Below, piece after piece: positions 1 to 64,000 of a stretch of 64,000 nt of DNA. A model generated the notes under the pieces. It was not told where the DNA came from and ran no database searches. It saw only the letters and a list, made by a program, of their open reading frames with translations. Position numbers and translations under genes: made by a program. The DNA lies in the NCBI RefSeq assembly GCF_014217335.1, contig NZ_CP060092.1, positions 1,505,501 to 1,569,500 on the forward strand, in the 5' to 3' direction. Origin of the DNA: Teredinibacter purpureus. Lineage in GTDB: Bacteria > Pseudomonadota > Gammaproteobacteria > Pseudomonadales > Cellvibrionaceae. Positions within the stretch are counted from its first letter, which is position 1, and each line of letters opens with the position of its first letter.

Positions 1-156
1 GGCTGGATGTTGAGAGAGGTGGGAAAGCGCGACGAATCGCGCGAACTACAGTTTCTCGACCAGTATTATACCGTTATGCCACGGACTATGCTGCGTTATG
101 CCATAGAGAAGTTTTCGCCAGAGGTGCGTGCGAGTTTTCTATCGGGTACGCGTTAG
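1..156 (+). CDS. DNA alkylation repair protein, C-terminal fragment
   Basis: An open frame enters from the left edge and runs 51 codons to a TAG stop. It reads G-W-M-L-R-E-V-G-K-R near the edge and later M-P-R-T-M-L-R-Y-A-I-E-K-F. Both are hallmarks of the C-terminal HEAT-like repeats of the AlkD-type DNA alkylation repair family, which removes alkylated purines from DNA. The start and most of the protein lie outside the window, so catalytic residues cannot be checked. Its stop overlaps by 4 bases the stop of the convergent DUF5916 gene, so the two genes end tail to tail. Confidence 0.8.
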   Translation, partial: GWMLREVGKRDESRELQFLDQYYTVMPRTMLRYAIEKFSPEVRASFLSGTR

Positions 157-2504
157 CTTTGCCATGCAAAACTAACTTTAGCGAAAACAGAACGTGAATC
201 TTTTTCTATCCCTTCTAGAGTGTCATCCTGAAACCCTCTATCAGCAAAACCTAAATAGAAAAGGCTTTGAGCGTTAAGCTTGTATGAGTACATGATTTGG
301 CTAGAAAAAAGCTTATCAACGGCATTTACATTGTTGTCGTCATCAGAATCAAAGTTGGCTTGGTATAGCGCCGCATTACGTTGGATGTCGGTGTACTGCA
401 TGACCAACTTTAGTTGGTTGCGAATATCAAACTGATAGCTAAGGCGCAAATCGGTTTGATTGGCTGAATACAGTTTTCCGCCGTCCAGCTGTTGTAATGA
501 GTCTGTTCGAATTGCCGTAGGATTAGCCGCTGTATCTATGGTGCTGTAGTTATGCGCGAGCCTCGCATTTAAGTGGTTGCTCAGCTGAAAATTGAGTGTA
601 ATGTTGGCCCTTGTAGTTGTGCCCGGCTGACTATTAGTATAGTCGATTGTGTCACCGTAAAGTGCAAACATTTGAAGCTGTAGGTTTGAAAGTGGTCGAA
701 AGCTGAGGTAAGCCTCTAAGAGTGCTTCATCGAAATAGTCCCCGCCAGAATTAAAATCCCCTTCGTAGAACTTCTCCGCCGCAATCGCACCGAGCCGAGC
801 GTATGATTGCAGGGTTCCATTGATAGCGGCAAATAGTTTAAGCTGATTTTTTAAGCGCTTATCATTTTGATCATGCACATAATCCCAGTCAAACCAAAGG
901 TAGGAGCGAGTGATAGCACTATTGGTATCGCCGTAATATTTGCGTTCGCCTTCAAGTGAAATCATTTTGTAATCGGCAGAGCTATTAAAACCCATGTCGG
1001 CTCGAAAGCCCGAGCCCACGTTTTTGTAGTTGGCTTCTAACCGATAATCTCGCGTATCTCGGATAAAGTCTAACGCAACTGCATGGCCTTGTTGTTGCTC
1101 CTCTAAATTGAATTCGTGTTGCAGGCTAAGTGGGTTCGCGCTGTCTGAAAAGGCTGTTTGATAGCGGATTTTGTCTTTTTCACCCAGCCAAATATGGCCG
1201 TCGATGGAAGCAACGATATTGCGATAGTCCTCGGCCTGCCGTGTGGTTATTAATGCGCCGAATTGATTGCGTGCACCTATGTCCATCCGGTAACGCGCAA
1301 TACCTATATTGCTGCCAATCGGTGTATCGTTATCTTCGTCGATCGGGTCTTCTATTACATATTCTGCAACATCTGAACTTTGATTGCCGGGTAGTAAAAA
1401 GGTCGTTGCGTTATCGTCGGCCATCAAAATGCCGTAGGCATGCGGGCCGCTCTTCCCCGTGAGTTTTACGCCAATATCCGGTTCGGCAATGTTGCGTGTG
1501 TGCACGAGATTAAAATTTCGGGTGGTGAAGTAATCCGAGCCGTCTAGAAAGAAAGGCCTGCGTTCTGGTAAAAACAGAGAGTAGGTATTGTTGACATTAA
1601 GTTGTGCGGCATCGGCTTCAATCTGTGAAAAATCTGGGTTTATAGTGGCGTTTACGACGGCGTTCTCGGTTATGCCCCAGCGTAAATCAAGTCCTGGTTG
1701 GGAATCTGTATCGCCTTTGTCCCAATCACCAGGTACGTCGTCGCGCGTGTTATTTTTGCTGAGCGTGAGTGTTGGTGTAAGTTGAAAATTATTGCCGGGT
1801 TTTACATTCGTAAAGCCCGAGACTTTATGGTATTGGCAAAGGTTACAGCTAATATTGGGGTCGCGTTGTATGTGTGTAAGCCAACGCGTTATGTCGCGTG
1901 GGTAAGCTCGGAAAATACCTACGCCCCAAGTAAGTTCCCCAGTACTGTTGGGAAACCGGAGTGCGCGAAAAGGAATACTGATCTCTGCTGTCCAGCCGTC
2001 GTCGGTAATCTTTGCCGCGCTATACCAAATGCCGTTCCATGCGGTAGTGGCCCTCCAGCCATTGGTGTCATCCACTCGGCCGTCTTGCTGAACGCCAAAG
2101 GGGTTGACATAAAACTCATAGCCATTGCGCTCACCATCAAACGTGTCGAGCACAATTCCCACCATATCATCGCCCCATATGGCATCTCGATCCGAGAGGT
2201 GAGCACGGATATTTTCAGGGTTAGGGTCATATGCGTGTATGGCGAGATGTAAACTTTCGCCATCTTCATATAGATAAGCAGAGGTTTTGATATCGGTAGG
2301 AATACCTTCGCCTGGATTGTTTTCAAACGCTAAGTCAAAAGGTGTGGCTTGTTGCCAAACCTGTTCGTCTAGAACACCATCTAATGTGGGGGCTATGGCT
2401 ATATGGGTAAGAGCTAATCTGTTTTGTGAATAAGCCGATGGAGAAAACAATAAAAAAAGAGAGGAAACAAAAATACAAAGAGACGAGGGCAAAAATTGAA
2501 ACAT
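153..2504 (-). CDS. CBM9-like / DUF5916 envelope protein
   Basis: A protein of about 783 residues. I chose the ATG at 2504 because it starts a clean signal peptide (M-F-Q-F-L-P-S-S then a hydrophobic run ending S-A-Y-S-Q), with a GGAG 12 bases upstream; a TTG 9 codons earlier is the other possible start. After the signal comes a carbohydrate-binding family 9-like domain (P-T-L-D-G-V-L-D-E-Q-V-W, then a D-D-M-V-G-I-V-L-D-T-F-D segment), typical of DUF5916 proteins. The rest fits the DUF5916 region, which is predicted to be beta-rich. The chain ends in an aromatic-containing strand (F-A-K-V-S-F-A-W-Q-S) like outer-membrane barrels. Family members are common in marine polysaccharide degraders, but their function is not established. 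The gene stands alone between a convergent and a co-oriented neighbour. Confidence 0.8.
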   Translation of the reverse strand: MFQFLPSSLCIFVSSLFLLFSPSAYSQNRLALTHIAIAPTLDGVLDEQVWQQATPFDLAFENNPGEGIPTDIKTSAYLYEDGESLHLAIHAYDPNPENIRAHLSDRDAIWGDDMVGIVLDTFDGERNGYEFYVNPFGVQQDGRVDDTNGWRATTAWNGIWYSAAKITDDGWTAEISIPFRALRFPNSTGELTWGVGIFRAYPRDITRWLTHIQRDPNISCNLCQYHKVSGFTNVKPGNNFQLTPTLTLSKNNTRDDVPGDWDKGDTDSQPGLDLRWGITENAVVNATINPDFSQIEADAAQLNVNNTYSLFLPERRPFFLDGSDYFTTRNFNLVHTRNIAEPDIGVKLTGKSGPHAYGILMADDNATTFLLPGNQSSDVAEYVIEDPIDEDNDTPIGSNIGIARYRMDIGARNQFGALITTRQAEDYRNIVASIDGHIWLGEKDKIRYQTAFSDSANPLSLQHEFNLEEQQQGHAVALDFIRDTRDYRLEANYKNVGSGFRADMGFNSSADYKMISLEGERKYYGDTNSAITRSYLWFDWDYVHDQNDKRLKNQLKLFAAINGTLQSYARLGAIAAEKFYEGDFNSGGDYFDEALLEAYLSFRPLSNLQLQMFALYGDTIDYTNSQPGTTTRANITLNFQLSNHLNARLAHNYSTIDTAANPTAIRTDSLQQLDGGKLYSANQTDLRLSYQFDIRNQLKLVMQYTDIQRNAALYQANFDSDDDNNVNAVDKLFSSQIMYSYKLNAQSLFYLGFADRGFQDDTLEGIEKDSRSVFAKVSFAWQS

Positions 2505-2632
2505 GTTGCGAGAAAACTCCACTAGCACCAATACATATAATAAGCAGAATTTTTTGAGCTTATCGATCGGCCGTTATTCTACAGCACTTTGGTCAAAGTA
2601 AAGTTTTAGTGAAAAATATTTGAACGACAAAA

Positions 2633-3577
2633 TTAAGCGGCTTTTTTCTGGAACGATTCGTAAGTTGCTACAGTCAAGACAATTGCGCCGCCGACAGCGA
2701 TGTGGGGGGTTAAGGTTTCCCCAATCATCATCCAGGCGAACAGAGATGCGAGCAACGGTTGTAGGCAGCTTATAAGTGCCACGGTTTTTGCGCTTAATAG
2801 TTTTAAGCTAACGCTTAATAGTGTGTGGGCGCCGGCTGTACAAAAAATGCCGAGCAGCGCTAATAACCACCAGTTATGTAAATCGAGGGTTGCGACGGTA
2901 GGCCAATCCGTAAAGCCAACAAAAATGAGTGCTGTAGCAATGGTTTGGTGCAGCATTAAGTGGCTACTGGGAACGTGATGAGCTAAATATTTCTGGCTTG
3001 TATTGCGCAACGAAAAGAGTAAAGCAGAGGTTATTCCCCAAAACACGCCTTCTCGTATGTTGCCGCTAACGAGAGACTCTTCGCCAGAGACCATGGTAAC
3101 AACACCGATAAAAACAATAATTGCGGCCGCTATATCAATGCCTTTAGGCGATGAGTGTCGAAAAAAAGGCTCGATCAAAACGGTTAAAACGGGGTAACTG
3201 AAGAGCGCAATAATGCCAACAGCAACAGACGAGACCTGCATAGCATGAAAAAATGTTACCCAATGAAGACCAAGAATAACCCCCAACCCGTAAACGATAA
3301 TACTTGTTTTTATAGTGGGCAATGTTAATGAGTGACGGCGAATGAGTAGTAAGCAGGCAATACCCAGTGCGGCGATAACGCTACGAAGGTGCGTAATAGA
3401 GGTAGAGTCGAGTTGAATAGATTTAGCAAATAGCCCATTTAAGCTCAACAAGAAAACAGAGGTATACAGCGAAGCGAAACCCGACGAAAGAAAACGACTG
3501 GAAGTGGAGCTGATAGGGGTCGACAACGTGAGCGTCTCGAAAGTGACTGTGGCGTGTAGTGTACCGACAAACACCAA
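2633..3577 (-). CDS. EamA/DMT-family transporter
   Basis: An integral membrane protein of up to 314 residues with about ten hydrophobic segments arranged as two EamA repeats (roughly residues 35-160 and 175-305). This is the layout of drug/metabolite transporters such as RhaT- or YdcZ-like exporters. The motif G-L-H-W-V-T-F-F-H-A-M is typical of the first repeat, and S-L-R-N-T-S-Q-K-Y-L begins the second. The substrate cannot be predicted. The first ATG codon lies well inside the first repeat, so translation must begin at TTG or GTG. The exact start is uncertain and the real protein may be 20-30 residues shorter. The gene is divergent from the fumarate reductase operon. Confidence 0.85.
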   Translation of the reverse strand: MVFVGTLHATVTFETLTLSTPISSTSSRFLSSGFASLYTSVFLLSLNGLFAKSIQLDSTSITHLRSVIAALGIACLLLIRRHSLTLPTIKTSIIVYGLGVILGLHWVTFFHAMQVSSVAVGIIALFSYPVLTVLIEPFFRHSSPKGIDIAAAIIVFIGVVTMVSGEESLVSGNIREGVFWGITSALLFSLRNTSQKYLAHHVPSSHLMLHQTIATALIFVGFTDWPTVATLDLHNWWLLALLGIFCTAGAHTLLSVSLKLLSAKTVALISCLQPLLASLFAWMMIGETLTPHIAVGGAIVLTVATYESFQKKAA

Positions 3578-3870
3578 TACCTACGATAGCCTATCCATGC
3601 CGTGCAAGTGATCGAGAACAATTTTTATGTAGATGTTTAGAGCTGTCCACGCTTGCGGCGTATAAGTTGGTCTATTAATGAACGGTTACCCTTTTTTAAA
3701 ATGTGGTTATTGTTTGTTTTACGGCGAGGTCATTTTAGTCTACGTTATGTTTCATAACCCATAATGATGCATTCATGCGGCTCCATTTGATGTAAAGCAT
3801 AATGGTAGACTGTTGCTGATGGTGTAATACGTTTGAGTTAATTCTATTGTCACAAAGGAGGTATTTTCGG
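3578..3870. promoter_or_regulatory. divergent intergenic region upstream of frdC
   Basis: This 293-base stretch lies between the divergent transporter and frdC genes and must hold both promoters. A near-perfect Shine-Dalgarno AAGGAGGT at 3855-3862 sits 8-9 bases before the frdC ATG at 3871, which fixes that start. I see no convincing -35/-10 pair. A TTGAT half site at 3787-3791 recalls FNR but lacks the second half. Confidence 0.5.
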
Positions 3871-4632
3871 ATGTCATCAGTAGTAGAGCGTGCCGTAAAG
3901 CCTAATCGCTGGCCAGCCATCATGGATATAGTGCAGGGTGGTACGGGTTTATTCTTAGTGCTCTTTATGTGGACGCACATGTTTATGGTGTCCAGTATTC
4001 TTATCAGTAAAGACGCTATGTATTGGGTCGCTCGTATGTTCGAGGCTGAACCAATTTTTGGAAAACCCTACCCTGTACTGGTTAGCGGTTTCGCCGTTTT
4101 TATTCTAGGGTTGATTATTGTGCATGCCTTTTTGGCTTTGCGACGTTTTCCTAATAGTGCGGGCCAATACCGCACGCTTCATACTCATATTAGTGGCTTA
4201 AAGCATAGCGATACTACACTGTGGTATGTGCAGGTGATTACAGGTTTTGCGCTGTTTTTTATGGCCTCCGTGCACTTGTACCAGTTGATCTCTCATCCCT
4301 CCGATATTGGCCCCTATGCGTCGTCCGACCGCGTATGGACCGGCATGATGTGGCCGCTGTATTTGGTGTTGCTGTTTGTGGTCGAACTCCACGCAGGCAT
4401 AGGTATTTATCGTTTAGTAGTGAAGTGGGGGCTATTCCTAGGTAATAACCCCAAGCGTAACCGCCGTCGCTTATATGTTATTAAATGGTTGCTCACAGCG
4501 TTTTTCCTTGTGCTCGGTATTGCTACCTTAGCGGCTTATATGAAGACCGGGTATGAGCATGCGGACCGGGCAGGCGAACGATACGTGCCGAGCCATTTAG
4601 AACAAACGGGCGCATCGCCTCACGGCCACTAA
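3871..4632 (+). CDS. frdC: fumarate reductase/succinate dehydrogenase dihaem cytochrome b subunit
   Basis: The membrane anchor of a quinol:fumarate reductase or succinate:quinone reductase, 253 residues with five hydrophobic helices. The start at 3871 follows a perfect Shine-Dalgarno; upstream in-frame TTG codons have none. Histidines at 36, 85, 135 and 174 have exactly the spacing of the four axial haem ligands of Wolinella succinogenes FrdC (44, 93, 143, 182, a constant offset of 8). At the same offset E58 and E172 match Glu66 (menaquinol oxidation) and Glu180 (the transmembrane proton path) of that enzyme. This single large subunit replaces the SdhC/SdhD pair of the E. coli type. The order frdC-frdA-frdB is the same as in Wolinella. 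Whether it works as fumarate reductase or succinate dehydrogenase cannot be told from sequence. Confidence 0.9.
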   Translation: MSSVVERAVKPNRWPAIMDIVQGGTGLFLVLFMWTHMFMVSSILISKDAMYWVARMFEAEPIFGKPYPVLVSGFAVFILGLIIVHAFLALRRFPNSAGQYRTLHTHISGLKHSDTTLWYVQVITGFALFFMASVHLYQLISHPSDIGPYASSDRVWTGMMWPLYLVLLFVVELHAGIGIYRLVVKWGLFLGNNPKRNRRRLYVIKWLLTAFFLVLGIATLAAYMKTGYEHADRAGERYVPSHLEQTGASPHGH

Positions 4633-4683
4633 CACTCAACGCCAACCGACCCGAATTTTGAATTTAAAAATCAGGACTCTGTA

Positions 4684-6690
4684 ATGAAAACGATTTATAC
4701 CGATGCTTTGGTAATAGGTGGTGGCCTTGCGGGCTTGCGAGCCGCGATAGGCGTTCGTCGTCAAGGCCATGATGTGATTGTACTCAGCTTAGTACCGCCC
4801 AAACGTTCTCACTCGGCGGCAGCCCAAGGCGGCATGCAAGCGAGTTTAGGTAATACACTAAAAGGTCAAGGTGATAACGAAGATATCCATTTCGCTGATA
4901 CAGTAAAAGGCTCCGACTGGGGCTGTGATCAAGACGTTGCGCGCATGTTTGTCAACACTGCACCTAAAGCCATACGCGAACTTGCTGCGTGGGGTGTGCC
5001 GTGGGGGCGTGTTGAGCGTGGCGCGCACAACAGTGTTATAGATGGTAAAAATGTATCGCTTACCGAAAAAGACGAGGCTCATGGTCTAATTTCGGCCCGT
5101 AACTTTGGTGGCACACAAAAATGGCGAACGTGTTTTGTCAGTGACGGCACCGGCCACTCCATGCTCTATACCATGAGCAACCAAGCTGTTGCGGAAGATA
5201 TTCCTGTGCACGAGCGCATGGAGGCTATCTCCTTAATTCATGATGGCGAGCGCTGCTATGGCGCTGTGGTACGCAATTTAATGACGGGCGAATTGCTCAC
5301 CTATATAGCCAAAACCACCTGTATCGCCACTGGCGGTTACGGTCGCATTTATCGTGCAACCACTAATGCCGTCATTAATGAAGGTATGGGTACTGCCCTT
5401 GCGCTGGAAACCGGCGTGGCTACCCTCGGCAATATGGAAGCGGTACAGTTCCACCCCACCGGTATTTTTCCTGCGGGTATTTTGGTTACCGAAGGTTGCC
5501 GTGGTGATGGTGGCCTATTGTTGGATAAAGACCTACACCGCTTTATGCCTGACTACGAACCCGAGAAAAAAGAGCTTGCCTCGCGCGATGTGGTTAGCCG
5601 CTGGATGGAGCACCATATTCGCAGCGGCAAAGGTGTGCAAAGCCGTTTCGGTGAACACCTATGGTTAGATATTCGTTTGCTCGGTAAAAAACATATTGAA
5701 GGTAAGTTGCGCGAAGTAAAAGAAATTTGTGAATATTTTCTTGGCGTAAATCCCGTAACCGATTTAATTCCTGTGCGCCCATGTCAGCACTATTCAATGG
5801 GTGGCGTGCGCACCGATTACCGCGGAGAATCCCCCTCGCTTAAAGGGCTGTTTGCCGCAGGTGAAGCCGCGTGTTGGGATATGCACGGTTTTAACCGCCT
5901 TGGCGGTAACTCCGTAGCCGAAACTGTGGTCGCGGGCATGATTGTGGGCGAAAACATGGGCCAGTTTATTGGTGGTAGTGGAGCCGATATAAACGTATCT
6001 ACGGCCCTAATTCGCGAGGCGTATAACAAGCAGGCTGAACGCTTAGCCGGTTATTGCAATAGCAACGGTGACGAAAACCCTTTCCACATTATGCGCGAAA
6101 TGCAGGAGTTAATGAGTTCCAATGTGGCTATTTTCCGAGGCGGAGAAAAGTTACAAGAAGCGGTTGATCAATTAAAAGTGTTGGCTCAGCGCGCGAAAAA
6201 TATAAAAGTGCACAGCAGTGCCCAAGGTGGCAGCCCTGAATTGGTTGCGGCCTACCGTGTAGAAAGCATGCTGCGCTTAAGCTTGTGTGTTGCGCAGGGC
6301 GCATTGGCGCGCGAAGAAAGTCGCGGCGCACACTACCGTGAAGATTTTAAATTACGTAACGATAAAGACTGGCTCTGCCGAACACTGGCGAGCTGGAAAA
6401 GCCCAGAAGACACCATGCCCACACTTAATTACGAGCCTTTAGACGTAACAACAATGGAAATGCCTCCGAATTGGCGCGGCTATGGGGCAAAGGACCGCAT
6501 CGAACACCCCGATACGGAGCAACGTCAAGCCGTTGTGGATGCCGTAAAAGCCAAGCATGAAGGTGGTAATCGTTTTGACGCACAAAACGAACTCATGCCA
6601 TTTGAGGAGAAGCTACCCGAAAATTTGCGTGGAAAAAATGCGCGTTTGGGTGAAAATGAAAACGGCCAGTTGGCGAACGCAGGTAAGTAA
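4684..6690 (+). CDS. frdA: fumarate reductase/succinate dehydrogenase flavoprotein subunit
   Basis: The catalytic flavoprotein that interconverts fumarate and succinate, 668 residues. The N-terminus has the dinucleotide-binding motif G-G-G-L-A-G (12-17). H43 in S-H-S-A-A-A-Q-G-G is the covalent FAD attachment site. R301 in S-R-D-V-V-S-R is the expected proton-shuttle arginine, at the same number as in Wolinella. The substrate-binding H-P-T-G and E-G-C-R-G-D-G-G segments are present, as is the late FAD segment L-F-A-A-G-E-A-A. There is no signal peptide, so the protein faces the cytoplasm. A CAGGA stands about 8 bases before the ATG. It lies 51 bases after frdC and 12 before frdB, clearly one operon. 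The length is close to Wolinella FrdA (about 656) and longer than the E. coli SdhA type. Confidence 0.95.
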
Positions 6691-6702
6691 GAGGAAAATG
6701 AC

Positions 6703-7467
6703 GTGAATACCATTCCTGTAAAACAAGTGGAAGCCGAACCTGGCGAATATAGAACTTTGAGCGTTAACGTGTTTCGCCATAACCCTATGGATGAAAATAG
6801 CGTGCCTCACTTCGAGACCTTTGAGGTGGAAGAAGCAGATTCCATGACTCTCTTTATTTTGCTTAACGAGATTCGCGAAAATCAAGACCCTAGCGTGCAA
6901 TTCGATTTTGTTTGCCGCGCAGGTATCTGTGGCAGTTGTGCGATGCTTGTTAATGGTCGCCCCAAACTCGCGTGTCGAACGCTCACCAAAGATTTACCGG
7001 CAGTATTAAACCTTGCGCCTCTGCCCGGTTTTGAGTTGATCGGCGACCTTTCTGTGAATACCGGTAAGTGGATGCGTAATATGAGCGAACACTTAGAAAC
7101 GTGGATTCACAATAAAGAGGAAGAACGTGATTTTTGCGAGATAGAAGAAAAAATGGAGCCGGAAGTTGCTGACAAAATTTACGAGCTGGAACGTTGCGTA
7201 GAATGCGGCTGCTGCATTGCCGCCTGCGGTACAGCGCAAATGCGAACCGATTTTGTAGGTGCCGTGGGAATCAATCAGTTGGCGCGTTTTAGAATAGACC
7301 CCCGTGACGATCGTACGGATGCCGATTACTACGAAGTGCTCGGTACTGAAGACGGTGTATTCGGCTGTATGACCCTGCTCGGCTGCGAGGATATGTGTCC
7401 GAAGGAGCTGCCGTTGGCTCAGCAAATTGCGTATATGCGTAGAAAAATGGCGTTGTCCGGCGTCTAG
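6703..7467 (+). CDS. frdB: fumarate reductase/succinate dehydrogenase iron-sulfur subunit
   Basis: The electron-transfer subunit linking the flavoprotein to the membrane haems, 254 residues. The start is GTG, 8 bases after a GAGG; an ATG just upstream (6698) opens a three-codon frame only. C71, C76, C79 and C91 bind the [2Fe-2S] cluster. C165, C168, C171 and C175, with the later cysteines in G-C-M-T-L-L-G-C-E-D-M-C-P, serve the [4Fe-4S] and [3Fe-4S] clusters. All the N-terminal spacings match Wolinella FrdB with a constant offset. It is the last gene of the frdCAB operon and is followed by a strong hairpin. A degenerate second copy of its last 21 codons lies at 8951-9013. Confidence 0.95.
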   Translation: MNTIPVKQVEAEPGEYRTLSVNVFRHNPMDENSVPHFETFEVEEADSMTLFILLNEIRENQDPSVQFDFVCRAGICGSCAMLVNGRPKLACRTLTKDLPAVLNLAPLPGFELIGDLSVNTGKWMRNMSEHLETWIHNKEEERDFCEIEEKMEPEVADKIYELERCVECGCCIAACGTAQMRTDFVGAVGINQLARFRIDPRDDRTDADYYEVLGTEDGVFGCMTLLGCEDMCPKELPLAQQIAYMRRKMALSGV

Positions 7468-7496
7468 TCGTTCAAACCGTTTCTGACCTTAGCCTT

Positions 7497-7537
7497 CCAA
7501 GCCTTTAATAGACCTCAATGGACTATTAAAGGCTTGG
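7497..7537 (+). terminator. hairpin terminator after frdB
   Basis: A perfect 15-base inverted repeat (CCAAGCCTTTAATAG at 7497-7511, its complement at 7523-7537) with an 11-base loop lies 29 bases after the frdB stop. The tract after it (TGTCTTGAAATTCTG) is only moderately T-rich, so termination strength is uncertain, but position and stem fit the end of the frdCAB transcript. Confidence 0.7.
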
Positions 7538-7694
7538 TGTCTTGAAATTCTGTTATCCTCCTGAATCGACCCTAATCGCTGTTATAGTCCATTACTGTCT
7601 GTTCGAAAAGGCATTATAACGGATGGTATTCTCTTAAAAAACGCGCCTGAGCCAGAAGAGAAATCGTGAGCGAGTGAACGATTAATTCAAGCTT

Positions 7695-7772
7695 TTGACG
7701 TAGAGCCAGTAAACTGGTCTAGAATAGATTAATGGGGCTTTACTGCGGCTTTGCAATACAATACTGTATTGT
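7695..7772 (+). promoter_or_regulatory. candidate promoter with two operator-like palindromes
   Basis: TTGACG (7695-7700) and TAGAAT (7720-7725) form a possible sigma-70 promoter with a long 19-base spacer. Inside the spacer is CCAGT-aa-ACTGG (7706-7717). Just downstream, ACAATAC-t-GTATTGT (7758-7772) is a perfect 7+1+7 palindrome where a repressor could bind. The gene at 7857 starts 84 bases later. The binding protein is unknown and none of this is tested. Confidence 0.35.
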
Positions 7773-7856
7773 CAGGCTGTCTATATCCTCTGTGTCTAGC
7801 GCAGATTATTGGCCATTGTTCCTCACTATTAAGCGTCCCTCTATTTTTGTAAAGCT

Positions 7857-8699
7857 ATGAAAAAAGTAGTGTTTTCTTTTCTTTTCTCCGCTCTATTTAT
7901 ATTGGCGCCTATTGAGGTGTTGGCTGAAAAAGTTATAACGCACTGTATGCAGGGCGATAAAAGTTATACAGTCGATTTGCTGAAGCTAGCCCTTAATACA
8001 CAAAAGTACGTATATGAATTAGAGCGTAACGATTGGTTTTGTTCTGAAAAGCGAAAGTTAAAATCTGTATTTGAACGTGACATTAAAATTATTTGGGCTG
8101 GCGCTAGCGTTGAGTTAGAAGAAAAGCTAATACCGGTACGTATTCCCATTTTTAAAGGTCTCACAAGTTATCGCGTGCTCCTCATTAGGAGAAGCGAGCA
8201 GGTAAAATTTTCGAAAATTCAGACATTAAGTGATTTTAAATTGTTGAGCCTTGGTCAAGCTGAAGATTGGGTCGACACAAAAATATTTCGAGCGTCTGGT
8301 ATTCGAGTAGTAACATCTCACAGCTTCGAAGTATTGCCAAAAATGTTGTCTCATGGGCGCTTTGATGCTTTTCCTCGAGGAATACAGCAGGCATGGAATG
8401 ACGCGCAACAGTTTTCTAATCTCGGCTTGGAAGTTGAGCAAGAATTGGCTTTTCATTACCGGTTGCCCTCCTATTTCTATTTATCTCCCGATAGCGCCGA
8501 TCTCGCTAAAACATTAGAGAAGGGTTTGGAAGCGCTTATAGCCAGTGGTGAGTTCGATAGGTTTTTTTATTCTCACCCTCTTATTATTGAAGGTCTAAGA
8601 AATTTCAATATTAAACAGCGTAGAGTGTTTGAGTTGCCTAACCCCTTTCTACCTACAAAGGTTCCTACGGAACGCGAAGAATTATGGCTTAACTTTTAA
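7857..8699 (+). CDS. orphan periplasmic substrate-binding-like protein
   Basis: A 280-residue protein with a signal peptide (M-K-K-V-V-F-S-F then a hydrophobic stretch to E-V-L-A-E). The rest resembles family-3 periplasmic solute-binding proteins. It has the pattern G-Q-x3-W-x-D-T-x3-R-x2-G-I (about residues 136-153) followed by L-x2-M-L-x2-G-R-F-D (about 166-176), shared with the protein at 14062-15021. No permease or ATPase gene lies near either, so it is probably not part of an ordinary ABC importer. It may instead be a sensor or stray ligand binder, but the ligand is unknown. The gene sits alone behind an operator-like palindrome, in an interval that appears to have been duplicated. Confidence 0.7.
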   Translation: MKKVVFSFLFSALFILAPIEVLAEKVITHCMQGDKSYTVDLLKLALNTQKYVYELERNDWFCSEKRKLKSVFERDIKIIWAGASVELEEKLIPVRIPIFKGLTSYRVLLIRRSEQVKFSKIQTLSDFKLLSLGQAEDWVDTKIFRASGIRVVTSHSFEVLPKMLSHGRFDAFPRGIQQAWNDAQQFSNLGLEVEQELAFHYRLPSYFYLSPDSADLAKTLEKGLEALIASGEFDRFFYSHPLIIEGLRNFNIKQRRVFELPNPFLPTKVPTEREELWLNF

Positions 8700-8821
8700 T
8701 AACACGTTTAGTTCTGGAGCGTGTGCCGGGTAACCGAAATCCCTCGTACTACTTTTACCCGTGGTGTGGTTGACCAGCGTAGGGTGCTGATACTCTAAAA
8801 CTGATCGTATTCACACAATCT

Positions 8822-8938
8822 TAAGCGTTTGCCTTGTCTATTAACGTTTAACACTCCTTTTCGCCCAGCCGAGACGTGCCTATTTCTTGTTGTCGTCGGC
8901 GTCGATATTTTACGGGTTGATCGTTTGTTTGGCGCTAG
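8822..8938 (-). pseudogene. degenerate copy of the degS C-terminal end
   Basis: Read on the plus strand, this stretch lines up with the 3' part of the real degS gene at about 10808-10945. Matches include GCCGAGAC, GCCTATTTCTTGTTG and the surrounding positions, with small gaps. Translated on the minus strand it still shows N-D-Q-x-V and Q-Q-E-I-G-T-S-R-L-G, against N-N-Q-M-V and Q-Q-E-I-G-E-S-R-P-G in DegS (residues 351-360, end of the PDZ domain). Stops and frame changes follow directly, so it cannot be functional. It has the same orientation as degS. Confidence 0.7.
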
Positions 8939-8950
8939 TGTGGGCGTCTT

Positions 8951-9013
8951 AAGGGCCCGCCGTTGGCTCAGTAAATTGCGCGCATGCGTAGGCGTTTGGC
9001 TTTGGTAAAATAA
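8951..9013 (+). pseudogene. degenerate copy of the frdB 3' end
   Basis: Twenty-one codons read K-G-P-P-L-A-Q-stop-I-A-R-M-R-R-R-L-A-L-V-K-stop. The intact frdB ends K-E-L-P-L-A-Q-Q-I-A-Y-M-R-R-K-M-A-L. The shared DNA includes CCGTTGGCTCAG and AAATTGCG, and the internal stop is a CAA to TAA change. No other part of frdB is recognisable upstream: the match starts about a dozen bases after the degS fossil ends. It is a remnant of a duplicated or recombined second frdB tail. Confidence 0.75.
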
Positions 9014-9223
9014 GGGCGGTGCGGTGAACTTGGTTAGCCATAAATTGAATATGATGCGGCTTTATTATTTGCTCGCGTTCGGCAGGGAATTACAGTTTTA
9101 CCGGTAGCATATTGACGGTAGGAGAAAGAAAAGCCTTTGCAAAATATACCTGATTAATCGTATCGCTAATGACCCTATTCTGAATAGGAATGGAATTTGA
9201 ATAAGGTAGGACGTTTAGATGAC

Positions 9224-9246
9224 GCTCAGCCGCGGTGCGGCTGAGC
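9224..9246. terminator. GC-rich hairpin downstream of the minus-strand secreted protein gene
   Basis: GCTCAGCCGC and its exact complement GCGGCTGAGC flank a 3-base loop, 10 bases beyond the stop of the gene at 9257-10198. On the minus strand it is preceded, not followed, by a T run, so it may act more as a transcript-end stabiliser than a classic terminator. The rest of 9014-9223 shows nothing recognisable. Confidence 0.5.
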
Positions 9247-9256
9247 AAAAGGGTAC

Positions 9257-10198
9257 TTACAATATTTTTTCGAGTTTAATCGCGGTTGGGCATCCTCCAG
9301 TATGGCGATAGCCTGCATACGGAGTGATTGTACAGTTAGAATTCATATTCGAACCTGTCCATGTCCAACTGGCAACAGGGCTTGGACCGCACAGAAAGCG
9401 TCTTTCTTTAGAGCCAGCGCTAACCCAAACACAGCCAGGCTCGATATAAGAGCCATATGGGCCAGTACTATACAAAAGCTGATCTGGTGTACTGGTATCG
9501 ACTACCGGAGGAGTGCTTCCACCAGAGGAGGGTGCGCTGCCTAAGTCTAAGGTAAGGCTTTTTGTATCGCTGTAGCCGTCATTGTCGTTCACGGTTACCG
9601 TTCTAGTAAAATTTCCGTATGGTTGATTCACTGTTGAGTAAACTGCTATCCGGCCATTATCTTTAGTTGTCTGAGGGCTTCCACTCCATTGATAGTTAAC
9701 GATATCTCCGTCTATATCGTAAGAGCCAACGGCTGAAAATTCGATAAACCAATGTGAATTGCTAGTTATTTGGTAAGGGGCTTTATAGTTAACAATGTTG
9801 GCCGTTGGAGTGTAATCGCACACTTCTATCGTTTGATGGCTAGTTCTCATATTTAGAGGAACGTCGCACGCGACAGTGATAGCGAGCCCTTGGTTGGAAA
9901 AGCCAATTAGCTCGGAAATAGTATAGTGAGAGCTACTGCTATTAAATACCGAGATGTGTTGAGAAATATAATGTTGTGGTGGTGCCGTTCCAATGCCTTG
10001 CCCGTTGCTGTAGCCGCAAATATTGTCATAAGAACATGTGGCAAGCTCTATGCCCCAGCATGAGGCCACTCCTGTGTATTCATAATATGTCGTTGTTTGG
10101 TCTACATTTCGACAATTTACTTCATCTCCACCAGCAAAAACACTGACGCTTAGCATCGATAAAATAAATACATAAACGTAAATTGATATTTTTTTCAT
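9257..10198 (-). CDS. secreted protein with PKD-like domain and four-cysteine C-terminal module
   Basis: A 313-residue protein of unknown function. A signal peptide (M-K-K-I-S-I-Y-V-Y-V to V-F-A-G-G) marks it for export. Residues about 30-130 form a cysteine-containing region with no recognised family. About 130-215 looks like a PKD/cadherin-like Ig fold (Y-D-I-D-G-D-I-V-N-Y-Q-W, later V-N-D-N-D-G-Y-S-D-T-K). A Ser/Gly/Pro linker leads to the last 70 residues, which hold four cysteines in the pattern C-x13-C-x18-C-T-I-T-x10-C. The same module, with slightly longer loops, forms most of the 106-residue secreted protein at 31173-31493. The gene stands alone. The start ATG follows an A-C-G-G-G-A sequence that can serve as ribosome-binding site. 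Confidence 0.65.
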   Translation of the reverse strand: MKKISIYVYVFILSMLSVSVFAGGDEVNCRNVDQTTTYYEYTGVASCWGIELATCSYDNICGYSNGQGIGTAPPQHYISQHISVFNSSSSHYTISELIGFSNQGLAITVACDVPLNMRTSHQTIEVCDYTPTANIVNYKAPYQITSNSHWFIEFSAVGSYDIDGDIVNYQWSGSPQTTKDNGRIAVYSTVNQPYGNFTRTVTVNDNDGYSDTKSLTLDLGSAPSSGGSTPPVVDTSTPDQLLYSTGPYGSYIEPGCVWVSAGSKERRFLCGPSPVASWTWTGSNMNSNCTITPYAGYRHTGGCPTAIKLEKIL

Positions 10199-10773
10199 TG
10201 AAAAATCCCGTTATATTTTAAGTGATTACCCCAATAGTTATATTGGCTCTAATTGTCATACCAATATGTTTTCAGTGTATTACAGCGTGTTGTTAATCCC
10301 TAAATGCATTGGTGCTTTTCAGTTGTAAGATATGTTTTTTTGTGAACTGTTAACGTGTTATGTAGGGTTGTTGCTTGCAGGTAAAAAATAGGCGTAGTTA
10401 TTAAAGCGGTACTTTGAGGTTCGATATTTGGGTTGTTGCTTTTTAGGGCGTACTTTCGTTGCCGCTTATTTTTCGCAATGATTTTGATAAGAGGCAACCA
10501 AACATAGTCGTTTTTGTTCTGAAATCGACGGTGTGGCGTATCTCGCCTTGCAATAAAAAATTATGGAAAAAATTGTCGCGAATAATCTGCTTTCGGTTTA
10601 CGCGTGATGTTTGCGTGCGAGTTATCTCCGCTGAAACGGAGAAAGGACGATGGGATAAGGTGGGTCGATGAGAGGGGGAGGGAAGGGGCGTTAGCGTTTA
10701 GCTGCAGTGAGTGGTAGAAAGGTGAATATTTTCATTCCAAGGGGGTGTTTCGATAAATATTGATTGGTTCGGT
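10199..10773. other. long intergenic region without a recognisable gene
   Basis: These 575 bases separate the secreted-protein gene from degS, both on the minus strand. The left part should contain the promoter of the secreted-protein gene. A short CTCCG/CGGAG inverted repeat (about 10627-10643) is the only structure noticed. Open frames here show no protein-like composition or ribosome-binding site. It may be decayed sequence from the duplicated interval. Confidence 0.4.
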
Positions 10774-11937
10774 TCAGCTCGCAATAGGCTCTGACTCCAG
10801 TACGGCCTCAAACGTTTGCCGTTTTCCTTGTCGAATAACGTCTATGACTACTTCGTCACCCGGCCGAGACTCGCCTATTTCTTGTTGCCCCCAGCGTCCA
10901 TCTCCTACCATTTGATTATTTATTCGCGTTATGACGTCGCCGGGCCGCAAGCCTGCTTTGTCGGCAGGGCCTCCAGTGTAAACGTGTGTCACAAGAACAC
11001 CGTTGGTGGAGGTAAGGTTGAATGATTGGGCTAGCTGAGGAGACAGTGATTGTGCTTCGACCCCGAGCCAGCCTCGAACAATTCGACCAAATTCAACGAT
11101 ATCGTTGAGCGTTTGAATGGCTGTGTCGGCAGGAATAGCAAAACCAATGCCGCCCACAGAGCCGCTTTGGTCTAAGTTTGCGGTGTTAATACCTAATAAG
11201 TTGCCATGCGCATCGATGAGGGCTCCACCCGAGTTGCCGGGGTTAATAGCCGCATCGGTTTGAATAAAGTTTTCGAAGGCCGCAATGTTAAACCCACGCC
11301 TGCGTGTAGCGCTAACAATGCCTTGAGTGACGGTTTGACCCATGCCGAAGGCATTACCTATGGCTAATACGACATCCCCAACCATGGTGGTGTCTGGTGA
11401 TCCTATGGGGATAGGGTTTAGGTTGTCTAAGTCAATTTTTAGGACGGCTAGATCGCTCTTACTATTAACGCCTTTTAGTTCTGCGTGCGCTTCGCGACCA
11501 TCCGCCAGTGCGACAACAATTTCGTCGACGCCATTGATAACATGGTTGTTGGTTAAGATATAACCTTCTTTGCTGACGATAACACCTGAGCCGCGCGCGG
11601 ATTGCATGCGCTGCTGGCGAGGGATGTCGGAATTATTGAAGTAATGGCGAAATAATGGGTCGTCAAATAGAGGGTGCCGACGAATATTGACTTGGGTGCG
11701 GGTATATATATTGACGACTGCTGGCGCAGCGCGAGCAACGGCGCGCGCATAGGAGGTAGTGCCCTGCCAGCCATCGTTTTCGGTGGGCGACAAAAAAGCC
11801 ACTGGCCGCCCAATGGCCCCAGTTTGAATGACGGAGTGTTTAAACTCGGGAAAGAGTGTAAGTGCTATCAGAGCGCCGAGTAGCCCGATAACAACGGGCC
11901 ATCGAACATAAACGAACGCTCTGTAAAGGGTATTCAT
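10774..11937 (-). CDS. degS: DegS/AlgW-type periplasmic serine endoprotease
   Basis: A membrane-anchored protease of 387 residues. In E. coli and Pseudomonas it starts the envelope-stress response by cutting the anti-sigma factor RseA/MucA when unfolded porins bind its PDZ domain. An N-terminal transmembrane helix (about 12-30) anchors it in the inner membrane. The trypsin-like domain has the triad H132 (T-N-N-H-V), D162 (K-S-D-L-A-V-L-K) and S236 (G-N-S-G-G-A-L). One PDZ domain follows (about 285-380), with G-W-L-G-V at its start, which separates it from the two-PDZ DegP/MucD type. The start ATG is at 11937. A degenerate copy of its C-terminal end lies at 8822-8938. SspB, its helper in RseA turnover in E. 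coli, is also in this window. Confidence 0.9.
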   Translation of the reverse strand: MNTLYRAFVYVRWPVVIGLLGALIALTLFPEFKHSVIQTGAIGRPVAFLSPTENDGWQGTTSYARAVARAAPAVVNIYTRTQVNIRRHPLFDDPLFRHYFNNSDIPRQQRMQSARGSGVIVSKEGYILTNNHVINGVDEIVVALADGREAHAELKGVNSKSDLAVLKIDLDNLNPIPIGSPDTTMVGDVVLAIGNAFGMGQTVTQGIVSATRRRGFNIAAFENFIQTDAAINPGNSGGALIDAHGNLLGINTANLDQSGSVGGIGFAIPADTAIQTLNDIVEFGRIVRGWLGVEAQSLSPQLAQSFNLTSTNGVLVTHVYTGGPADKAGLRPGDVITRINNQMVGDGRWGQQEIGESRPGDEVVIDVIRQGKRQTFEAVLESEPIAS

Positions 11938-12022
11938 ACCGCACTGCTCTAATAATTATTAGGGTGAGTTTGCTACGTTGGCCGTAACTTATTGCTGTGT
12001 CGTCTTGCCTTACTATGGTGGG

Positions 12023-12499
12023 TTAGGCTGTTTTGCCTGGGTGGAAGTTATCGTGTTCTTTATTGTCGTCTTCGTTAAGGCCGTACTCTTCGCTTAGCGT
12101 GCCTGTTTGCCCTGGAGTTTTGGGCGCCCAGTCGCGGGGTGGTTCTGCCTGTATTTCATCGATTGCATTTGCGCTCTCAATCCCTAGCGTGCTGTCCCCA
12201 GCTTCTAGTATCTTTCGGCTAATTTCCGAGTTGGTGAGTTGCACGGCGCCTTTGGCTAGGTGTTCGTGTACTTCTTTGTAGTTTTGAGTAAGGTTGTGCA
12301 CCAGTTTGGATGTCTCGGCGAAGTGCTGTGCCACATCTTGTTGGTATTGGTTTAGTTCTTCGCGGGTGAGTTGTAAGCTTTGCTCTAGCTCTTTCTGTTG
12401 CTCTGGCGGCAAAAGAGTTCGACTAATTACAGCGCCAAGAAGTCCGCCAATACAAAAAACGATCGCACCGACCATCACGAGAATTTCGAGTGAAAACAA
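12023..12499 (-). CDS. zapG: ZapG (YhcB/DUF1043) cell-division protein
   Basis: An inner-membrane protein of about 158 residues with one N-terminal helix (I-L-V-M-V-G-A-I-V-F-C-I-G-G) followed by a coiled-coil region (about 28-90) rich in Glu and Gln, and an acidic, disordered tail. The coiled coil has the family pattern Y-Q-Q-D-V-x-x-H-F-x-E-T and L-T-Q-N-Y-K-E-V-H-E-H-L. YhcB/ZapG links cell division with envelope synthesis in E. coli. I chose the TTG at 12499 because GGAGG stands 6 bases before it and the helix starts right after. The longer upstream frame lacks an ATG and a ribosome-binding site. It is divergent from zapE, another division gene. Confidence 0.85.
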   Translation of the reverse strand: MFSLEILVMVGAIVFCIGGLLGAVISRTLLPPEQQKELEQSLQLTREELNQYQQDVAQHFAETSKLVHNLTQNYKEVHEHLAKGAVQLTNSEISRKILEAGDSTLGIESANAIDEIQAEPPRDWAPKTPGQTGTLSEEYGLNEDDNKEHDNFHPGKTA

Positions 12500-12741
12500 G
12501 GTTAGCCTCCAAAAAAAGAATTCAGTCCTAAACAAACTGAATAATACACCAGAATGGTGAGGGGAGTTTGAAGTAGAGAACAGATTCTTTCGCAAAAGAT
12601 TCTTTGTCGTTTGTTGAGACCCTTGTGTCGTTTAAATTGAGGTTCGCATGGGGTAGAGTAGCGGCTCGATAGCGGCAGCCTTTAAATCAAGTGCTATAGT
12701 GATTTCTTCCTTTTTTATCTGTGTCAATGTGTAGATGTTTT

Positions 12742-13878
12742 ATGCCGGATTCCCCCCTTAGTCGATACCACCAAGATCTTCAGCGTTCAGGTTTTGTTGC
12801 TGATGAGTCGCAGTTAAATGCCGTTCGCTCTCTTGATGAGCTGTATCACTCGTTGGTAAAAAGCCACGATGGCTGCGAGTGGAAGAAAGCCCAAACGCCT
12901 ACCGTATGGCGCCGTCTAAAAGGTGTGTTCAGTGGTTCGTCAGGAGTCAAACTGGAGTCTCATGGCTTATATTTTTGGGGTGGGGTAGGGCGAGGCAAGA
13001 CATACCTAATGGATGTGTTTTTTGAGTGTTTGCCGTTCGACGCTAAAATGCGCACTCATTTTCATCGGTTTATGCGTAGGGTTCATCAAGAGCTGACGTC
13101 TTTAACTGAGCAGCAGGACCCATTGGAAATTGTGGCAGGTCGTTTAGCCAAAGAGGCGAGAGTGATCTGTTTTGATGAGTTTTTTGTGGTGGATATAACG
13201 GATGCCATGATATTGGCGGGTTTACTCGAGGGGCTTTTTGCCCGAGGGGTAGTGCTGGTGGCAACATCGAATATTGCACCGGGCGGGTTATATGAGAATG
13301 GATTGCAGCGCGCACGTTTTTTGCCCGCTATAGCGTTGTTACATCAGTATACGCAAGTCGTTAATGTTGATGGTGGCGTGGACTACCGCCTACGGGTGCT
13401 CGAAAAAGCTGCGCTCTATTATGTGCAGGGTAATGCTGATGTTCCCGCTCAGTTAATGGCTTGCTTCCACAATTTGTTACCTGACCCCTCTGCGGCGGAA
13501 GGTGATGTAATGCTGGAGATTGAGGGGCGTCACATTGAGGCGCGATACGTTGCTGAAGATGTTGTGTGGTTTCAGTTTGCTCACTTGTGTGACGGCCCTC
13601 GTTCGCAGAATGACTATATAGAGTTGGCGCGTGAGTATCATGCCGTGATTGTAGAGGGGGTCCCTTATTTTGATGGGCAGAATGATGATTTGGCTCGGCG
13701 TTTTATCTATCTAGTAGACGAATTTTACGATCGTAATGTTAAGGTGATTGTCTCGGCGGTAGCGCCTGCGCATCAGCTGTATCGTCAGGGCCGTTTAGGT
13801 TTTGAGTTCGAACGAACGGTTAGCCGTCTTCAGGAAATGCAAAGTAGCGAATACCTCTCTCAGCCTCATAAAGCCTGA
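12742..13878 (+). CDS. zapE: ZapE (AFG1-like) cell-division ATPase
   Basis: A soluble AFG1-family P-loop ATPase of about 378 residues, known in E. coli to destabilise Z-rings at late constriction. It begins S-P-L-S-R-Y-H-Q-D-L. The Walker A motif is G-G-V-G-R-G-K-T-Y, Walker B is V-I-C-F-D-E-F-F-V, and the T-S-N-I-A-P sensor and R-A-R-F-L-P-A-I segments follow, all in the family order. The start at 12742 (M-P-D-S-P-L) is preferred because its N-terminus resembles homologues. Two earlier in-frame starts, GTG 12721 and ATG 12727, also lack a good ribosome-binding site. In Pseudomonas zapE lies just upstream of rplM-rpsI, as here apart from one inserted gene. Confidence 0.9.
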   Translation: MPDSPLSRYHQDLQRSGFVADESQLNAVRSLDELYHSLVKSHDGCEWKKAQTPTVWRRLKGVFSGSSGVKLESHGLYFWGGVGRGKTYLMDVFFECLPFDAKMRTHFHRFMRRVHQELTSLTEQQDPLEIVAGRLAKEARVICFDEFFVVDITDAMILAGLLEGLFARGVVLVATSNIAPGGLYENGLQRARFLPAIALLHQYTQVVNVDGGVDYRLRVLEKAALYYVQGNADVPAQLMACFHNLLPDPSAAEGDVMLEIEGRHIEARYVAEDVVWFQFAHLCDGPRSQNDYIELAREYHAVIVEGVPYFDGQNDDLARRFIYLVDEFYDRNVKVIVSAVAPAHQLYRQGRLGFEFERTVSRLQEMQSSEYLSQPHKA

Positions 13879-14061
13879 TGCGTAGTGAAAGGCTCAGTGT
13901 TTAATGTGTGTGCCAATGTGCCCACATCCCTCCGCCCTTAAGATTAACTTTTTATAACCAGTGGGCATAGCCTAAAAGCGGAACTACACTTACCTGTATG
14001 GCGCCTAAAACATGTTTTTAAGCAGAGTAGTGTCGATACGTAAGGCGAGTGGTGGAGGTGG

Positions 14062-15021
14062 ATGTTTAGTTTGTTGAAGCTATACCGGTTTTGGTCTCTT
14101 TTTAGGAGAGGTGTGTTCGCCTTTGTGGGGCTAACGCTATTGCTGGCCCCAGCAGCGAATGTTTTGGGTAAAGACGATGCTCCTGAGCCGCTAACAGTTA
14201 TTCACAGCATTAGTGGGTGGAGCCCCACTATGAAAGCGTTCCAAATGGATTTGATGAGGACGTTGTTACGCTTATCGTCTGAGGAGGAGGGCGATTATAA
14301 CGCTGTTTTCGATGATAGAAATATGACAACAAGCCGCTCCATGCTAGCGACACGCCGAGGTGAAATTCACACGGGGTTGACCACCGGTTGGGGGGCGCTA
14401 AGAAACAGCAAGGAGCATGTGACGCTTTATCGTTATCCCTATTTAAAGTCATTGTTAGGGCTGCGGCGTTTTATCATTCGAGCAGAAGACCGAGAACGCT
14501 TTGAGTCTATTCGATCAGTTAAGGGGTTAAAGGGGTTTCGTGCGGGGCAGGGTGCCGGCTGGCCGGATACGCGAGTTTACCGTGAGGCCGGTATTGAGGT
14601 TGTTGAGGCCGAAAACTACCCCAGCTTGTTCCCTATGCTGGCCAAAGGCCGCTTTGACTTTTTACCGTTGAGCGTGCTGGAGGTAGAGGGTGCGCTAGCA
14701 GAGTTTGAAAAGGATTACCCGAGCTTAATCATTGCAGAAAATATGTATGTCTTTTACCCCATACCTTTGTATATAAGTGTTAGCAATACTAAGCCTAAAG
14801 TGTCTGAGCGATTGAAGGCAGGGCTGGATGTTTTGTTTGATCCAGACAGTCCTTTTGAACTTGACAATCTCATGTTGCGTCATTTCCCATTAGAGGGAGA
14901 GATTGAGATTGATGGTCGAGCCACGTTAATTACAATGAATAACCCTTATGCTGAGGCCGAAATTAACCTCACTATGTTGCGTTATTTTAGTGAACATTAT
15001 CGTGTTACTCTCTCCCGCTAG
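14062..15021 (+). CDS. second orphan periplasmic substrate-binding-like protein
   Basis: A 319-residue exported protein. The N-terminus has basic residues, a hydrophobic core (about 18-33) and a likely cleavage site near N-V-L-G-K. The body shares with the protein at 7857-8699 the motif G-Q-G-A-G-W-P-D-T-R-V-Y-R-E-A-G-I, then L-F-P-M-L-A-K-G-R-F-D-F-L-P. This marks both as paralogues of a solute-binding-like family. GGAGG shortly before the ATG supports the start. No transporter genes are near. The gene interrupts the usual zapE-rplM neighbourhood of relatives, so it is probably an insertion. The ligand is unknown. Confidence 0.7.
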   Translation: MFSLLKLYRFWSLFRRGVFAFVGLTLLLAPAANVLGKDDAPEPLTVIHSISGWSPTMKAFQMDLMRTLLRLSSEEEGDYNAVFDDRNMTTSRSMLATRRGEIHTGLTTGWGALRNSKEHVTLYRYPYLKSLLGLRRFIIRAEDRERFESIRSVKGLKGFRAGQGAGWPDTRVYREAGIEVVEAENYPSLFPMLAKGRFDFLPLSVLEVEGALAEFEKDYPSLIIAENMYVFYPIPLYISVSNTKPKVSERLKAGLDVLFDPDSPFELDNLMLRHFPLEGEIEIDGRATLITMNNPYAEAEINLTMLRYFSEHYRVTLSR

Positions 15022-15062
15022 CGTTTTCCCTCTCCACGTTCAGTGCTATGTCGACAACTCGC

Positions 15063-15091
15063 TTGAATATTGGTCAATCTTTCTGTAGAAT
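15063..15091 (+). promoter_or_regulatory. sigma-70 promoter of rplM-rpsI
   Basis: TTGAAT (15063-15068) and TAGAAT (15086-15091) are separated by exactly 17 bases, 90 bases before the rplM ATG. The transcript would start near 15098 and carry a leader of about 80 bases. In E. coli L13 is reported to repress its own operon through such a leader, but I see no specific conserved structure here. Confidence 0.75.
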
Positions 15092-15180
15092 CCGCGCTCC
15101 TTTCGCTGGGGCTGGTTTTCAGCTTGCAGCATTTGAATCATTTTTCCTTTAGAAACTCGTACCTTCGCAAGGCAGATAAC

Positions 15181-15609
15181 ATGAAGACTATTAGTGCCAA
15201 ACCTGAAACAGTAAAACGCGACTGGTACATCGTTGACGCTGACGGCAAAACTCTCGGCCGTATGGCTGCAGAGATTGCTTCCCGCTTGCGCGGAAAGCAT
15301 AAGCCTGAGTACACGCCTCACGTAGATACCGGCGACTACATCGTAGTAGTTAATGCCGAAAAAGTACGTGTGACGGGTAAGAAAGCGTCAGATAAGATGT
15401 ACCACCATCACACTGGTTATATCGGTAACCTAAAATCAATAAGCTTCGAAAAGCTCATTGATAAGGCTCCCGAACGTGCCATCGAGGTTGCCGTTAAAGG
15501 CATGATGCCGAAAGGCCCCCTCGGTCGTGCAATGTTCAAAAAATTGAAGGTTTATGCCGGTGATGCGCATCCGCACACGGCTCAGCAGCCTCAAGAACTC
15601 AACATATAA
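15181..15609 (+). CDS. rplM: 50S ribosomal protein L13
   Basis: A 142-residue core protein of the large ribosomal subunit. It begins M-K-T-I-S-A-K-P-E and contains [15 protein letters not shown] and M-P-K-G-P-L-G-R, all diagnostic of bacterial L13. The length is normal. The start ATG at 15181 matches family N-termini; an upstream in-frame TTG would add 37 unrelated residues across the promoter. It forms an operon with rpsI, 13 bases downstream, under the promoter at 15063-15091. Confidence 0.98.
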
Positions 15610-15622
15610 TTAGGAGCGAATA

Positions 15623-16015
15623 ATGGCCGCTGAACAATATTACGGAACAGGTCGTCGTAAAACGTCGACCGCACGAGTTTTTATCTCAACAGGTAGTGGC
15701 ATCATCACCGTTAATGATCGCCCTTTAGACGAATATTTTGGCCGTGAGGTTGCTCGCATGATCGTTCGTCAGCCGCTTGAAGCGACTGATAACGCCGAGA
15801 AATTCGACATAAAAGTCACCGTTAAAGGTGGTGGTAGTTTCGGTCAGGCTGGTGCAATTCGCCATGGTTTGACTCGCGCGTTAATGGTTTACGATGAAAC
15901 CTTGCGTCCAACCCTTCGTAGCGCTGGTTACGTTACTCGTGATGCCCGTGAGGTTGAGCGTAAGAAAGTTGGTCTGCGTAAAGCACGTAAGAAGCCGCAG
16001 TTCTCCAAGCGTTAA
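15623..16015 (+). CDS. rpsI: 30S ribosomal protein S9
   Basis: A 130-residue small-subunit protein. It begins [12 protein letters not shown] and ends in the basic tail R-K-K-P-Q-F-S-K-R that reaches the ribosomal P site. The motif [14 protein letters not shown] is complete. TAGGAG precedes the ATG by 6 bases. It is the second gene of rplM-rpsI and ends at a strong terminator. Confidence 0.98.
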
Positions 16016-16057
16016 TCGATTTTTGCGAGGGCTTGCTTCTCGCATCAGTTGGTTCAC

Positions 16058-16091
16058 AAAACGCCCAAACCCCTCTGGTTTGGGCGTTTTT
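16058..16091 (+). terminator. rho-independent terminator of rplM-rpsI
   Basis: AACGCCCAAACC (16060-16071) pairs perfectly with GGTTTGGGCGTT (16077-16088) around a 5-base loop, and a run of T follows directly. It lies 45 bases after the rpsI stop. Confidence 0.9.
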
Positions 16092-16457
16092 GTATCGGTT
16101 ATACCGGAGTGTTGGGCGGCTTTAAACGACCGTTTACCTTGTCACTTTGTGGGAATTTCTTTACCATATCGCCACTTTTTGTGGGGACGCATTCCCGTCA
16201 GAGCCTTCGCCGGTCACAACTTGTTCGTATGTGCCAGAATAAGTTAGTGCTAAAGCAGAGGCCATGCGTCACGCCCCAACTATAATAAACTCCGAACTAT
16301 GGGGAGAATTAGGCTTTTACGCGCTCTATTGACTAGCCTACAGGTTGTTGTGGTGCGCAGAGCGGTTTTGGAAGCCAGCTCCAGACTAGATTTCGCTATT
16401 CATCTTAAAATATTAAAAATACGGGCCTTAAATCAGCCTTAATGGGAGATAAACGTC
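16092..16457 (+). other. leader and promoter region of the cytochrome bc1 operon
   Basis: These 366 bases between the rpsI terminator and petA hold no supported gene. A TATAAT at 16281-16286 could be a -10 box but has no matching -35 at 16-18 bases. GGGAG at 16444-16448 is the petA ribosome-binding site, 9 bases before its GTG start. Confidence 0.4.
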
Positions 16458-17057
16458 GTGAGTAATGACGGTGTGAATGAAGGGCGTCGCCGCGTGCTAA
16501 CCGCACTGACGTCTGTTGTAGGTGCAGCGGGCGTCGTAGGCGCAGCGGTGCCATTCGTGGGTTCTTGGAATCCTAGCGCGAAAGCCAAAGCGGCTGGCGC
16601 TCCAGTGGAAGTCAATATTTCCAAGCTTGAACCTGGTCAGATGATGACGGTGGAATGGCGAGGCAAGCCAGTTTACGTATTCCGTCGCACACCAGAAGCT
16701 ATGGCTTCTTTGTCCTCTATTGAGGGTCGTTTAAGAGACCCTGCATCAGAGGAATCTGTTCAGCCGGCCTATGCCCAAAACGCTACACGCGCGATTGAAG
16801 GTAAGGAAGACGTATCGGTATTGTTGGGGTTGTGCACTCACTTGGGTTGCGCACCTACCTACCGTCCTGAAGTTGGTGCAGAAGATCTTGGTGGTGACGA
16901 GTGGATAGGCGGATTTTTCTGTCGCTGTCATGGTTCCAAGTTCGATCTTGCGGGTCGAGTGTTTGAGGGCGTACCAGCCCCAATTAACCTCGAGATACCG
17001 CCCTATCAATATCTAAGTGACACGTTGTTGCTTATCGGCGATGACCAGGGGGCTTAA
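16458..17057 (+). CDS. petA: ubiquinol-cytochrome c reductase iron-sulfur subunit (Rieske)
   Basis: The Rieske protein of cytochrome bc1, 199 residues. It starts at GTG with a good ribosome-binding site. The N-terminus has R-R-R-V-L-T-A-L followed by one hydrophobic helix, the Tat-type uncleaved anchor usual for this family. The [2Fe-2S] site is complete: C126, H128 and C131 in C-T-H-L-G-C, and C155, C157 and H158 in C-R-C-H-G-S. The cluster domain lies in the periplasm and takes electrons from quinol. The gene is 4 bases upstream of the fused cytochrome b-c1 gene. Confidence 0.96.
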   Translation: MSNDGVNEGRRRVLTALTSVVGAAGVVGAAVPFVGSWNPSAKAKAAGAPVEVNISKLEPGQMMTVEWRGKPVYVFRRTPEAMASLSSIEGRLRDPASEESVQPAYAQNATRAIEGKEDVSVLLGLCTHLGCAPTYRPEVGAEDLGGDEWIGGFFCRCHGSKFDLAGRVFEGVPAPINLEIPPYQYLSDTLLLIGDDQGA

Positions 17058-17061
17058 GGCT

Positions 17062-19113
17062 ATGATGAATTGGCTAACTGGATTATGGAATTGGATTGAC
17101 GCCCGTCTACCCGTGCAGCGTGCATGGGATACACACATGGCTAAATATTACGCGCCTAAGAATTTCAATTTTTGGTATTTCTTTGGTGTTCTTTCTTTGC
17201 TGGTATTGGTTAACCAGTTACTAACCGGGGTTTGGCTCACTATGAGCTATACGCCGAGCGCCGAAGGTGCTTTTGCTTCTGTTGAGTACATCATGCGAGA
17301 TGTGCCTTACGGCTGGTTAATACGCTATATGCACTCCACCGGCGCATCCGCGTTCTTCTTGGTGGTGTATCTGCACATGTTTCGCGGCCTTATGTATGGC
17401 TCTTATAAAAATCCGCGTGAACTCGTATGGATTTTCGGTATGGTTATCTATGTCGCACTAATGGCTGAGGCTTTCTTGGGTTATGTTTTGCCTTGGGGGC
17501 AGATGTCTTATTGGGGTGCGCAGGTAATTGTGAATCTGTTTGGTGCTATACCCTATGTTGGTGAAGATCTAGTGCAATGGATTCGTGGTGATTACCTCAT
17601 TTCTGGTGCTACCCTTAACCGATTTTTTGCGCTGCACGTGGTTGCTGTGCCCATCGTTTTGTTGGCTTTAGTGGTGCTGCATTTACTTGCATTGCACGAA
17701 GTGGGCTCTAACAACCCCGACGGTGTTGAGATTAAAAAGAATAAAGATGAAAACGGTATCCCTTTAGATGGGGTTCCTTTCCATCCTTATTACACCGTGC
17801 ATGATTTAGTCGGTATTACGGTCTTCTTATTTGCTTTCTGCGGCATAATTTTCTTTGCTCCAGAGTTGAACGGCTATTTCCTCGAGCATGCTAACTTTGA
17901 GCAGGCGAACGGTTTGAAGACCCCTGAGCATATTGCACCGGTTTGGTACTTCACGCCTTTCTACGCTATTTTACGCGCGGTTACGTTCGATCTGGGCGGT
18001 GTGTTTACGTCTAAGCTATTGGGATTTATTGCCATGGCGTTAGCGATTGTGGTGTTGTTCTTCCTTCCTTGGTTGGATCGTAGCCCCGTTAAATCGATGC
18101 GTTACAAAGGTAATTTTAGCCGTATAGCATTAATTGTTTTTGCCGCAGCATTTGTGGTGCTAGGGTATTTAGGGCTTAACGCGCCATCTCCTGCTCGCAC
18201 AGCTCTCGCACAGTTCTGCACCGTGGTCTACTTCGCTTATTTTATTGGCATGCCTTTCTGGACGCGAATGGAAAAAACGTTGCCAGAGCCCGAGCGCCTG
18301 CAGATGAAAGGCTTGCCTCTGCCGTTGGTACTTGGTGGGCTGGTGTTGTTCTTGGTGTTGGTGTTTGTGCCTATTAAAGCGGTTGCAGCTTCCGGCGGCG
18401 CTTGTGGCGCGGTTCCTTGTGACCACTTTGAAGCCGATCTTGGCGATAAAGAATCTCTTCAGCGCGGTGCGGCGACCTTCATCAATTACTGTATGGGTTG
18501 CCACTCGGCATCTTATTCGCGTTACGAACGAGTTGCCGAAGACCTCAATATTCCATTGGATCTCATGCTAGAAAATATGGTTTTCACTGATCAAAAGCTC
18601 GGCGAGCTTATGACTATTTCCATGCCTGCTGATAAGGCTAAAGAGTGGTTAGGGGCAACGCCTCCCGATCTTACGTTGGCTACGCGTGCGCGGTCTTCGG
18701 ATTGGCTTCACACTTTCTTGCGTAATTTTTATCAAGATGACAGCCGTCCTACGGGCGTAAACAATAAAGTGTTTGAAAGCGTTGGCATGCCACATGTGCT
18801 GCTCGAGCTGCAGGGGCTTCCTGAGTGTGCCGCGGGTGAAAAGCTGGATAGTCATGGCGATGTTGTGCGTAACGATCTTGGTGAGGCTATCATGGCGTCG
18901 TGTGGCGCTTTGAAAGTGGGCAGCGTAACCGGTAGTTTGACTCCAGAAGAGTACGATCAAACCGTTTACGATTTGGTTAACTTTATGACGTATATGTCGG
19001 AGCCTGTGGCCGATAAGCGTGTTCGTATTGGTATTTACGTTTTCTTGTTCTTAGGTGTGTTGCTGATATTTACTTGGCTCCTAAACCGCGAATATTGGAA
19101 AGACGTACACTAG
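17062..19113 (+). CDS. petB: fused cytochrome b and cytochrome c1 of the bc1 complex
   Basis: One uninterrupted frame of 683 residues encodes two subunits that are separate petB and petC genes in Pseudomonas. Residues 1 to about 405 are cytochrome b: multiple membrane helices, P-W-G-Q-M-S-Y-W-G and the quinol-site P-E-L-N-G-Y variant of PEWY. A hydrophobic segment (about 416-440) followed by A-V-A-A-S looks like the former c1 signal peptide with a cleavage site. Then comes cytochrome c1 with the haem site C477-M-G-C480-H481 and a C-terminal anchor (about 653-675). A similar gene, fbcH of Bradyrhizobium, is translated as one chain and cut into two, and the same is likely here. Of the two ATGs at 17062 and 17065 I chose the first. 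Confidence 0.93.
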
Positions 19114-19184
19114 CAGTAAATTTGGTCGAAGCTGTTTCCAGCATCGACCATTCCTTTTGTATTTATCTATTTTGGGGATTTAAA

Positions 19185-19826
19185 ATGGGAGTTGTAACTA
19201 AGCGCTCATCCATGACCTACTTTTCCGATGGCCGAGATCATTACAGTCATCGCGTACGTATCGTATTGGCGGAAAAGGGGGTAACGGTTGATGTGGTTGA
19301 AGTAGACCCTGCTGATATTCCCGCTGAACTCAGTGAAATCAACCCTTACAATTCGTTGCCGACGCTGGTTGATCGTGAGTTAACGCTGTATGAAACAGGC
19401 GTTATGATGGAGTACCTTGATGAGCGTTTTCCTCATCCGCCGCTGCTTCCTGTTTACCCTGTTGCGCGAGCAGAAAGCCGACAGTTTATCTATAGAATCG
19501 AAAACGATTGGGCGCCGTTGGTTGCAACTCTCGCTAATTCAAATAGCAAAGAAGCCATCGCGGCCGCCGCAAAAGAGTTAAAAGACAGCTTAGTGGCCAT
19601 AGCGCCTATTTTCGGTGAAAAGCCATTCTTTATGAGTGATGAGTTTACGCTGGTCGATTGCTGTTTGGCGCCTATTTTGTGGCGTTTAGAAGCCTATGGT
19701 GTTGAATTGCCGAATACTCGCCAGGTGTTACCTTTGCTAGAGTATATGGACCGTATGTTCCGCAGAGAGTCTTTCCAAGAAAGCCTTACTGAGCTTGAAC
19801 GCGAAATGCGACCACAGTTTGGTTAA
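19185..19826 (+). CDS. sspA: stringent starvation protein A
   Basis: A 213-residue RNA-polymerase-associated protein with a glutathione-S-transferase fold but no transferase activity. In E. coli it supports transcription of acid and starvation genes. The N-terminal thioredoxin-like half has [15 protein letters not shown] and [12 protein letters not shown], and the helical half ends R-P-Q-F-G. The ATG at 19185 follows a GGGGA sequence and matches homologues; longer in-frame starts overlap the previous gene. It follows the bc1 genes as in Pseudomonas and is co-directional with sspB. Confidence 0.95.
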
Positions 19827-19931
19827 TGACATTGCCCGAGGCTGTCAGGCTCCACGATTGAATAGTGGGTGTGGTGGCGTCGGTTTTGTTTTTTTCTTTT
19901 ATCTATTAACGATGTATCTCGAGTGACGCCA

Positions 19932-20333
19932 ATGGCGATGACTTCAAGTAGACCTTATCTTCTTCGTGCTCTTTACGAATGGATTGTGGATAACGACTTT
20001 ACGCCCCACGTTGTAGTGAATGCTTTGGCGGGTGAGGTGGAAGTTCCACAGAAATATGTGAATAAAGAAGGGCAGATTGTTCTGAATATAGCCCCTCGTG
20101 CGGTTGCCAGTTTAGAGATTGGCAACAAAGCTGTGGTCTTCAATGCTCGCTTTGGCGGAATTCCTACCGATATTTATGTGCCATGCCATGCCGTATTAGG
20201 TATTTATGCGCGCGAAAACGGTCAGGGCATGATGTTCGAATCTGAACTGCCTACTGAGCCAGACCCTAGTTCACCAGATGAAGGGTCGCCTTCCGAACCT
20301 GCGCGTCGACCCAGTTTGCGGGTTGTAAAGTAG
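19932..20333 (+). CDS. sspB: ClpXP protease specificity-enhancing factor SspB
   Basis: A 133-residue adaptor that hands ssrA-tagged proteins, and in E. coli the DegS-cut RseA fragment, to ClpXP. The folded domain contains R-P-Y-L-L-R-A-L-Y-E-W-I-V-D-N and N-I-A-P-R-A-V. An acidic, Pro/Ser-rich linker leads to the C-terminal ClpX-binding tail R-R-P-S-L-R-V-V-K, intact here. The start at 19932 is chosen by homology; a weak ribosome-binding site leaves the ATG at 19938 possible. It is the second gene after sspA and is followed by a hairpin. Confidence 0.95.
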   Translation: MAMTSSRPYLLRALYEWIVDNDFTPHVVVNALAGEVEVPQKYVNKEGQIVLNIAPRAVASLEIGNKAVVFNARFGGIPTDIYVPCHAVLGIYARENGQGMMFESELPTEPDPSSPDEGSPSEPARRPSLRVVK

Positions 20334-20360
20334 AAGCTTCCACCTTCATTTCTTTGTAGA

Positions 20361-20391
20361 GGTATAAGAGGCGGGACACGCCTTTTATACC
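20361..20391 (+). terminator. terminator after sspB
   Basis: GGTATAAGAGGCG pairs with CGCCTTTTATACC (one G-T pair) around a 5-base loop, 27 bases after the sspB stop. A T-rich tract comes a few bases later (AATTTTTAG). It closes the bc1-ssp transcript. Confidence 0.7.
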
Positions 20392-20526
20392 CTCCGCCCT
20401 TAATTTTTAGTTTTTATATAGCTATTAATTCTAGCCTCTCCTGCTAATAGCGCTTTCCTAGTGCTCTTGATCCCATACAATTAGGGAGCAACCCTACAAA
20501 AAATATAAGTATCTAAAGGAGGTCTC

Positions 20527-21144
20527 ATGGCTTTGTTACAGCATGCATACGGTATTATGACGAATCCGTCGGCAGAATGGGTGTCAGTTCGAGACGATAA
20601 TAGTTCATTCAAGCAGGTTTTTTTGAGTCACGTTCCCTTTTTGGCCCTTATCCCGTCTTTGGCGTCTTTCTATGGCGTTACTCAAGTTGGTTGGAGCGTT
20701 GGCAGTGGAGATCCTATTAAGTTAAGTATTGATTCGGCCGTTTCTTTGAGCGCGTTAACCTATGTTGCGTTACTCGCGGGCGTCTTTATTCTTGGTGAAT
20801 TTATTAATTGGATGTCACGTACCTATGGTGTGTCTGACTCTAAAGAACGGCGGCATCATGCGGGCACCGCTTTAGCAGTGTGTATTACTACCCCCTTATT
20901 TTTGGCCGGTATATTCTTGCTGAATCCGTCTATTTGGCTTAATGCCGTAGCAATGATCGTTGCAGGAAGTTATGCGGTATACCTCATATTTGAAGGCATG
21001 CCAATCGTCATGAGTATCGATAAAAATAGAGCATTCATGTACTCATCATCGGTGATCACTGTAGGCTTAGTGCTTATGGTTTCAGCAATGATAGGGACCG
21101 TTTTAATCTGGGGTATGGGCATTGGCCCAATCTATATCGATTAA
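20527..21144 (+). CDS. Yip1-family membrane protein
   Basis: A 205-residue inner-membrane protein with a short cytoplasmic start (Y-G-I-M-T-N-P-S-A-E-W) and about five hydrophobic helices, the pattern of bacterial Yip1-domain proteins. Their role is unknown. AAGGAGG precedes the ATG by 5-6 bases, so it should be well translated. It has its own upstream region after the sspB terminator and begins a five-gene set that interrupts the sspB-dolP order of relatives. Confidence 0.8.
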   Translation: MALLQHAYGIMTNPSAEWVSVRDDNSSFKQVFLSHVPFLALIPSLASFYGVTQVGWSVGSGDPIKLSIDSAVSLSALTYVALLAGVFILGEFINWMSRTYGVSDSKERRHHAGTALAVCITTPLFLAGIFLLNPSIWLNAVAMIVAGSYAVYLIFEGMPIVMSIDKNRAFMYSSSVITVGLVLMVSAMIGTVLIWGMGIGPIYID

Positions 21145-21278
21145 AGCTTAGCGGCGCCTTTTTTTATATTTTACCTTTACGTAAAGCGCGTACTGCACGC
21201 GTTTCGTACTTCGGGCCACCTATACTAATGTCTTCACCCGAAAAGTTTCACGTTATGTGTCATTAGCGAGGGTGGAGC

Positions 21279-21920
21279 ATGTTAGGACGTAATGTTATGC
21301 CCAGCAATAGTAGCCGTATCACTTTTCCTGCCATTCTAGATTTTGAAGCCTCGGGGTTTGGTAGCTCTAGCTTTCCTATCGAAGTTGGTGTTGTGCTCTC
21401 TTCGGGGCAGCGTTATTGCGCGCTTATCCGGCCACATAAAACCTGGACTCATTGGAATAGTGAGGCCGAACAGTTGCATAAAATCTCTAGATCTAAACTT
21501 GTGGAGTGCGGTAGGCCCGTGCAAGAGGTGTGCGCAGAATTAAACGAATTAGCCGGTAAAACTGCGCTCTATAGTGACGGTTGGACACATGACCATTCTT
21601 GGTTGATTCGGCTATATCATGCTGCTGCAATGGCGCCTACATTCAAGCTAAGCCCTATTGAAGCTATCGCGACCGAACAGCAGTTAGGGTGTTGGGACGA
21701 CACCAAAAAAAGCGTGCAGCAAAATCTAGGTGTGCTGCGCCATAGGGCAAGCAGTGATGCGTTAATGATCCAGCAAACCTTTATTGAGTCACGGAGGAGG
21801 GCCGAGGTGGATTGTGCCCGCCTGGAAAGTGCAACGAATGTTTCCCCTGTGCCCAGAGTGAATGATTCTTTGGCTTCGGTTTATTCTCCAGGCTCTGTCC
21901 TTAAGTCCAAAGTTAACTAG
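21279..21920 (+). CDS. DEDD-type 3'-5' exonuclease-like protein
   Basis: A 213-residue protein related to the DnaQ/RNase T exonuclease superfamily. The first acidic pair is in I-L-D-F-E-A-S-G-F (D22 and E24 region), a second acidic residue in Y-S-D-G-W-T-H-D, and a final H-R-A-S-S-D-A supplies the His and Asp of a DEDDh site. The substrate (RNA or DNA) is unknown. The ATG at 21279 follows a G-A-G-G-G sequence; an ATG at 21297 is also possible. It ends 8 bases before the stop of the convergent M48 protease gene. Confidence 0.75.
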   Translation: MLGRNVMPSNSSRITFPAILDFEASGFGSSSFPIEVGVVLSSGQRYCALIRPHKTWTHWNSEAEQLHKISRSKLVECGRPVQEVCAELNELAGKTALYSDGWTHDHSWLIRLYHAAAMAPTFKLSPIEAIATEQQLGCWDDTKKSVQQNLGVLRHRASSDALMIQQTFIESRRRAEVDCARLESATNVSPVPRVNDSLASVYSPGSVLKSKVN

Positions 21921-21928
21921 TTTAGAAC

Positions 21929-23887
21929 CTAACTTTCGTTGAGTAACGGTGGTACCGGGCAGTCTAGCGAGTCGGCGATTGCACGATATAGTTCGCCTTC
22001 TACTGGTGTAACAACGCCATCTGCGGCGATTACTTCCGCTAATGCTTTTAATAAGCGAGGCTTTTGTAAAAGTTTAAGTGCCGCGAGTTTTTCTATTGCG
22101 GTGTCTATCTCTTTGAATGAATAGTTACCCGAATTTAGTGTGAACTTTGCGTTTTTTAAACCGAGGTGTTCTATACCTTTTTGAAACGCCCCACCGGGCG
22201 ATACGCTTTTGCCTGCATGCACAACTAGGCTAAAGATCAAGCTGACTTCGTTGGTTAGCTGTTGCAAACTGTAGCGCGGCTCGGGTGTGTAGGCTTCTGT
22301 ATTGTTGCGGATAATTCGAAATACGCACCATTCAAAAAGACTAACATGTGAATCAGACTTGATAAGTGCAACCAAGTTATTTTTGAATACGGTGTACTGT
22401 GGTTGTGAGAGAAGTTTAAGTGCTGGAATAGCCATCTCAATTAGTGCTACGTGCTGTTTTCTTTCTAACTGAAAAACGTAATGAGCGAGTTTTTTCATTA
22501 CTTTGAAAGTCGCAGGATGCGCCTGGTCTTTTAAGTGTCGAACCTGCTCGTTTCGAACATCCTTTTTTTTGTCTAACAAAAGGCAATAAATGAGTGCGCG
22601 AGCACTAAACGGCTGATGGGCGGCATCACGCAGGTTCTGAGGAATAGAGTGGATTAAGGTTTGTGCGTATCGCAGGTGGTTGCTGTCGGGCTCGCCGATA
22701 CTGTCGACCACACCCATCGTAAAAGCCGACATGGACGCCTGATGCGTTGCTGACGGTTGTGCGAAGCTAGACGTTTGTTGATCTGTTTGTGCGGTATGTT
22801 CTATGGGTTGTGGGTGAATATAGCCCCCGTTCCAGCTCGGTATCACACGTTTAATTCGTGTATGCAGTGGAGGGTGGGTTGCCATTAGCGCACTAAAGGC
22901 CGTCTTAATACCTTGGCCAAAATACATATGACTAAATTGAGCAGCGTTAGCATTGTCTAATAGCGAGCCGGTGTCGTAACCGCCTATTTTTTTAAGTGCA
23001 TTGCCAATACCTTCTGGGTTTCGCGTATATTGAACGGCAGACGCATCGGCCAAAAATTCTCGTTGCCGACTTACCGCAGCTTTAATCATATTGCCAAAAA
23101 AGGTTCCGCCATACCCAATCGCGACAAGGGCGAAACCTAGGCTTATTTGTGCTGACGCGTTTTTTGAGCGCGGGCCATGATAGCTAGAGTTATAGCGGCG
23201 TCGACGCCCGTAATGATAACCACCGGTGCCTTGTAATATGAAGGCACCTATCAAGCCAATAACGAGTATGCCGTGTAAAAGTGCTACGAGTCGCGTATTC
23301 AGCCGCATATCGCCATTATGTATATGACTAAACTCGTGGGCGATCACACCTTGTAATTCTTGCCTATTCAGTAGATCTATACAGCCTCTTGTAATACCAA
23401 TAACGGCATCTCGCCTAGATAAACCTGCTGCAAAAGCATTGATGCTGCTTTCTTCTAACACGTAAACGGGTGGAGTTGGGTTGCCGGAAGCAATGGCCAT
23501 TTCCTCGACTACATTTAACAGTATTCGGCTTTGGCCTTCGCTTCCATCGTAATGCAGTAGTTGTCCTCCTAGTGATTCAGCGACTTTCTTTCCGCCGCCG
23601 CTAAGTTGGGAATACTTAAATAACGTTCCCATTGCGACCACGGATGAGACGCTAATCGCGATAATCAAAGCATTTTTGGTTTGAAGAAACGTCAATAAAT
23701 GCTCGGTCATCGACATTTGCTGCGCAGCGACAATTTCTATACTTGTTGTATGTAGACCAAGATAATAAATGAATACGCCGATCACCGTGATGGTGATAGC
23801 CACTAAGGTCAATACTGCGAGCACCAATAGTAGTACTAGCAGGGTTGTTTTTTGTCTGGCGCTATCTTGATGCTGGAAGAAATTCAT
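21929..23887 (-). CDS. M48-family membrane metalloprotease with TerB-like tail
   Basis: A 652-residue protein related to HtpX. Two N-terminal helices (about 15-40 and 72-90) anchor it in the inner membrane. The zinc site is H184-E-F-S-H188, and E277 in R-E-F-L-A-D-A-S-A is the third ligand. Two further helices lie between them. The C-terminal half (about 370-650) is cytoplasmic-looking and helical, ending in a segment like TerB domains (A-E-V-I-A-A-D-G-V-V-T-P-V-E-G-E-L). Such proteins are regularly encoded with LemA, the next gene upstream on the same strand 26 bases away. The pair probably works together in membrane-protein quality control; this role is inferred. Confidence 0.88.
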   Translation of the reverse strand: MNFFQHQDSARQKTTLLVLLLVLAVLTLVAITITVIGVFIYYLGLHTTSIEIVAAQQMSMTEHLLTFLQTKNALIIAISVSSVVAMGTLFKYSQLSGGGKKVAESLGGQLLHYDGSEGQSRILLNVVEEMAIASGNPTPPVYVLEESSINAFAAGLSRRDAVIGITRGCIDLLNRQELQGVIAHEFSHIHNGDMRLNTRLVALLHGILVIGLIGAFILQGTGGYHYGRRRRYNSSYHGPRSKNASAQISLGFALVAIGYGGTFFGNMIKAAVSRQREFLADASAVQYTRNPEGIGNALKKIGGYDTGSLLDNANAAQFSHMYFGQGIKTAFSALMATHPPLHTRIKRVIPSWNGGYIHPQPIEHTAQTDQQTSSFAQPSATHQASMSAFTMGVVDSIGEPDSNHLRYAQTLIHSIPQNLRDAAHQPFSARALIYCLLLDKKKDVRNEQVRHLKDQAHPATFKVMKKLAHYVFQLERKQHVALIEMAIPALKLLSQPQYTVFKNNLVALIKSDSHVSLFEWCVFRIIRNNTEAYTPEPRYSLQQLTNEVSLIFSLVVHAGKSVSPGGAFQKGIEHLGLKNAKFTLNSGNYSFKEIDTAIEKLAALKLLQKPRLLKALAEVIAADGVVTPVEGELYRAIADSLDCPVPPLLNES

Positions 23888-23913
23888 AGGTTCAATAATT
23901 CAGTCCGGTAACA

Positions 23914-24510
23914 TTAAAACGAGATTTTAGGGGCCTGTTGAATTTGCGCGCTGTCTTCAAATTCTAGTAGCTCTGCATCCTTGTTGTGCCCGAAGAAGTT
24001 GGCAAAAAACACGGGCGGAAAGCTCTGCCGGAAAATATTGTATTCGGTAACCGAATCGTTGAAGGCTTGGCGGGCAAACGCGACGCGATTCTCTGTAGAG
24101 GAAAGTTCTTCAGTGAGTTGTGCCATATTGGCGCTAGCTTTAAGGTCTGGATAGGCTTCCATCACCATATTTAAACGCCCGAGGGCACCGGCAAGCATAC
24201 CTTCTGCGTTGCCCAACCCCTGCATTGCGGAAGGGTCGCCAGGGTTCTGTGATGCGGCTTTTAAGCCGGAGAGTGCGGTGTTTCGCGCGCTTATGACCGC
24301 TTCTAAGGTTTCTCTCTCATGAGATAAGTAACCCTTTGCAATCTCTACGAGGTTTGGAATGAGATCGTAGCGTCGCTTTAATTGAGTCTCGATTTGCGCA
24401 AACGCATTTTCGAATCGATTTTTAAGGCTTACCAATTGGTTGTAAATGGAAATGATGTAGAAAACCAATCCGACGAGTATGACGAGAGTAACGATTGTTG
24501 AGACGGACAT
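23914..24510 (-). CDS. lemA: LemA-family protein
   Basis: A 198-residue protein with one N-terminal helix (T-I-V-T-L-V-I-L-V-G-L-V-F-Y-I-I) and a long helical body. The family signature A-F-A-Q-I-E-T-Q-L-K-R-R-Y-D-L-I-P-N-L-V is complete, and the later N-x-F-x-Q-S-F-P-P-V-x-F is typical. LemA proteins expose a coiled-coil-like bundle to the periplasm. Their exact function is unknown, but they are often paired with M48 proteases or TPM-domain proteins. It is the first gene of a two-gene unit with the M48 protease. Confidence 0.92.
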   Translation of the reverse strand: MSVSTIVTLVILVGLVFYIISIYNQLVSLKNRFENAFAQIETQLKRRYDLIPNLVEIAKGYLSHERETLEAVISARNTALSGLKAASQNPGDPSAMQGLGNAEGMLAGALGRLNMVMEAYPDLKASANMAQLTEELSSTENRVAFARQAFNDSVTEYNIFRQSFPPVFFANFFGHNKDAELLEFEDSAQIQQAPKISF

Positions 24511-24739
24511 AGGTAGCGCTCCTGCGATTGATGTTTGAATAGTCTAACGAGCTGTTCTGAGAATGCCAAGTGGCGTTTATTGATGTTGCCCGTGTTAGGG
24601 GGTGACACCAATACGTTAAGAACTGCGCCAATATTATTAACATTAATGGGCTAAAGCATACGCTGTAGAAAGATGCGTGTATTCTAATCTTTCAGTAGGA
24701 TGGGAATTGGTTGACGCTTTATTATAAGGAGTCGGTTAT

Positions 24740-25918
24740 ATGAGAGATGATATTGTTGTAGTGGGGCTGGCAAGAACGGCTATGGGCGGTATGCAGGGTG
24801 TTTTTTCCGATACTCCAGCCACAATTTTGGGAGGCAAAGCCATAGAGGGCGCACTGCTCGATGCTGGATTAGACCCCGCCGATGTGGACGAAGTCATTAT
24901 GGGGTGTGTGTTGCCCGCAGGCCAAGGTCAGGCGCCTGCACGCCAAGCATCTCTCGCTTCGGGTATATCGACGTCTGTGCCCACAACAACGCTGAACAAA
25001 GTGTGTGGCTCCGGCATGAAGGCCGTCATACTGGCTCATAACGCACTCGCAGTGGAGGCTGCTTCTGTCGTGGTGGCCGGCGGAATGGAAAATATGACAC
25101 GAGCACCGTATTTACTGGATAAAGCACGCACTGGCTTTCGGCTGGGTCACGGTGAAATCTACGATCATATGTTTTTAGACGGCCTGCAAGATGCTTCTAC
25201 CGGCGAACTTATGGGTCATTATGCGGAAGCTACTGCGGATAAGTATGGCTTTTCGCGCGAGGTACAAGATAACTTTGCCATCCAATCGTTAACACGTTCT
25301 CTACAGGCGATTGAGGAGGGCCGGTTTAAGCGAGAGATTACACCGGTTGTTTTAAAAAGCCGCAAAGGCGAAACGGTGATAGATACCGACGAACAGCCCG
25401 CGAATGCTAGACCAGATAAAATTCCAGGTTTGCGGCCAGCGTTCAAGAAGGAAGGTACTGTAACCGCTGCAAATGCGAGTTCTATTTCAGATGGCGCTGC
25501 TGCGCTGGTGTTAATGCGGGCCGGCAGTGCAAAAGCACAAAATATTAAGCCTATTGCGCGTATTGCTGGCTTTGCTGAATATGCTCATGAACCCGAATGG
25601 TTTACAACGGCACCTGTCGGAGCTGTTAAGGCGTTATTGGAGCGCACGAACTGGTCAATAGAGAGTGTCGATTTGTTTGAGGTCAACGAAGCTTTTGCCG
25701 TTGTAACTTTAGCCGCAATACAAGAGCTGGCTTTGCCTCTTCATAAAGTGAATGTGAATGGTGGCGCTTGTGCGTTGGGGCACCCACTTGGCGCCTCAGG
25801 TGCGAGGGTGTTGGTTACGCTCATTGCTGCGCTTGAGGCGCAGTGTAAAAAACGAGGCATTGCAACTTTGTGTATTGGCGGCGGCGAAGGTATTGCTATG
25901 GCTGTTGAAATACCTTAA
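24740..25918 (+). CDS. acetyl-CoA C-acetyltransferase (thiolase)
   Basis: A 392-residue thiolase that condenses or cleaves acetoacetyl-CoA or related beta-ketoacyl-CoA. C89 in N-K-V-C-G-S-G-M-K is the acyl-carrying nucleophile, H348 in G-H-P-L-G-A-S-G activates it, and C378 in L-C-I-G-G-G-E-G is the second catalytic cysteine. The size is that of the biosynthetic PhaA/AtoB type rather than FadA, but substrate range cannot be decided. AAGGAG stands 9 bases before the ATG. It is monocistronic. No PHB or fatty-acid genes adjoin it. Confidence 0.93.
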   Translation: MRDDIVVVGLARTAMGGMQGVFSDTPATILGGKAIEGALLDAGLDPADVDEVIMGCVLPAGQGQAPARQASLASGISTSVPTTTLNKVCGSGMKAVILAHNALAVEAASVVVAGGMENMTRAPYLLDKARTGFRLGHGEIYDHMFLDGLQDASTGELMGHYAEATADKYGFSREVQDNFAIQSLTRSLQAIEEGRFKREITPVVLKSRKGETVIDTDEQPANARPDKIPGLRPAFKKEGTVTAANASSISDGAAALVLMRAGSAKAQNIKPIARIAGFAEYAHEPEWFTTAPVGAVKALLERTNWSIESVDLFEVNEAFAVVTLAAIQELALPLHKVNVNGGACALGHPLGASGARVLVTLIAALEAQCKKRGIATLCIGGGEGIAMAVEIP

Positions 25919-25947
25919 TACCTCGCAACGAGGAATACCGAAAAACG

Positions 25948-26523
25948 CTATTCAATATATTCAATGGCTCGTACAACTTTTTTAACGCCACTGGTATTGG
26001 CGACAACGTCGGTTATTTTGTCTGCTTGTACTTGCGTCATAATGCCCATTAGATAAACGATGGCATCTTCAACAACAAGTTCAACACGAGAAGAGTCTAT
26101 ATCGTTGTGGGCGAGCAATTTCGTTGCAATTTTTATCTCCAAATACCCGTCGTTTGTTCGTGAAATAAAACTCGTTTTGGGTTGGATTTGTAGCTCGTTA
26201 TAAACCTGTCGCACACGGGAGACATTGCGAGCCGTTTCGCCTGCCAGAGTATACGCTTGCTTAGTTTCAACCTGTCCTGTCATTAGTACAGTTTGATTAA
26301 AACAGTAAATGTTAATGTGCGCTTGATCCAGTTCTTCACTCGCTTTTTTTAAATTCACGGCCACAATCGTACGTAGATTAGAGTCGTCTATTTTATTGCC
26401 GAATGAGCGGCGACCGGGATCCGTTTTTATAGGGCCAGATGTGGTCGCGTCAACAAGAGAAACGCAACCGCTTAAAAGAGAGAGGAGAAAGGCACTTAAA
26501 ATGAATGCTGAAAATTTGGCCAT
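25948..26523 (-). CDS. dolP: BON-domain outer-membrane lipoprotein DolP
   Basis: A 191-residue lipoprotein with signal peptide and lipobox L-L-S-G-C near residue 17. Two BON domains follow (about 45-110 and 120-190), the architecture of E. coli DolP/YraP, which binds phospholipid at division sites and helps outer-membrane integrity. I chose the ATG at 26523 because it begins the signal peptide; the longer TTG start would overlap diaA. The order lpoA-yraN-diaA-dolP is conserved in gammaproteobacteria. Confidence 0.9.
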   Translation of the reverse strand: MAKFSAFILSAFLLSLLSGCVSLVDATTSGPIKTDPGRRSFGNKIDDSNLRTIVAVNLKKASEELDQAHINIYCFNQTVLMTGQVETKQAYTLAGETARNVSRVRQVYNELQIQPKTSFISRTNDGYLEIKIATKLLAHNDIDSSRVELVVEDAIVYLMGIMTQVQADKITDVVANTSGVKKVVRAIEYIE

Positions 26524-26531
26524 AGGTATGG

Positions 26532-27116
26532 TTATTCTATCCCGAATAATGTGTTGTCGATAAGGTCGCACAAGCAAAATATGGTGAGCAGGTGAATTTC
26601 ATGAATGCGGGTTCTGGAGTTGATGGCGGCACAAATCTCAATATCATTGGTATCTAGTAGTGACGATTGATCGCCGCCATCACGGCCTGTGATAGCCACG
26701 ACCTCCATCCCTCTGTCACGCGCAGCGCTAACTGCGGCGACTAAATTGGCAGCGTTACCACTGGTACTTAACGTGATGAGAATGTCGCCTTCATGCCCGA
26801 GTGCGCGGATGGGCTTTGCGTATATGTCGCTATAGTTATAGTCTGCTGCGATGGCGGTATAAGTGGATACGGAGCTGCCTAACCAGATAGCGGGTAAACT
26901 AGGCCGTTCTTTTTCGTACCTATCGATAAGAGATGACGTAAAAATTTGTGCAAGCGCAGAGGATGCGCCGTTTCCGCAAATGAGTATTTTCTTGTCGTTT
27001 AGCAGTGCGTTTACAATCTTGTTGCTCGCAGCTTCTATCGAGGGGGCGAGTTGCTCGCCAACCTGCATTTTGGATTCGACACTACTCTGAAATAAGGCGT
27101 AAATTCGTTGATTCAT
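26532..27116 (-). CDS. diaA: SIS-domain protein DiaA/GmhA-like
   Basis: A 194-residue phosphosugar-isomerase-fold protein. Its place between yraN and dolP marks it as DiaA, which binds DnaA and times replication in E. coli. Typical segments are I-L-I-C-G-N-G-A-S-S-A-L-A-Q and I-T-L-S-T-S-G-N-A-A-N-L. Because DiaA and the heptose-pathway enzyme GmhA are close relatives, an isomerase role cannot be excluded. The ATG at 27116 matches family N-termini (M-N-Q-R-I); the longer frame overlaps yraN. Confidence 0.85.
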   Translation of the reverse strand: MNQRIYALFQSSVESKMQVGEQLAPSIEAASNKIVNALLNDKKILICGNGASSALAQIFTSSLIDRYEKERPSLPAIWLGSSVSTYTAIAADYNYSDIYAKPIRALGHEGDILITLSTSGNAANLVAAVSAARDRGMEVVAITGRDGGDQSSLLDTNDIEICAAINSRTRIHEIHLLTIFCLCDLIDNTLFGIE

Positions 27117-27127
27117 ACTGAGTGAGC

Positions 27128-27499
27128 CTAAAAGGCTGCTTGTATCCATTGGGTGTTTTTGTCGTCGAGTCCAATGACATCGAAGCGTATAGGCATAGTA
27201 TCAGAAAGTCTGTGTTCCAATAGGTAATGTTGTGTTGCCTTAATTATTTTTTGTTGTTTGCCTCTGGTTACCGTTTCAATGGCGCTACCAAACTGGTTTG
27301 ATTTTCGAAAGCGTACTTCGATGATCACTAAGGTGTTCCCTTGCTGCATAATGAGGTCGATTTCCCCCATTTTACAGTGGTAATTACGACAAACTAAGGT
27401 AAGCCCCTCGGCTTTTAAGTAAGCGAGAGCCGCATCTTCTGCGGCATCGCCGGTAATTGTCGCCGGGGCTCTTTTTTTTGAGGAGCGTTTAAATAGCAT
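27128..27499 (-). CDS. yraN: YraN family (UPF0102) putative endonuclease
   Basis: A 123-residue protein with a restriction-endonuclease-like fold. Conserved elements are G-D-A-A-E-D-A-A-L-A-Y-L, R-N-Y-H-C-K-M-G-E-I-D-L-I and V-I-I-E-V-R-F-R, which together carry the acidic and basic residues of a PD-(D/E)xK site. The function is unproven, but Holliday-junction-like roles have been suggested for the family. The gene starts inside the end of lpoA (11-base overlap), pointing to translational coupling. ATG 27499 is preferred over an adjacent GTG. Confidence 0.9.
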   Translation of the reverse strand: MLFKRSSKKRAPATITGDAAEDAALAYLKAEGLTLVCRNYHCKMGEIDLIMQQGNTLVIIEVRFRKSNQFGSAIETVTRGKQQKIIKATQHYLLEHRLSDTMPIRFDVIGLDDKNTQWIQAAF

Positions 27500-29372
27500 C
27501 ACGGGCCGTTACGGTGGGCATTATATAGGCACGGCCCCGTATAAATTGAGCCCATGCTTGTTCGCGTACGATACGCTTTTGTTCATCTAGCCCCAGTTTG
27601 CCGGTATTTCCGTAATAGTGAGCATTACGGACTAGCTCCAGTTGGCGCAATCGAGGCGAGAGTTGAAAAGCATCAACACCTAAGGCATAAAGCCGTTGAT
27701 AGGCACTCGCGCTATTGGCAAATTCATCAATAGCCTGTTTTTCGGGGGTGTGCTGATTAAAAAACCAAGGCAGGGTTGCGAACCTAATACCATTCATATC
27801 GCGGTCGGCATTACTATCGATCTCACCGTTATAGATATGGCTGGTGGAATAAACGGGTATATCGCCAGCGTAATGGTAGGCCAGTGTAGGTTTGAGTTGG
27901 CGGGCCTGAGTAGGGCGGGCAACCATAAAGATTAAATCAACGTCTTTACGTTGTCTCGGTTCAAATTCCAGGGCTCGGTTCAGTATTTGGCGCATGCGCC
28001 TTGCGCGTTGTTGGCTATCGGTAACATCCATTGCGTCGCGAATAAGGTTGGAGTATTCACTTTGCGATTTAAAACGATAATCACCGACAATAGCGCCACC
28101 CAGTGATTGCCAGGTCTCTGAAAATGTTGCAGCGGCTCGGTCGCCCCAACCGCTCTTTGGGCCGAGTATCATGGCGCGGCGATGGCCGTCTCGCCATGCT
28201 CTTTCTGCTACTTGCGCGGCTTCGTCCTCCACGGCTAAGCCAAATTGAAATAATTGCCCTGTATTCCCTAGTGCGTGTTCGCCGTAGTTAAGGGCCAATG
28301 TTGGCACAGGCATATCGAGCCGAAGTGCAAGAGTGTCGATATTGGCCTTGTCCAGTGGGCCTATCACCAGCTCTGCGCCATCAAGTACAGCTTGATCGTA
28401 GATCATGCTGATGTCGCCCGCGGCCGTGTCGTAAAAGTGTAAGTTGGGAAGTATGTCTCCTGTTTCTGCTAATCGGTAGAAGGCGGCCATAATCCCGTCA
28501 CGGATAGCGGATGACGCTTTTTCCAATTTACCGCTTAGCGGTAACAATACCGCAATGTGGGAGGCCTGTTCATCCACCAGTTGTTTGAGTAACTGTAAAT
28601 CGGCGGGTAAGCGCAAGCTAGCGGGGTGTTCTGGCCAACGCAGCACCCAGTCTTCTACACTTTCTAGCTGCAAACGCATGTTGGTTTGGTTATCTTTGCT
28701 CAGCGTGGCTAGTCGGTACCAGCCTTGAGCGGTGGGATCTGAATGCATTTGCGATTCCATTTGCAAATCTTTCAGTGGTAACTCCATTAAAGCGATCCAA
28801 ATTTTGTCTAGATTCAAGTCGCGGGGCTCGTTGTTCAGCGCAGGCTGCATTGAGTAGCGTGCATCTATAATGAGTCGCTCCGAGATGCAGTCACGAAACT
28901 CTGCTAGGTCGCAGAGCAATTGTGCCCGTAGTTCCTGCGCGTGCAGAACAGCGACAGGTTTAGATGGAAATAGGTCGACGAATCGGGCGTCCCATAGTAT
29001 TCGCTTTGCGATGAAATGTTCGCCTTGCGCTACTGCTACCTGTGCCGCTAGCATGGAGTATGTGAAATAATGTGTATCGTCGAGTGCATTAGGGTATAGG
29101 TTGCTGAGCGTGATACGAGCCCAGTCGAGTTCGCCTAATTGGTACATCCCTTCTGCCGCTTCAAGTACGAGCGATGTACGCTGTTTCCCCGTGACGCTTG
29201 CGGCTTCGGCCAGCAGTTCATTAATAGATTCTGTACTAATGACTTGACGTTCATCAGGAGGGTCTTCTTTAATCGGTGGTGTACAGGCACTTAACAGTAG
29301 TAGTGCCAAGGCTAATCCCAACCTACGAATGTTAGCGTTATAGCCTTTTAGTGGCTGAACAAATTGAATCAC
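27489..29372 (-). CDS. lpoA: penicillin-binding protein activator LpoA
   Basis: An outer-membrane lipoprotein of 627 residues (LppC family) that reaches through the peptidoglycan to stimulate PBP1a. Lipobox L-L-S-A-C near residue 30 follows a long N-terminus. The first part (about 45-260) is TPR-like helical. The C-terminal part (about 270-615) has a periplasmic-binding-protein fold beginning H-I-A-V-L-L-P-L-S-G-K. Translation begins at GTG behind a G-rich ribosome-binding site. Its partner PBP1a (mrcA) is encoded at 43631-46216 in this same window. It heads the lpoA-yraN-diaA-dolP operon and is divergent from rsmI. Confidence 0.93.
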   Translation of the reverse strand: MIQFVQPLKGYNANIRRLGLALALLLLSACTPPIKEDPPDERQVISTESINELLAEAASVTGKQRTSLVLEAAEGMYQLGELDWARITLSNLYPNALDDTHYFTYSMLAAQVAVAQGEHFIAKRILWDARFVDLFPSKPVAVLHAQELRAQLLCDLAEFRDCISERLIIDARYSMQPALNNEPRDLNLDKIWIALMELPLKDLQMESQMHSDPTAQGWYRLATLSKDNQTNMRLQLESVEDWVLRWPEHPASLRLPADLQLLKQLVDEQASHIAVLLPLSGKLEKASSAIRDGIMAAFYRLAETGDILPNLHFYDTAAGDISMIYDQAVLDGAELVIGPLDKANIDTLALRLDMPVPTLALNYGEHALGNTGQLFQFGLAVEDEAAQVAERAWRDGHRRAMILGPKSGWGDRAAATFSETWQSLGGAIVGDYRFKSQSEYSNLIRDAMDVTDSQQRARRMRQILNRALEFEPRQRKDVDLIFMVARPTQARQLKPTLAYHYAGDIPVYSTSHIYNGEIDSNADRDMNGIRFATLPWFFNQHTPEKQAIDEFANSASAYQRLYALGVDAFQLSPRLRQLELVRNAHYYGNTGKLGLDEQKRIVREQAWAQFIRGRAYIMPTVTARDAI

Positions 29373-29420
29373 AGACTCCCCCGCACAAAATAAGTAAACC
29401 TAAAGGCCGAAATATAACAA

Positions 29421-30281
29421 ATGACGAACTCAAACGCGCTATACATAGTCGCAACCCCAATCGGCAACCTTGGTGATATTACCTTAAGAGCTATAGAAAC
29501 GCTTAAAACGGCTGACATTATAGCCGCAGAAGACACGCGTCACAGCGCGAAATTACTTCAATATTACGGAATAGACACCCCACTTACGCCTTATCATGAT
29601 CATAGCAATGACACACAGACCCAGCGGCTGCTGGATAAGCTACAGGAGGGCCGGTCAATTGCGTTAATTTCTGATGCAGGCACGCCGCTTATCTCGGACC
29701 CTGGTTTTCGCTTGGTAGTACTGGCGCGAGAGCAAAAAATTCGTGTGGTGCCTATACCCGGCGCTTGCGCGGTTGTTACTGCCTTGAGTGCAGCAGGCCT
29801 ACCCTCAGACCGTTTTTCGTTCGAAGGTTTCCTGCCAGCAAAGAATGCTGGCCGCCGTGCGCGCTTAGAATTAGTTGTCACAGATCCGCGCACATTAATT
29901 TTTTATGAATCTCCCCACCGCATTCAAGATTCGCTTGCCGATATGGCCGCGATATTTGGGCAAGATCGACAAGCAGTGTTGGCTCGTGAAATTACCAAAA
30001 CGTACGAAACGTTCCTGTCCGGTGATTTTGCCCAGTTGCAGCAAGTTTTGTCTGAAGATGCCAATCAATTGCGCGGCGAAATGGTGGTAATGGTACATGG
30101 CTACAGTGAACCTCTTGCAGATCCGGAAAGGTTGGAGCCTGACGTAGAAACAATGTTGCGGGTGTTGTTAGACGAGTTGCCGCTTAAGCAAGCTGCGGCC
30201 ATTGCCGCAAAATTAAGTGGAGAAAAGAAAAACAAATTGTATAAATGGGCGGTGGATAATAAAGGCGCAACGGAAAAGTAA
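29421..30281 (+). CDS. rsmI: 16S rRNA (cytidine1402-2'-O)-methyltransferase
   Basis: A 286-residue tetrapyrrole-methylase-fold enzyme that methylates the ribose of C1402 in 16S rRNA using S-adenosylmethionine. The N-terminus has L-Y-I-V-A-T-P-I-G-N-L-G-D-I-T, and A-A-E-D-T-R-H and S-D-A-G-T-P-L-I-S-D-P-G follow in the family order. Divergent lpoA begins 48 bases to the left, so the two promoters overlap. In Pseudomonas rnpB and mraZ follow rsmI; here they do not. Confidence 0.97.
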   Translation: MTNSNALYIVATPIGNLGDITLRAIETLKTADIIAAEDTRHSAKLLQYYGIDTPLTPYHDHSNDTQTQRLLDKLQEGRSIALISDAGTPLISDPGFRLVVLAREQKIRVVPIPGACAVVTALSAAGLPSDRFSFEGFLPAKNAGRRARLELVVTDPRTLIFYESPHRIQDSLADMAAIFGQDRQAVLAREITKTYETFLSGDFAQLQQVLSEDANQLRGEMVVMVHGYSEPLADPERLEPDVETMLRVLLDELPLKQAAAIAAKLSGEKKNKLYKWAVDNKGATEK

Positions 30282-30401
30282 AAAGACCTTAAGTTTGTGA
30301 CGGCTAACGCCAACAGGCCGCTGCTGAATGATACAGTTGTCAGTTATGCTTAATGAACGAAAACGGTTTAACGTTAGCTGTCCAGTTAAGGAATATTGTG
30401 A

Positions 30402-31103
30402 ATGGCTATAAAGTTTAAATCAGGCGTTGTTCTGGTGTTAGTGGGCGTTGGTTTAGTGTCGGCCTATCAGTTAGGCAGGCTTAGTGTTAAACCTATTGCG
30501 TTAGAAGTGGCTCGCGTTACAGCGCCAGAGGGTTACGATCTGTCAGCTGCGGAGCCGTGTCTGAGTCATTCACTTGCATTTTCTGTTGAGGAAGAGACTG
30601 CTCTAGTGGGGAATAACGCTGGCGATGTACAAGCGGATAGCGCGTTACTCGATAATGACAACGAGGCAAATATGAGTGACGAGCGCTATGCGCAAATGGA
30701 GCGTGCGCATGACCAAATTGAACGTTTCTCCGCTTTTACAGATACGGCCCGAAAGGATAATTTGAATCCATTGCAAGTTGTTAATAATCGGTTTGAAGAA
30801 GAGGCCGTAGATTATGATTGGGCCGCTAATCGCGAAGACGAATTGTTTTCGATGTTTGATAACCAAAACGAATTGCAAAACATTGCGCCACTATCAGTGA
30901 ACTGTAAAACGACAAACTGTAAGGTTGTTTTAGCTGTTGAAAGTGAGCGTCAGGCAGAAGAGCTATCTACACTGTATAGCCGTTCTATGTTAGAGAGTGA
31001 GGGGGCTGGTATGCCGTTATCGGTATCGCATTTTTTTGATAGCGTGTCGGGCGAGCTGGTGTTTTATCTTTCGGATACGGAGGGTGCGGGGTTGTTTAAA
31101 TAG
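30402..31103 (+). CDS. hypothetical membrane-anchored protein with C-K-T-T-N-C motif
   Basis: A 233-residue protein I do not recognise. It starts with a single hydrophobic helix (about 8-24), then a Glu/Asp-rich middle (about 65-155). The C-terminal part resembles small periplasmic folds, with V-N-C-K-T-T-N-C-K-V-V-L around residues 166-176, where the two cysteines could form a disulfide. AAGGAA precedes the ATG by 8 bases, supporting expression. It lies between rsmI and a perfect terminator and is probably monocistronic. No conserved partner is seen. Confidence 0.6.
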   Translation: MAIKFKSGVVLVLVGVGLVSAYQLGRLSVKPIALEVARVTAPEGYDLSAAEPCLSHSLAFSVEEETALVGNNAGDVQADSALLDNDNEANMSDERYAQMERAHDQIERFSAFTDTARKDNLNPLQVVNNRFEEEAVDYDWAANREDELFSMFDNQNELQNIAPLSVNCKTTNCKVVLAVESERQAEELSTLYSRSMLESEGAGMPLSVSHFFDSVSGELVFYLSDTEGAGLFK

Positions 31104-31116
31104 TGGTAATTGTACG

Positions 31117-31161
31117 AACGTAAAAACCCCCTATAATTTGATTGTAGGGGGTTTTTACGTT
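31117..31161. terminator. bidirectional terminator between convergent genes
   Basis: A perfect 17-base stem: AACGTAAAAACCCCCTA (31117-31133) and its exact complement (31145-31161) around an 11-base loop. A-rich on one side and T-rich on the other, it can end transcription from both the hypothetical gene at 30402 and the minus-strand gene at 31173. Confidence 0.9.
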
Positions 31162-31181
31162 AAGTAATTAAATTACTTAAC
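31159..31181. repeat. second palindrome fused to the terminator
   Basis: GTTAAGTAATT and its exact complement AATTACTTAAC flank a single base. It shares 3 bases with the terminator stem and contains the TAA stop of the gene ending at 31173, so this protein's last codons lie inside the structure. Confidence 0.75.
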
Positions 31182-31493
31182 GTAAACGCGCCAATTATTA
31201 CAGTTATTAAATGACGTGGTGTAATTGCTGTTTTTAGATGTAATTGTACAGCTAGAGCCATAGCCGTTAAAACTTTCATACTTACCAATAGCAATGCTGG
31301 GGTGTCCGGGACAGCTTACGGAATATTCGGTATATAAATAGCCGCCACCGCCAGTGCCGTAAGTTTGTACTGCGCTGCATTCAGGTGGGTAGTTGCCTTG
31401 AACGGGGTCGTTCCATTCAAATATTTTAGCGCCAGCGTGTGCTGTAGTTGCAAAGCCTACCGATAATATTAGTCCTAATAGTTTAGTTTTCAT
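31173..31493 (-). CDS. small secreted four-cysteine protein
   Basis: A 106-residue exported protein. ATG 31493 is chosen because GGAG stands 5 bases before it and a clean signal peptide follows (M-K-T-K-L-L-G-L, cleavage after A-H-A). The mature part of about 85 residues has four cysteines in the pattern C-x21-C-x20-C-T-I-T-x12-C, with P-S-I-A after the second. The same module, with P-S-P-V-A and C-T-I-T, ends the 313-residue secreted protein at 9257-10198. The function is unknown; two disulfides are likely. Confidence 0.65.
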   Translation of the reverse strand: MKTKLLGLILSVGFATTAHAGAKIFEWNDPVQGNYPPECSAVQTYGTGGGGYLYTEYSVSCPGHPSIAIGKYESFNGYGSSCTITSKNSNYTTSFNNCNNWRVYVK

Positions 31494-32075
31494 GATCTCT
31501 CCAAAATTAGTTTTTCTATATTTATGTGTTTGCGGCGTCCTGCCCAATACCTCAATTAGTGTGTAATTAAAAACTAACGAGGTAATGTAAAGCTCCAAAT
31601 TTTGTTGGCACGATAGTAATATTGATAGCGACAAGAAGAAAATGATTTTGACGTCATGCGTTAAATGCATGACCCAGTCGTTTTATTGCAGTGCCAAATA
31701 GATGAAACAGGTGAGATGGATGAATGTTGTCCTGCGGGAGAGGGGTTGCGCGATTTTTTTAGTGCGGGTTTAAACACTATTAAAAAAACATTTGTGTGAT
31801 TATATATTTTTGTAAAGCGGGGAATAGTTGTTGTTGGGGCTGACAGCTCATAAAGGTTGTGGGCTTGAGCGAAGAGGGGCTGGAGTTGGATCTGCGCTAA
31901 GTATTAGGGGGTGATTACTTTGGTGAAAACAGCCTTAAAAATGAGAGTGTTGTTTGTGATGCAAGGCAGGTTTTCGTGGTTTTCTTGTGTGGGGTTTTTA
32001 AACAATGGTTTTTAGGCTCTGGCGAGCGTGAGTATTTGTTTGGGGCGAGGTGTTACTGTCAGAGCGGGCCAAATT
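31494..32075. other. 582-base region without a supported gene
   Basis: This region lies upstream of the small secreted gene and downstream of ubiB, both on the minus strand. The part next to 31493 should hold the promoter of the secreted gene. The part at 31680-32060 is unusually rich in G and T on the plus strand. Open frames are short and lack ribosome-binding sites. No repeat, RNA or fossil was recognised. Confidence 0.4.
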
Positions 32076-33716
32076 TTAACGTTTAAAGAAAAGTATTAGA
32101 GTGCCTGCTGCTAGCAATAGAAGCGATTCTCGTGGGGCTTGAGTTAGCTCTGGTATTGCCTGAAGAAGTATATACCCTCCCGCGAACATGCAAGCGGCAG
32201 CGCCGATCTTTACTGTGTTGTTGCGTGAACGGTTCATGGCGTTGGATTGTGACTGGCGTAACGCCTTGCTTGCAGCTTTTAATTCCGGGGCAGCCTTTGC
32301 TAACGTTTTAACTTCCGAGAGTGTATCGAAAATTAAGTGGGGCACTTGTGGGAATTTTTCCATCCATTCTGGAGCATGGTATTTCAGGTCTTCGAAAAGT
32401 GTTTTTGGGTGAAAACGCTCGCGTACCCAGCGTTCAAGGTAGGGGTGCGCTGTATCCCATAAATCCAGTTTTGGGTAGAGCTGTCGGCCTAAGCCTTCGA
32501 TATTTAAAAGCGTTTTTTGGAGTAAGACGAGTTGTGGTTGCACGGGCATTTGGTAACGCTGAGCTGTTTTGAAGAGGGAAATTAAGGCTTCTCCAAATGA
32601 AATTTCGATTAAGGGCTTTTCAAAAATAGGTTCGCATACTGAACGAATGGCGGCCTCAAAGCCCGCAATAGAGGTTGAGCGCGGCACCCAGCCGCTCAGC
32701 ACATGTAGTTCGGCCACTTGTCGATAGTCACGACGAAACATCGCAAGTAGATTGCGAGCAAGATAATATTGGTCTTCTCTTGTGAGCGTACCGACAATGG
32801 CCATGTCTACCGCCATATAGCAAGGGTCGCGAGGGGTTTTCTTCGAAACGAAAACGTTGCCAGGATGCATGTCGGCGTGAAAAAAATTGTGTTCAAACAC
32901 TTGGGTGAAAAAAACTTCTACTCCGCGCTCCGCTAATAATTTTAAATCGATACCGTGTGATTCTAGCTGTGCCGTGTCGGTTACGGGCAGCCCGTAAAGG
33001 CGCTCTAGCACTAAAACGTTTCGCGTGCTGTATTGCCAGTAAACTTCTGGAATGTACAGCATGTTTGAGTTTTCAAAGTTACGTCTGAGCTGCGAAGCAT
33101 TTGCACCTTCGCGAGCCAGGTCCAATTCATCCAATATTGTTTCGCGGTAGTCATCAATGATTGCTACTGGTCGTAGGCGTTTACCTTCAGTAGTGAACCT
33201 TTCGATGAGGCGAGCGATAACGCGCAATAGTTGTGTATCTTTTTCGATTATGGGTTCTAGCCCAGGCCTTATTACTTTTATGACAACATCTTCGCCACTG
33301 TGTAAAACGGCTGTATGTACTTGAGCAACGGATGCTGAAGCGAGAGGCTGGCGGTCGAAATGTTTAAAGAGGGTGTCAACGGGGCCTTGTAGTTCACGCT
33401 CAACTATTTCGACGAATAATTCACTGCTAAAGGGAGCGACGTTATCTTGAAGGTGGTCGAGTTCAGCTACAATATCGTCAGGGATAAGGTCCGGGCGGGT
33501 CGAGAGTAGTTGCCCAAATTTAACAAAAATGGGGCCAAGTTCTTCGAAGGCGCGACGAATGCGTGCGCCGCGATTGTCGGGTGACTTTGGGTAGAGTTTA
33601 AATAAGAGTAATAACAGTTTGAATGTGCGAGGGCTGTGGTGGCTGTGCGCCATCTCGTCGAGTCGATAGCGACCAATAGTATGAAGTATTTTAAGTAAGC
33701 GAAAAAATTTAGCCAC
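32076..33716 (-). CDS. ubiB: ubiquinone biosynthesis protein UbiB
   Basis: A 546-residue ABC1/ADCK-family atypical kinase-like protein needed for ubiquinone synthesis. The K-F-G-Q motif (in I-F-V-K-F-G-Q-L-L-S-T-R) and the alanine-rich S-A-S-V-A-Q-V-H loop identify the family. Catalytic-core residues appear in H-A-D-M-H-P-G-N and the following D-M segment. The last 50 residues form two membrane helices. Translation appears to start at GTG 33716. It is the last gene of ubiE-ubiJ-ubiB, 16 bases after ubiJ. Confidence 0.95.
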   Translation of the reverse strand: MAKFFRLLKILHTIGRYRLDEMAHSHHSPRTFKLLLLLFKLYPKSPDNRGARIRRAFEELGPIFVKFGQLLSTRPDLIPDDIVAELDHLQDNVAPFSSELFVEIVERELQGPVDTLFKHFDRQPLASASVAQVHTAVLHSGEDVVIKVIRPGLEPIIEKDTQLLRVIARLIERFTTEGKRLRPVAIIDDYRETILDELDLAREGANASQLRRNFENSNMLYIPEVYWQYSTRNVLVLERLYGLPVTDTAQLESHGIDLKLLAERGVEVFFTQVFEHNFFHADMHPGNVFVSKKTPRDPCYMAVDMAIVGTLTREDQYYLARNLLAMFRRDYRQVAELHVLSGWVPRSTSIAGFEAAIRSVCEPIFEKPLIEISFGEALISLFKTAQRYQMPVQPQLVLLQKTLLNIEGLGRQLYPKLDLWDTAHPYLERWVRERFHPKTLFEDLKYHAPEWMEKFPQVPHLIFDTLSEVKTLAKAAPELKAASKALRQSQSNAMNRSRNNTVKIGAAACMFAGGYILLQAIPELTQAPRESLLLLAAGTLILFFKR

Positions 33717-33732
33717 GGTAACGTTTAGGGCC

Positions 33733-34371
33733 TTAATGCTGTTGTGTGTGTTGTTGCGAGGAAATTGAAGCTAGCAGTTTATTTACTCTAGCGTCTAGTC
33801 GCTCGGATTGTTGCCGTAAAGTGTTAACGGTCTGATTGAAACGCTCCAATTCTGTAACGGTAGGTACTGCTCGCAATTCTTCTGTTAGGAATTCACTGAT
33901 AAATTGTGGGGTGCGTAAGGCTCTTGGTTTTAGTGTGTTAAATAAACCCTTGAATGCTTTAGCGGCATAATGAGCGGGTAGGTCACCTACTTTTTGTGAG
34001 AGTGCATCTTCCCAGTCGATGTCGAGGTTTTTCATAAAGTGCTGGTAGTCTGCCAACAAGCTTACCTGCCCGCTAACATTGACACCGCTGCCTGCTAGCG
34101 AATGGCTGGGGTTAAAGATAAGCATTAGTAGCGTTAACCATTCGCCCTTGAGGGTTGCGGTAGCTTCGCCGGAATAATGGGCGAGCACGTAAATGTGCTC
34201 ATCTACAGCATGAAGGTAGAGATTACCTTGTTCACTTTCTATCGCTAGCACTTTGTCGTGCAGTTTAGGGAGGCTGGCGCGGCTACCAGGGTCATACTGA
34301 AGTGAAGCATTGAGTGCGGTTTCAATGCTAAGGGCTAAGGCCGTTGCGTATGTGGGGTCTCGTGTGTCCAT
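33733..34371 (-). CDS. ubiJ: ubiquinone biosynthesis accessory factor UbiJ
   Basis: A 212-residue protein with an SCP2-like lipid-binding domain (about 10-110) and a C-terminal coiled coil (about 165-205). This is the organisation of UbiJ, which with UbiK supports the Ubi complex. It is identified by its conserved place between ubiE and ubiB, because the sequence itself is poorly conserved. The ATG at 34371 is 7 bases from the ubiE stop. Confidence 0.88.
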   Translation of the reverse strand: MDTRDPTYATALALSIETALNASLQYDPGSRASLPKLHDKVLAIESEQGNLYLHAVDEHIYVLAHYSGEATATLKGEWLTLLMLIFNPSHSLAGSGVNVSGQVSLLADYQHFMKNLDIDWEDALSQKVGDLPAHYAAKAFKGLFNTLKPRALRTPQFISEFLTEELRAVPTVTELERFNQTVNTLRQQSERLDARVNKLLASISSQQHTQQH

Positions 34372-34378
34372 GAAGGCG

Positions 34379-35128
34379 CTATGCTTTTATGCCTTTGTGC
34401 AGAGCAACGACACCGCCCGTCATGTTGTAATATTTAGTGTCGCTGAAGCCTGCATCCGTGAGCATTGTTTTTAACGTTTCTTGGTCTGGGTGCATGCGAA
34501 TGCTTTCAGCCAAATAACGATAGCTTTCTGAATCATTCGTAATGAGTTTACCCATGGCAGGCAGTATGCGGAAAGAGTACGTGTCGTAAATCTTTTCAAG
34601 CAGGCTATTCTGAGGCTTGGAAAACTCCAGTACGAGTAGTCGCCCGCCGGGCTTCAGGACTCTATACATTGATTTAAGTGCGAGGTCTTTATCGGTAACG
34701 TTTCGTAGGCCAAAGGCAATGGTAATGCAGTCGAAACTGTTATCAGGAAAAGGTAAGTATTGGGCGTCAGCTTGAGCGTAATGAACATTGCCCGCGATAC
34801 CTTTGTCGGTAAGTTTGTCGCGACCGACCTTTAGCATGGAGTCGTTAATGTCGGCTAGTACTACGTTACCTTTGGGGCCTACAAGCCGAGCAAACTTGGC
34901 GGTAAGGTCGCCAGTGCCGCCGGCAATATCTAGTACGCTATTGCCGGTGCGTACACCCGAAAGTTCGATCGTAAATTTTTTCCAGATGCGATGTATACCG
35001 CCAGACATCAAGTCGTTCATTAAATCGTATTTGGCGGCGACAGAGTGGAATACATCCGCCACTTTTTCGGCTTTCTCTTCGGTTTTGACCGTTTGATACC
35101 CGAAGTGTGTAGTGTGATCTTTAGACAT
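34379..35128 (-). CDS. ubiE: ubiquinone/menaquinone methyltransferase UbiE
   Basis: A 249-residue C-methyltransferase that acts in the ubiquinone pathway and, where menaquinone is made, also on demethylmenaquinone. Signatures include [23 protein letters not shown], the SAM-binding L-D-I-A-G-G-T-G-D and F-G-L-R-N-V-T-D. The ATG at 35128 matches homologues. It is the first gene of ubiE-ubiJ-ubiB. Because it may serve both quinones, it does not by itself settle which quinone the fumarate reductase uses. Confidence 0.97.
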
Positions 35129-35215
35129 GATTAAGCCTCAAATGCTGGACAGGCTTATTGTACCTTAAAAGTGGCTTTTACATGGAGATTCTGCCGTTTA
35201 TACGACTATAAGGGC

Positions 35216-35605
35216 TTATAAGGGGCCAACCCATTTCACGGTGGAAGTCTTGGCTGCGTCTTCCTGAGCTTCATGTGTTGCTACGCGATCGAGATAATTT
35301 TGCCATTTGTCTGCATTGTTTGCGCCGAGTTCTTGTAGGTATTCCCAAGAGTATATTCCTGAGTCATGTCCGTCACTGAAGATAAGTTTGATGGCATAAT
35401 TTCCTAGTGGCTCGATACCGGTTATAGCAACAGTTTGTTTATTCAGCTGTAACACTTCTTCGCCAGGACCATGGCCCTTTACTTCTGCGGACGGTGAATA
35501 CACCCGCAGGTATTCAGCGGCGAGTGGATAATGAGTATCACCAAAGGAAATTTCAAGAATACAGGATTTTCTGTGGAGCTTAATGGCGCTAGGGGTGAGG
35601 TTCAT
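35216..35605 (-). CDS. DUF971 protein (gamma-butyrobetaine hydroxylase-like N-domain)
   Basis: A small protein of about 129 residues made of one DUF971 domain: P-S-A-I-K-L-H-R-K-S, then L-A-A-E-Y-L-R-V-Y-S-P-S-A-E-V, and S-D-G-H-D-S-G-I-Y-S-W-E-Y-L. Free-standing forms are found next to hslU in Pseudomonas, as here. The function is unproven; related domains bind zinc or iron-sulfur clusters. Three in-frame starts exist and I prefer ATG 35605 (M-N-L-T-P) by similarity, but none has a good ribosome-binding site. Confidence 0.85.
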   Translation of the reverse strand: MNLTPSAIKLHRKSCILEISFGDTHYPLAAEYLRVYSPSAEVKGHGPGEEVLQLNKQTVAITGIEPLGNYAIKLIFSDGHDSGIYSWEYLQELGANNADKWQNYLDRVATHEAQEDAAKTSTVKWVGPL

Positions 35606-35672
35606 GGGTATTGTCTGCATAGAGGTAAAGAGCATGAAGGCGCTGTTCAAGCCGCTCTAGATAACGCTCAAA

Positions 35673-35703
35673 CTTTAGGGCTCTTGCAGTAAGAGCCCTA
35701 AAG
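35673..35703 (-). terminator. hairpin after hslU
   Basis: CTTTAGGGCTCTT (35673-35685) and its complement AAGAGCCCTAAAG (35691-35703) form a perfect 13-base stem with a 5-base loop. It lies 28 bases beyond the hslU stop. On the minus strand only TTTG follows, so it is a moderate terminator for hslVU. Confidence 0.7.
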
Positions 35704-35730
35704 CATGGGCTGTTAGGCGTTAGAGTAAAA

Positions 35731-37047
35731 TTAGAGTATAAACCGACTTAAATCTTCGTTTTGAGAAAGCTCGCCAAGCTGTTTGTCCACATAGGCGGTG
35801 TTGATTTCAATGTTGGCGTCCGCCTTGTCTGTTTCGAATGAGATGGTTTCGAGTAGCTTTTCGAGCACGGTATGCAGGCGACGCGCACCGATGTTTTCTG
35901 TGCTTTCATTGACGTTGTAGGCGGTTTCTGCGATGCGACGAATGCCGTCATCGGTGAATGTAATGTTAACGCCTTCTGTTGCGAGCAGTGATTGGTGTTG
36001 CTCTGTAAGTGATGCGTCTGGCTCGGTAAGAATGCGTTCAAAATCGTCAGGGGTAAGAGCTTCGAGCTCAACGCGAATAGGGAGGCGGCCCTGAAGCTCG
36101 GGGATTAAATCGGACGGCTTCGATAGGTGGAACGCGCCCGAGGCGATAAACAATATATGATCGGTTTTGATCATGCCGTGTTTGGTGCTTACGGTGCAAC
36201 CTTCTATTAATGGCAGTAAATCGCGCTGAACGCCCTCACGTGAAACGTCTGCGCCTGATGCGCCTTCGCGTTTTGTGACCTTGTCTATTTCGTCTAGAAA
36301 GACGATGCCGTTTTGTTCGGCGGCCTCAATGGCTTGAGATTTTAATTCGTCTTCATTAACCAGCTTGGCGGCTTCTTCGTCGGTTAATTGTTTGAAGGCT
36401 TTTTTAACGGTTACCTTCGCTTTCTTTGTTTTGCCTGTATTAAGATTAGAAAACATACTTTGAAGCTGATTAGTCATGTCTTCCATGCCGGGTGGGGACA
36501 TAATCTCCACTCCGACCTTGGGCGCAGCTACGTCTATTTCGATCTCTTTCTCATCAAGCTCGCCTTCACGTAACTTTTTACGAAAAACCTGACGCGTGCT
36601 CGATTCATGAGTTTGCTCACTGTCGGTTCTGGCGGGGGGTAGCAGTGCGTCAAGAATACGTTCTTCTGCGGCTTCCATTGCGCGATGTTGGCACTTCGCT
36701 ATTTCTTGTTCTCTATAGAGCTTTATTGAGCGGTCTACAAGGTCTCGAACGATAGATTCGACATCACGACCGACATATCCAACTTCTGTGAATTTAGTCG
36801 CTTCTACCTTAACGAAAGGTGCATTAGCCAATTTTGCTAGGCGCCGTGCGATTTCAGTTTTACCTACACCGGTGGGGCCGATCATGAGGATATTTTTAGG
36901 GGTGATCTCATTACGCAAGTTTTCATCAAGTTGCATTCGGCGCCACCGATTTCGAAGGGCAATAGCAACGGCTTTTTTTGCGGCTTGCTGGCCAACAATG
37001 TGTTTGTCCAATTCGTGGACAATTTCTCGGGGAGTCATTTGTGACAT
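35731..37047 (-). CDS. hslU: ATP-dependent protease ATPase subunit HslU
   Basis: The 438-residue AAA+ unfoldase that feeds Hsl[17 protein letters not shown] starts the fold. Walker A is G-P-T-G-V-G-K-T-E and Walker B is [10 protein letters not shown]. The I-domain insertion (about 110-240) and a C-terminal L-S-R-F-I-L tail that docks into HslV are present. GAGGG stands before the ATG. It is downstream of hslV (39-base gap), the standard operon. Confidence 0.97.
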
Positions 37048-37086
37048 GGAAAACCCTCTTGCGAATACCGCAGCATAAGGTGCCGG

Positions 37087-37626
37087 CTAGTATTCCAGTT
37101 GTTCAATAGTGAAGTTATGGTTGGTGTATACACATATGTCACCCGCGATGGTGAGCCCTTTTTCAACGATCTCGGCGGCTGATAACTCAGTGTTTTCCAG
37201 CAGTGCTCGCGCAGCAGATTGCGCAAATGAGCCTCCGGAGCCGATGGCAATGAGGTCGTCTTCAGGCTGTATAACATCACCGTTACCCGTGATAATGAGT
37301 GAGGCATCTTTGTCTGCAACCGAAAGCAGTGCTTCTAAGCGTCGCAGTGCACGGTCGGTGCGCCAATCTTTCGCGAGCTCAACGGCGGCCCGTACGAGCT
37401 GGCCTCCATGGGCGTCGAGTTTGGCTTCAAATCGTTCGAATAATGTAAAAGCATCGGCCGTACCGCCGGCAAAGCCCGCGATCACTTGATCGTTATAGAG
37501 TCGCCGAACTTTTCTCGCATTGCCTTTCATGATGGTGCTGCCAAGTGATACTTGGCCGTCGCCGCCGATAACCACTTGGTTGCCGCGACGTACAGATAGT
37601 ATGGTTGTACCGCGATACTGTTCCAC
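37087..37626 (-). CDS. hslV: ATP-dependent protease peptidase subunit HslV
   Basis: The proteasome-like peptidase of the HslUV complex, 179 residues. The family core [18 protein letters not shown] begins at residue 7, so six residues must be removed to free the catalytic threonine. [11 protein letters not shown] is also typical. Translation starts at GTG 37626, which has AAGGAA 7 bases before it. It is upstream of hslU. Confidence 0.96.
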
Positions 37627-37706
37627 GGAAATTCCTTAAGTACGTAGTGATAGAGTAAGCAGCAGATGTGGGGGCTGCGTGCAGTAATTCAAGCGCAATT
37701 AAAGGT

Positions 37707-38291
37707 TTACGGAGAAGAGTGGTTGGGCGTACGCTTGAGTACTAGAGCTTCATATTGATTTGATACTAATGTGCTGCGTGCTTTTTCACGTTGAGATCGT
37801 GATTCGAATGGGCCAACTAGCACTCGATGCCATGTCTCGCCATTGCGTATACGCGCTTTTTCGATATGCGCTTCTAGGTTTAGCAAAATGAGTTGCACTT
37901 GAAGCTGTTCTGCGTCTTTTGGGTTCTTAAACGAAGCTACCTGTAAAATATACTCTTCTTCACTCGCGACTGAGGGCGTTTCAGGTGCGATTTCGAGGGG
38001 GCTTTCTTTCATGAAGTCTGGAATAGTGACGTCATTTTCTTTGAGGATGTCGTAGAAAACGAAGCGCGGGGTGGCGGGTGTTTTGATGTCCGTTTTGGGT
38101 GATTCTGATGATGATGGCGACGGCTTGCGCCCAATTTTTTGGATAGGATCCATTTCGGATAGGCGCATTAAGAACATGATGAACGCGCCAAGAATACAGC
38201 CTGTGAATAGCCATACCCAAGCGGGAACGCGAGGCTCAAGGGTTTTTCTGCGAGCGTGAGGCTGATTTTTACGTGCGTGGTTTTGCGCCAT
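37707..38291 (-). CDS. FtsN-like SPOR-domain protein
   Basis: A 194-residue inner-membrane protein. A basic cytoplasmic start (M-A-Q-N-H-A-R-K-N) leads to one helix (about 24-42). A Pro/Ser-rich periplasmic linker and a C-terminal SPOR domain (about 110-185, Y-I-L-Q-V-A-S-F-K to H-R-V-L-V-G-P-F) follow. SPOR domains bind glycan strands at the septum. Its position upstream of hslV matches the FtsN-like protein of Pseudomonas. ATG 38291 is chosen because the upstream extension is low-complexity and unlike the family; the ribosome-binding site is weak. Confidence 0.85.
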   Translation of the reverse strand: MAQNHARKNQPHARRKTLEPRVPAWVWLFTGCILGAFIMFLMRLSEMDPIQKIGRKPSPSSSESPKTDIKTPATPRFVFYDILKENDVTIPDFMKESPLEIAPETPSVASEEEYILQVASFKNPKDAEQLQVQLILLNLEAHIEKARIRNGETWHRVLVGPFESRSQREKARSTLVSNQYEALVLKRTPNHSSP

Positions 38292-38660
38292 ATTTGGTGT
38301 GTGTAACTTTTTATGTCTTAAATAGGGGGTGGAGTGGTGGGTTCTGTTGTCGCGAGGCTCCCTTCTGCGCTCTCTTTCGCCCTTTAGGGGTATAAGCCTG
38401 AAGCCTATCACAACAAGGTGCTCTAAAATAAATTTTCATAATAAATTTATTGGTTTACGTCTATAACTTAATATATTATCGAGATAAATTGTAGCAAAAT
38501 GTAAGGGCTCTGGGCTTTGCTGGCCCTGATTTGCTAAAGTGCAAAGTAGCCTAGCCTATTTATGGGTAGCCGTTCAGTCGTGATTGTTCGCACATGATCT
38601 AGTTGGCTTATCGATAAATCACTTTATTTAGCCAGTACTCGAATTCCTCGATTTGAAGAA
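38292..38660. promoter_or_regulatory. divergent promoter region of SPOR gene and Ig-like lipoprotein
   Basis: This 369-base AT-rich region must hold two promoters. An inverted repeat, AATAAATTT (38427-38435) and AAATTTATT (38443-38451), lies about 210 bases before the lipoprotein ATG. TTGGTT with TATATT 16 bases later, just right of it, is a possible promoter for the lipoprotein. Nothing else was recognised. Confidence 0.35.
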
Positions 38661-40814
38661 ATGGATATTGTTATGACCCCGATCAAGCTTAACCTCAAAC
38701 CGTTCATACTGCTGTCGCTCCTCGGGCTTTTTCTAGTCGGTTGTGGTGGTGCTCCTGGTAACACGCCTGGTTTAACGCCTGGAGTTGATGATACCGACAG
38801 TTCGTTTCTTAAAATTGGCACTGGTGGTGGTTCCTCTTTTTCCGAGGGTGTTGCCAGCGGTGAGCTGATAACGGCTAACTCAAGCAGCGCGTCTTGGGTT
38901 GTTGGTGTGGTGATTGTGGGTAATGGCAATATCGCAGTCGTTGATGAATACACCGTTAACTTTACTTCTACTTGTGTGGCAACCGGGTTATCAACATTGA
39001 GTCGAGATTCGGCGGCCACGGTAGCGGGGCGGGTGTCGGTCAGTTACACCTCCGACGGCTGCAGTGGTATCGATACTGTTGTAGCGACGGTCAATACGGG
39101 CAGTAACGTGATTTCGGCGGTTGTTGATTTGAATATTACTCAGGCGACCGGTAACTCCGGTGGCGGAGATGAAGGCACTGTTGTAAGAATGGGGTCTGGT
39201 ACTGGCGCGGCATTTCAGGAAGATGTGTTGTTGGCAGGTTCTACCTCGTTGCCTGCGGGTGGTGATACGAGCATAACCGTTAGCTTGGTTGATATAGACG
39301 GTGTGCCTTATACCGCTGTAACGCCAGTGGTATTTTCGTCTGGTTGTGTGTCGTCTGGCTTGTCTGAATTTGCACCTGAAGAGGTGAGTACTAGTGGCGG
39401 TGTTGCCAGCGCGCAATACCGCACAAACGGTTGTACGGGTACGGATATTGTTACGGCCACGGCAACAGTAGACGGTATCGATTTATCGGCGTCAGTAAGT
39501 TTGTCGATCGAGTCTGATAACGTTCTGGGTATAGAGTTTGTTGAGGTTGTTGAGCCACTTCTGTCTTTACCTGGGGCTGGTGGTGCTGAGACTACAGAGG
39601 TGTTTTTCCGGTTGTTGGGCGGTTTGGGTGCGCCAGTTGTGGGAGAGGCTGTTTCCTTTCGCTTGAGTTCTTCAATTGGTGGGATTTCAATTGCGCCAAA
39701 TCGAGAAAGCGATATCAGTGACTTTGACGGCATAGTCTCTACAACAGTTCAAAGCGGCACAGTTAGTACCACCTTCCAAGTGGTAGCAACACATGATGCA
39801 ACAGGAAATTCAACTAATTCGGACGGTATTGTTGTGTCGAGTGGCGTGCCAGTCGACAGTAAGTTCTCGCTTTCGCTCTCTACCTTTACGCCTCGCGATG
39901 CATTTGATACTGACGGGATAGAAGTTGATTTAAGTATTATTGCCAGCGACTATTTCGGAAACGATGTGCCCGATGGTGCTCAGGTTTATTTTGCTTCTCC
40001 TGAGAGCGGTAACGTGGATCAGAGTTGTATATTGATTAGCGGAGAGTGTTCCGTCGTGTGGCGCAGCGCGGGAAGTCGACCTGATGATTTCCGTGCATCG
40101 ATAATTGCGTATATCGACGGCGCAGAAGATTATACCGATACGAACGGTAATACTGTTTATGATGCCGGCGATGTGCGTGGAATCGATTTAGGTGAACCGT
40201 TTATCAACGAGGATGAATTGGGCGGTTATGATATTGGCGAGTTTTTTGTCGATTCGAATCGTAACGGTATCCGAGATGTTGCGAATGGAGAATGGGATGG
40301 CCCGTGCCTAGATGCTGTTGATGCGTCTGCTGATTGCTCGGGTAATGATTCCGTCTCGATATCTAAAGTGGCTGTTATTCGAATGCCAACGGACACGCCA
40401 AGAATGATCGAGGCGACCATCGATTATTCCGATGGTGTTGGTGCTCGGGATTTGTTTGAAGGGGCTCTTATTGATTTGGAATTGTCGCCAGACTTATCCG
40501 TTCTGATTACTTTCACTATTGCCGATAACAATACATTGGCCGATATTTTTGGCGGGCATCCAATGCCTTCTGGAACAAATTTTATTATCGATAGGGTCTA
40601 CCCGTCTGGCGTGGTGTTTAATGATGGTGCCATCGCGGGAGATACTGAAGTGGAGGTTTCGAATTCGGCTACAGGCCCTACGACCTTCTCAGTGGTTATT
40701 TATGCTGAAGATGACGGTGACTTTAGTACCGGTTCTTTCTTGCAGGTTGGTGTTCATGAAGGCGGTGCGGCCACTGAAAAACTGGGTGAGTTTGTTTATC
40801 GATTGCGTATGTAA
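38661..40814 (+). CDS. large Ig-like-domain outer-membrane lipoprotein
   Basis: A 717-residue lipoprotein (lipobox L-F-L-V-G-C near residue 28, then a Gly/Pro-rich stretch). At least three Ig-like/invasin-type (Big) domains follow. The first two carry paired cysteines (C-V-A-T-G-L-S with S-D-G-C-S-G; C-V-S-S-G-L-S with T-N-G-C-T-G) and are clearly repeats of each other. Around residues 485-560 are Asp/Asn-rich segments (D-T-N-G-N-T-V-Y-D-A-G-D; D-S-N-R-N-G-I-R-D) that resemble calcium-binding loops. It is probably a surface protein for adhesion or binding; its target is unknown. It sits where relatives have argS. ATG 38661 follows GAAG; ATG 38673 is an alternative. Confidence 0.8.
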   Translation: MDIVMTPIKLNLKPFILLSLLGLFLVGCGGAPGNTPGLTPGVDDTDSSFLKIGTGGGSSFSEGVASGELITANSSSASWVVGVVIVGNGNIAVVDEYTVNFTSTCVATGLSTLSRDSAATVAGRVSVSYTSDGCSGIDTVVATVNTGSNVISAVVDLNITQATGNSGGGDEGTVVRMGSGTGAAFQEDVLLAGSTSLPAGGDTSITVSLVDIDGVPYTAVTPVVFSSGCVSSGLSEFAPEEVSTSGGVASAQYRTNGCTGTDIVTATATVDGIDLSASVSLSIESDNVLGIEFVEVVEPLLSLPGAGGAETTEVFFRLLGGLGAPVVGEAVSFRLSSSIGGISIAPNRESDISDFDGIVSTTVQSGTVSTTFQVVATHDATGNSTNSDGIVVSSGVPVDSKFSLSLSTFTPRDAFDTDGIEVDLSIIASDYFGNDVPDGAQVYFASPESGNVDQSCILISGECSVVWRSAGSRPDDFRASIIAYIDGAEDYTDTNGNTVYDAGDVRGIDLGEPFINEDELGGYDIGEFFVDSNRNGIRDVANGEWDGPCLDAVDASADCSGNDSVSISKVAVIRMPTDTPRMIEATIDYSDGVGARDLFEGALIDLELSPDLSVLITFTIADNNTLADIFGGHPMPSGTNFIIDRVYPSGVVFNDGAIAGDTEVEVSNSATGPTTFSVVIYAEDDGDFSTGSFLQVGVHEGGAATEKLGEFVYRLRM

Positions 40815-40826
40815 TATTTTTATTCT

Positions 40827-40855
40827 TCGCCCCTTGGAGACTGTGTGAGGGGCGA
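40827..40855. terminator. terminator between the lipoprotein gene and priA
   Basis: TCGCCCCT and AGGGGCGA form an 8-base stem with a 13-base loop, 13 bases after the lipoprotein stop, followed by TTTTAG. It lies between two convergent genes. Confidence 0.65.
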
Positions 40856-40867
40856 GATTTTAGTGTG

Positions 40868-43120
40868 TTAACTTTCTAAAGCATCTACATCTATCGACCA
40901 GCGTGTTCTTTTTGCGAGAGCGTGCTGGTCTATGTGTTCTAGCCCCTTCTTTAATATTTCTTGTAGTCCCTTTCTTGAGCTGGCGGTTAGCTGAAATTGA
41001 TAGCGATACCTTTCGTTCAGCTTTTCCATTCGAGCGGGCACCGGCCCTAAATAACGCAGATGCTTTGACGCTGGGGCTAGCTGGTTAAAAGTATTGGCGA
41101 CCATTTGTAAAAACTCAATGGCGTTGTTAGCCCGTTTTGACTCTGCTCTAAACAGCGCGGTGAACCCGAAAGGGGGTAGGCCGGTTACTTGTCTTTCCTT
41201 GAGGATTTCGCGTGCGTATTGGTGGTATCCCTTCGTTAATAAGAACTGTAAAAGAGGGTGGTCTGGGGTATGGCTTTGAATAAGCACTTGCCCTGGTATG
41301 CTTTCTCTTCCTGCTCGTCCAGCCACTTGTACGATTAGTTGACCCATGCGTTCGGGGCCGCGAAAATCCGAGCTTAATAGCCCTTGATCGCAATCAACGA
41401 TTATCACCAAGGCGATATTGGGCAGGTGGTGTCCTTTTGCGAGCATTTGAGTACCGATAAGGATGCAGGGGGCTCCTTCCGCGACTTGCTTTAACGTGTT
41501 ACTTAACGCGTTTTTACGCTGTGTGGAATCTTTGTCGACGCGCAAAATAGGTGTGCTGGGGAAGCGTTCGTTTAGCCACAGCTCTGTTTGTTCTGTTCCT
41601 AGGCCTTTTGGATTGATGTCATCGCTATTGCAGCTGGGGCAGCGACGTCGCACAGGCTGCTGCGAGTCGCAATGATGGCAGTGCAGGTGGAGTGGGGACC
41701 GATGGAGGGTCATGTGTGCGTCGCAGTTACGGCATTCGGCAACCCAGCCGCATTGATGGCATAGCAGTGTTGGGGCATACCCTCGACGATTTATAAAAAC
41801 AATGGCTTGGTGTCCATTGTTTAATGTGGCGCCTAAAGCCTCGACGGCTTGATTGCTAAGGCCTGCCGACAGAGTTTGTTGTCGCAGGTCGACAATTCGA
41901 ATCCGTGGGGGTTGCGCTTTGCCTGCACGCTTCGTTAAGCGAAGGTGTTGGTATCTGCCTTGAAGGGCGTTGTGCAGCGTTTCTAAGGATGGTGTTGCGG
42001 AACCCAAGATGATGGGAATCTTGACGTTGCTTGCGCGGAAAATAGAAAGGTCACGTGCAGAGTAACGAAGATTGTCTTGTTGTTTGTAGGAGAGGTCATG
42101 CTCTTCATCGATGATGATGACCCCCAAATTCTTTATCGGTGTAAGGGATGCGAGGCGAGTACCGATCACAATGCGTGCCCGCCCGTCTCGGGCGGCAAGC
42201 CAGCTTTGTGTTCTTTTAACTTCACTAATGTTGGAGTGGAGCTCTGCTATCTCGCAGTTAAATCGGCGGCGAAAGCGCATGACGGTTTGGGGTGATAGGC
42301 CAATTTCAGGAATGAGAATGAGAGCTTGTTGTTGGGCTTGTAGGACGCGCGCAACGACTTGAAGGTAGATTTCGGTTTTCCCGCTTCCAGTGGCGCCTTC
42401 GAGTAGGTATGTATTGAATTGGTGGTAACGGAGGTGATCGATGGCCGCTTGCTGTTCATCGGTTAGTGACAATGGCGCTTCTTTGAGTAGTGTGTCAGTG
42501 CTACTGGTGATTTTGGGGGGCACGTCTGTGGCACATTTTTTTTCCAGCAACCCTTTTTTTTGCATGCTAGCAAGCACGCTATTACTGAAACCGAGGCCGG
42601 AGGCTTTATCCTGTGTAAGCTGGTTGTGCTGTAGAAGGTGTTGAAATATTTGTTGTTGTTTTTTTGCGCGCTTTAGTGCGTCGTGCGGCAGGCCTTTTGC
42701 CTCGATGGTTAATGCCCAAACTGTGGCCTCGGCTTGTTCTGCTTTGCCCTGGCGCAATCGCTGGGGAAGAGCGGCGTGAAGTGTTTCGCCAAAAGGGTGC
42801 TGATAATAATTTGAGGCCCATCCGCAAAGTTTTAGAAGCTCTGCAGGGATGATAGGTTGTGCGTCTAGAATGGCGTTCGCTGGCTTAATCCTGCTTGGGT
42901 CAATCGTCGGGGTTTGGTGGCAAGAAACGATAACGCCAACGAGTGTTTGTGAGCGAAAGCTTACTTCTGTGCGACGGCCGATGAGGTCGGATTCTTCGCC
43001 CGGTTTTATCGGTATGGGGGATAGATAGTCGAATAGTCGTCGTAACGGGACAGGCAGCGCGACGGCCAAATACCAAGCGTTAGGCGGGTGAGGTGGATTG
43101 AAGTCCGAGTTAGGTGTCAT
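40868..43120 (-). CDS. priA: primosomal replication helicase PriA
   Basis: A 750-residue superfamily-2 helicase that reloads the replisome at stalled forks. The N-terminal DNA-binding domain (about 12-110) contains V-A-L-P-V-P-L-R-R-L-F-D-Y. Walker A is G-A-T-G-S-G-K-T-E and the DEAH-type box is I-I-I-D-E-E-H-D. The zinc-binding region has eight cysteines in C-x2-C and C-x2-C pairs (C-H-Q-C-G-W to C-P-S-C). The size is normal. rpmE lies upstream on the same strand and is separated from it by a terminator. Confidence 0.97.
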   Translation of the reverse strand: MTPNSDFNPPHPPNAWYLAVALPVPLRRLFDYLSPIPIKPGEESDLIGRRTEVSFRSQTLVGVIVSCHQTPTIDPSRIKPANAILDAQPIIPAELLKLCGWASNYYQHPFGETLHAALPQRLRQGKAEQAEATVWALTIEAKGLPHDALKRAKKQQQIFQHLLQHNQLTQDKASGLGFSNSVLASMQKKGLLEKKCATDVPPKITSSTDTLLKEAPLSLTDEQQAAIDHLRYHQFNTYLLEGATGSGKTEIYLQVVARVLQAQQQALILIPEIGLSPQTVMRFRRRFNCEIAELHSNISEVKRTQSWLAARDGRARIVIGTRLASLTPIKNLGVIIIDEEHDLSYKQQDNLRYSARDLSIFRASNVKIPIILGSATPSLETLHNALQGRYQHLRLTKRAGKAQPPRIRIVDLRQQTLSAGLSNQAVEALGATLNNGHQAIVFINRRGYAPTLLCHQCGWVAECRNCDAHMTLHRSPLHLHCHHCDSQQPVRRRCPSCNSDDINPKGLGTEQTELWLNERFPSTPILRVDKDSTQRKNALSNTLKQVAEGAPCILIGTQMLAKGHHLPNIALVIIVDCDQGLLSSDFRGPERMGQLIVQVAGRAGRESIPGQVLIQSHTPDHPLLQFLLTKGYHQYAREILKERQVTGLPPFGFTALFRAESKRANNAIEFLQMVANTFNQLAPASKHLRYLGPVPARMEKLNERYRYQFQLTASSRKGLQEILKKGLEHIDQHALAKRTRWSIDVDALES

Positions 43121-43183
43121 TGTGGAATTCTACACTAGAGGAGTGTCTTGCTGGTGGTTGCTTGGGGTAGTTTTTCAGGCAAA

Positions 43184-43211
43184 AAAATACCCGCGAAAAA
43201 GCGGGTATTTT
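43184..43211 (-). terminator. rho-independent terminator after rpmE
   Basis: AAAATACCCGC (43184-43194) pairs perfectly with GCGGGTATTTT (43201-43211) across a 6-base loop, 23 bases past the rpmE stop. On the minus strand a run of seven T follows the stem. Confidence 0.9.
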
Positions 43212-43234
43212 GGATGTTTTGTAAGTTTGGAGGC

Positions 43235-43447
43235 TTATTTTTTTGCGCTGCGAGCAAATCGCTTGTTGAAGCGATCGATGCGGCCGCCACTGTCCAACAC
43301 TTTTTGTTTGCCGGTGTAGAACGGGTGGCATTCAGAACACACGTCGATGTGAATCTCTTTTGCTAATGTGGAGCGTGTCTTAATGCTATTGCCGCAGCTA
43401 CAGGTAGCGATCATTTCGCCGTAATTGGGTTGAATATCGTTTTGCAT
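43235..43447 (-). CDS. rpmE: 50S ribosomal protein L31 (zinc-binding form)
   Basis: A 70-residue ribosomal protein. It keeps the zinc ligands C-S-C near residue 16 and C-S-E-C near 37-40, so it is the zinc-replete (C+) form. The ATG at 43447 has GAGG 7 bases upstream; the longer frame adds an unrelated 20 residues. It is a monocistronic gene with its own terminator. Confidence 0.96.
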
Positions 43448-43502
43448 GGTATTGCCTCTATGTGCCAATTTGGCTTTTCTGGGTTCCGCCACCTGATCTA
43501 TT

Positions 43503-43559
43503 GCCAAGCACCGAACCGCGTTTATGAGAGCCCAGAGGTCGAAGCGCTTCGTGCTTGGC
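43503..43559. repeat. large inverted repeat upstream of rpmE
   Basis: GCCAAGCAC (43503-43511) is matched by GTGCTTGGC (43551-43559), and a 10-base palindrome GAAGCGCTTC (43541-43550) sits beside the right arm. It lies 56 bases before the rpmE ATG and after the mrcA stop, so it could be the 3' end of mrcA or a leader of rpmE. No T run follows either way. Confidence 0.5.
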
Positions 43560-43630
43560 CGGATTTGGGAGGGCGCATACTAGCAGAATAAAGCATCAAA
43601 GCAAATGCTTGGTCGCTGTCAGCAGGCGGT

Positions 43631-46216
43631 TTAAAAAAGCTCCTCGGTTAAACGTTCTTCATTTTCGTAAGGGTTAAAAAGTGGGGATGTGTCCTCTTTT
43701 TCAGGGGGTACATTTTCAACCCGAAAGTATTCAAATTCGGCGTCGGGGTCGCCGGTGTGGGCTCGTTCGCCAGTTTCAGGGTCAATTTTAATGCTGATAA
43801 TGCCTTCTGGCTGAACGCGGGTTTTTTCCTGTGTCCCGTCAAGGGCCGTTCGCATAAAGTCAATCCATATGGGTAGAGCGGCTTTGCCGCCGAATTCGCG
43901 CTGCCCAATAGGGGTGTTTTGATCAAACCCGAGCCACGTTGTAGCGACTATGTCACTGTTATAGCCAGAAAACCAAGTATCGACGGGGCCGTTAGTGGTG
44001 CCTGTTTTGCCCGCAAGATCATTTCGGCCGAGCACTTTTGCTCGAACGCCTGTGCCTCGCTGAATAACGTCCCGAAGCATGGAGTTGATGATGTAGGCTA
44101 CTCGTTCATCAAGTACTCTCTGCGCTCGCGGAAAGTCCTTTGGGCTTAAAAGGCCAAGAAGGCGTTTTAGCTCGAAAGGTATTTCAAACGGGTCGTCACT
44201 TAAATAGGGGTATTCCTCGTCTGGGTCGAACGGAGTGCTAGAGAAAGTTTCGCCTGTATCACAGTCGGAGCAAACAGTTAACGGAAGCGCCTCATATACG
44301 GTGTTGCCGGTATTATCCAGTATCTGTTCTATCAGATAGGGTTGAACTTGATACCCGCCGTTGGCAAACACGGCATAACCGGTTGCAACGTCTAGGGGCG
44401 TTAGTCCGTGGCTGCCCAGTGCAAGTGATAGGTCGCGCGGGAGTTCATCCTCAGTAAAGCCAAATCGATGCATTCCTCGTATGGTGTTGCCAATGCCTAC
44501 TTCGCGTAGAACGCGAATAGAGACAAGGTTACGTGAGCGATAGAGTGCCTCTCTCAATCGTGTGGGGCCATCAAATTTCCCGCTAGAATTTTTGGGTCGC
44601 CATGTGCTTTCGAGTGCTGCGTCATCAAAGACTATAGGGGTATCCATTATGATAGAGGCTGCTGTCATCCCGTTTTCGAGAGCGGCATTATAGATAAAAG
44701 GCTTAAAATTGGAGCCGGGTTGTCGTTTGGCTTGTGTGGCACGATTAAAGTGGCTTTGGTTGAAGTCAAACCCGCCGACAAGCGATAAAATAGCGCCATT
44801 TTGGGGGGCCAGTGCGATTAGCGCAGCTTGAGCATTCGGAACTTGGCTTAGGCTGTAGCCTTTTTCTGTATTGCCCGATAATCGAATTACGTCGCCTAGG
44901 CTTACCACATCTGCGGCACTTTTGGGGGATGGGCCTAGACGGCTTTCCGAGACATAAGCTTTGGCGTTGGAGATCCCCTGATCCCAGTCAATTTTTGTGG
45001 TGCTGCCATCGGGCAAGATGGCGATAAAAGCGGTGTCTTCTATATAAGCCACGGCTGCGGGCGTTAAGTCACCGTAGGTGGGGAGACTTTTGAGTTTGTC
45101 CTGCCAGGCGTCGACTAGAGGTTGAAAATCTAAAGGTTGTGTTGTGGGTTCGGGCTCGACGTCGATTTCTGATTCTGATGCGTTTAGGAGGGGAGCGTTC
45201 GCGGCTTCGTCACCCGGCATATTCGGTAGTAGCGTCAGAGATTGTTCTGGCCCACGGTAACCATGCCGTAAATCGTATGTTAATAGTCCGTTTACGATGG
45301 CGAGATTAGCGCTCTCTTGCATTGAGCTGTTGATCGTTGTAAAAACTTTGTAGCCGTCGGTGTAAGCTTCAAGGCCAAATAGCTCGATTGCTTTGGCGCG
45401 AGCCATTTCAGCAATATATGGTGCTTGAACATCGAGATTACTATTGTGGTAGCTGGCACTTACAGGCTCGGCAATGGCGAGTGAGTAGTTGTTTTGTTCT
45501 ATTTTGCCGAGGGACAGCATGCGCCCTAATATCCAGTCTCGCCTCAGAAGCGCGCGCGAGGGGTTGGCAATGGGGTTCATGGTGGACGGGCCTTTTGGCA
45601 AACCTGCCAGCATAGCAATTTGAGCTAGACTTAGTTGGTCGAGCGGTTTGCCGTAGTAAACTTGGCTCGCGGCGTTGATACCGTAGGCGCGATTGCCAAG
45701 GAAGATAATGTTGACGTAAAGCTCTAGAATCTCTTCTTTGCTTAATTCTTGCTCTATGCGCAGCGCCAGCAAAATTTCATTAAATTTTCGTGCAAAGGTC
45801 TTGCGGCGGGAAAGGTAATAATTACGCGCGACTTGCATAGTGATGGTGCTGCCGCCAGAGGCTCTACGGCCTGTCAGAACAAGCTGGCTTGCGGCCCGCA
45901 TGAGGCCTTTTAGCGACACGCCATTGTGCTCGAAGAAATCGTCATCTTCAGCGGCAAGCAATGCGTCCACATAGCTTTGTGGAATATTGTTGAATTTTAT
46001 AGGTGTGCGCCGTTTCTCACCAAATTCAGCTAGAAGCTTGTGGTCGGCGGAATAAACGCGCAATGGCGTTTGTAGTTTCACGTCTCTCAGGCTGTCTACG
46101 GATGGTAGTTGAGGGCTGAGAATAAGGTACATACCGGATAAAACACATAAAGTGCCGCCGGTTCCTGCGAGTGTCAGCCAAAGGCTGACGATTAAAAAGC
46201 GTTTTTTGATAGTCAT
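43631..46216 (-). CDS. mrcA: penicillin-binding protein 1A
   Basis: A bifunctional peptidoglycan synthase of 861 residues. One N-terminal helix (about 8-32) anchors it. The glycosyltransferase domain follows, with E90 in A-A-E-D-D-D-F-F-E-H, and G-G-S-T-I-T-M-Q-V-A-R-N and L-E-L-Y-V-N-I-I-F-L-G farther on. An OB-like insert (about 315-430) precedes the transpeptidase domain, with S502-N-F-K505, S-R-N and K-T-G-T. It is divergent from pilM, as in Pseudomonas, where a malic-enzyme gene separates it from rpmE; that gene is absent here. Its activator LpoA is encoded at 27489-29372. Confidence 0.97.
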   Translation of the reverse strand: MTIKKRFLIVSLWLTLAGTGGTLCVLSGMYLILSPQLPSVDSLRDVKLQTPLRVYSADHKLLAEFGEKRRTPIKFNNIPQSYVDALLAAEDDDFFEHNGVSLKGLMRAASQLVLTGRRASGGSTITMQVARNYYLSRRKTFARKFNEILLALRIEQELSKEEILELYVNIIFLGNRAYGINAASQVYYGKPLDQLSLAQIAMLAGLPKGPSTMNPIANPSRALLRRDWILGRMLSLGKIEQNNYSLAIAEPVSASYHNSNLDVQAPYIAEMARAKAIELFGLEAYTDGYKVFTTINSSMQESANLAIVNGLLTYDLRHGYRGPEQSLTLLPNMPGDEAANAPLLNASESEIDVEPEPTTQPLDFQPLVDAWQDKLKSLPTYGDLTPAAVAYIEDTAFIAILPDGSTTKIDWDQGISNAKAYVSESRLGPSPKSAADVVSLGDVIRLSGNTEKGYSLSQVPNAQAALIALAPQNGAILSLVGGFDFNQSHFNRATQAKRQPGSNFKPFIYNAALENGMTAASIIMDTPIVFDDAALESTWRPKNSSGKFDGPTRLREALYRSRNLVSIRVLREVGIGNTIRGMHRFGFTEDELPRDLSLALGSHGLTPLDVATGYAVFANGGYQVQPYLIEQILDNTGNTVYEALPLTVCSDCDTGETFSSTPFDPDEEYPYLSDDPFEIPFELKRLLGLLSPKDFPRAQRVLDERVAYIINSMLRDVIQRGTGVRAKVLGRNDLAGKTGTTNGPVDTWFSGYNSDIVATTWLGFDQNTPIGQREFGGKAALPIWIDFMRTALDGTQEKTRVQPEGIISIKIDPETGERAHTGDPDAEFEYFRVENVPPEKEDTSPLFNPYENEERLTEELF

Positions 46217-46306
46217 TTGAGTATTTTAAAACTGAATAAGGGGCCGGATCGCAATAGGTTTTGCCATTATAAGACCTTTTTCACACTTTACCTATGTAGT
46301 CACAGG

Positions 46307-46334
46307 TTGCAGCCTATACTTAAAGTGCTATAAC
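46307..46334 (+). promoter_or_regulatory. candidate sigma-70 promoter of the pil operon
   Basis: TTGCAG (46307-46312) and TATAAC (46329-46334) are 16 bases apart, with transcription expected around 46341, 30 bases before the pilM ATG. It fits the divergent mrcA/pilM layout. Confidence 0.5.
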
Positions 46335-46349
46335 ATAAACATAACCTAA

Positions 46350-47438
<1,089 letters not shown>

Positions 47439-47439
47439 C

Positions 47440-48003
47440 ATGGCTCAGATTAACTTATTGCCTTGGCGTGAAGAGCACCGCCGAGAGAAAAAGAAAGAAT
47501 TTTTAACCCAGCTTGGGGGCGTATGCCTACTGGCAATTGGGGTAGCTTATCTTTGGGTTCAAGCCGTAGATGGCGCTATCGCGACTCAAAACACTCGAAA
47601 TAGTATGTTGAATACCGAGATTGGGTTACTAGAAAAGCAAGTTAGTGAAATTAAAGACTTGAAGAAAAAACGTCGTGAACTGCTGGACCGAATGAAGGTT
47701 ATCCAGGATCTGGAGGGTAAGCGGTCCATTATTGTTCATTATTTTGATGAGTTTGCAAAGTCAGTTCCCGATGGCGTTTACATCACCACATTGTCAAAGA
47801 ATGGCAATATTATTTCCATTGATGGCGTTAGCGAGTCCACCAACCGTGTATCTACTTTTATGCGTCAGCTTGACGACTCGGAGTGGTTTGCTGATCCGAA
47901 CTTAAAATCGGTTGTCGCGGCCCCTCAGCATGGGTCACAAGCCAGCACTTTTCAGATGCAGCTGAAAGTGGTGCTTCCAGACGACGACGCGAAGGAAGAA
48001 TAA
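47440..48003 (+). CDS. pilN: type IV pilus assembly protein PilN
   Basis: A 187-residue inner-membrane protein. The N-terminal I-N-L-L-P-W-R-E is the PilM-binding motif. One helix (about 25-45) is followed by a coiled coil (about 55-95) and a small periplasmic domain that pairs with PilO. ATG 47440 is preferred because the PilM-binding motif follows at once. The gap to pilO is 1 base. Confidence 0.96.
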   Translation: MAQINLLPWREEHRREKKKEFLTQLGGVCLLAIGVAYLWVQAVDGAIATQNTRNSMLNTEIGLLEKQVSEIKDLKKKRRELLDRMKVIQDLEGKRSIIVHYFDEFAKSVPDGVYITTLSKNGNIISIDGVSESTNRVSTFMRQLDDSEWFADPNLKSVVAAPQHGSQASTFQMQLKVVLPDDDAKEE

Positions 48004-48004
48004 A

Positions 48005-48640
48005 ATGGCCGACATGAATCAGCTTATAGAGCAATTGCAAGGTTTCGATATCAATGATGTCGATTGGGATCGGGTCGGTGTTTGGCCCGTAGCGGTGAGA
48101 GTTTTACTTTGTTTTTTTGCTGCGGCCGCAATTGTTGTTGCTGGGTATTTTCTTGTTGTCCAAGAAAAAAATCATGAGCTAGATATTGCTAAGAATAAAG
48201 AAGTACAGCTTAAAACCTCATTCGAAACCAAGGCGTTTGAAGCTGCAAACTTAGACCGATATCGACAGCAAATGCTAGAAATGAAAGAGTCTTTTGGTAC
48301 TTTGGTTTCTAGGCTACCGACAGATACTGAGGTTCCAGGGTTGTTAGAAGACATTGACAATAAGGGCGTTGAAAGTCGATTGTCGATACAAAGTATCGCT
48401 TTGCAAAATGAAGTTTCTACGGAATTTTACATTGAGTTGCCGATTAAGATAAATGTTTCTGGCGGGTACCATGAGTTTGGGGCTTTTGTGAGTGGTGTTG
48501 CAGGCATGCCACGCATTGTGACGTTGCATAATTTTCGAATTAGCAAGCCTTCATCTTCAAGTGGAGCGGGCTTAACTAACAGTACTTTAACAATGGAGAT
48601 TATTGCTAAAACGTACCGTTACAAATCTCAAGGTAGTTAG
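48005..48640 (+). CDS. pilO: type IV pilus assembly protein PilO
   Basis: A 211-residue partner of PilN. After about 30 cytoplasmic residues, a helix (V-L-L-C-F-F-A-A-A-A-I-V-V-A-G-Y-F) is followed by a coiled coil and a ferredoxin-like periplasmic domain (Y-H-E-F-G-A-F-V-S-G-V-A). It shapes the alignment platform for the secretin. It lies 1 base after pilN and 2 bases before pilP. Confidence 0.95.
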   Translation: MADMNQLIEQLQGFDINDVDWDRVGVWPVAVRVLLCFFAAAAIVVAGYFLVVQEKNHELDIAKNKEVQLKTSFETKAFEAANLDRYRQQMLEMKESFGTLVSRLPTDTEVPGLLEDIDNKGVESRLSIQSIALQNEVSTEFYIELPIKINVSGGYHEFGAFVSGVAGMPRIVTLHNFRISKPSSSSGAGLTNSTLTMEIIAKTYRYKSQGS

Positions 48641-48642
48641 TT

Positions 48643-49179
48643 ATGCAAAAAAACTTGTCTCGAATATTAACCGCGTATGTATTTTGCTTCTTGTTCGTTG
48701 GCTGCAGTTCTGATGGGGCGCATTCTGATTTGAGCTCCTACATTGGAGAGGTAAAAGAGCGACCTTCCGGTTCTATTGAACGTCTTCCTCCATTTAAGCC
48801 TTATGAGGCGTTTGTTTATAGCGCTGCAGCGATGCGCAGCCCATTTGATCTCCCTATTGATGTGGAAAGGCGTGTGTATGAAAGTTCAAATGAAAACGTC
48901 AAACCCGATTTCGCTCGAGAAAAAGAGTTTTTAGAAGGGTTTGTACTGTCGTCTTTGGATATGGTTGGAACCTTGGAAAAAGATGGTGTTCTATGGGCTT
49001 TGATAAAAGATAGTAGTGGCCGTATCCACCTGATTACAGAGGGCCATTATCTAGGTAAAAATCATGGGAAAGTGATTGAAACTTCCGAGACAAATATAGA
49101 ACTTATTGAAATAGTGTCTGATGGCCTTGAGGGCTGGGTTGAAAGACCGAGTATCCTTGCTTTATCCGAGAAGGAATAA
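48643..49179 (+). CDS. pilP: type IV pilus lipoprotein PilP
   Basis: A 178-residue lipoprotein (lipobox F-V-G-C at residues 18-21) anchored in the inner membrane. An unstructured segment contains the R-S-P-F-D region that binds PilN/PilO. A C-terminal beta-sandwich contacts the PilQ secretin. Overall sequence and position mark it clearly. Five bases separate it from pilQ. Confidence 0.95.
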   Translation: MQKNLSRILTAYVFCFLFVGCSSDGAHSDLSSYIGEVKERPSGSIERLPPFKPYEAFVYSAAAMRSPFDLPIDVERRVYESSNENVKPDFAREKEFLEGFVLSSLDMVGTLEKDGVLWALIKDSSGRIHLITEGHYLGKNHGKVIETSETNIELIEIVSDGLEGWVERPSILALSEKE

Positions 49180-49184
49180 ACAAA

Positions 49185-51362
49185 ATGTTTACACAAAAAA
49201 TGAAAATCCTACTCATTGGTACTCTAGTGCTGGCATCTGGCAGTCTTATGGCCGCGGATTTGAATGATATCGGGTTTTCTGAGTTACCTGGTGAGCGAGC
49301 TGAGCTTCGTTTAAGCTTTGCGGGTGATGTTGTTGAGCCGCAAAGCTACATTATTGATCAGCCTCCAAGAATCGTACTTGATTTCAATGGTGTCGAGAAC
49401 TTATTGGCCCAGAAGAAATACCCTATGTCTGTTGGAGAGGTAGTAAGTGCGGTGGTGGTTGCCGGAGGGGGCCGAACACGACTAATTGTTAATTTAAATA
49501 ACTCCGTACCATTCTCCTCCCGAGTTGAGGGGCAGGAGCTGATCGTCGAAATCGGGGCGGAATCCGTTAGTAGTGCTGTTCCTAGCAGCCTATATAGTGA
49601 AATGTCTGGCGCTTCCCAGAGTGGCTCTGGCGAGTATCGCGGGGCAAATGCGTCTTCCGAGATTGATGGAATAGATTTTCGTCGCGGTGAGCTGGGTGAA
49701 GGTAAGGTAATTGTTACTTTGACAAATCCTAATATTGCTATTGACGTAGAAGAGGTCGCGACAGGTGTAACGGTCACCTTCTTGGATACGGCTCTTCCAG
49801 GTGCAATGGTTCGAACTTTAGATGTAGTTGATTTTGCAACGCCGGTTAGCACGTTGGGTTCAAGTACCGCGGGCTCGAATACCGTTTTGAAAATTAACGC
49901 GACAGGTGATTATGACTATTTAGCTTATCAGGCAGATAACGAGTACGTTATTAGTGTTAAGCCTTTAAGTCAGGCTGATGTAGAGGAAAAGAAAAAGGTT
50001 TTTGCCTACACCGGAGAGCGTTTGTCCATAAACTTTCAGGATATTAAGGTTCGCTCGGTGCTGCAGTTGATTGCAGATTTCACTGAATTGAATCTTGTCG
50101 CCAGCGACACCGTAACAGGTAGTATAACGTTGAGATTGGAAAACGTGCCTTGGGATCAGGCGCTGGATCTCGTATTGAAAACAAAGGGATTGGACAAGCG
50201 TCAAATTGGCAATGTATTAATGGTTGCGCCTGCCGCTGAGATAGCAGAGCGAGAGAAGCAGGAAATTGAGACCAAAAAACAATTGGAGGAGTTGGCGCCA
50301 CTGAGGACTGAGTATATTCGTATTCGATATGCGAATGCTCGTGAGTTGTTCTCGTTATTTATGTCATCTAGCGGCGGCGGCGGTGCTTCTGGCGGCAGTG
50401 AGGGGGCCGGTAGTGCACGTAATTCAACAGGTAGTATCTTGTCTGATCGTGGGCAGGCTATTGTCGATGAAAGAACAAATTCGATAATACTCACTGATAC
50501 TGAGGAAAAAATTAATAAATTCAAGCAGCTAATTGATCGGATTGATGTTCCTGTTAAACAGGTGATGATTGAAGCTAGATTGGTTATCGCAAACTCCGAC
50601 TTTCGTAAAGAGCTGGGTGTTCGTATGGCGGGCGATGCTGTGCAGTCAACTCAGTCTGGCAGCCATATACACGAATTCACAGGTAGCATGGAAGGTATTT
50701 ATGCGGAAGAAAATGGTGTAAGAGGGGCTTATTCCGATAATGACGGCGATGGATTTGCGGATAGCGCTCATACTTTTCCTCAAAATAGCTTGGTCGACCT
50801 AGGTGTGTTTAATCCGAGTGGCTCCATCGCATGGAATATTATTAGTAGTAATTTCATGTTGGGAATGGAGTTGTCGGCACTTCAAGACTCAGGCTTTGCT
50901 GAAATCGTTTCTCAGCCTAAGGTCATCACCGGCGACAAGCAGCCTGCAACGATTCAATCGGGTACCGAGGTTCCTTATCAGGAAGAGTCGGCTAGCGGTG
51001 GCACAACGACTTCATTTAAAGAGGTGGTCTTGAGCTTGCACGTGACGCCGCAAATTACGCCTGACAATAGAATAATTATGGAGTTAACGATTGATCAAGA
51101 CTCGGTAACGGGCGTTTCCTCGGGTGTTCCAATTATCGATGTGACGCATTTAGAAACTTCTGTTCTTGTCTCTGATGGCGATACCGTTGTGCTTGGTGGC
51201 ATTTACCAGACGGAAACGGTCAAAGGCCAGAGTAAGGTACCTCTTTTGGGCGATATACCGTTTGTAGGTGCGTTGTTTAGAAATGATATTCGCTCAGAAG
51301 AGAAGCGAGAGTTGCTAATCTTTGTGACGCCGCGAATTATGACTTCGGATTTTCTTGAATAA
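49185..51362 (+). CDS. pilQ: type IV pilus secretin PilQ
   Basis: The 725-residue outer-membrane secretin through which the pilus leaves the cell. A signal peptide ends L-M-A-A-D. Two AMIN domains (about 30-130, 165-260) bind peptidoglycan. An STN/N0 domain (about 285-340, beginning I-N-F-Q-D-I-K-V-R) and an N1 domain follow. A Gly/Ser-rich linker (around 395-410) leads into the secretin barrel, with V-P-Y-Q-E-E-S in the middle and V-P-L-L-G-D-I-P-F-V-G-A-L-F-R near the end. Confidence 0.97.
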   Translation: MFTQKMKILLIGTLVLASGSLMAADLNDIGFSELPGERAELRLSFAGDVVEPQSYIIDQPPRIVLDFNGVENLLAQKKYPMSVGEVVSAVVVAGGGRTRLIVNLNNSVPFSSRVEGQELIVEIGAESVSSAVPSSLYSEMSGASQSGSGEYRGANASSEIDGIDFRRGELGEGKVIVTLTNPNIAIDVEEVATGVTVTFLDTALPGAMVRTLDVVDFATPVSTLGSSTAGSNTVLKINATGDYDYLAYQADNEYVISVKPLSQADVEEKKKVFAYTGERLSINFQDIKVRSVLQLIADFTELNLVASDTVTGSITLRLENVPWDQALDLVLKTKGLDKRQIGNVLMVAPAAEIAEREKQEIETKKQLEELAPLRTEYIRIRYANARELFSLFMSSSGGGGASGGSEGAGSARNSTGSILSDRGQAIVDERTNSIILTDTEEKINKFKQLIDRIDVPVKQVMIEARLVIANSDFRKELGVRMAGDAVQSTQSGSHIHEFTGSMEGIYAEENGVRGAYSDNDGDGFADSAHTFPQNSLVDLGVFNPSGSIAWNIISSNFMLGMELSALQDSGFAEIVSQPKVITGDKQPATIQSGTEVPYQEESASGGTTTSFKEVVLSLHVTPQITPDNRIIMELTIDQDSVTGVSSGVPIIDVTHLETSVLVSDGDTVVLGGIYQTETVKGQSKVPLLGDIPFVGALFRNDIRSEEKRELLIFVTPRIMTSDFLE

Positions 51363-51363
51363 C

Positions 51364-51882
51364 GTGAATCACCCTATTTTTTTGGTCGGCCCTATGGGGG
51401 CCGGCAAATCGACTATCGGCAAAATGCTAGCATTGCGTCTAAATCACGAGTTTCTTGATACAGACCATGTTATCGAGTTACGTACTGGCGCCGATATTCC
51501 TTGGATTTTTGATGTTGAAGGCGAAGACGGTTTTCGAGAGCGAGAGTCCTCGGTGCTAGACGAAATGATCGGTATGCGCTCGGCTGTGGTGGCTACCGGC
51601 GGTGGTATTATTATGCGGGAGCATAATAGACAGTTGCTTCGAGCGCAGCCATTGGTTGTGTACCTTACGGCTAGTATTGAGCAGCTGGTAGAGAGAACCT
51701 ATAAAGATAAAAAAAGGCCTTTACTGCAAGTTGATGATCCCAAAGCAAAAATTGTAGAGCTCTTTAATCTTCGAGACCCTTTGTATCGCGAAGTTGCAAG
51801 TTTTGTACTTATGACTGATGGTCGAAGCCCCAAGTATGTCGTGCAGGCCATTGAAGAGTGGTTGGCAGCTTCAGGGGGTTGA
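51364..51882 (+). CDS. aroK: shikimate kinase
   Basis: A 172-residue enzyme that phosphorylates shikimate with ATP. Walker A is G-P-M-G-A-G-K-S-T; D-T-D and G-F-R-E-R-E bind shikimate, and G-G-G is in A-T-G-G-G-I. It begins at GTG 51364, 1 base past the pilQ stop; a TTG at 51355 inside pilQ is another option. Coupling to pilQ and to aroB matches other gammaproteobacteria. Confidence 0.95.
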   Translation: MNHPIFLVGPMGAGKSTIGKMLALRLNHEFLDTDHVIELRTGADIPWIFDVEGEDGFRERESSVLDEMIGMRSAVVATGGGIIMREHNRQLLRAQPLVVYLTASIEQLVERTYKDKKRPLLQVDDPKAKIVELFNLRDPLYREVASFVLMTDGRSPKYVVQAIEEWLAASGG

Positions 51883-51980
51883 ATTTAGCGTTTTTTGCAT
51901 TTCCGTTCTTTTTCTCATTTCTCGTATACAATATTGGCCGTTATTAAATTTCGTTTTCTAAATTGGACGCATTTTTTACT

Positions 51981-53069
51981 ATGGCCATTCCTACCCTCAA
52001 TGTAGACCTCGGCGAACGCAGTTACCCCATTTTTATCGGTGAGAACATGCTCGCTAACCCCGAAACGCTTGTCCCCTATATCGTTTCTGATCAAGTTATG
52101 CTTGTCACCAATAGCACGGTTGACCCTCTCTATACTCAAAAGATTGAGGCCTTGCTGGGTTCGCACTTTCGAATTGATAAAGTGGTATTACCCGATGGCG
52201 AGCAATATAAAAATACAGAGACGCTTAACGGTATTTTCGATGCACTGCTTGAAAAACGTCATAATCGTCGAACAACGTTAGTTGCCTTGGGTGGCGGTGT
52301 TGTGGGTGATATGGCTGGATTTGCAGCGGCATGTTATCAGCGAGGCGTTAATTTTATTCAGGTGCCCACGACGCTCTTGTCACAAGTAGATTCCTCTGTC
52401 GGCGGCAAAACGGGGGTGAATCATCCGTTGGGAAAAAATATGATAGGCGCGTTTCACCAGCCGAAATCGGTTGTGATCGATACCGACGTGTTGAAGACTT
52501 TGCCGGATAGAGAGCTTTCCGCTGGTTTGGCAGAAGTCATTAAGTACGGTTTGATTGCTGACGCGAATTTTTTTGTGTGGCTTGAAGATAATATAGGTAA
52601 GTTGCTTGCACGTGATTCGGTTGCGCTGGCGTACGCTATTGAAGTGTCTTGCCAGACAAAGGCGGATGTTGTTGCAAAAGATGAAACCGAGTCGGGTGTA
52701 AGAGCTATTTTAAATTTGGGGCACACATTTGGGCATGCCATCGAATCTCATCAGGGGTACGGTGTTTGGGTGCATGGCGAAGCGGTGGGCGCGGGTATGG
52801 TGATGGCCTGTGATTTATCGTTCCGGCTGGGGTGGCTGGGTCAGGATATTGTCGATCGAGCGCATGCGTTGATTTCTCGTGCGGGGTTACCTGTTCGGGC
52901 GCCAAAAAATATGACGCCTGACGTTTTTCTTGAATATATGGCGGTAGATAAAAAAGTGCTTGATGGAAGTTTGCGCTTGGTACTACTCAAAGGCTGTGGT
53001 GAAGCCGTGGTGACGAATGATTTCAGCGCAGCACTGTTAAACGAAACGCTCGCAGAGTTTTGTGAATAA
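51981..53069 (+). CDS. aroB: 3-dehydroquinate synthase
   Basis: A 362-residue metal-dependent enzyme that forms 3-dehydroquinate, the second step of the shikimate pathway. NAD binds at [29 protein letters not shown] lines the active site, and H-T-F-G-H-A-I-E holds metal ligands. The ATG at 51981 matches homologues; a GTG/TTG six codons earlier is unlikely. Confidence 0.97.
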
Positions 53070-53082
53070 CTGAAACTAGGCT

Positions 53083-54615
53083 ATGGAAAATCAAGAGTTA
53101 GACTTAAACCTTGAGCCACATTCATCCGAAGGCGACAGTGCGCTGATTCATCAGGAGCAGTGCAGTGGCTTTTTCTCTACACCAAGCCGGCAAGGCGTTG
53201 TTGATCAGATTGTACATTTTATGCAATTTAGTGAAGGGCTGCCTGTATTGGTGGGTGATGCTGGCGTTGGGAAGACTAGATTGTTGGGTGAGTTGTCACT
53301 TCGGTTAAGCCATCTCGAGGTGTGCGGGTGCTGTGAGTTTACGGGTGAAGCAGCATTAGTTGATGATTTGGTCATTGTTAGTGGCGCTCTGGGCCTTCAG
53401 TGTGCGGAGCAGGACAGCCCCGGTGAAATACTTGCCGCCCTTAGACATTTTTGCCATCAGCTTACATCCGAGCAAAAGCGAGGAGTGTTAATGCTCGATA
53501 ATGCCCACTTGCTTGATGACGCTACATTGGGAGCTTTAACTAGCTTATTGCAGGGCATTCAAGTGGGCGGTTACGGTATATCGTTATTGTTGAGCGGGCG
53601 TCCGGGCTTGGTTGAGCGTCTTGATGAAATGGCGATACTTGATGTCCCTATTTATGATTTCGAAATGCCACAATTATCGTGTGCGGAGCTAGAGACATTT
53701 ATCGCTGCGCAGGGCTTTGTTGTGTCTAATGCCGGTGAGCCGGAGGCTATTCGCCACGTATGGGCTAAGTCTATGGGCAACCCCGGCTTGGCGCTGACAC
53801 TACTTAATAGCGGTTTTTCGGCTAAGGTTGCGGTTGAAGCGCATGGAAAAGCATCCGAGAGTCGAAATACCGTATTCACGTTTGCTGCGGGTATGCCCAT
53901 TGTTCATCTTATGGCTATGTCTGTACTGGTTGGGGTATTGATTTGGGCGATACAATCGCGCGATACGGATGATGATGTTGAAGCGGTTACTTCAACAGAA
54001 GTGCTTGCGCCTCAGGAAGCCCCCCCTCTATCTGTGTCGTCTGTAGAGGCTTTGGGCGATGACGTAGCTGGCAATATGCTAACGACGCGCCCACCTATTG
54101 ATATTACGGCTGTCCCCGCACGTCCTGACGTCCATAATTTACAGGTGGGTGCCGAAGGCGAGGCGCTGGAAGCTACCTTCGTGTTAGAGGAGGCGGTCGA
54201 CACCTCGGTCGATGTGGTTGAGCTTGAGCTTGAGCGTGCGCCGGAGCCAGTGGAAATTGTGGCCGCCCCCTCTGTCGTCGAACACACTAAAACCTCACAG
54301 ATGCTCTATCAGCATGATGAGGCGTTTTTGATGTCCCAGCCAAATTCAGATTATGCGCTTCAGGTGCTGGCCGCCAGCAAACATTATTCGTTACAGTCCT
54401 ACATGGAGCGGCAGGAGAATCGTGCCAACTTGTATTTGTATCAAAGTTATAGAGAAGGCAAACGTCTGTATGTAGTGCTCGCGGGTGTCTATACTTCTCG
54501 GCAAGCGGCGTTAAGGGCACGTGAACACTTGCCAGAGGAGCAGAGAAATGCCGGCCCTTGGCCTCGATCACTGAAAGACATTAAGCAGGAGATCAGTGCA
54601 AATAGCCGAAATTGA
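53083..54615 (+). CDS. damX: DamX-like ATPase with SPOR domain
   Basis: A 510-residue protein with an ExeA-like P-loop ATPase domain in front (Walker A G-D-A-G-V-G-K-T-R; Walker B L-M-L-D-N-A-H). One helix (about 273-291) follows, then a Pro/Glu/Val-rich periplasmic linker and a C-terminal SPOR domain (about 420-490, Y-A-L-Q-V-L-A-A-S-K to V-V-L-A-G-V-Y). It follows aroB by 13 bases, the usual place of damX. DamX localises to the septum in E. coli; the fused ATPase region points to an extra energy-linked function, as in Pseudomonas homologues. Confidence 0.9.
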   Translation: MENQELDLNLEPHSSEGDSALIHQEQCSGFFSTPSRQGVVDQIVHFMQFSEGLPVLVGDAGVGKTRLLGELSLRLSHLEVCGCCEFTGEAALVDDLVIVSGALGLQCAEQDSPGEILAALRHFCHQLTSEQKRGVLMLDNAHLLDDATLGALTSLLQGIQVGGYGISLLLSGRPGLVERLDEMAILDVPIYDFEMPQLSCAELETFIAAQGFVVSNAGEPEAIRHVWAKSMGNPGLALTLLNSGFSAKVAVEAHGKASESRNTVFTFAAGMPIVHLMAMSVLVGVLIWAIQSRDTDDDVEAVTSTEVLAPQEAPPLSVSSVEALGDDVAGNMLTTRPPIDITAVPARPDVHNLQVGAEGEALEATFVLEEAVDTSVDVVELELERAPEPVEIVAAPSVVEHTKTSQMLYQHDEAFLMSQPNSDYALQVLAASKHYSLQSYMERQENRANLYLYQSYREGKRLYVVLAGVYTSRQAALRAREHLPEEQRNAGPWPRSLKDIKQEISANSRN

Positions 54616-54717
54616 AAGGCTTTTATGTGTTAGATCACCTGTATCTTGCGCCGGACAAATCGGCATCCTCTTGCTAATGATGAGTTGTGCAGTTAATATG
54701 CTGCGCCCAATTATCAG

Positions 54718-54747
54718 TAGCCCCTATCTTTTGGGCCTTTTTTTATC
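54718..54747 (+). terminator. terminator after damX
   Basis: AGCCC and GGGC around a 9-base loop are followed by a run of seven T. The stem is short (about 4 pairs), but the T run is strong. It lies about 100 bases after the damX stop. Confidence 0.6.
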
Positions 54748-54948
54748 TGGCTTGCCCACAAATTAGTTCGTCGTGTTCTAGGGATTACGCAGTAGCATCC
54801 AACGTTTATAGCGAAGCGATGCACCTTAAGTGGTCGGTGTTTACTACAAGGTAAGGTGAATCTACCAAGGCTTGATGACGCAGTGGTTGGGCTCGATAGT
54901 CGTTATTAAAAGCAGCTTTAACGATACGAGAGTGGGTCACGCTAAGTG

Positions 54949-54966
54949 GCCGGCACGGATAGTGCG
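54949..54966 (+). promoter_or_regulatory. sigma-54-like promoter sequence upstream of gltB
   Basis: CCGGCACGGATAGTGCG has the GG-N10-GC spacing and GCACG core of sigma-54 promoters, with one mismatch in each half (CGG for TGG, GTGC for TTGC). It lies about 75 bases before the gltB start. This would fit nitrogen control of glutamate synthase. The match is imperfect and unproven. Confidence 0.3.
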
Positions 54967-55042
54967 TTGAACTTTAGCGCCAGCGTGGAGGTCGATTACC
55001 CTTATTTTCGCACCAATAGCATGCATTAATAGATAGAGTTGA

Positions 55043-58000
55043 ATGAATAAAGTGAATGAGCCTATGAAAACTGGTCTTTACCGGCTGGACGAATTTAAAG
55101 ATAACTGTGGTTTTGGTTTGATTGCCCACTTAAAAGGTGTTCCCAGTCACAAACTGTTATCCACGGGTATTGAAGCCCTCACCTGCATGACCCACCGTGG
55201 CGGAATTGCCGCAGACGGAAAAACGGGTGATGGTTGTGGTTTGCTCATTCAAAAGCCCGATAGCTTCTTGCGTACGATCGCAAAAGAAGAGTTGGGTATA
55301 GAGCTGTCTAAGCAGTACGGTGTTGGCTCATTGATGCTGAGCAACGATGCGGCTGAAGCGGCTGACGCTAAAGTCGTTGTTGAAGAAGAACTTGCAGCAC
55401 AAGGTTTTTCCAATTGCGCATGGCGCGAAGTCCCAACAGATTCGACCTGTCTTGGGCCGATTGCACTGCAAACCTTACCCTCTATTTTTCATCTTTTTGT
55501 GAATACAGAGGACATCGACGACCAAACGTTAAGCGCAAAATTATTTGTTGCTCGCCGCAAAGCCGAAATTCGGATGGCTAAAGCGTCGACGTTTTATATT
55601 GCGAGCCTGAGCAGTAAGGTCTTGTCGTATAAAGGGTTGATGATGCCCGTAGACTTACCTTCTTTTTATACAGACTTAGCTGATGAGCGACTCGAAACCG
55701 CCATCTGTGTTTTTCATCAGCGCTTTTCTACCAACACATTGCCAGAATGGCCGTTGGCTCAGCCGTTTCGTATGTTGGCTCACAATGGTGAAATCAACAC
55801 CATCATGGGCAATCGCAACTGGTCAGTCGCGCGAACCCAAAAATTTCAAACGCCATTGTTACCCAACGTTGACGATATAGTACCGCTTGTCAATCGCACC
55901 GGTTCAGATTCGTCAAGCCTCGATAATATGCTTGAACTGCTTTTAATCGGTGGTATGGAGCTTCATCGAGCTGCGCGCATGCTCGTTCCGCCTGCATGGC
56001 AGAATGTTGAGCATATGGACGCCGATCTTAAAGCGTTTTATGAATACAACTCGATGCATATCGAACCATGGGATGGCCCCGCAGGTTTAGTGGTGACCGA
56101 CGGTCGCTATGCGGTTTGTACTCTTGATCGTAACGGTCTACGCCCATCCCGGTGGGTAATCACCAAAGATGACATCATTACCGTCGCTTCTGAAATAGGC
56201 GTGTACGATTACTCTCCGGAAGACGTAGTGGCCAAAGGTCGTTTAGGCCCTGGCCAAATGTTGTCGGTAGATACGGAAACAGGCAAGCTTTACCATACCG
56301 CTGATATCGACCAAATGCTTAAAACTGGCCAGCCTTACCTTAAATGGATGAAAGAGCAGGCGGTACGGATTGAGTCAAACCTCGATCGTGAGCAAGCTGA
56401 ACATAGTCTAGATGCCGATCAGGTTGAAACGGCAATGAAAATGTTTCAGGTAAGTTTCGAAGAGTGTGACCAAGTGCTACGCCCACTCGCAGAGGCGGGC
56501 CAAGAAGCGGTTGGCTCGATGGGTGACGATACCCCAATGGCCGTACTGTCTGAAAAGCGTCGCGCACTTTATGATTACTTCCGACAGCAATTCGCTCAGG
56601 TAACAAACCCGCCGATCGATCCGTTACGCGAAGCCATCGTTATGTCTTTGGAAACGTGTATTGGCCGTGAATTATCTGTATTCGATGAAACGCCCGAACA
56701 CGCCAATCGGGTTATTTTGACGAGCCCTGTTTTATCGCCCGCAAAATTTCGAGCGCTTCAACAGCTAGATAGCCAAGGCTTTGAATCGACAACCATTGAC
56801 CTTAACTACGATGCTTCTACTTTGAACCTTAAGCAGGCTTTAGAGTTAATGCTCGAGGATGTTGTAGCACAGGTGAAATCCGGCAAAACCGTTATCGTGT
56901 TATCGGATTTAGCTATTATTGAGGGCAAACTTCCCATCCACGCACTCCTTGCTACCGGAGCCGTTCATCACAGGTTAACGCGCGAAGGCTTGCGTTGCGA
57001 TGCCAATATTATTGTTGAAACTGCCACCGCTAGAGACTCGCATCATATAGCAATGCTTATCGGGTATGGCGCTACGGCTGTATACCCCTATCTTAGCTAT
57101 TACGTGATAGAGCGCCTAATTAACAAGGGCGAATTAATTGCTGATTATGCCGACGCGAGTACGAATTATCGTAAGGGTTTGGCTAAAGGCCTCTTAAAAA
57201 TTCTTTCAAAGATGGGTATTTCAACCATCGCCTCATATCGTGGCGCGCAATTATTCGAAGCGGTTGGCTTATCAGAAGACGTTGTGGAGAGTTGTTTTGT
57301 TGGCACTGTTAGTCGCGTCAAAGGTGCCGATTTCAGTGATATAGAAATTGATCAAAAATCATTGGCAAAAGATGCTTGGAAAGCTCGAAAAGGTATTGAA
57401 CCCGGCGGATTGCTAAAATATATGCACGGTCAGGAATATCACGCCTTTAACCCCGATGTCGTCCAAACCTTACAAAAAGCGGTTCAATCAGGTGAATATT
57501 CAGCGTGGAAAGAGTACGCCGCGTTGGTTAACCATCGGCCAACCGCGACGCTGAGAGACCTTTTAGAGCTAAAGGAAGGCGCTGCACAAGCCATACCGCT
57601 AGCCGACGTTGAGCCGATGGAATCTATCGTGCGTCGTTTCGATTCGGCAGCGATGTCTTTGGGTGCTCTAGGGCCAGAAGCGCATGAAGCTTTAGCGCAG
57701 GCCATGAATACCTTGGGTGGTCGCTCAAATAGCGGCGAAGGTGGTGAAGACCCTATTCGTTTTGGTACCAATAAAGTCTCGAAAATTAAACAAGTTGCCT
57801 CGGGTCGTTTTGGTGTGACGCCTCATTACCTTGTTAACGCCGAGGTATTACAGATTAAAGTGGCGCAAGGCGCTAAACCGGGTGAAGGTGGCCAGCTACC
57901 CGGTGGAAAAGTGGATGAGTTGATTGCTCGTTTGCGATATTCCGCTCCCGGGGTGACGCTTATTTCGCCGCCGCCGCATCATGATATTTACTCGATCGAA

Positions 58001-59515
58001 GATTTGGCTCAGCTCATTTTCGATTTAAAGCAGGTAAACCCAGACGCGCTCGTGTCCGTGAAATTGGTGTCTCGACCTGGCGTAGGTACCATTGCCGCCG
58101 GCGTTGCAAAGGCGTATGCCGACCTCATTACCATTTCCGGTTATGACGGTGGTACGGCAGCAAGCCCATTGACCTCTATCCGTTATGCGGGCTCCCCATG
58201 GGAATTAGGGCTTGCCGAAACTCACCAAACACTGCGTGCGAACGATTTGCGCGGCAAGGTTCGAGTGCAAACGGATGGTGGTTTGAAATCTGGTCTGGAT
58301 GTTGTTAAAGCCGCTATTCTAGGTGCCGAAAGCTATGGCTTTGGAACGGCTCCAATGGTCGCGCTGGGCTGTAAGTATTTGCGTATTTGTCACTTAAATA
58401 ACTGCGCTACCGGCATAGCCACCCAACAAGAAGTTTTGCGTAAAGAGCATTACATTGGCACTGTTGAAATGGCCATGAACTTCTTTAAATTTGTAGCTGA
58501 AGAAGCGCGAGAGTGGATGGCGAAACTGGGTGTTCGCAACCTAGAAGAATTGATTGGTCGTGTAGATCTTCTAGAAGCTATTGAAGGAAATACTGAGAAG
58601 CAACGTAAACTGGATTTAAGTCCAATGTTGTATACAGATGCTTTACTCGACAGTAAACCTCAGTTCTGCCAGTCCGAACGCAATGAGCCTTTTGATAAGG
58701 GCCTATTGGCTGAAGATATGGTGGCTACCGTATTACCGGCCATAGACGCGAAATTGGGTGGTGAATTTACCTTTCACATCACCAACTGTGATCGTTCAGT
58801 CGGTGCACGTATTAGTGGTGAAATAGCAAAACGTCATGGCAACCAGGGCATGGCTGACAAGCCCATCACACTGAAGTTAACCGGTATCGCTGGCCAAAGT
58901 TTCGGTGTGTGGAATGCGGGTGGCCTGAATATGTTGCTTGAAGGTGATGCGAACGATTACGTCGGTAAGGGAATGGCTGGCGGAAAACTGGTTATTCGTC
59001 CGCCTAAAGGTTCAACTTTTGCCAGTCAAGATACCAGTATTATGGGCAATACATGTTTATACGGCGCTACCGGAGGCAAGGTCTTCGCCGCAGGAAGTGC
59101 GGGTGAGCGCTGTGGTGTGCGTAATTCTGGGGCTCATGTTGTCGTCGAGGGCGCTGGCGATCACTGTTGTGAATATATGACGGGCGGTATCGTGACGGTA
59201 TTAGGTGAAACCGGTGTGAATTTTGGTGCCGGTATGACTGGTGGGTTTGCCTACGTACTGGACGAGAAAAACAGATTTGTCGATAGATACAATCATGAGT
59301 TGGTCGATATCACCCGGGTTAATACGGAATCGCTTGAGCCACATCGTAATCATCTCCGTGGCGTGATCAAAGAGTTTGTCAGAGAAACTGAAAGTGTGTG
59401 GGGCCAGCATTTGCTCGATAACTTTAGTGATTACGTTGGTAAGTTTTGGTTGGTCAAACCCAAAGCTGCCGATTTAGACAGTATGTTGCACAGCGTTAAA
59501 AAGCGCGGTGAATAA
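55043..59515 (+). CDS. gltB: glutamate synthase (NADPH) large subunit
   Basis: The 1490-residue large subunit that transfers glutamine's amide nitrogen to 2-oxoglutarate. The class-II amidotransferase domain starts at C22 (D-N-C-G-F-G), and the few residues before it must be removed. The FMN-binding synthase domain lies around 850-1230 and includes a three-cysteine cluster site ([12 protein letters not shown]) for the [3Fe-4S] centre. The beta-helical C-terminal domain (about 1250-1470) has the G-A repeats typical of GXGXG. An alternative start is ATG 55064 (M-K-T-G-L-Y-R), nearer the Pseudomonas form. gltD lies 92 bases after it. Confidence 0.97.
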
Positions 59516-59559
59516 TTAACACAATTATCAATGGCCGTTAATAACGCGGCGATTATTGA

Positions 59560-61026
<1,467 letters not shown>

Positions 61027-61096
61027 TTAAAAAACGCGGCTGGTTGTCTCATGGCCGGCCTTTCAGTACCGACAATAACGACTGACTTGCCTGCCC

Positions 61097-62161
61097 ATGA
61101 TTGAATTAAAGAACGACCGTTTTCTCCGCGCGTTATTACGCCAACCTGTTGATGTAACCCCTGTTTGGATGATGCGCCAAGCAGGGCGATATTTGCCAGA
61201 ATATCGTGCTGCCCGCGCGCGCGCGGGCGATTTTATGGGGCTCTGCACTAACCCGCAAAGGGCCTGTGAAGTTACCATGCAGCCGTTGGAGCGTTACCCC
61301 CTAGACGCCGCTATTCTCTTTTCCGATATTCTTACCATTCCAGATGCAATGGGGTTAGGCCTCTACTTTGAAACGGGTGAAGGCCCAAAGTTTCGCAAGC
61401 CGGTACGTACCTCGAAAGACGTTGAAGCGCTTCCTGTCGTCAATACTGAAAACGAACTCACATATGTGATCGATGCCGTATCGACCATTCGCCACGAGCT
61501 TAATGGAAGCGTGCCGTTAATTGGTTTTTCGGGCAGCCCATGGACGTTGATGACCTATATGGTTGAGGGCGGCTCGAGCAAAGATTTTCGCCGAGCAAAA
61601 ACAATGCTGTATAACCAGCCCGAAGTTGCGCAGCTATTGCTTGATAAGCTCGTGCTTTCGGTAACCGACTATCTCAACGCCCAAATACGCGCCGGTGCCC
61701 AGGCGGTCCAAATTTTCGATACCTGGGGTGGAGCCTTATCGCATGAGGCCTACTTAAAGTATTCGCTAGCGCCTATGCAGCGCATTGTAGATGGTCTTAT
61801 CAAAGAGCACGAAGGTCGCCAAGTCCCCGTCATTCTTTTTACAAAAGGTGGCGGCCAATGGCTAGAATCTATGGCTGCAACGGGGGCGACCGCATTAGGC
61901 TTGGACTGGACGACGGATATAAGTGTTGCTCGCGCAAGAGTTGGCGATACTGTTGCGCTACAAGGCAACATGGATCCCACTATTCTATATGCCAGCCCAG
62001 ACCGAATTCGTGAAGAGGTAGGTCGTATTCTTAAATCGTATGGCGCGGGTAGTGGCCATGTATTTAATCTCGGGCACGGTATCACGCCAGAAGTAGACCC
62101 AGAGCATGCCGGAGCTTTCATTAATGCGGTACACGACCTATCAAGTGAATATCACGGCTGA
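61097..62161 (+). CDS. hemE: uroporphyrinogen decarboxylase
   Basis: A 354-residue haem-pathway enzyme that converts uroporphyrinogen III to coproporphyrinogen [18 protein letters not shown] is the substrate-binding signature near residue 22-36, and G-F-S-G-S-P-W-T-L is the second. It follows gltD as in Pseudomonas. Confidence 0.98.
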
Positions 62162-62325
62162 AACATATCGATTAATGGTATTTGGTAATTAGCAATACCT
62201 TTGTTTATATTTATATCGAATATAAACCCTAATAAAGTATGTGTCTGGTCGTCAATTTCTTCGATTCGCCAATCAATTGCCCTTACGCAATAAGGGCTCT
62301 TACGCTTATAATTTGATCGGAGCAT
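62152..62325 (-). CDS. possible small antisense protein
   Basis: A minus-strand frame of 57 codons ends inside the last codons of hemE. The C-terminal half ([13 protein letters not shown]) has protein-like composition, but no ribosome-binding site precedes the ATG and no family was recognised. It may be chance in AT-rich sequence; treat it as weak. Confidence 0.15.
62279..62297 (+). terminator. hairpin downstream of hemE
   Basis: GCCCTTA and TAAGGGC pair perfectly around CGCAA, 118 bases after the hemE stop. Short T-containing sequence follows. It is a possible terminator for the gltBD-hemE run. Confidence 0.4.
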
Positions 62326-62423
62326 TTTGGCGCGAAAATACACTTTTCGTGCTAGTCTACGACGTCACTCCGAAAAATGAGGAGTGGTGACATAATAGAG
62401 CCTTTGCGTAAGAGGATAATTTC

Positions 62424-63803
62424 TTGGGAATTAAGCAGGTCAAGATTGATGCCAACGAGCTAACCGTTGGCATGTTTGTGTCTGGTCTAGATAGGCCATG
62501 GACGCAAACGCCTTTTCCGCTCCAAGGGTTCTATATTCGCGACCTTGATGAAATTAAAGAACTAAAGGTGCACTGCAATTTTGTTTACATCGATGTTGCT
62601 AAGGGCACCGCACCGGTAAAAACCAATCTTAGAAAGCTAACGGCTCGCTCTAGCGGTGGGCGAAAAGCTGCTCGCGCACCGAAGCTCACACGAATAGTGG
62701 ATGTGGCGCCGTTAAAAATTCGGCGCGATGTGTATCGCGAAATTGATCCTCTCGAAAAAGAAATTGGCCCTGCACGCGAACTTCATCAGCAAATGTATGA
62801 TGCGGTCGGCAGCGTCATGGGGCATGTTAATCAAGATCATCATCATGTGCCCATAAATGAAACTAAGCGTGTGGCGAGCCAAATGGTCGATAGCGTGCTG
62901 CGCAGCCCCGATGCTTTTACGTGGTTAAGCCGCGTTCGCGATAAAGACGAATACACCTATTCTCATGCCGTACGTTCGGCGGTTTGGGCCATTTTATTTG
63001 GTCGACATATAGGCCTGCCTAAAGCAGATTTAGATGTTTTGGCGATGGGGGTACTCCTTAAAGATATTGGTAAAACACGTTTGCCCCGGCATTTGCTTGA
63101 GAAAAAACAGCGTAGCGAAACTGAGCAAGAGGCGTATGAGAAGTTTATCGATTACGGTGTAGAAATTTTACGTAAGCTGCCCGATGTTCAGCCGCGTGTA
63201 ACGTCCGTTGTTAAAACGCATTGTGAACGCGTAAATGGCAGTGGTTATCCGCAGCATTTGCGCGGTGATAAAATTCCTTTACTGGGTAAGATTGCGGGTA
63301 TTGTCACTTTTTACGATGAAACGGTGAACCCGCGTGGTGAAGGGCATCCGCTATCACCGTCTAAAGCTGTCGCGAGACTGTATGAATTACGGGAAGTGGA
63401 ATTTCAAGAAGAATTGGTTGTAGAATTTATTCGGGCGATTGGTTTATACCCAACAGGCACATTAGTTGAATTGTCTACGGGCGAAGTGGGTGTTGTGGTT
63501 GAGCAAAATTTTGATCGACGTTTGAAGCCTGTCGTAATGGTCGTTCTAGATGCTTACAAGCAACTATTGCGTGCGCCCGAATTAGTTAATTTAGCGGCAG
63601 AAGAGCGCGATAAACAAGCAAAATTAGATTCCGGTAAGTACCATCCGTCTGAAATACAGCGTATTGAAATTTTGCAAGATTTACAGCCGGGCGCTTATGA
63701 CATAGATGTGGCCGGTATTCGCGATAAATACATTCAACGCAAGCAAGGCAAAGGCCTGCTGGGGTTGTTTAAGCGTTCAGGGTTAAAGCTACCGGGCTTT
63801 TAA
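62424..63803 (+). CDS. HD-GYP-like protein with DUF3391, altered metal site
   Basis: A 459-residue protein with an N-terminal DUF3391 domain (about 1-130) and a C-terminal HD-GYP region (about 150-340), the class of cyclic di-GMP phosphodiesterases. The GYP-like motif is intact as N-G-S-G-Y-P, but the HD pair is K213-D214 (L-L-K-D-I-G-K) and the H-H-E pair is H266-C267-E268. The central metal ligands are therefore changed, and it may bind rather than cut the nucleotide. Translation starts at TTG 62424, 8 bases after AGAGGA. It is followed by a convergent ogt. Confidence 0.85.
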   Translation: MGIKQVKIDANELTVGMFVSGLDRPWTQTPFPLQGFYIRDLDEIKELKVHCNFVYIDVAKGTAPVKTNLRKLTARSSGGRKAARAPKLTRIVDVAPLKIRRDVYREIDPLEKEIGPARELHQQMYDAVGSVMGHVNQDHHHVPINETKRVASQMVDSVLRSPDAFTWLSRVRDKDEYTYSHAVRSAVWAILFGRHIGLPKADLDVLAMGVLLKDIGKTRLPRHLLEKKQRSETEQEAYEKFIDYGVEILRKLPDVQPRVTSVVKTHCERVNGSGYPQHLRGDKIPLLGKIAGIVTFYDETVNPRGEGHPLSPSKAVARLYELREVEFQEELVVEFIRAIGLYPTGTLVELSTGEVGVVVEQNFDRRLKPVVMVVLDAYKQLLRAPELVNLAAEERDKQAKLDSGKYHPSEIQRIEILQDLQPGAYDIDVAGIRDKYIQRKQGKGLLGLFKRSGLKLPGF

Positions 63804-63806
63804 CCT

Positions 63807-64000
63807 TTATGGTATTAACAACTCTTTTGCTAGGAGTAAGGTTTTTTTATCCAAGCCCCATCTATACCCTCCTAACAACCCGCTCTCCCGTATCACTCGA
63901 TGACACGGTATAAGCACTGCAACGGGATTTTTGCCAATGGCGGTGCCTGCCGCTCGGCTGGCGTTTGGGTTACCTACTTTAACCGCTACTTCACCATAAC
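63807..64000 (-). CDS. ogt: methylated-DNA-protein-cysteine methyltransferase, C-terminal part
   Basis: A minus-strand frame enters from the right edge and ends at 63807. It carries the P-C-H-R-V active-site motif of O6-alkylguanine-DNA alkyltransferases, with V-G-N-P-N-A-S-R-A-A-G before it and G-G-Y-R-W-G-L-D-K-K after. The cysteine takes the alkyl group from the base. About 64 residues are visible; the rest lies outside the window. Two DNA alkylation repair genes thus sit at opposite ends of this window, which may be chance. Confidence 0.93.
   Translation of the reverse strand, partial: YGEVAVKVGNPNASRAAGTAIGKNPVAVLIPCHRVIRESGLLGGYRWGLDKKTLLLAKELLIP

Follow-up and report, generated by a model that had tools for sequence, protein, structure and literature searches.

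Between frdB and degS of Teredinibacter purpureus, a short piece resembling the end of degS lies next to a short piece resembling the end of frdB, and the locus raises the question of what event left these two fossils side by side. The original prediction had read them as the scar of a tandem duplication, or of a Campbell-type insertion of a related segment, reaching from the frdB tail to the degS tail. We examined the locus within the window, that is, the whole stretch of 64,000 nt that was analysed, in whose coordinates all positions of this genome are given. The interval contains the following features:

6703..7467, plus strand: frdB, intact; fumarate reductase / succinate dehydrogenase iron-sulfur subunit; parent of the frdB fossil
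7497..7537, plus strand: terminator-like inverted repeat, 30 nt after frdB
7857..8699, plus strand: cargo 1, substrate-binding-protein-like (SBP) gene, so called from the names of homologs
8819..8935, minus strand: degS fossil, firm part 8826-8929; copy of about 10808-10930
8930..8948, no strand: junction zone between the fossils, fitting neither parent above chance
8946..9004, plus strand: frdB fossil, firm part 8951-8991; copy of 7397-7455
9257..10198, minus strand: cargo 2, PKD-like protein, with a weak PKD match and a signal peptide seen by eye
10774..11937, minus strand: degS, intact; trypsin-like peptidase with PDZ domain; parent of the degS fossil

The two parents are convergent, conserved genes with clear Pfam matches (frdB: Fer2_3, E 3.7e-28, and Fer4_8, E 5.8e-9; degS: Trypsin_2, E 6.7e-33, and PDZ_2, E 5.3e-15), and one close homolog of each was found in all seven congeners. 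The FrdB protein is 88-91% identical in six of these and 81% in the seventh, and the DegS protein is 75-87% identical across the seven. The fossils sit between the two cargo genes, which are the only ORFs of at least 100 aa lying wholly between frdB and degS. Neither cargo gene has a mobile-element domain in Pfam, and no RNA family was detected in 7000-11300 at E 0.1. The SBP-like gene is AT-rich (GC 0.395 vs 0.473 for the window) and lacks a Pfam match; some of its homologs are named transporter substrate-binding domain proteins, and one carries PF00497. A homolog with 60% amino-acid identity directly follows frdB in the congener G005. It was also noted that this gene belongs to a large family, with 20 matches in this genome and 31 in G006, whose members occur between conserved genes at more than one place (for example, 14062-15021 of the window). 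The PKD protein is encoded by a mildly AT-rich gene (GC 0.435), and its PKD_4 match (E 7.5e-5) falls below Pfam's cut-off. No match to it was found in six of the seven congeners, and G007 gave a weak PKD-only match. The protein search returned, besides the protein itself, one distant relative (P0002), which is 69% identical over the last 95 residues with the remainder unaligned; this suggests that the C-terminal domain may be swappable. In identical form the PKD protein is listed for three contigs, the longest with 4,662,140 bases compared with 4,643,613 for the contig of this genome, so a further assembly seems to exist.

To establish whether the fossils exist, the 64-kb window was compared with itself by BLAST (both strands; E ≤ 1e-3; low-complexity filter on), and they were the only off-diagonal matches. 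Positions 8826-8929 matched the 3' end of degS (10820-10924) with 74% identity, and 8951-8991 formed a core matching the 3' end of frdB (7402-7442) with 83% identity; the ungapped frdB copy over 8946-9004 is 75% identical. In the local alignment that had been proposed as a check on this region, positions 8701-9100 scored 47 against the frdB tail and 73 against the degS tail. The corresponding maxima were 28 and 34 among 2000 Markov-resampled sequences, none of which reached either score, and 28 and 32 among 614 other 400-nt pieces of the window (both strands). The fossils are short and 26-29% diverged, as chance similarity might also be, but the resampling refutes this explanation and leaves it practically no credence. 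Both predicted fossils are thus real. Across the 4.89-Mb genome, each tail has one significant second copy, namely its fossil, and these two copies fall within 180 nt of each other; two further matches to the frdB tail were insignificant (E 0.22 and 0.42). When the last 150 nt of 51 ORFs were compared with the 33 intergenic pieces of the window, a single 14-nt match (E 0.008) appeared besides the fossils.

The order and strands were as predicted: the degS fossil is followed by the frdB fossil, 16-21 nt away, both between the two parents and each in its parent's orientation. Their location was likewise predicted correctly, but with slightly generous limits, as anchored extension past the BLAST cores did not exceed chance on any of the four sides (p 0.18 to 1). 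This test used a left anchor at 10819/8824, and a by-eye shift over the GTTTGCC/GTTTTCC repeat would add about ten bases. Depending on the alignment, the frdB copy stops 12-25 nt and the degS copy 34-46 nt before the end of its parent. Read on in frame by eye, the frdB fossil encounters a TAA at about the place where frdB ends in G001 and G006, a weak observation that was not used. The closest inverted repeat after this fossil (9224-9246) looks unrelated to the terminator-like repeat of frdB.

We then assessed the decay of the fossils and their age. The degS fossil differs from its parent at 34 of 117 aligned sites (0.29), with gaps of 1 and 5 nt, and the frdB fossil at 16 of 57 (0.28), with an in-frame TAA inside it. 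The substitutions are spread evenly over the three codon positions (13/10/11 in the degS fossil and 5/5/6 in the frdB fossil), whereas at the same sites the living genes differ from those of G001 mostly at third positions (4/4/20 and 3/1/6). This even spread, together with the equal divergence, indicates that the fossils are unconstrained and of one age. With the frame gaps of the degS copy and the stop codon of the frdB copy, they have the marks of neutral pseudogene fragments and, judged from their sequence, both are dead copies that drift neutrally.

The fossils were also compared with the genes of the congeners. The degS fossil is identical to its own parent at 83/117 sites and to the best congener at 68/117; the corresponding values for the frdB fossil (41/57 and 38/57) are less telling. 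At sites where this genome's gene differs from all seven congeners, the fossils carry the private state in 9 of 13 cases for degS and 1 of 2 for frdB (10/15 together), compared with 4/40 of the states private to one of the seven congeners. These counts and the fossil placement leave out G014 and G033, which belong to other genera, and G015 was left out of the trees. On a fixed backbone tree of eight genomes, the best joint placement of both fossils was on this genome's branch (RELL 0.84); the AU test of the joint placement rejects one of the 12 other branches only, and the frdB fossil alone hardly discriminates. Because the fossils share 10 of the 15 private states with this genome's own genes, they probably originated in this lineage, and from these sequence comparisons both were probably made by one event. 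The fossil-parent distance (JC 0.36) is clearly smaller than the distance to G001 at fourfold sites (JC 0.96 for frdB and 1.65 for degS), so the event is most likely younger than the split from G001 and probably lies at about a fifth to two fifths of its neutral depth. In trees of the seven congeners and two other genera, G001 is the neighbour of this genome for degS nucleotides (0.90) and for concatenated frdB and degS (0.95 and 0.98); the two are not paired in the frdB trees, and their pairing is unsupported in the degS protein tree. A core-protein tree places them together with support of 62.

If a whole interval had been duplicated, its sequence might still be present twice. However, 7468-8821 and 9014-10773 are no more similar than shuffled sequence (21/200 shuffles as good), and the flanks of the fossils show no similarity above shuffles to the flanks of the parents. 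The best single comparisons, 9014-9256 with the SBP region (19/500 shuffles as good) and 8700-8818 with 9014-10807 (31/500), were discounted given that seven comparisons were made. No second copies of the cargo and no remnants of the congeners' large operon were significant by tblastn, where the best E was 0.11-0.13 once the SBP homolog and the two known fossils were set aside. The claim that the entire frdB-degS interval was once duplicated was therefore not borne out: outside the fossils its halves share nothing above shuffles, even in traces, and the detectable homology ends before both gene ends.

We sought to compare the same gap across the genus. The row around it, which we take to be frdC-frdA-frdB and degS-zapG-zapE-rplM-rpsI-petA-petBC-sspA-sspB, is conserved in all eight genomes, the exception being that this genome, G002 and G005 carry SBP-like genes between zapE and rplM. 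Within this row the frdB-degS gap is the most variable, ranging from about 125 nt to 21 kb with unlike cargo. It measures 125 nt in G003 and G004, about 150 nt in G002, 1.3 kb in G001 (with one 312-aa ORF on the degS strand), 16.5 kb in G005 and 21 kb in G006. In G007 it is at least 14.5 kb if both gene-bearing contig ends face each other, the interval being split over two contig ends, with part reading N and thus partly unseen. In the gaps of G005, G006 and G007, genes run on from degS on the degS strand, beginning 9 nt after degS in G005:

G005: L047, 1459-16947
G006: L045/L046
G007: L048/L049

Their products are HlyD-type proteins, a PAS-GGDEF protein, a protein combining M50 and HlyD parts, and a giant protein with a DUF4347 match at its start. 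The domain assignments come from G005, the only genome tested for them, and the M50 match there does not reach Pfam's cut-off. In G006 and G007 the M50-type protein was confirmed, and the other genes were matched by size and sequence start. By sequence, the set has the look of a system for adhesin export linked to a DegS-type protease. The M50-type protein is present a second time in G006, at another place, and no match to it was found in this genome or G001. No fossils were seen in the seven congeners, six of which contain the whole interval and the last of which is G007 with its incomplete gap. Searched against the relatives, the frdB fossil matched intact frdB tails in G001, G006, G007 and G014, and the other fossil matches were short (E 0.03-0.05). 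The relatives that had been expected to support a duplication were therefore found in part: six of the seven congeners have a single interval without fossils, and none of the seven was found to have a single interval with both cargo genes, or the same fossils.

Taken with modest confidence, the explanation that we prefer is a tandem duplication from the frdB tail to the degS tail in this lineage after the split from G001, with later deletions. The duplication would have created a novel join, placing the degS tail beside the frdB tail, and the truncated tail copies, being functionless, would then have drifted. Redundant parts of the repeated interval would have been deleted from opposite units, leaving the SBP-like gene to the left of the join and the PKD protein to the right. 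We infer that the copying took in the stretch between the tails and that each cargo gene later lost one of its two copies: a unit of frdB tail, SBP, PKD and degS tail, losing PKD on the left and SBP on the right, would yield today's map with no cargo gained afterwards. In a variant of the same model, the cargo would have entered a short interval later. What stands of the predicted duplication is the pair of equally diverged fossils, probably from one event in this lineage, with both ends copied in direct orientation and in crossed order (right end, then left) between the parents; a repeat of the interval itself was not seen. As this repeat was not found, the assignment to tandem duplication is an indirect one, and later deletion could explain the absence. 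The model needs no fewer than two subsequent deletions or insertions, because only the tails are seen doubled and no remnant of a second cargo copy was found. The order, which had been offered as an argument against random rearrangement, is as described, but it is a weaker argument than was stated, being one of eight possible arrangements of two fragments (two orders, with two orientations each).

Such later deletions would not be required if the scar arose by template switching or templated break repair, in which roughly 120 nt from the end of degS and roughly 60 nt from that of frdB were copied into the gap between the cargo genes, with no duplication of an interval. This would fit the doubling of the tails only, the detectable homology that stops before the gene ends, and the lack of any other repeat in the interval. 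It would, however, demand two successive jumps to both flanks followed by a return, the observed order and orientation would be one of eight arrangements, and the junctions are too decayed to show microhomology; we regard this route as unlikely, if worth keeping in view. A still more doubtful proposal takes up the Campbell idea of the original prediction, narrowed to near kin: a frdB-SBP-degS allele and a frdB-PKD-degS allele, from two chromosomes of the species or of very near kin, would have been fused by one illegitimate join. The gap would then be an exchange site of the genus, where cargo sets are swapped by recombination in the flanking core genes, and the scar would be two alleles joined head to tail. 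The differing cargo of the congeners is consistent with this, as are the two units having only gene tails in common, the AT-richness of the SBP gene (the PKD gene being only mildly so) with its position beside frdB in G005 as well, and the pairing of this genome with G001 in the degS but not the frdB nucleotide tree. Against it, both fossils are closest to the genes of this genome itself, affinity did not shift abruptly along frdB or degS in 150-nt windows, and the two proposed alleles were not found, nor any relative with PKD alone in the interval.

Insertion of a related foreign segment by a Campbell-type crossover, the other half of the original prediction, is disfavoured, since the fossils are nearest this genome's own genes in both identity and private states at degS. 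Among the seven congeners and the two other genera in the trees, no fossil or flank was nearer a donor lineage. The 150-nt windows showed no mark of imported DNA along frdB or degS, and no vector or mobile-element genes were found between the repeats, where the two cargo genes are the only ORFs of at least 100 aa and neither has such a domain in Pfam. Bacterial intergenic DNA can hold gene fragments, so two unrelated rearrangements or insertions might also be considered. Nevertheless, the window has no other such fragment at the thresholds used, save the 14-nt match, and the two fossils are close neighbours, equally diverged and both from flanking genes, which makes independent origins very improbable.

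Bacterial duplications and amplifications can form a novel join at non-homologous or microhomologous ends and be remodelled later by deletion. Papers on the subject include PMC3411829 and PMC11111574. Like such duplications, this locus combines direct order and a crossed join with copies cut short at that join and parents intact outside it; unlike them, only the join region survives and the repeated interval is not visible. Similar to prokaryotic pseudogene fragments in intergenic DNA, a topic of PMC522871, the fossils are disabled and neutrally drifting, with gaps and a stop; they differ from these in that both stem from the flanking genes and come together at a single join, a clue to the event. 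No report of a frdB-degS scar appeared among the titles and abstract openings searched.

A variable insertion site between conserved genes is a hotspot of cargo turnover. The gap resembles one in its range of lengths and unlike cargo over eight genomes within a conserved row, and departs from the concept in that a scan of 10 stretches found no tRNA gene, and seven interval proteins or pieces (two of the window and five of G005) showed no mobile-element domain. The scar is real, but it is an ordinary kind of genome scar, and neither it nor the variable gap alters general understanding. It offers a clean, polarised example in which the join of two gene ends preserves the trace of a lost duplication or allele fusion, with an age that can be set against a species split, and it marks the frdB-degS gap as a variable spot of a conserved gene row in the genus.
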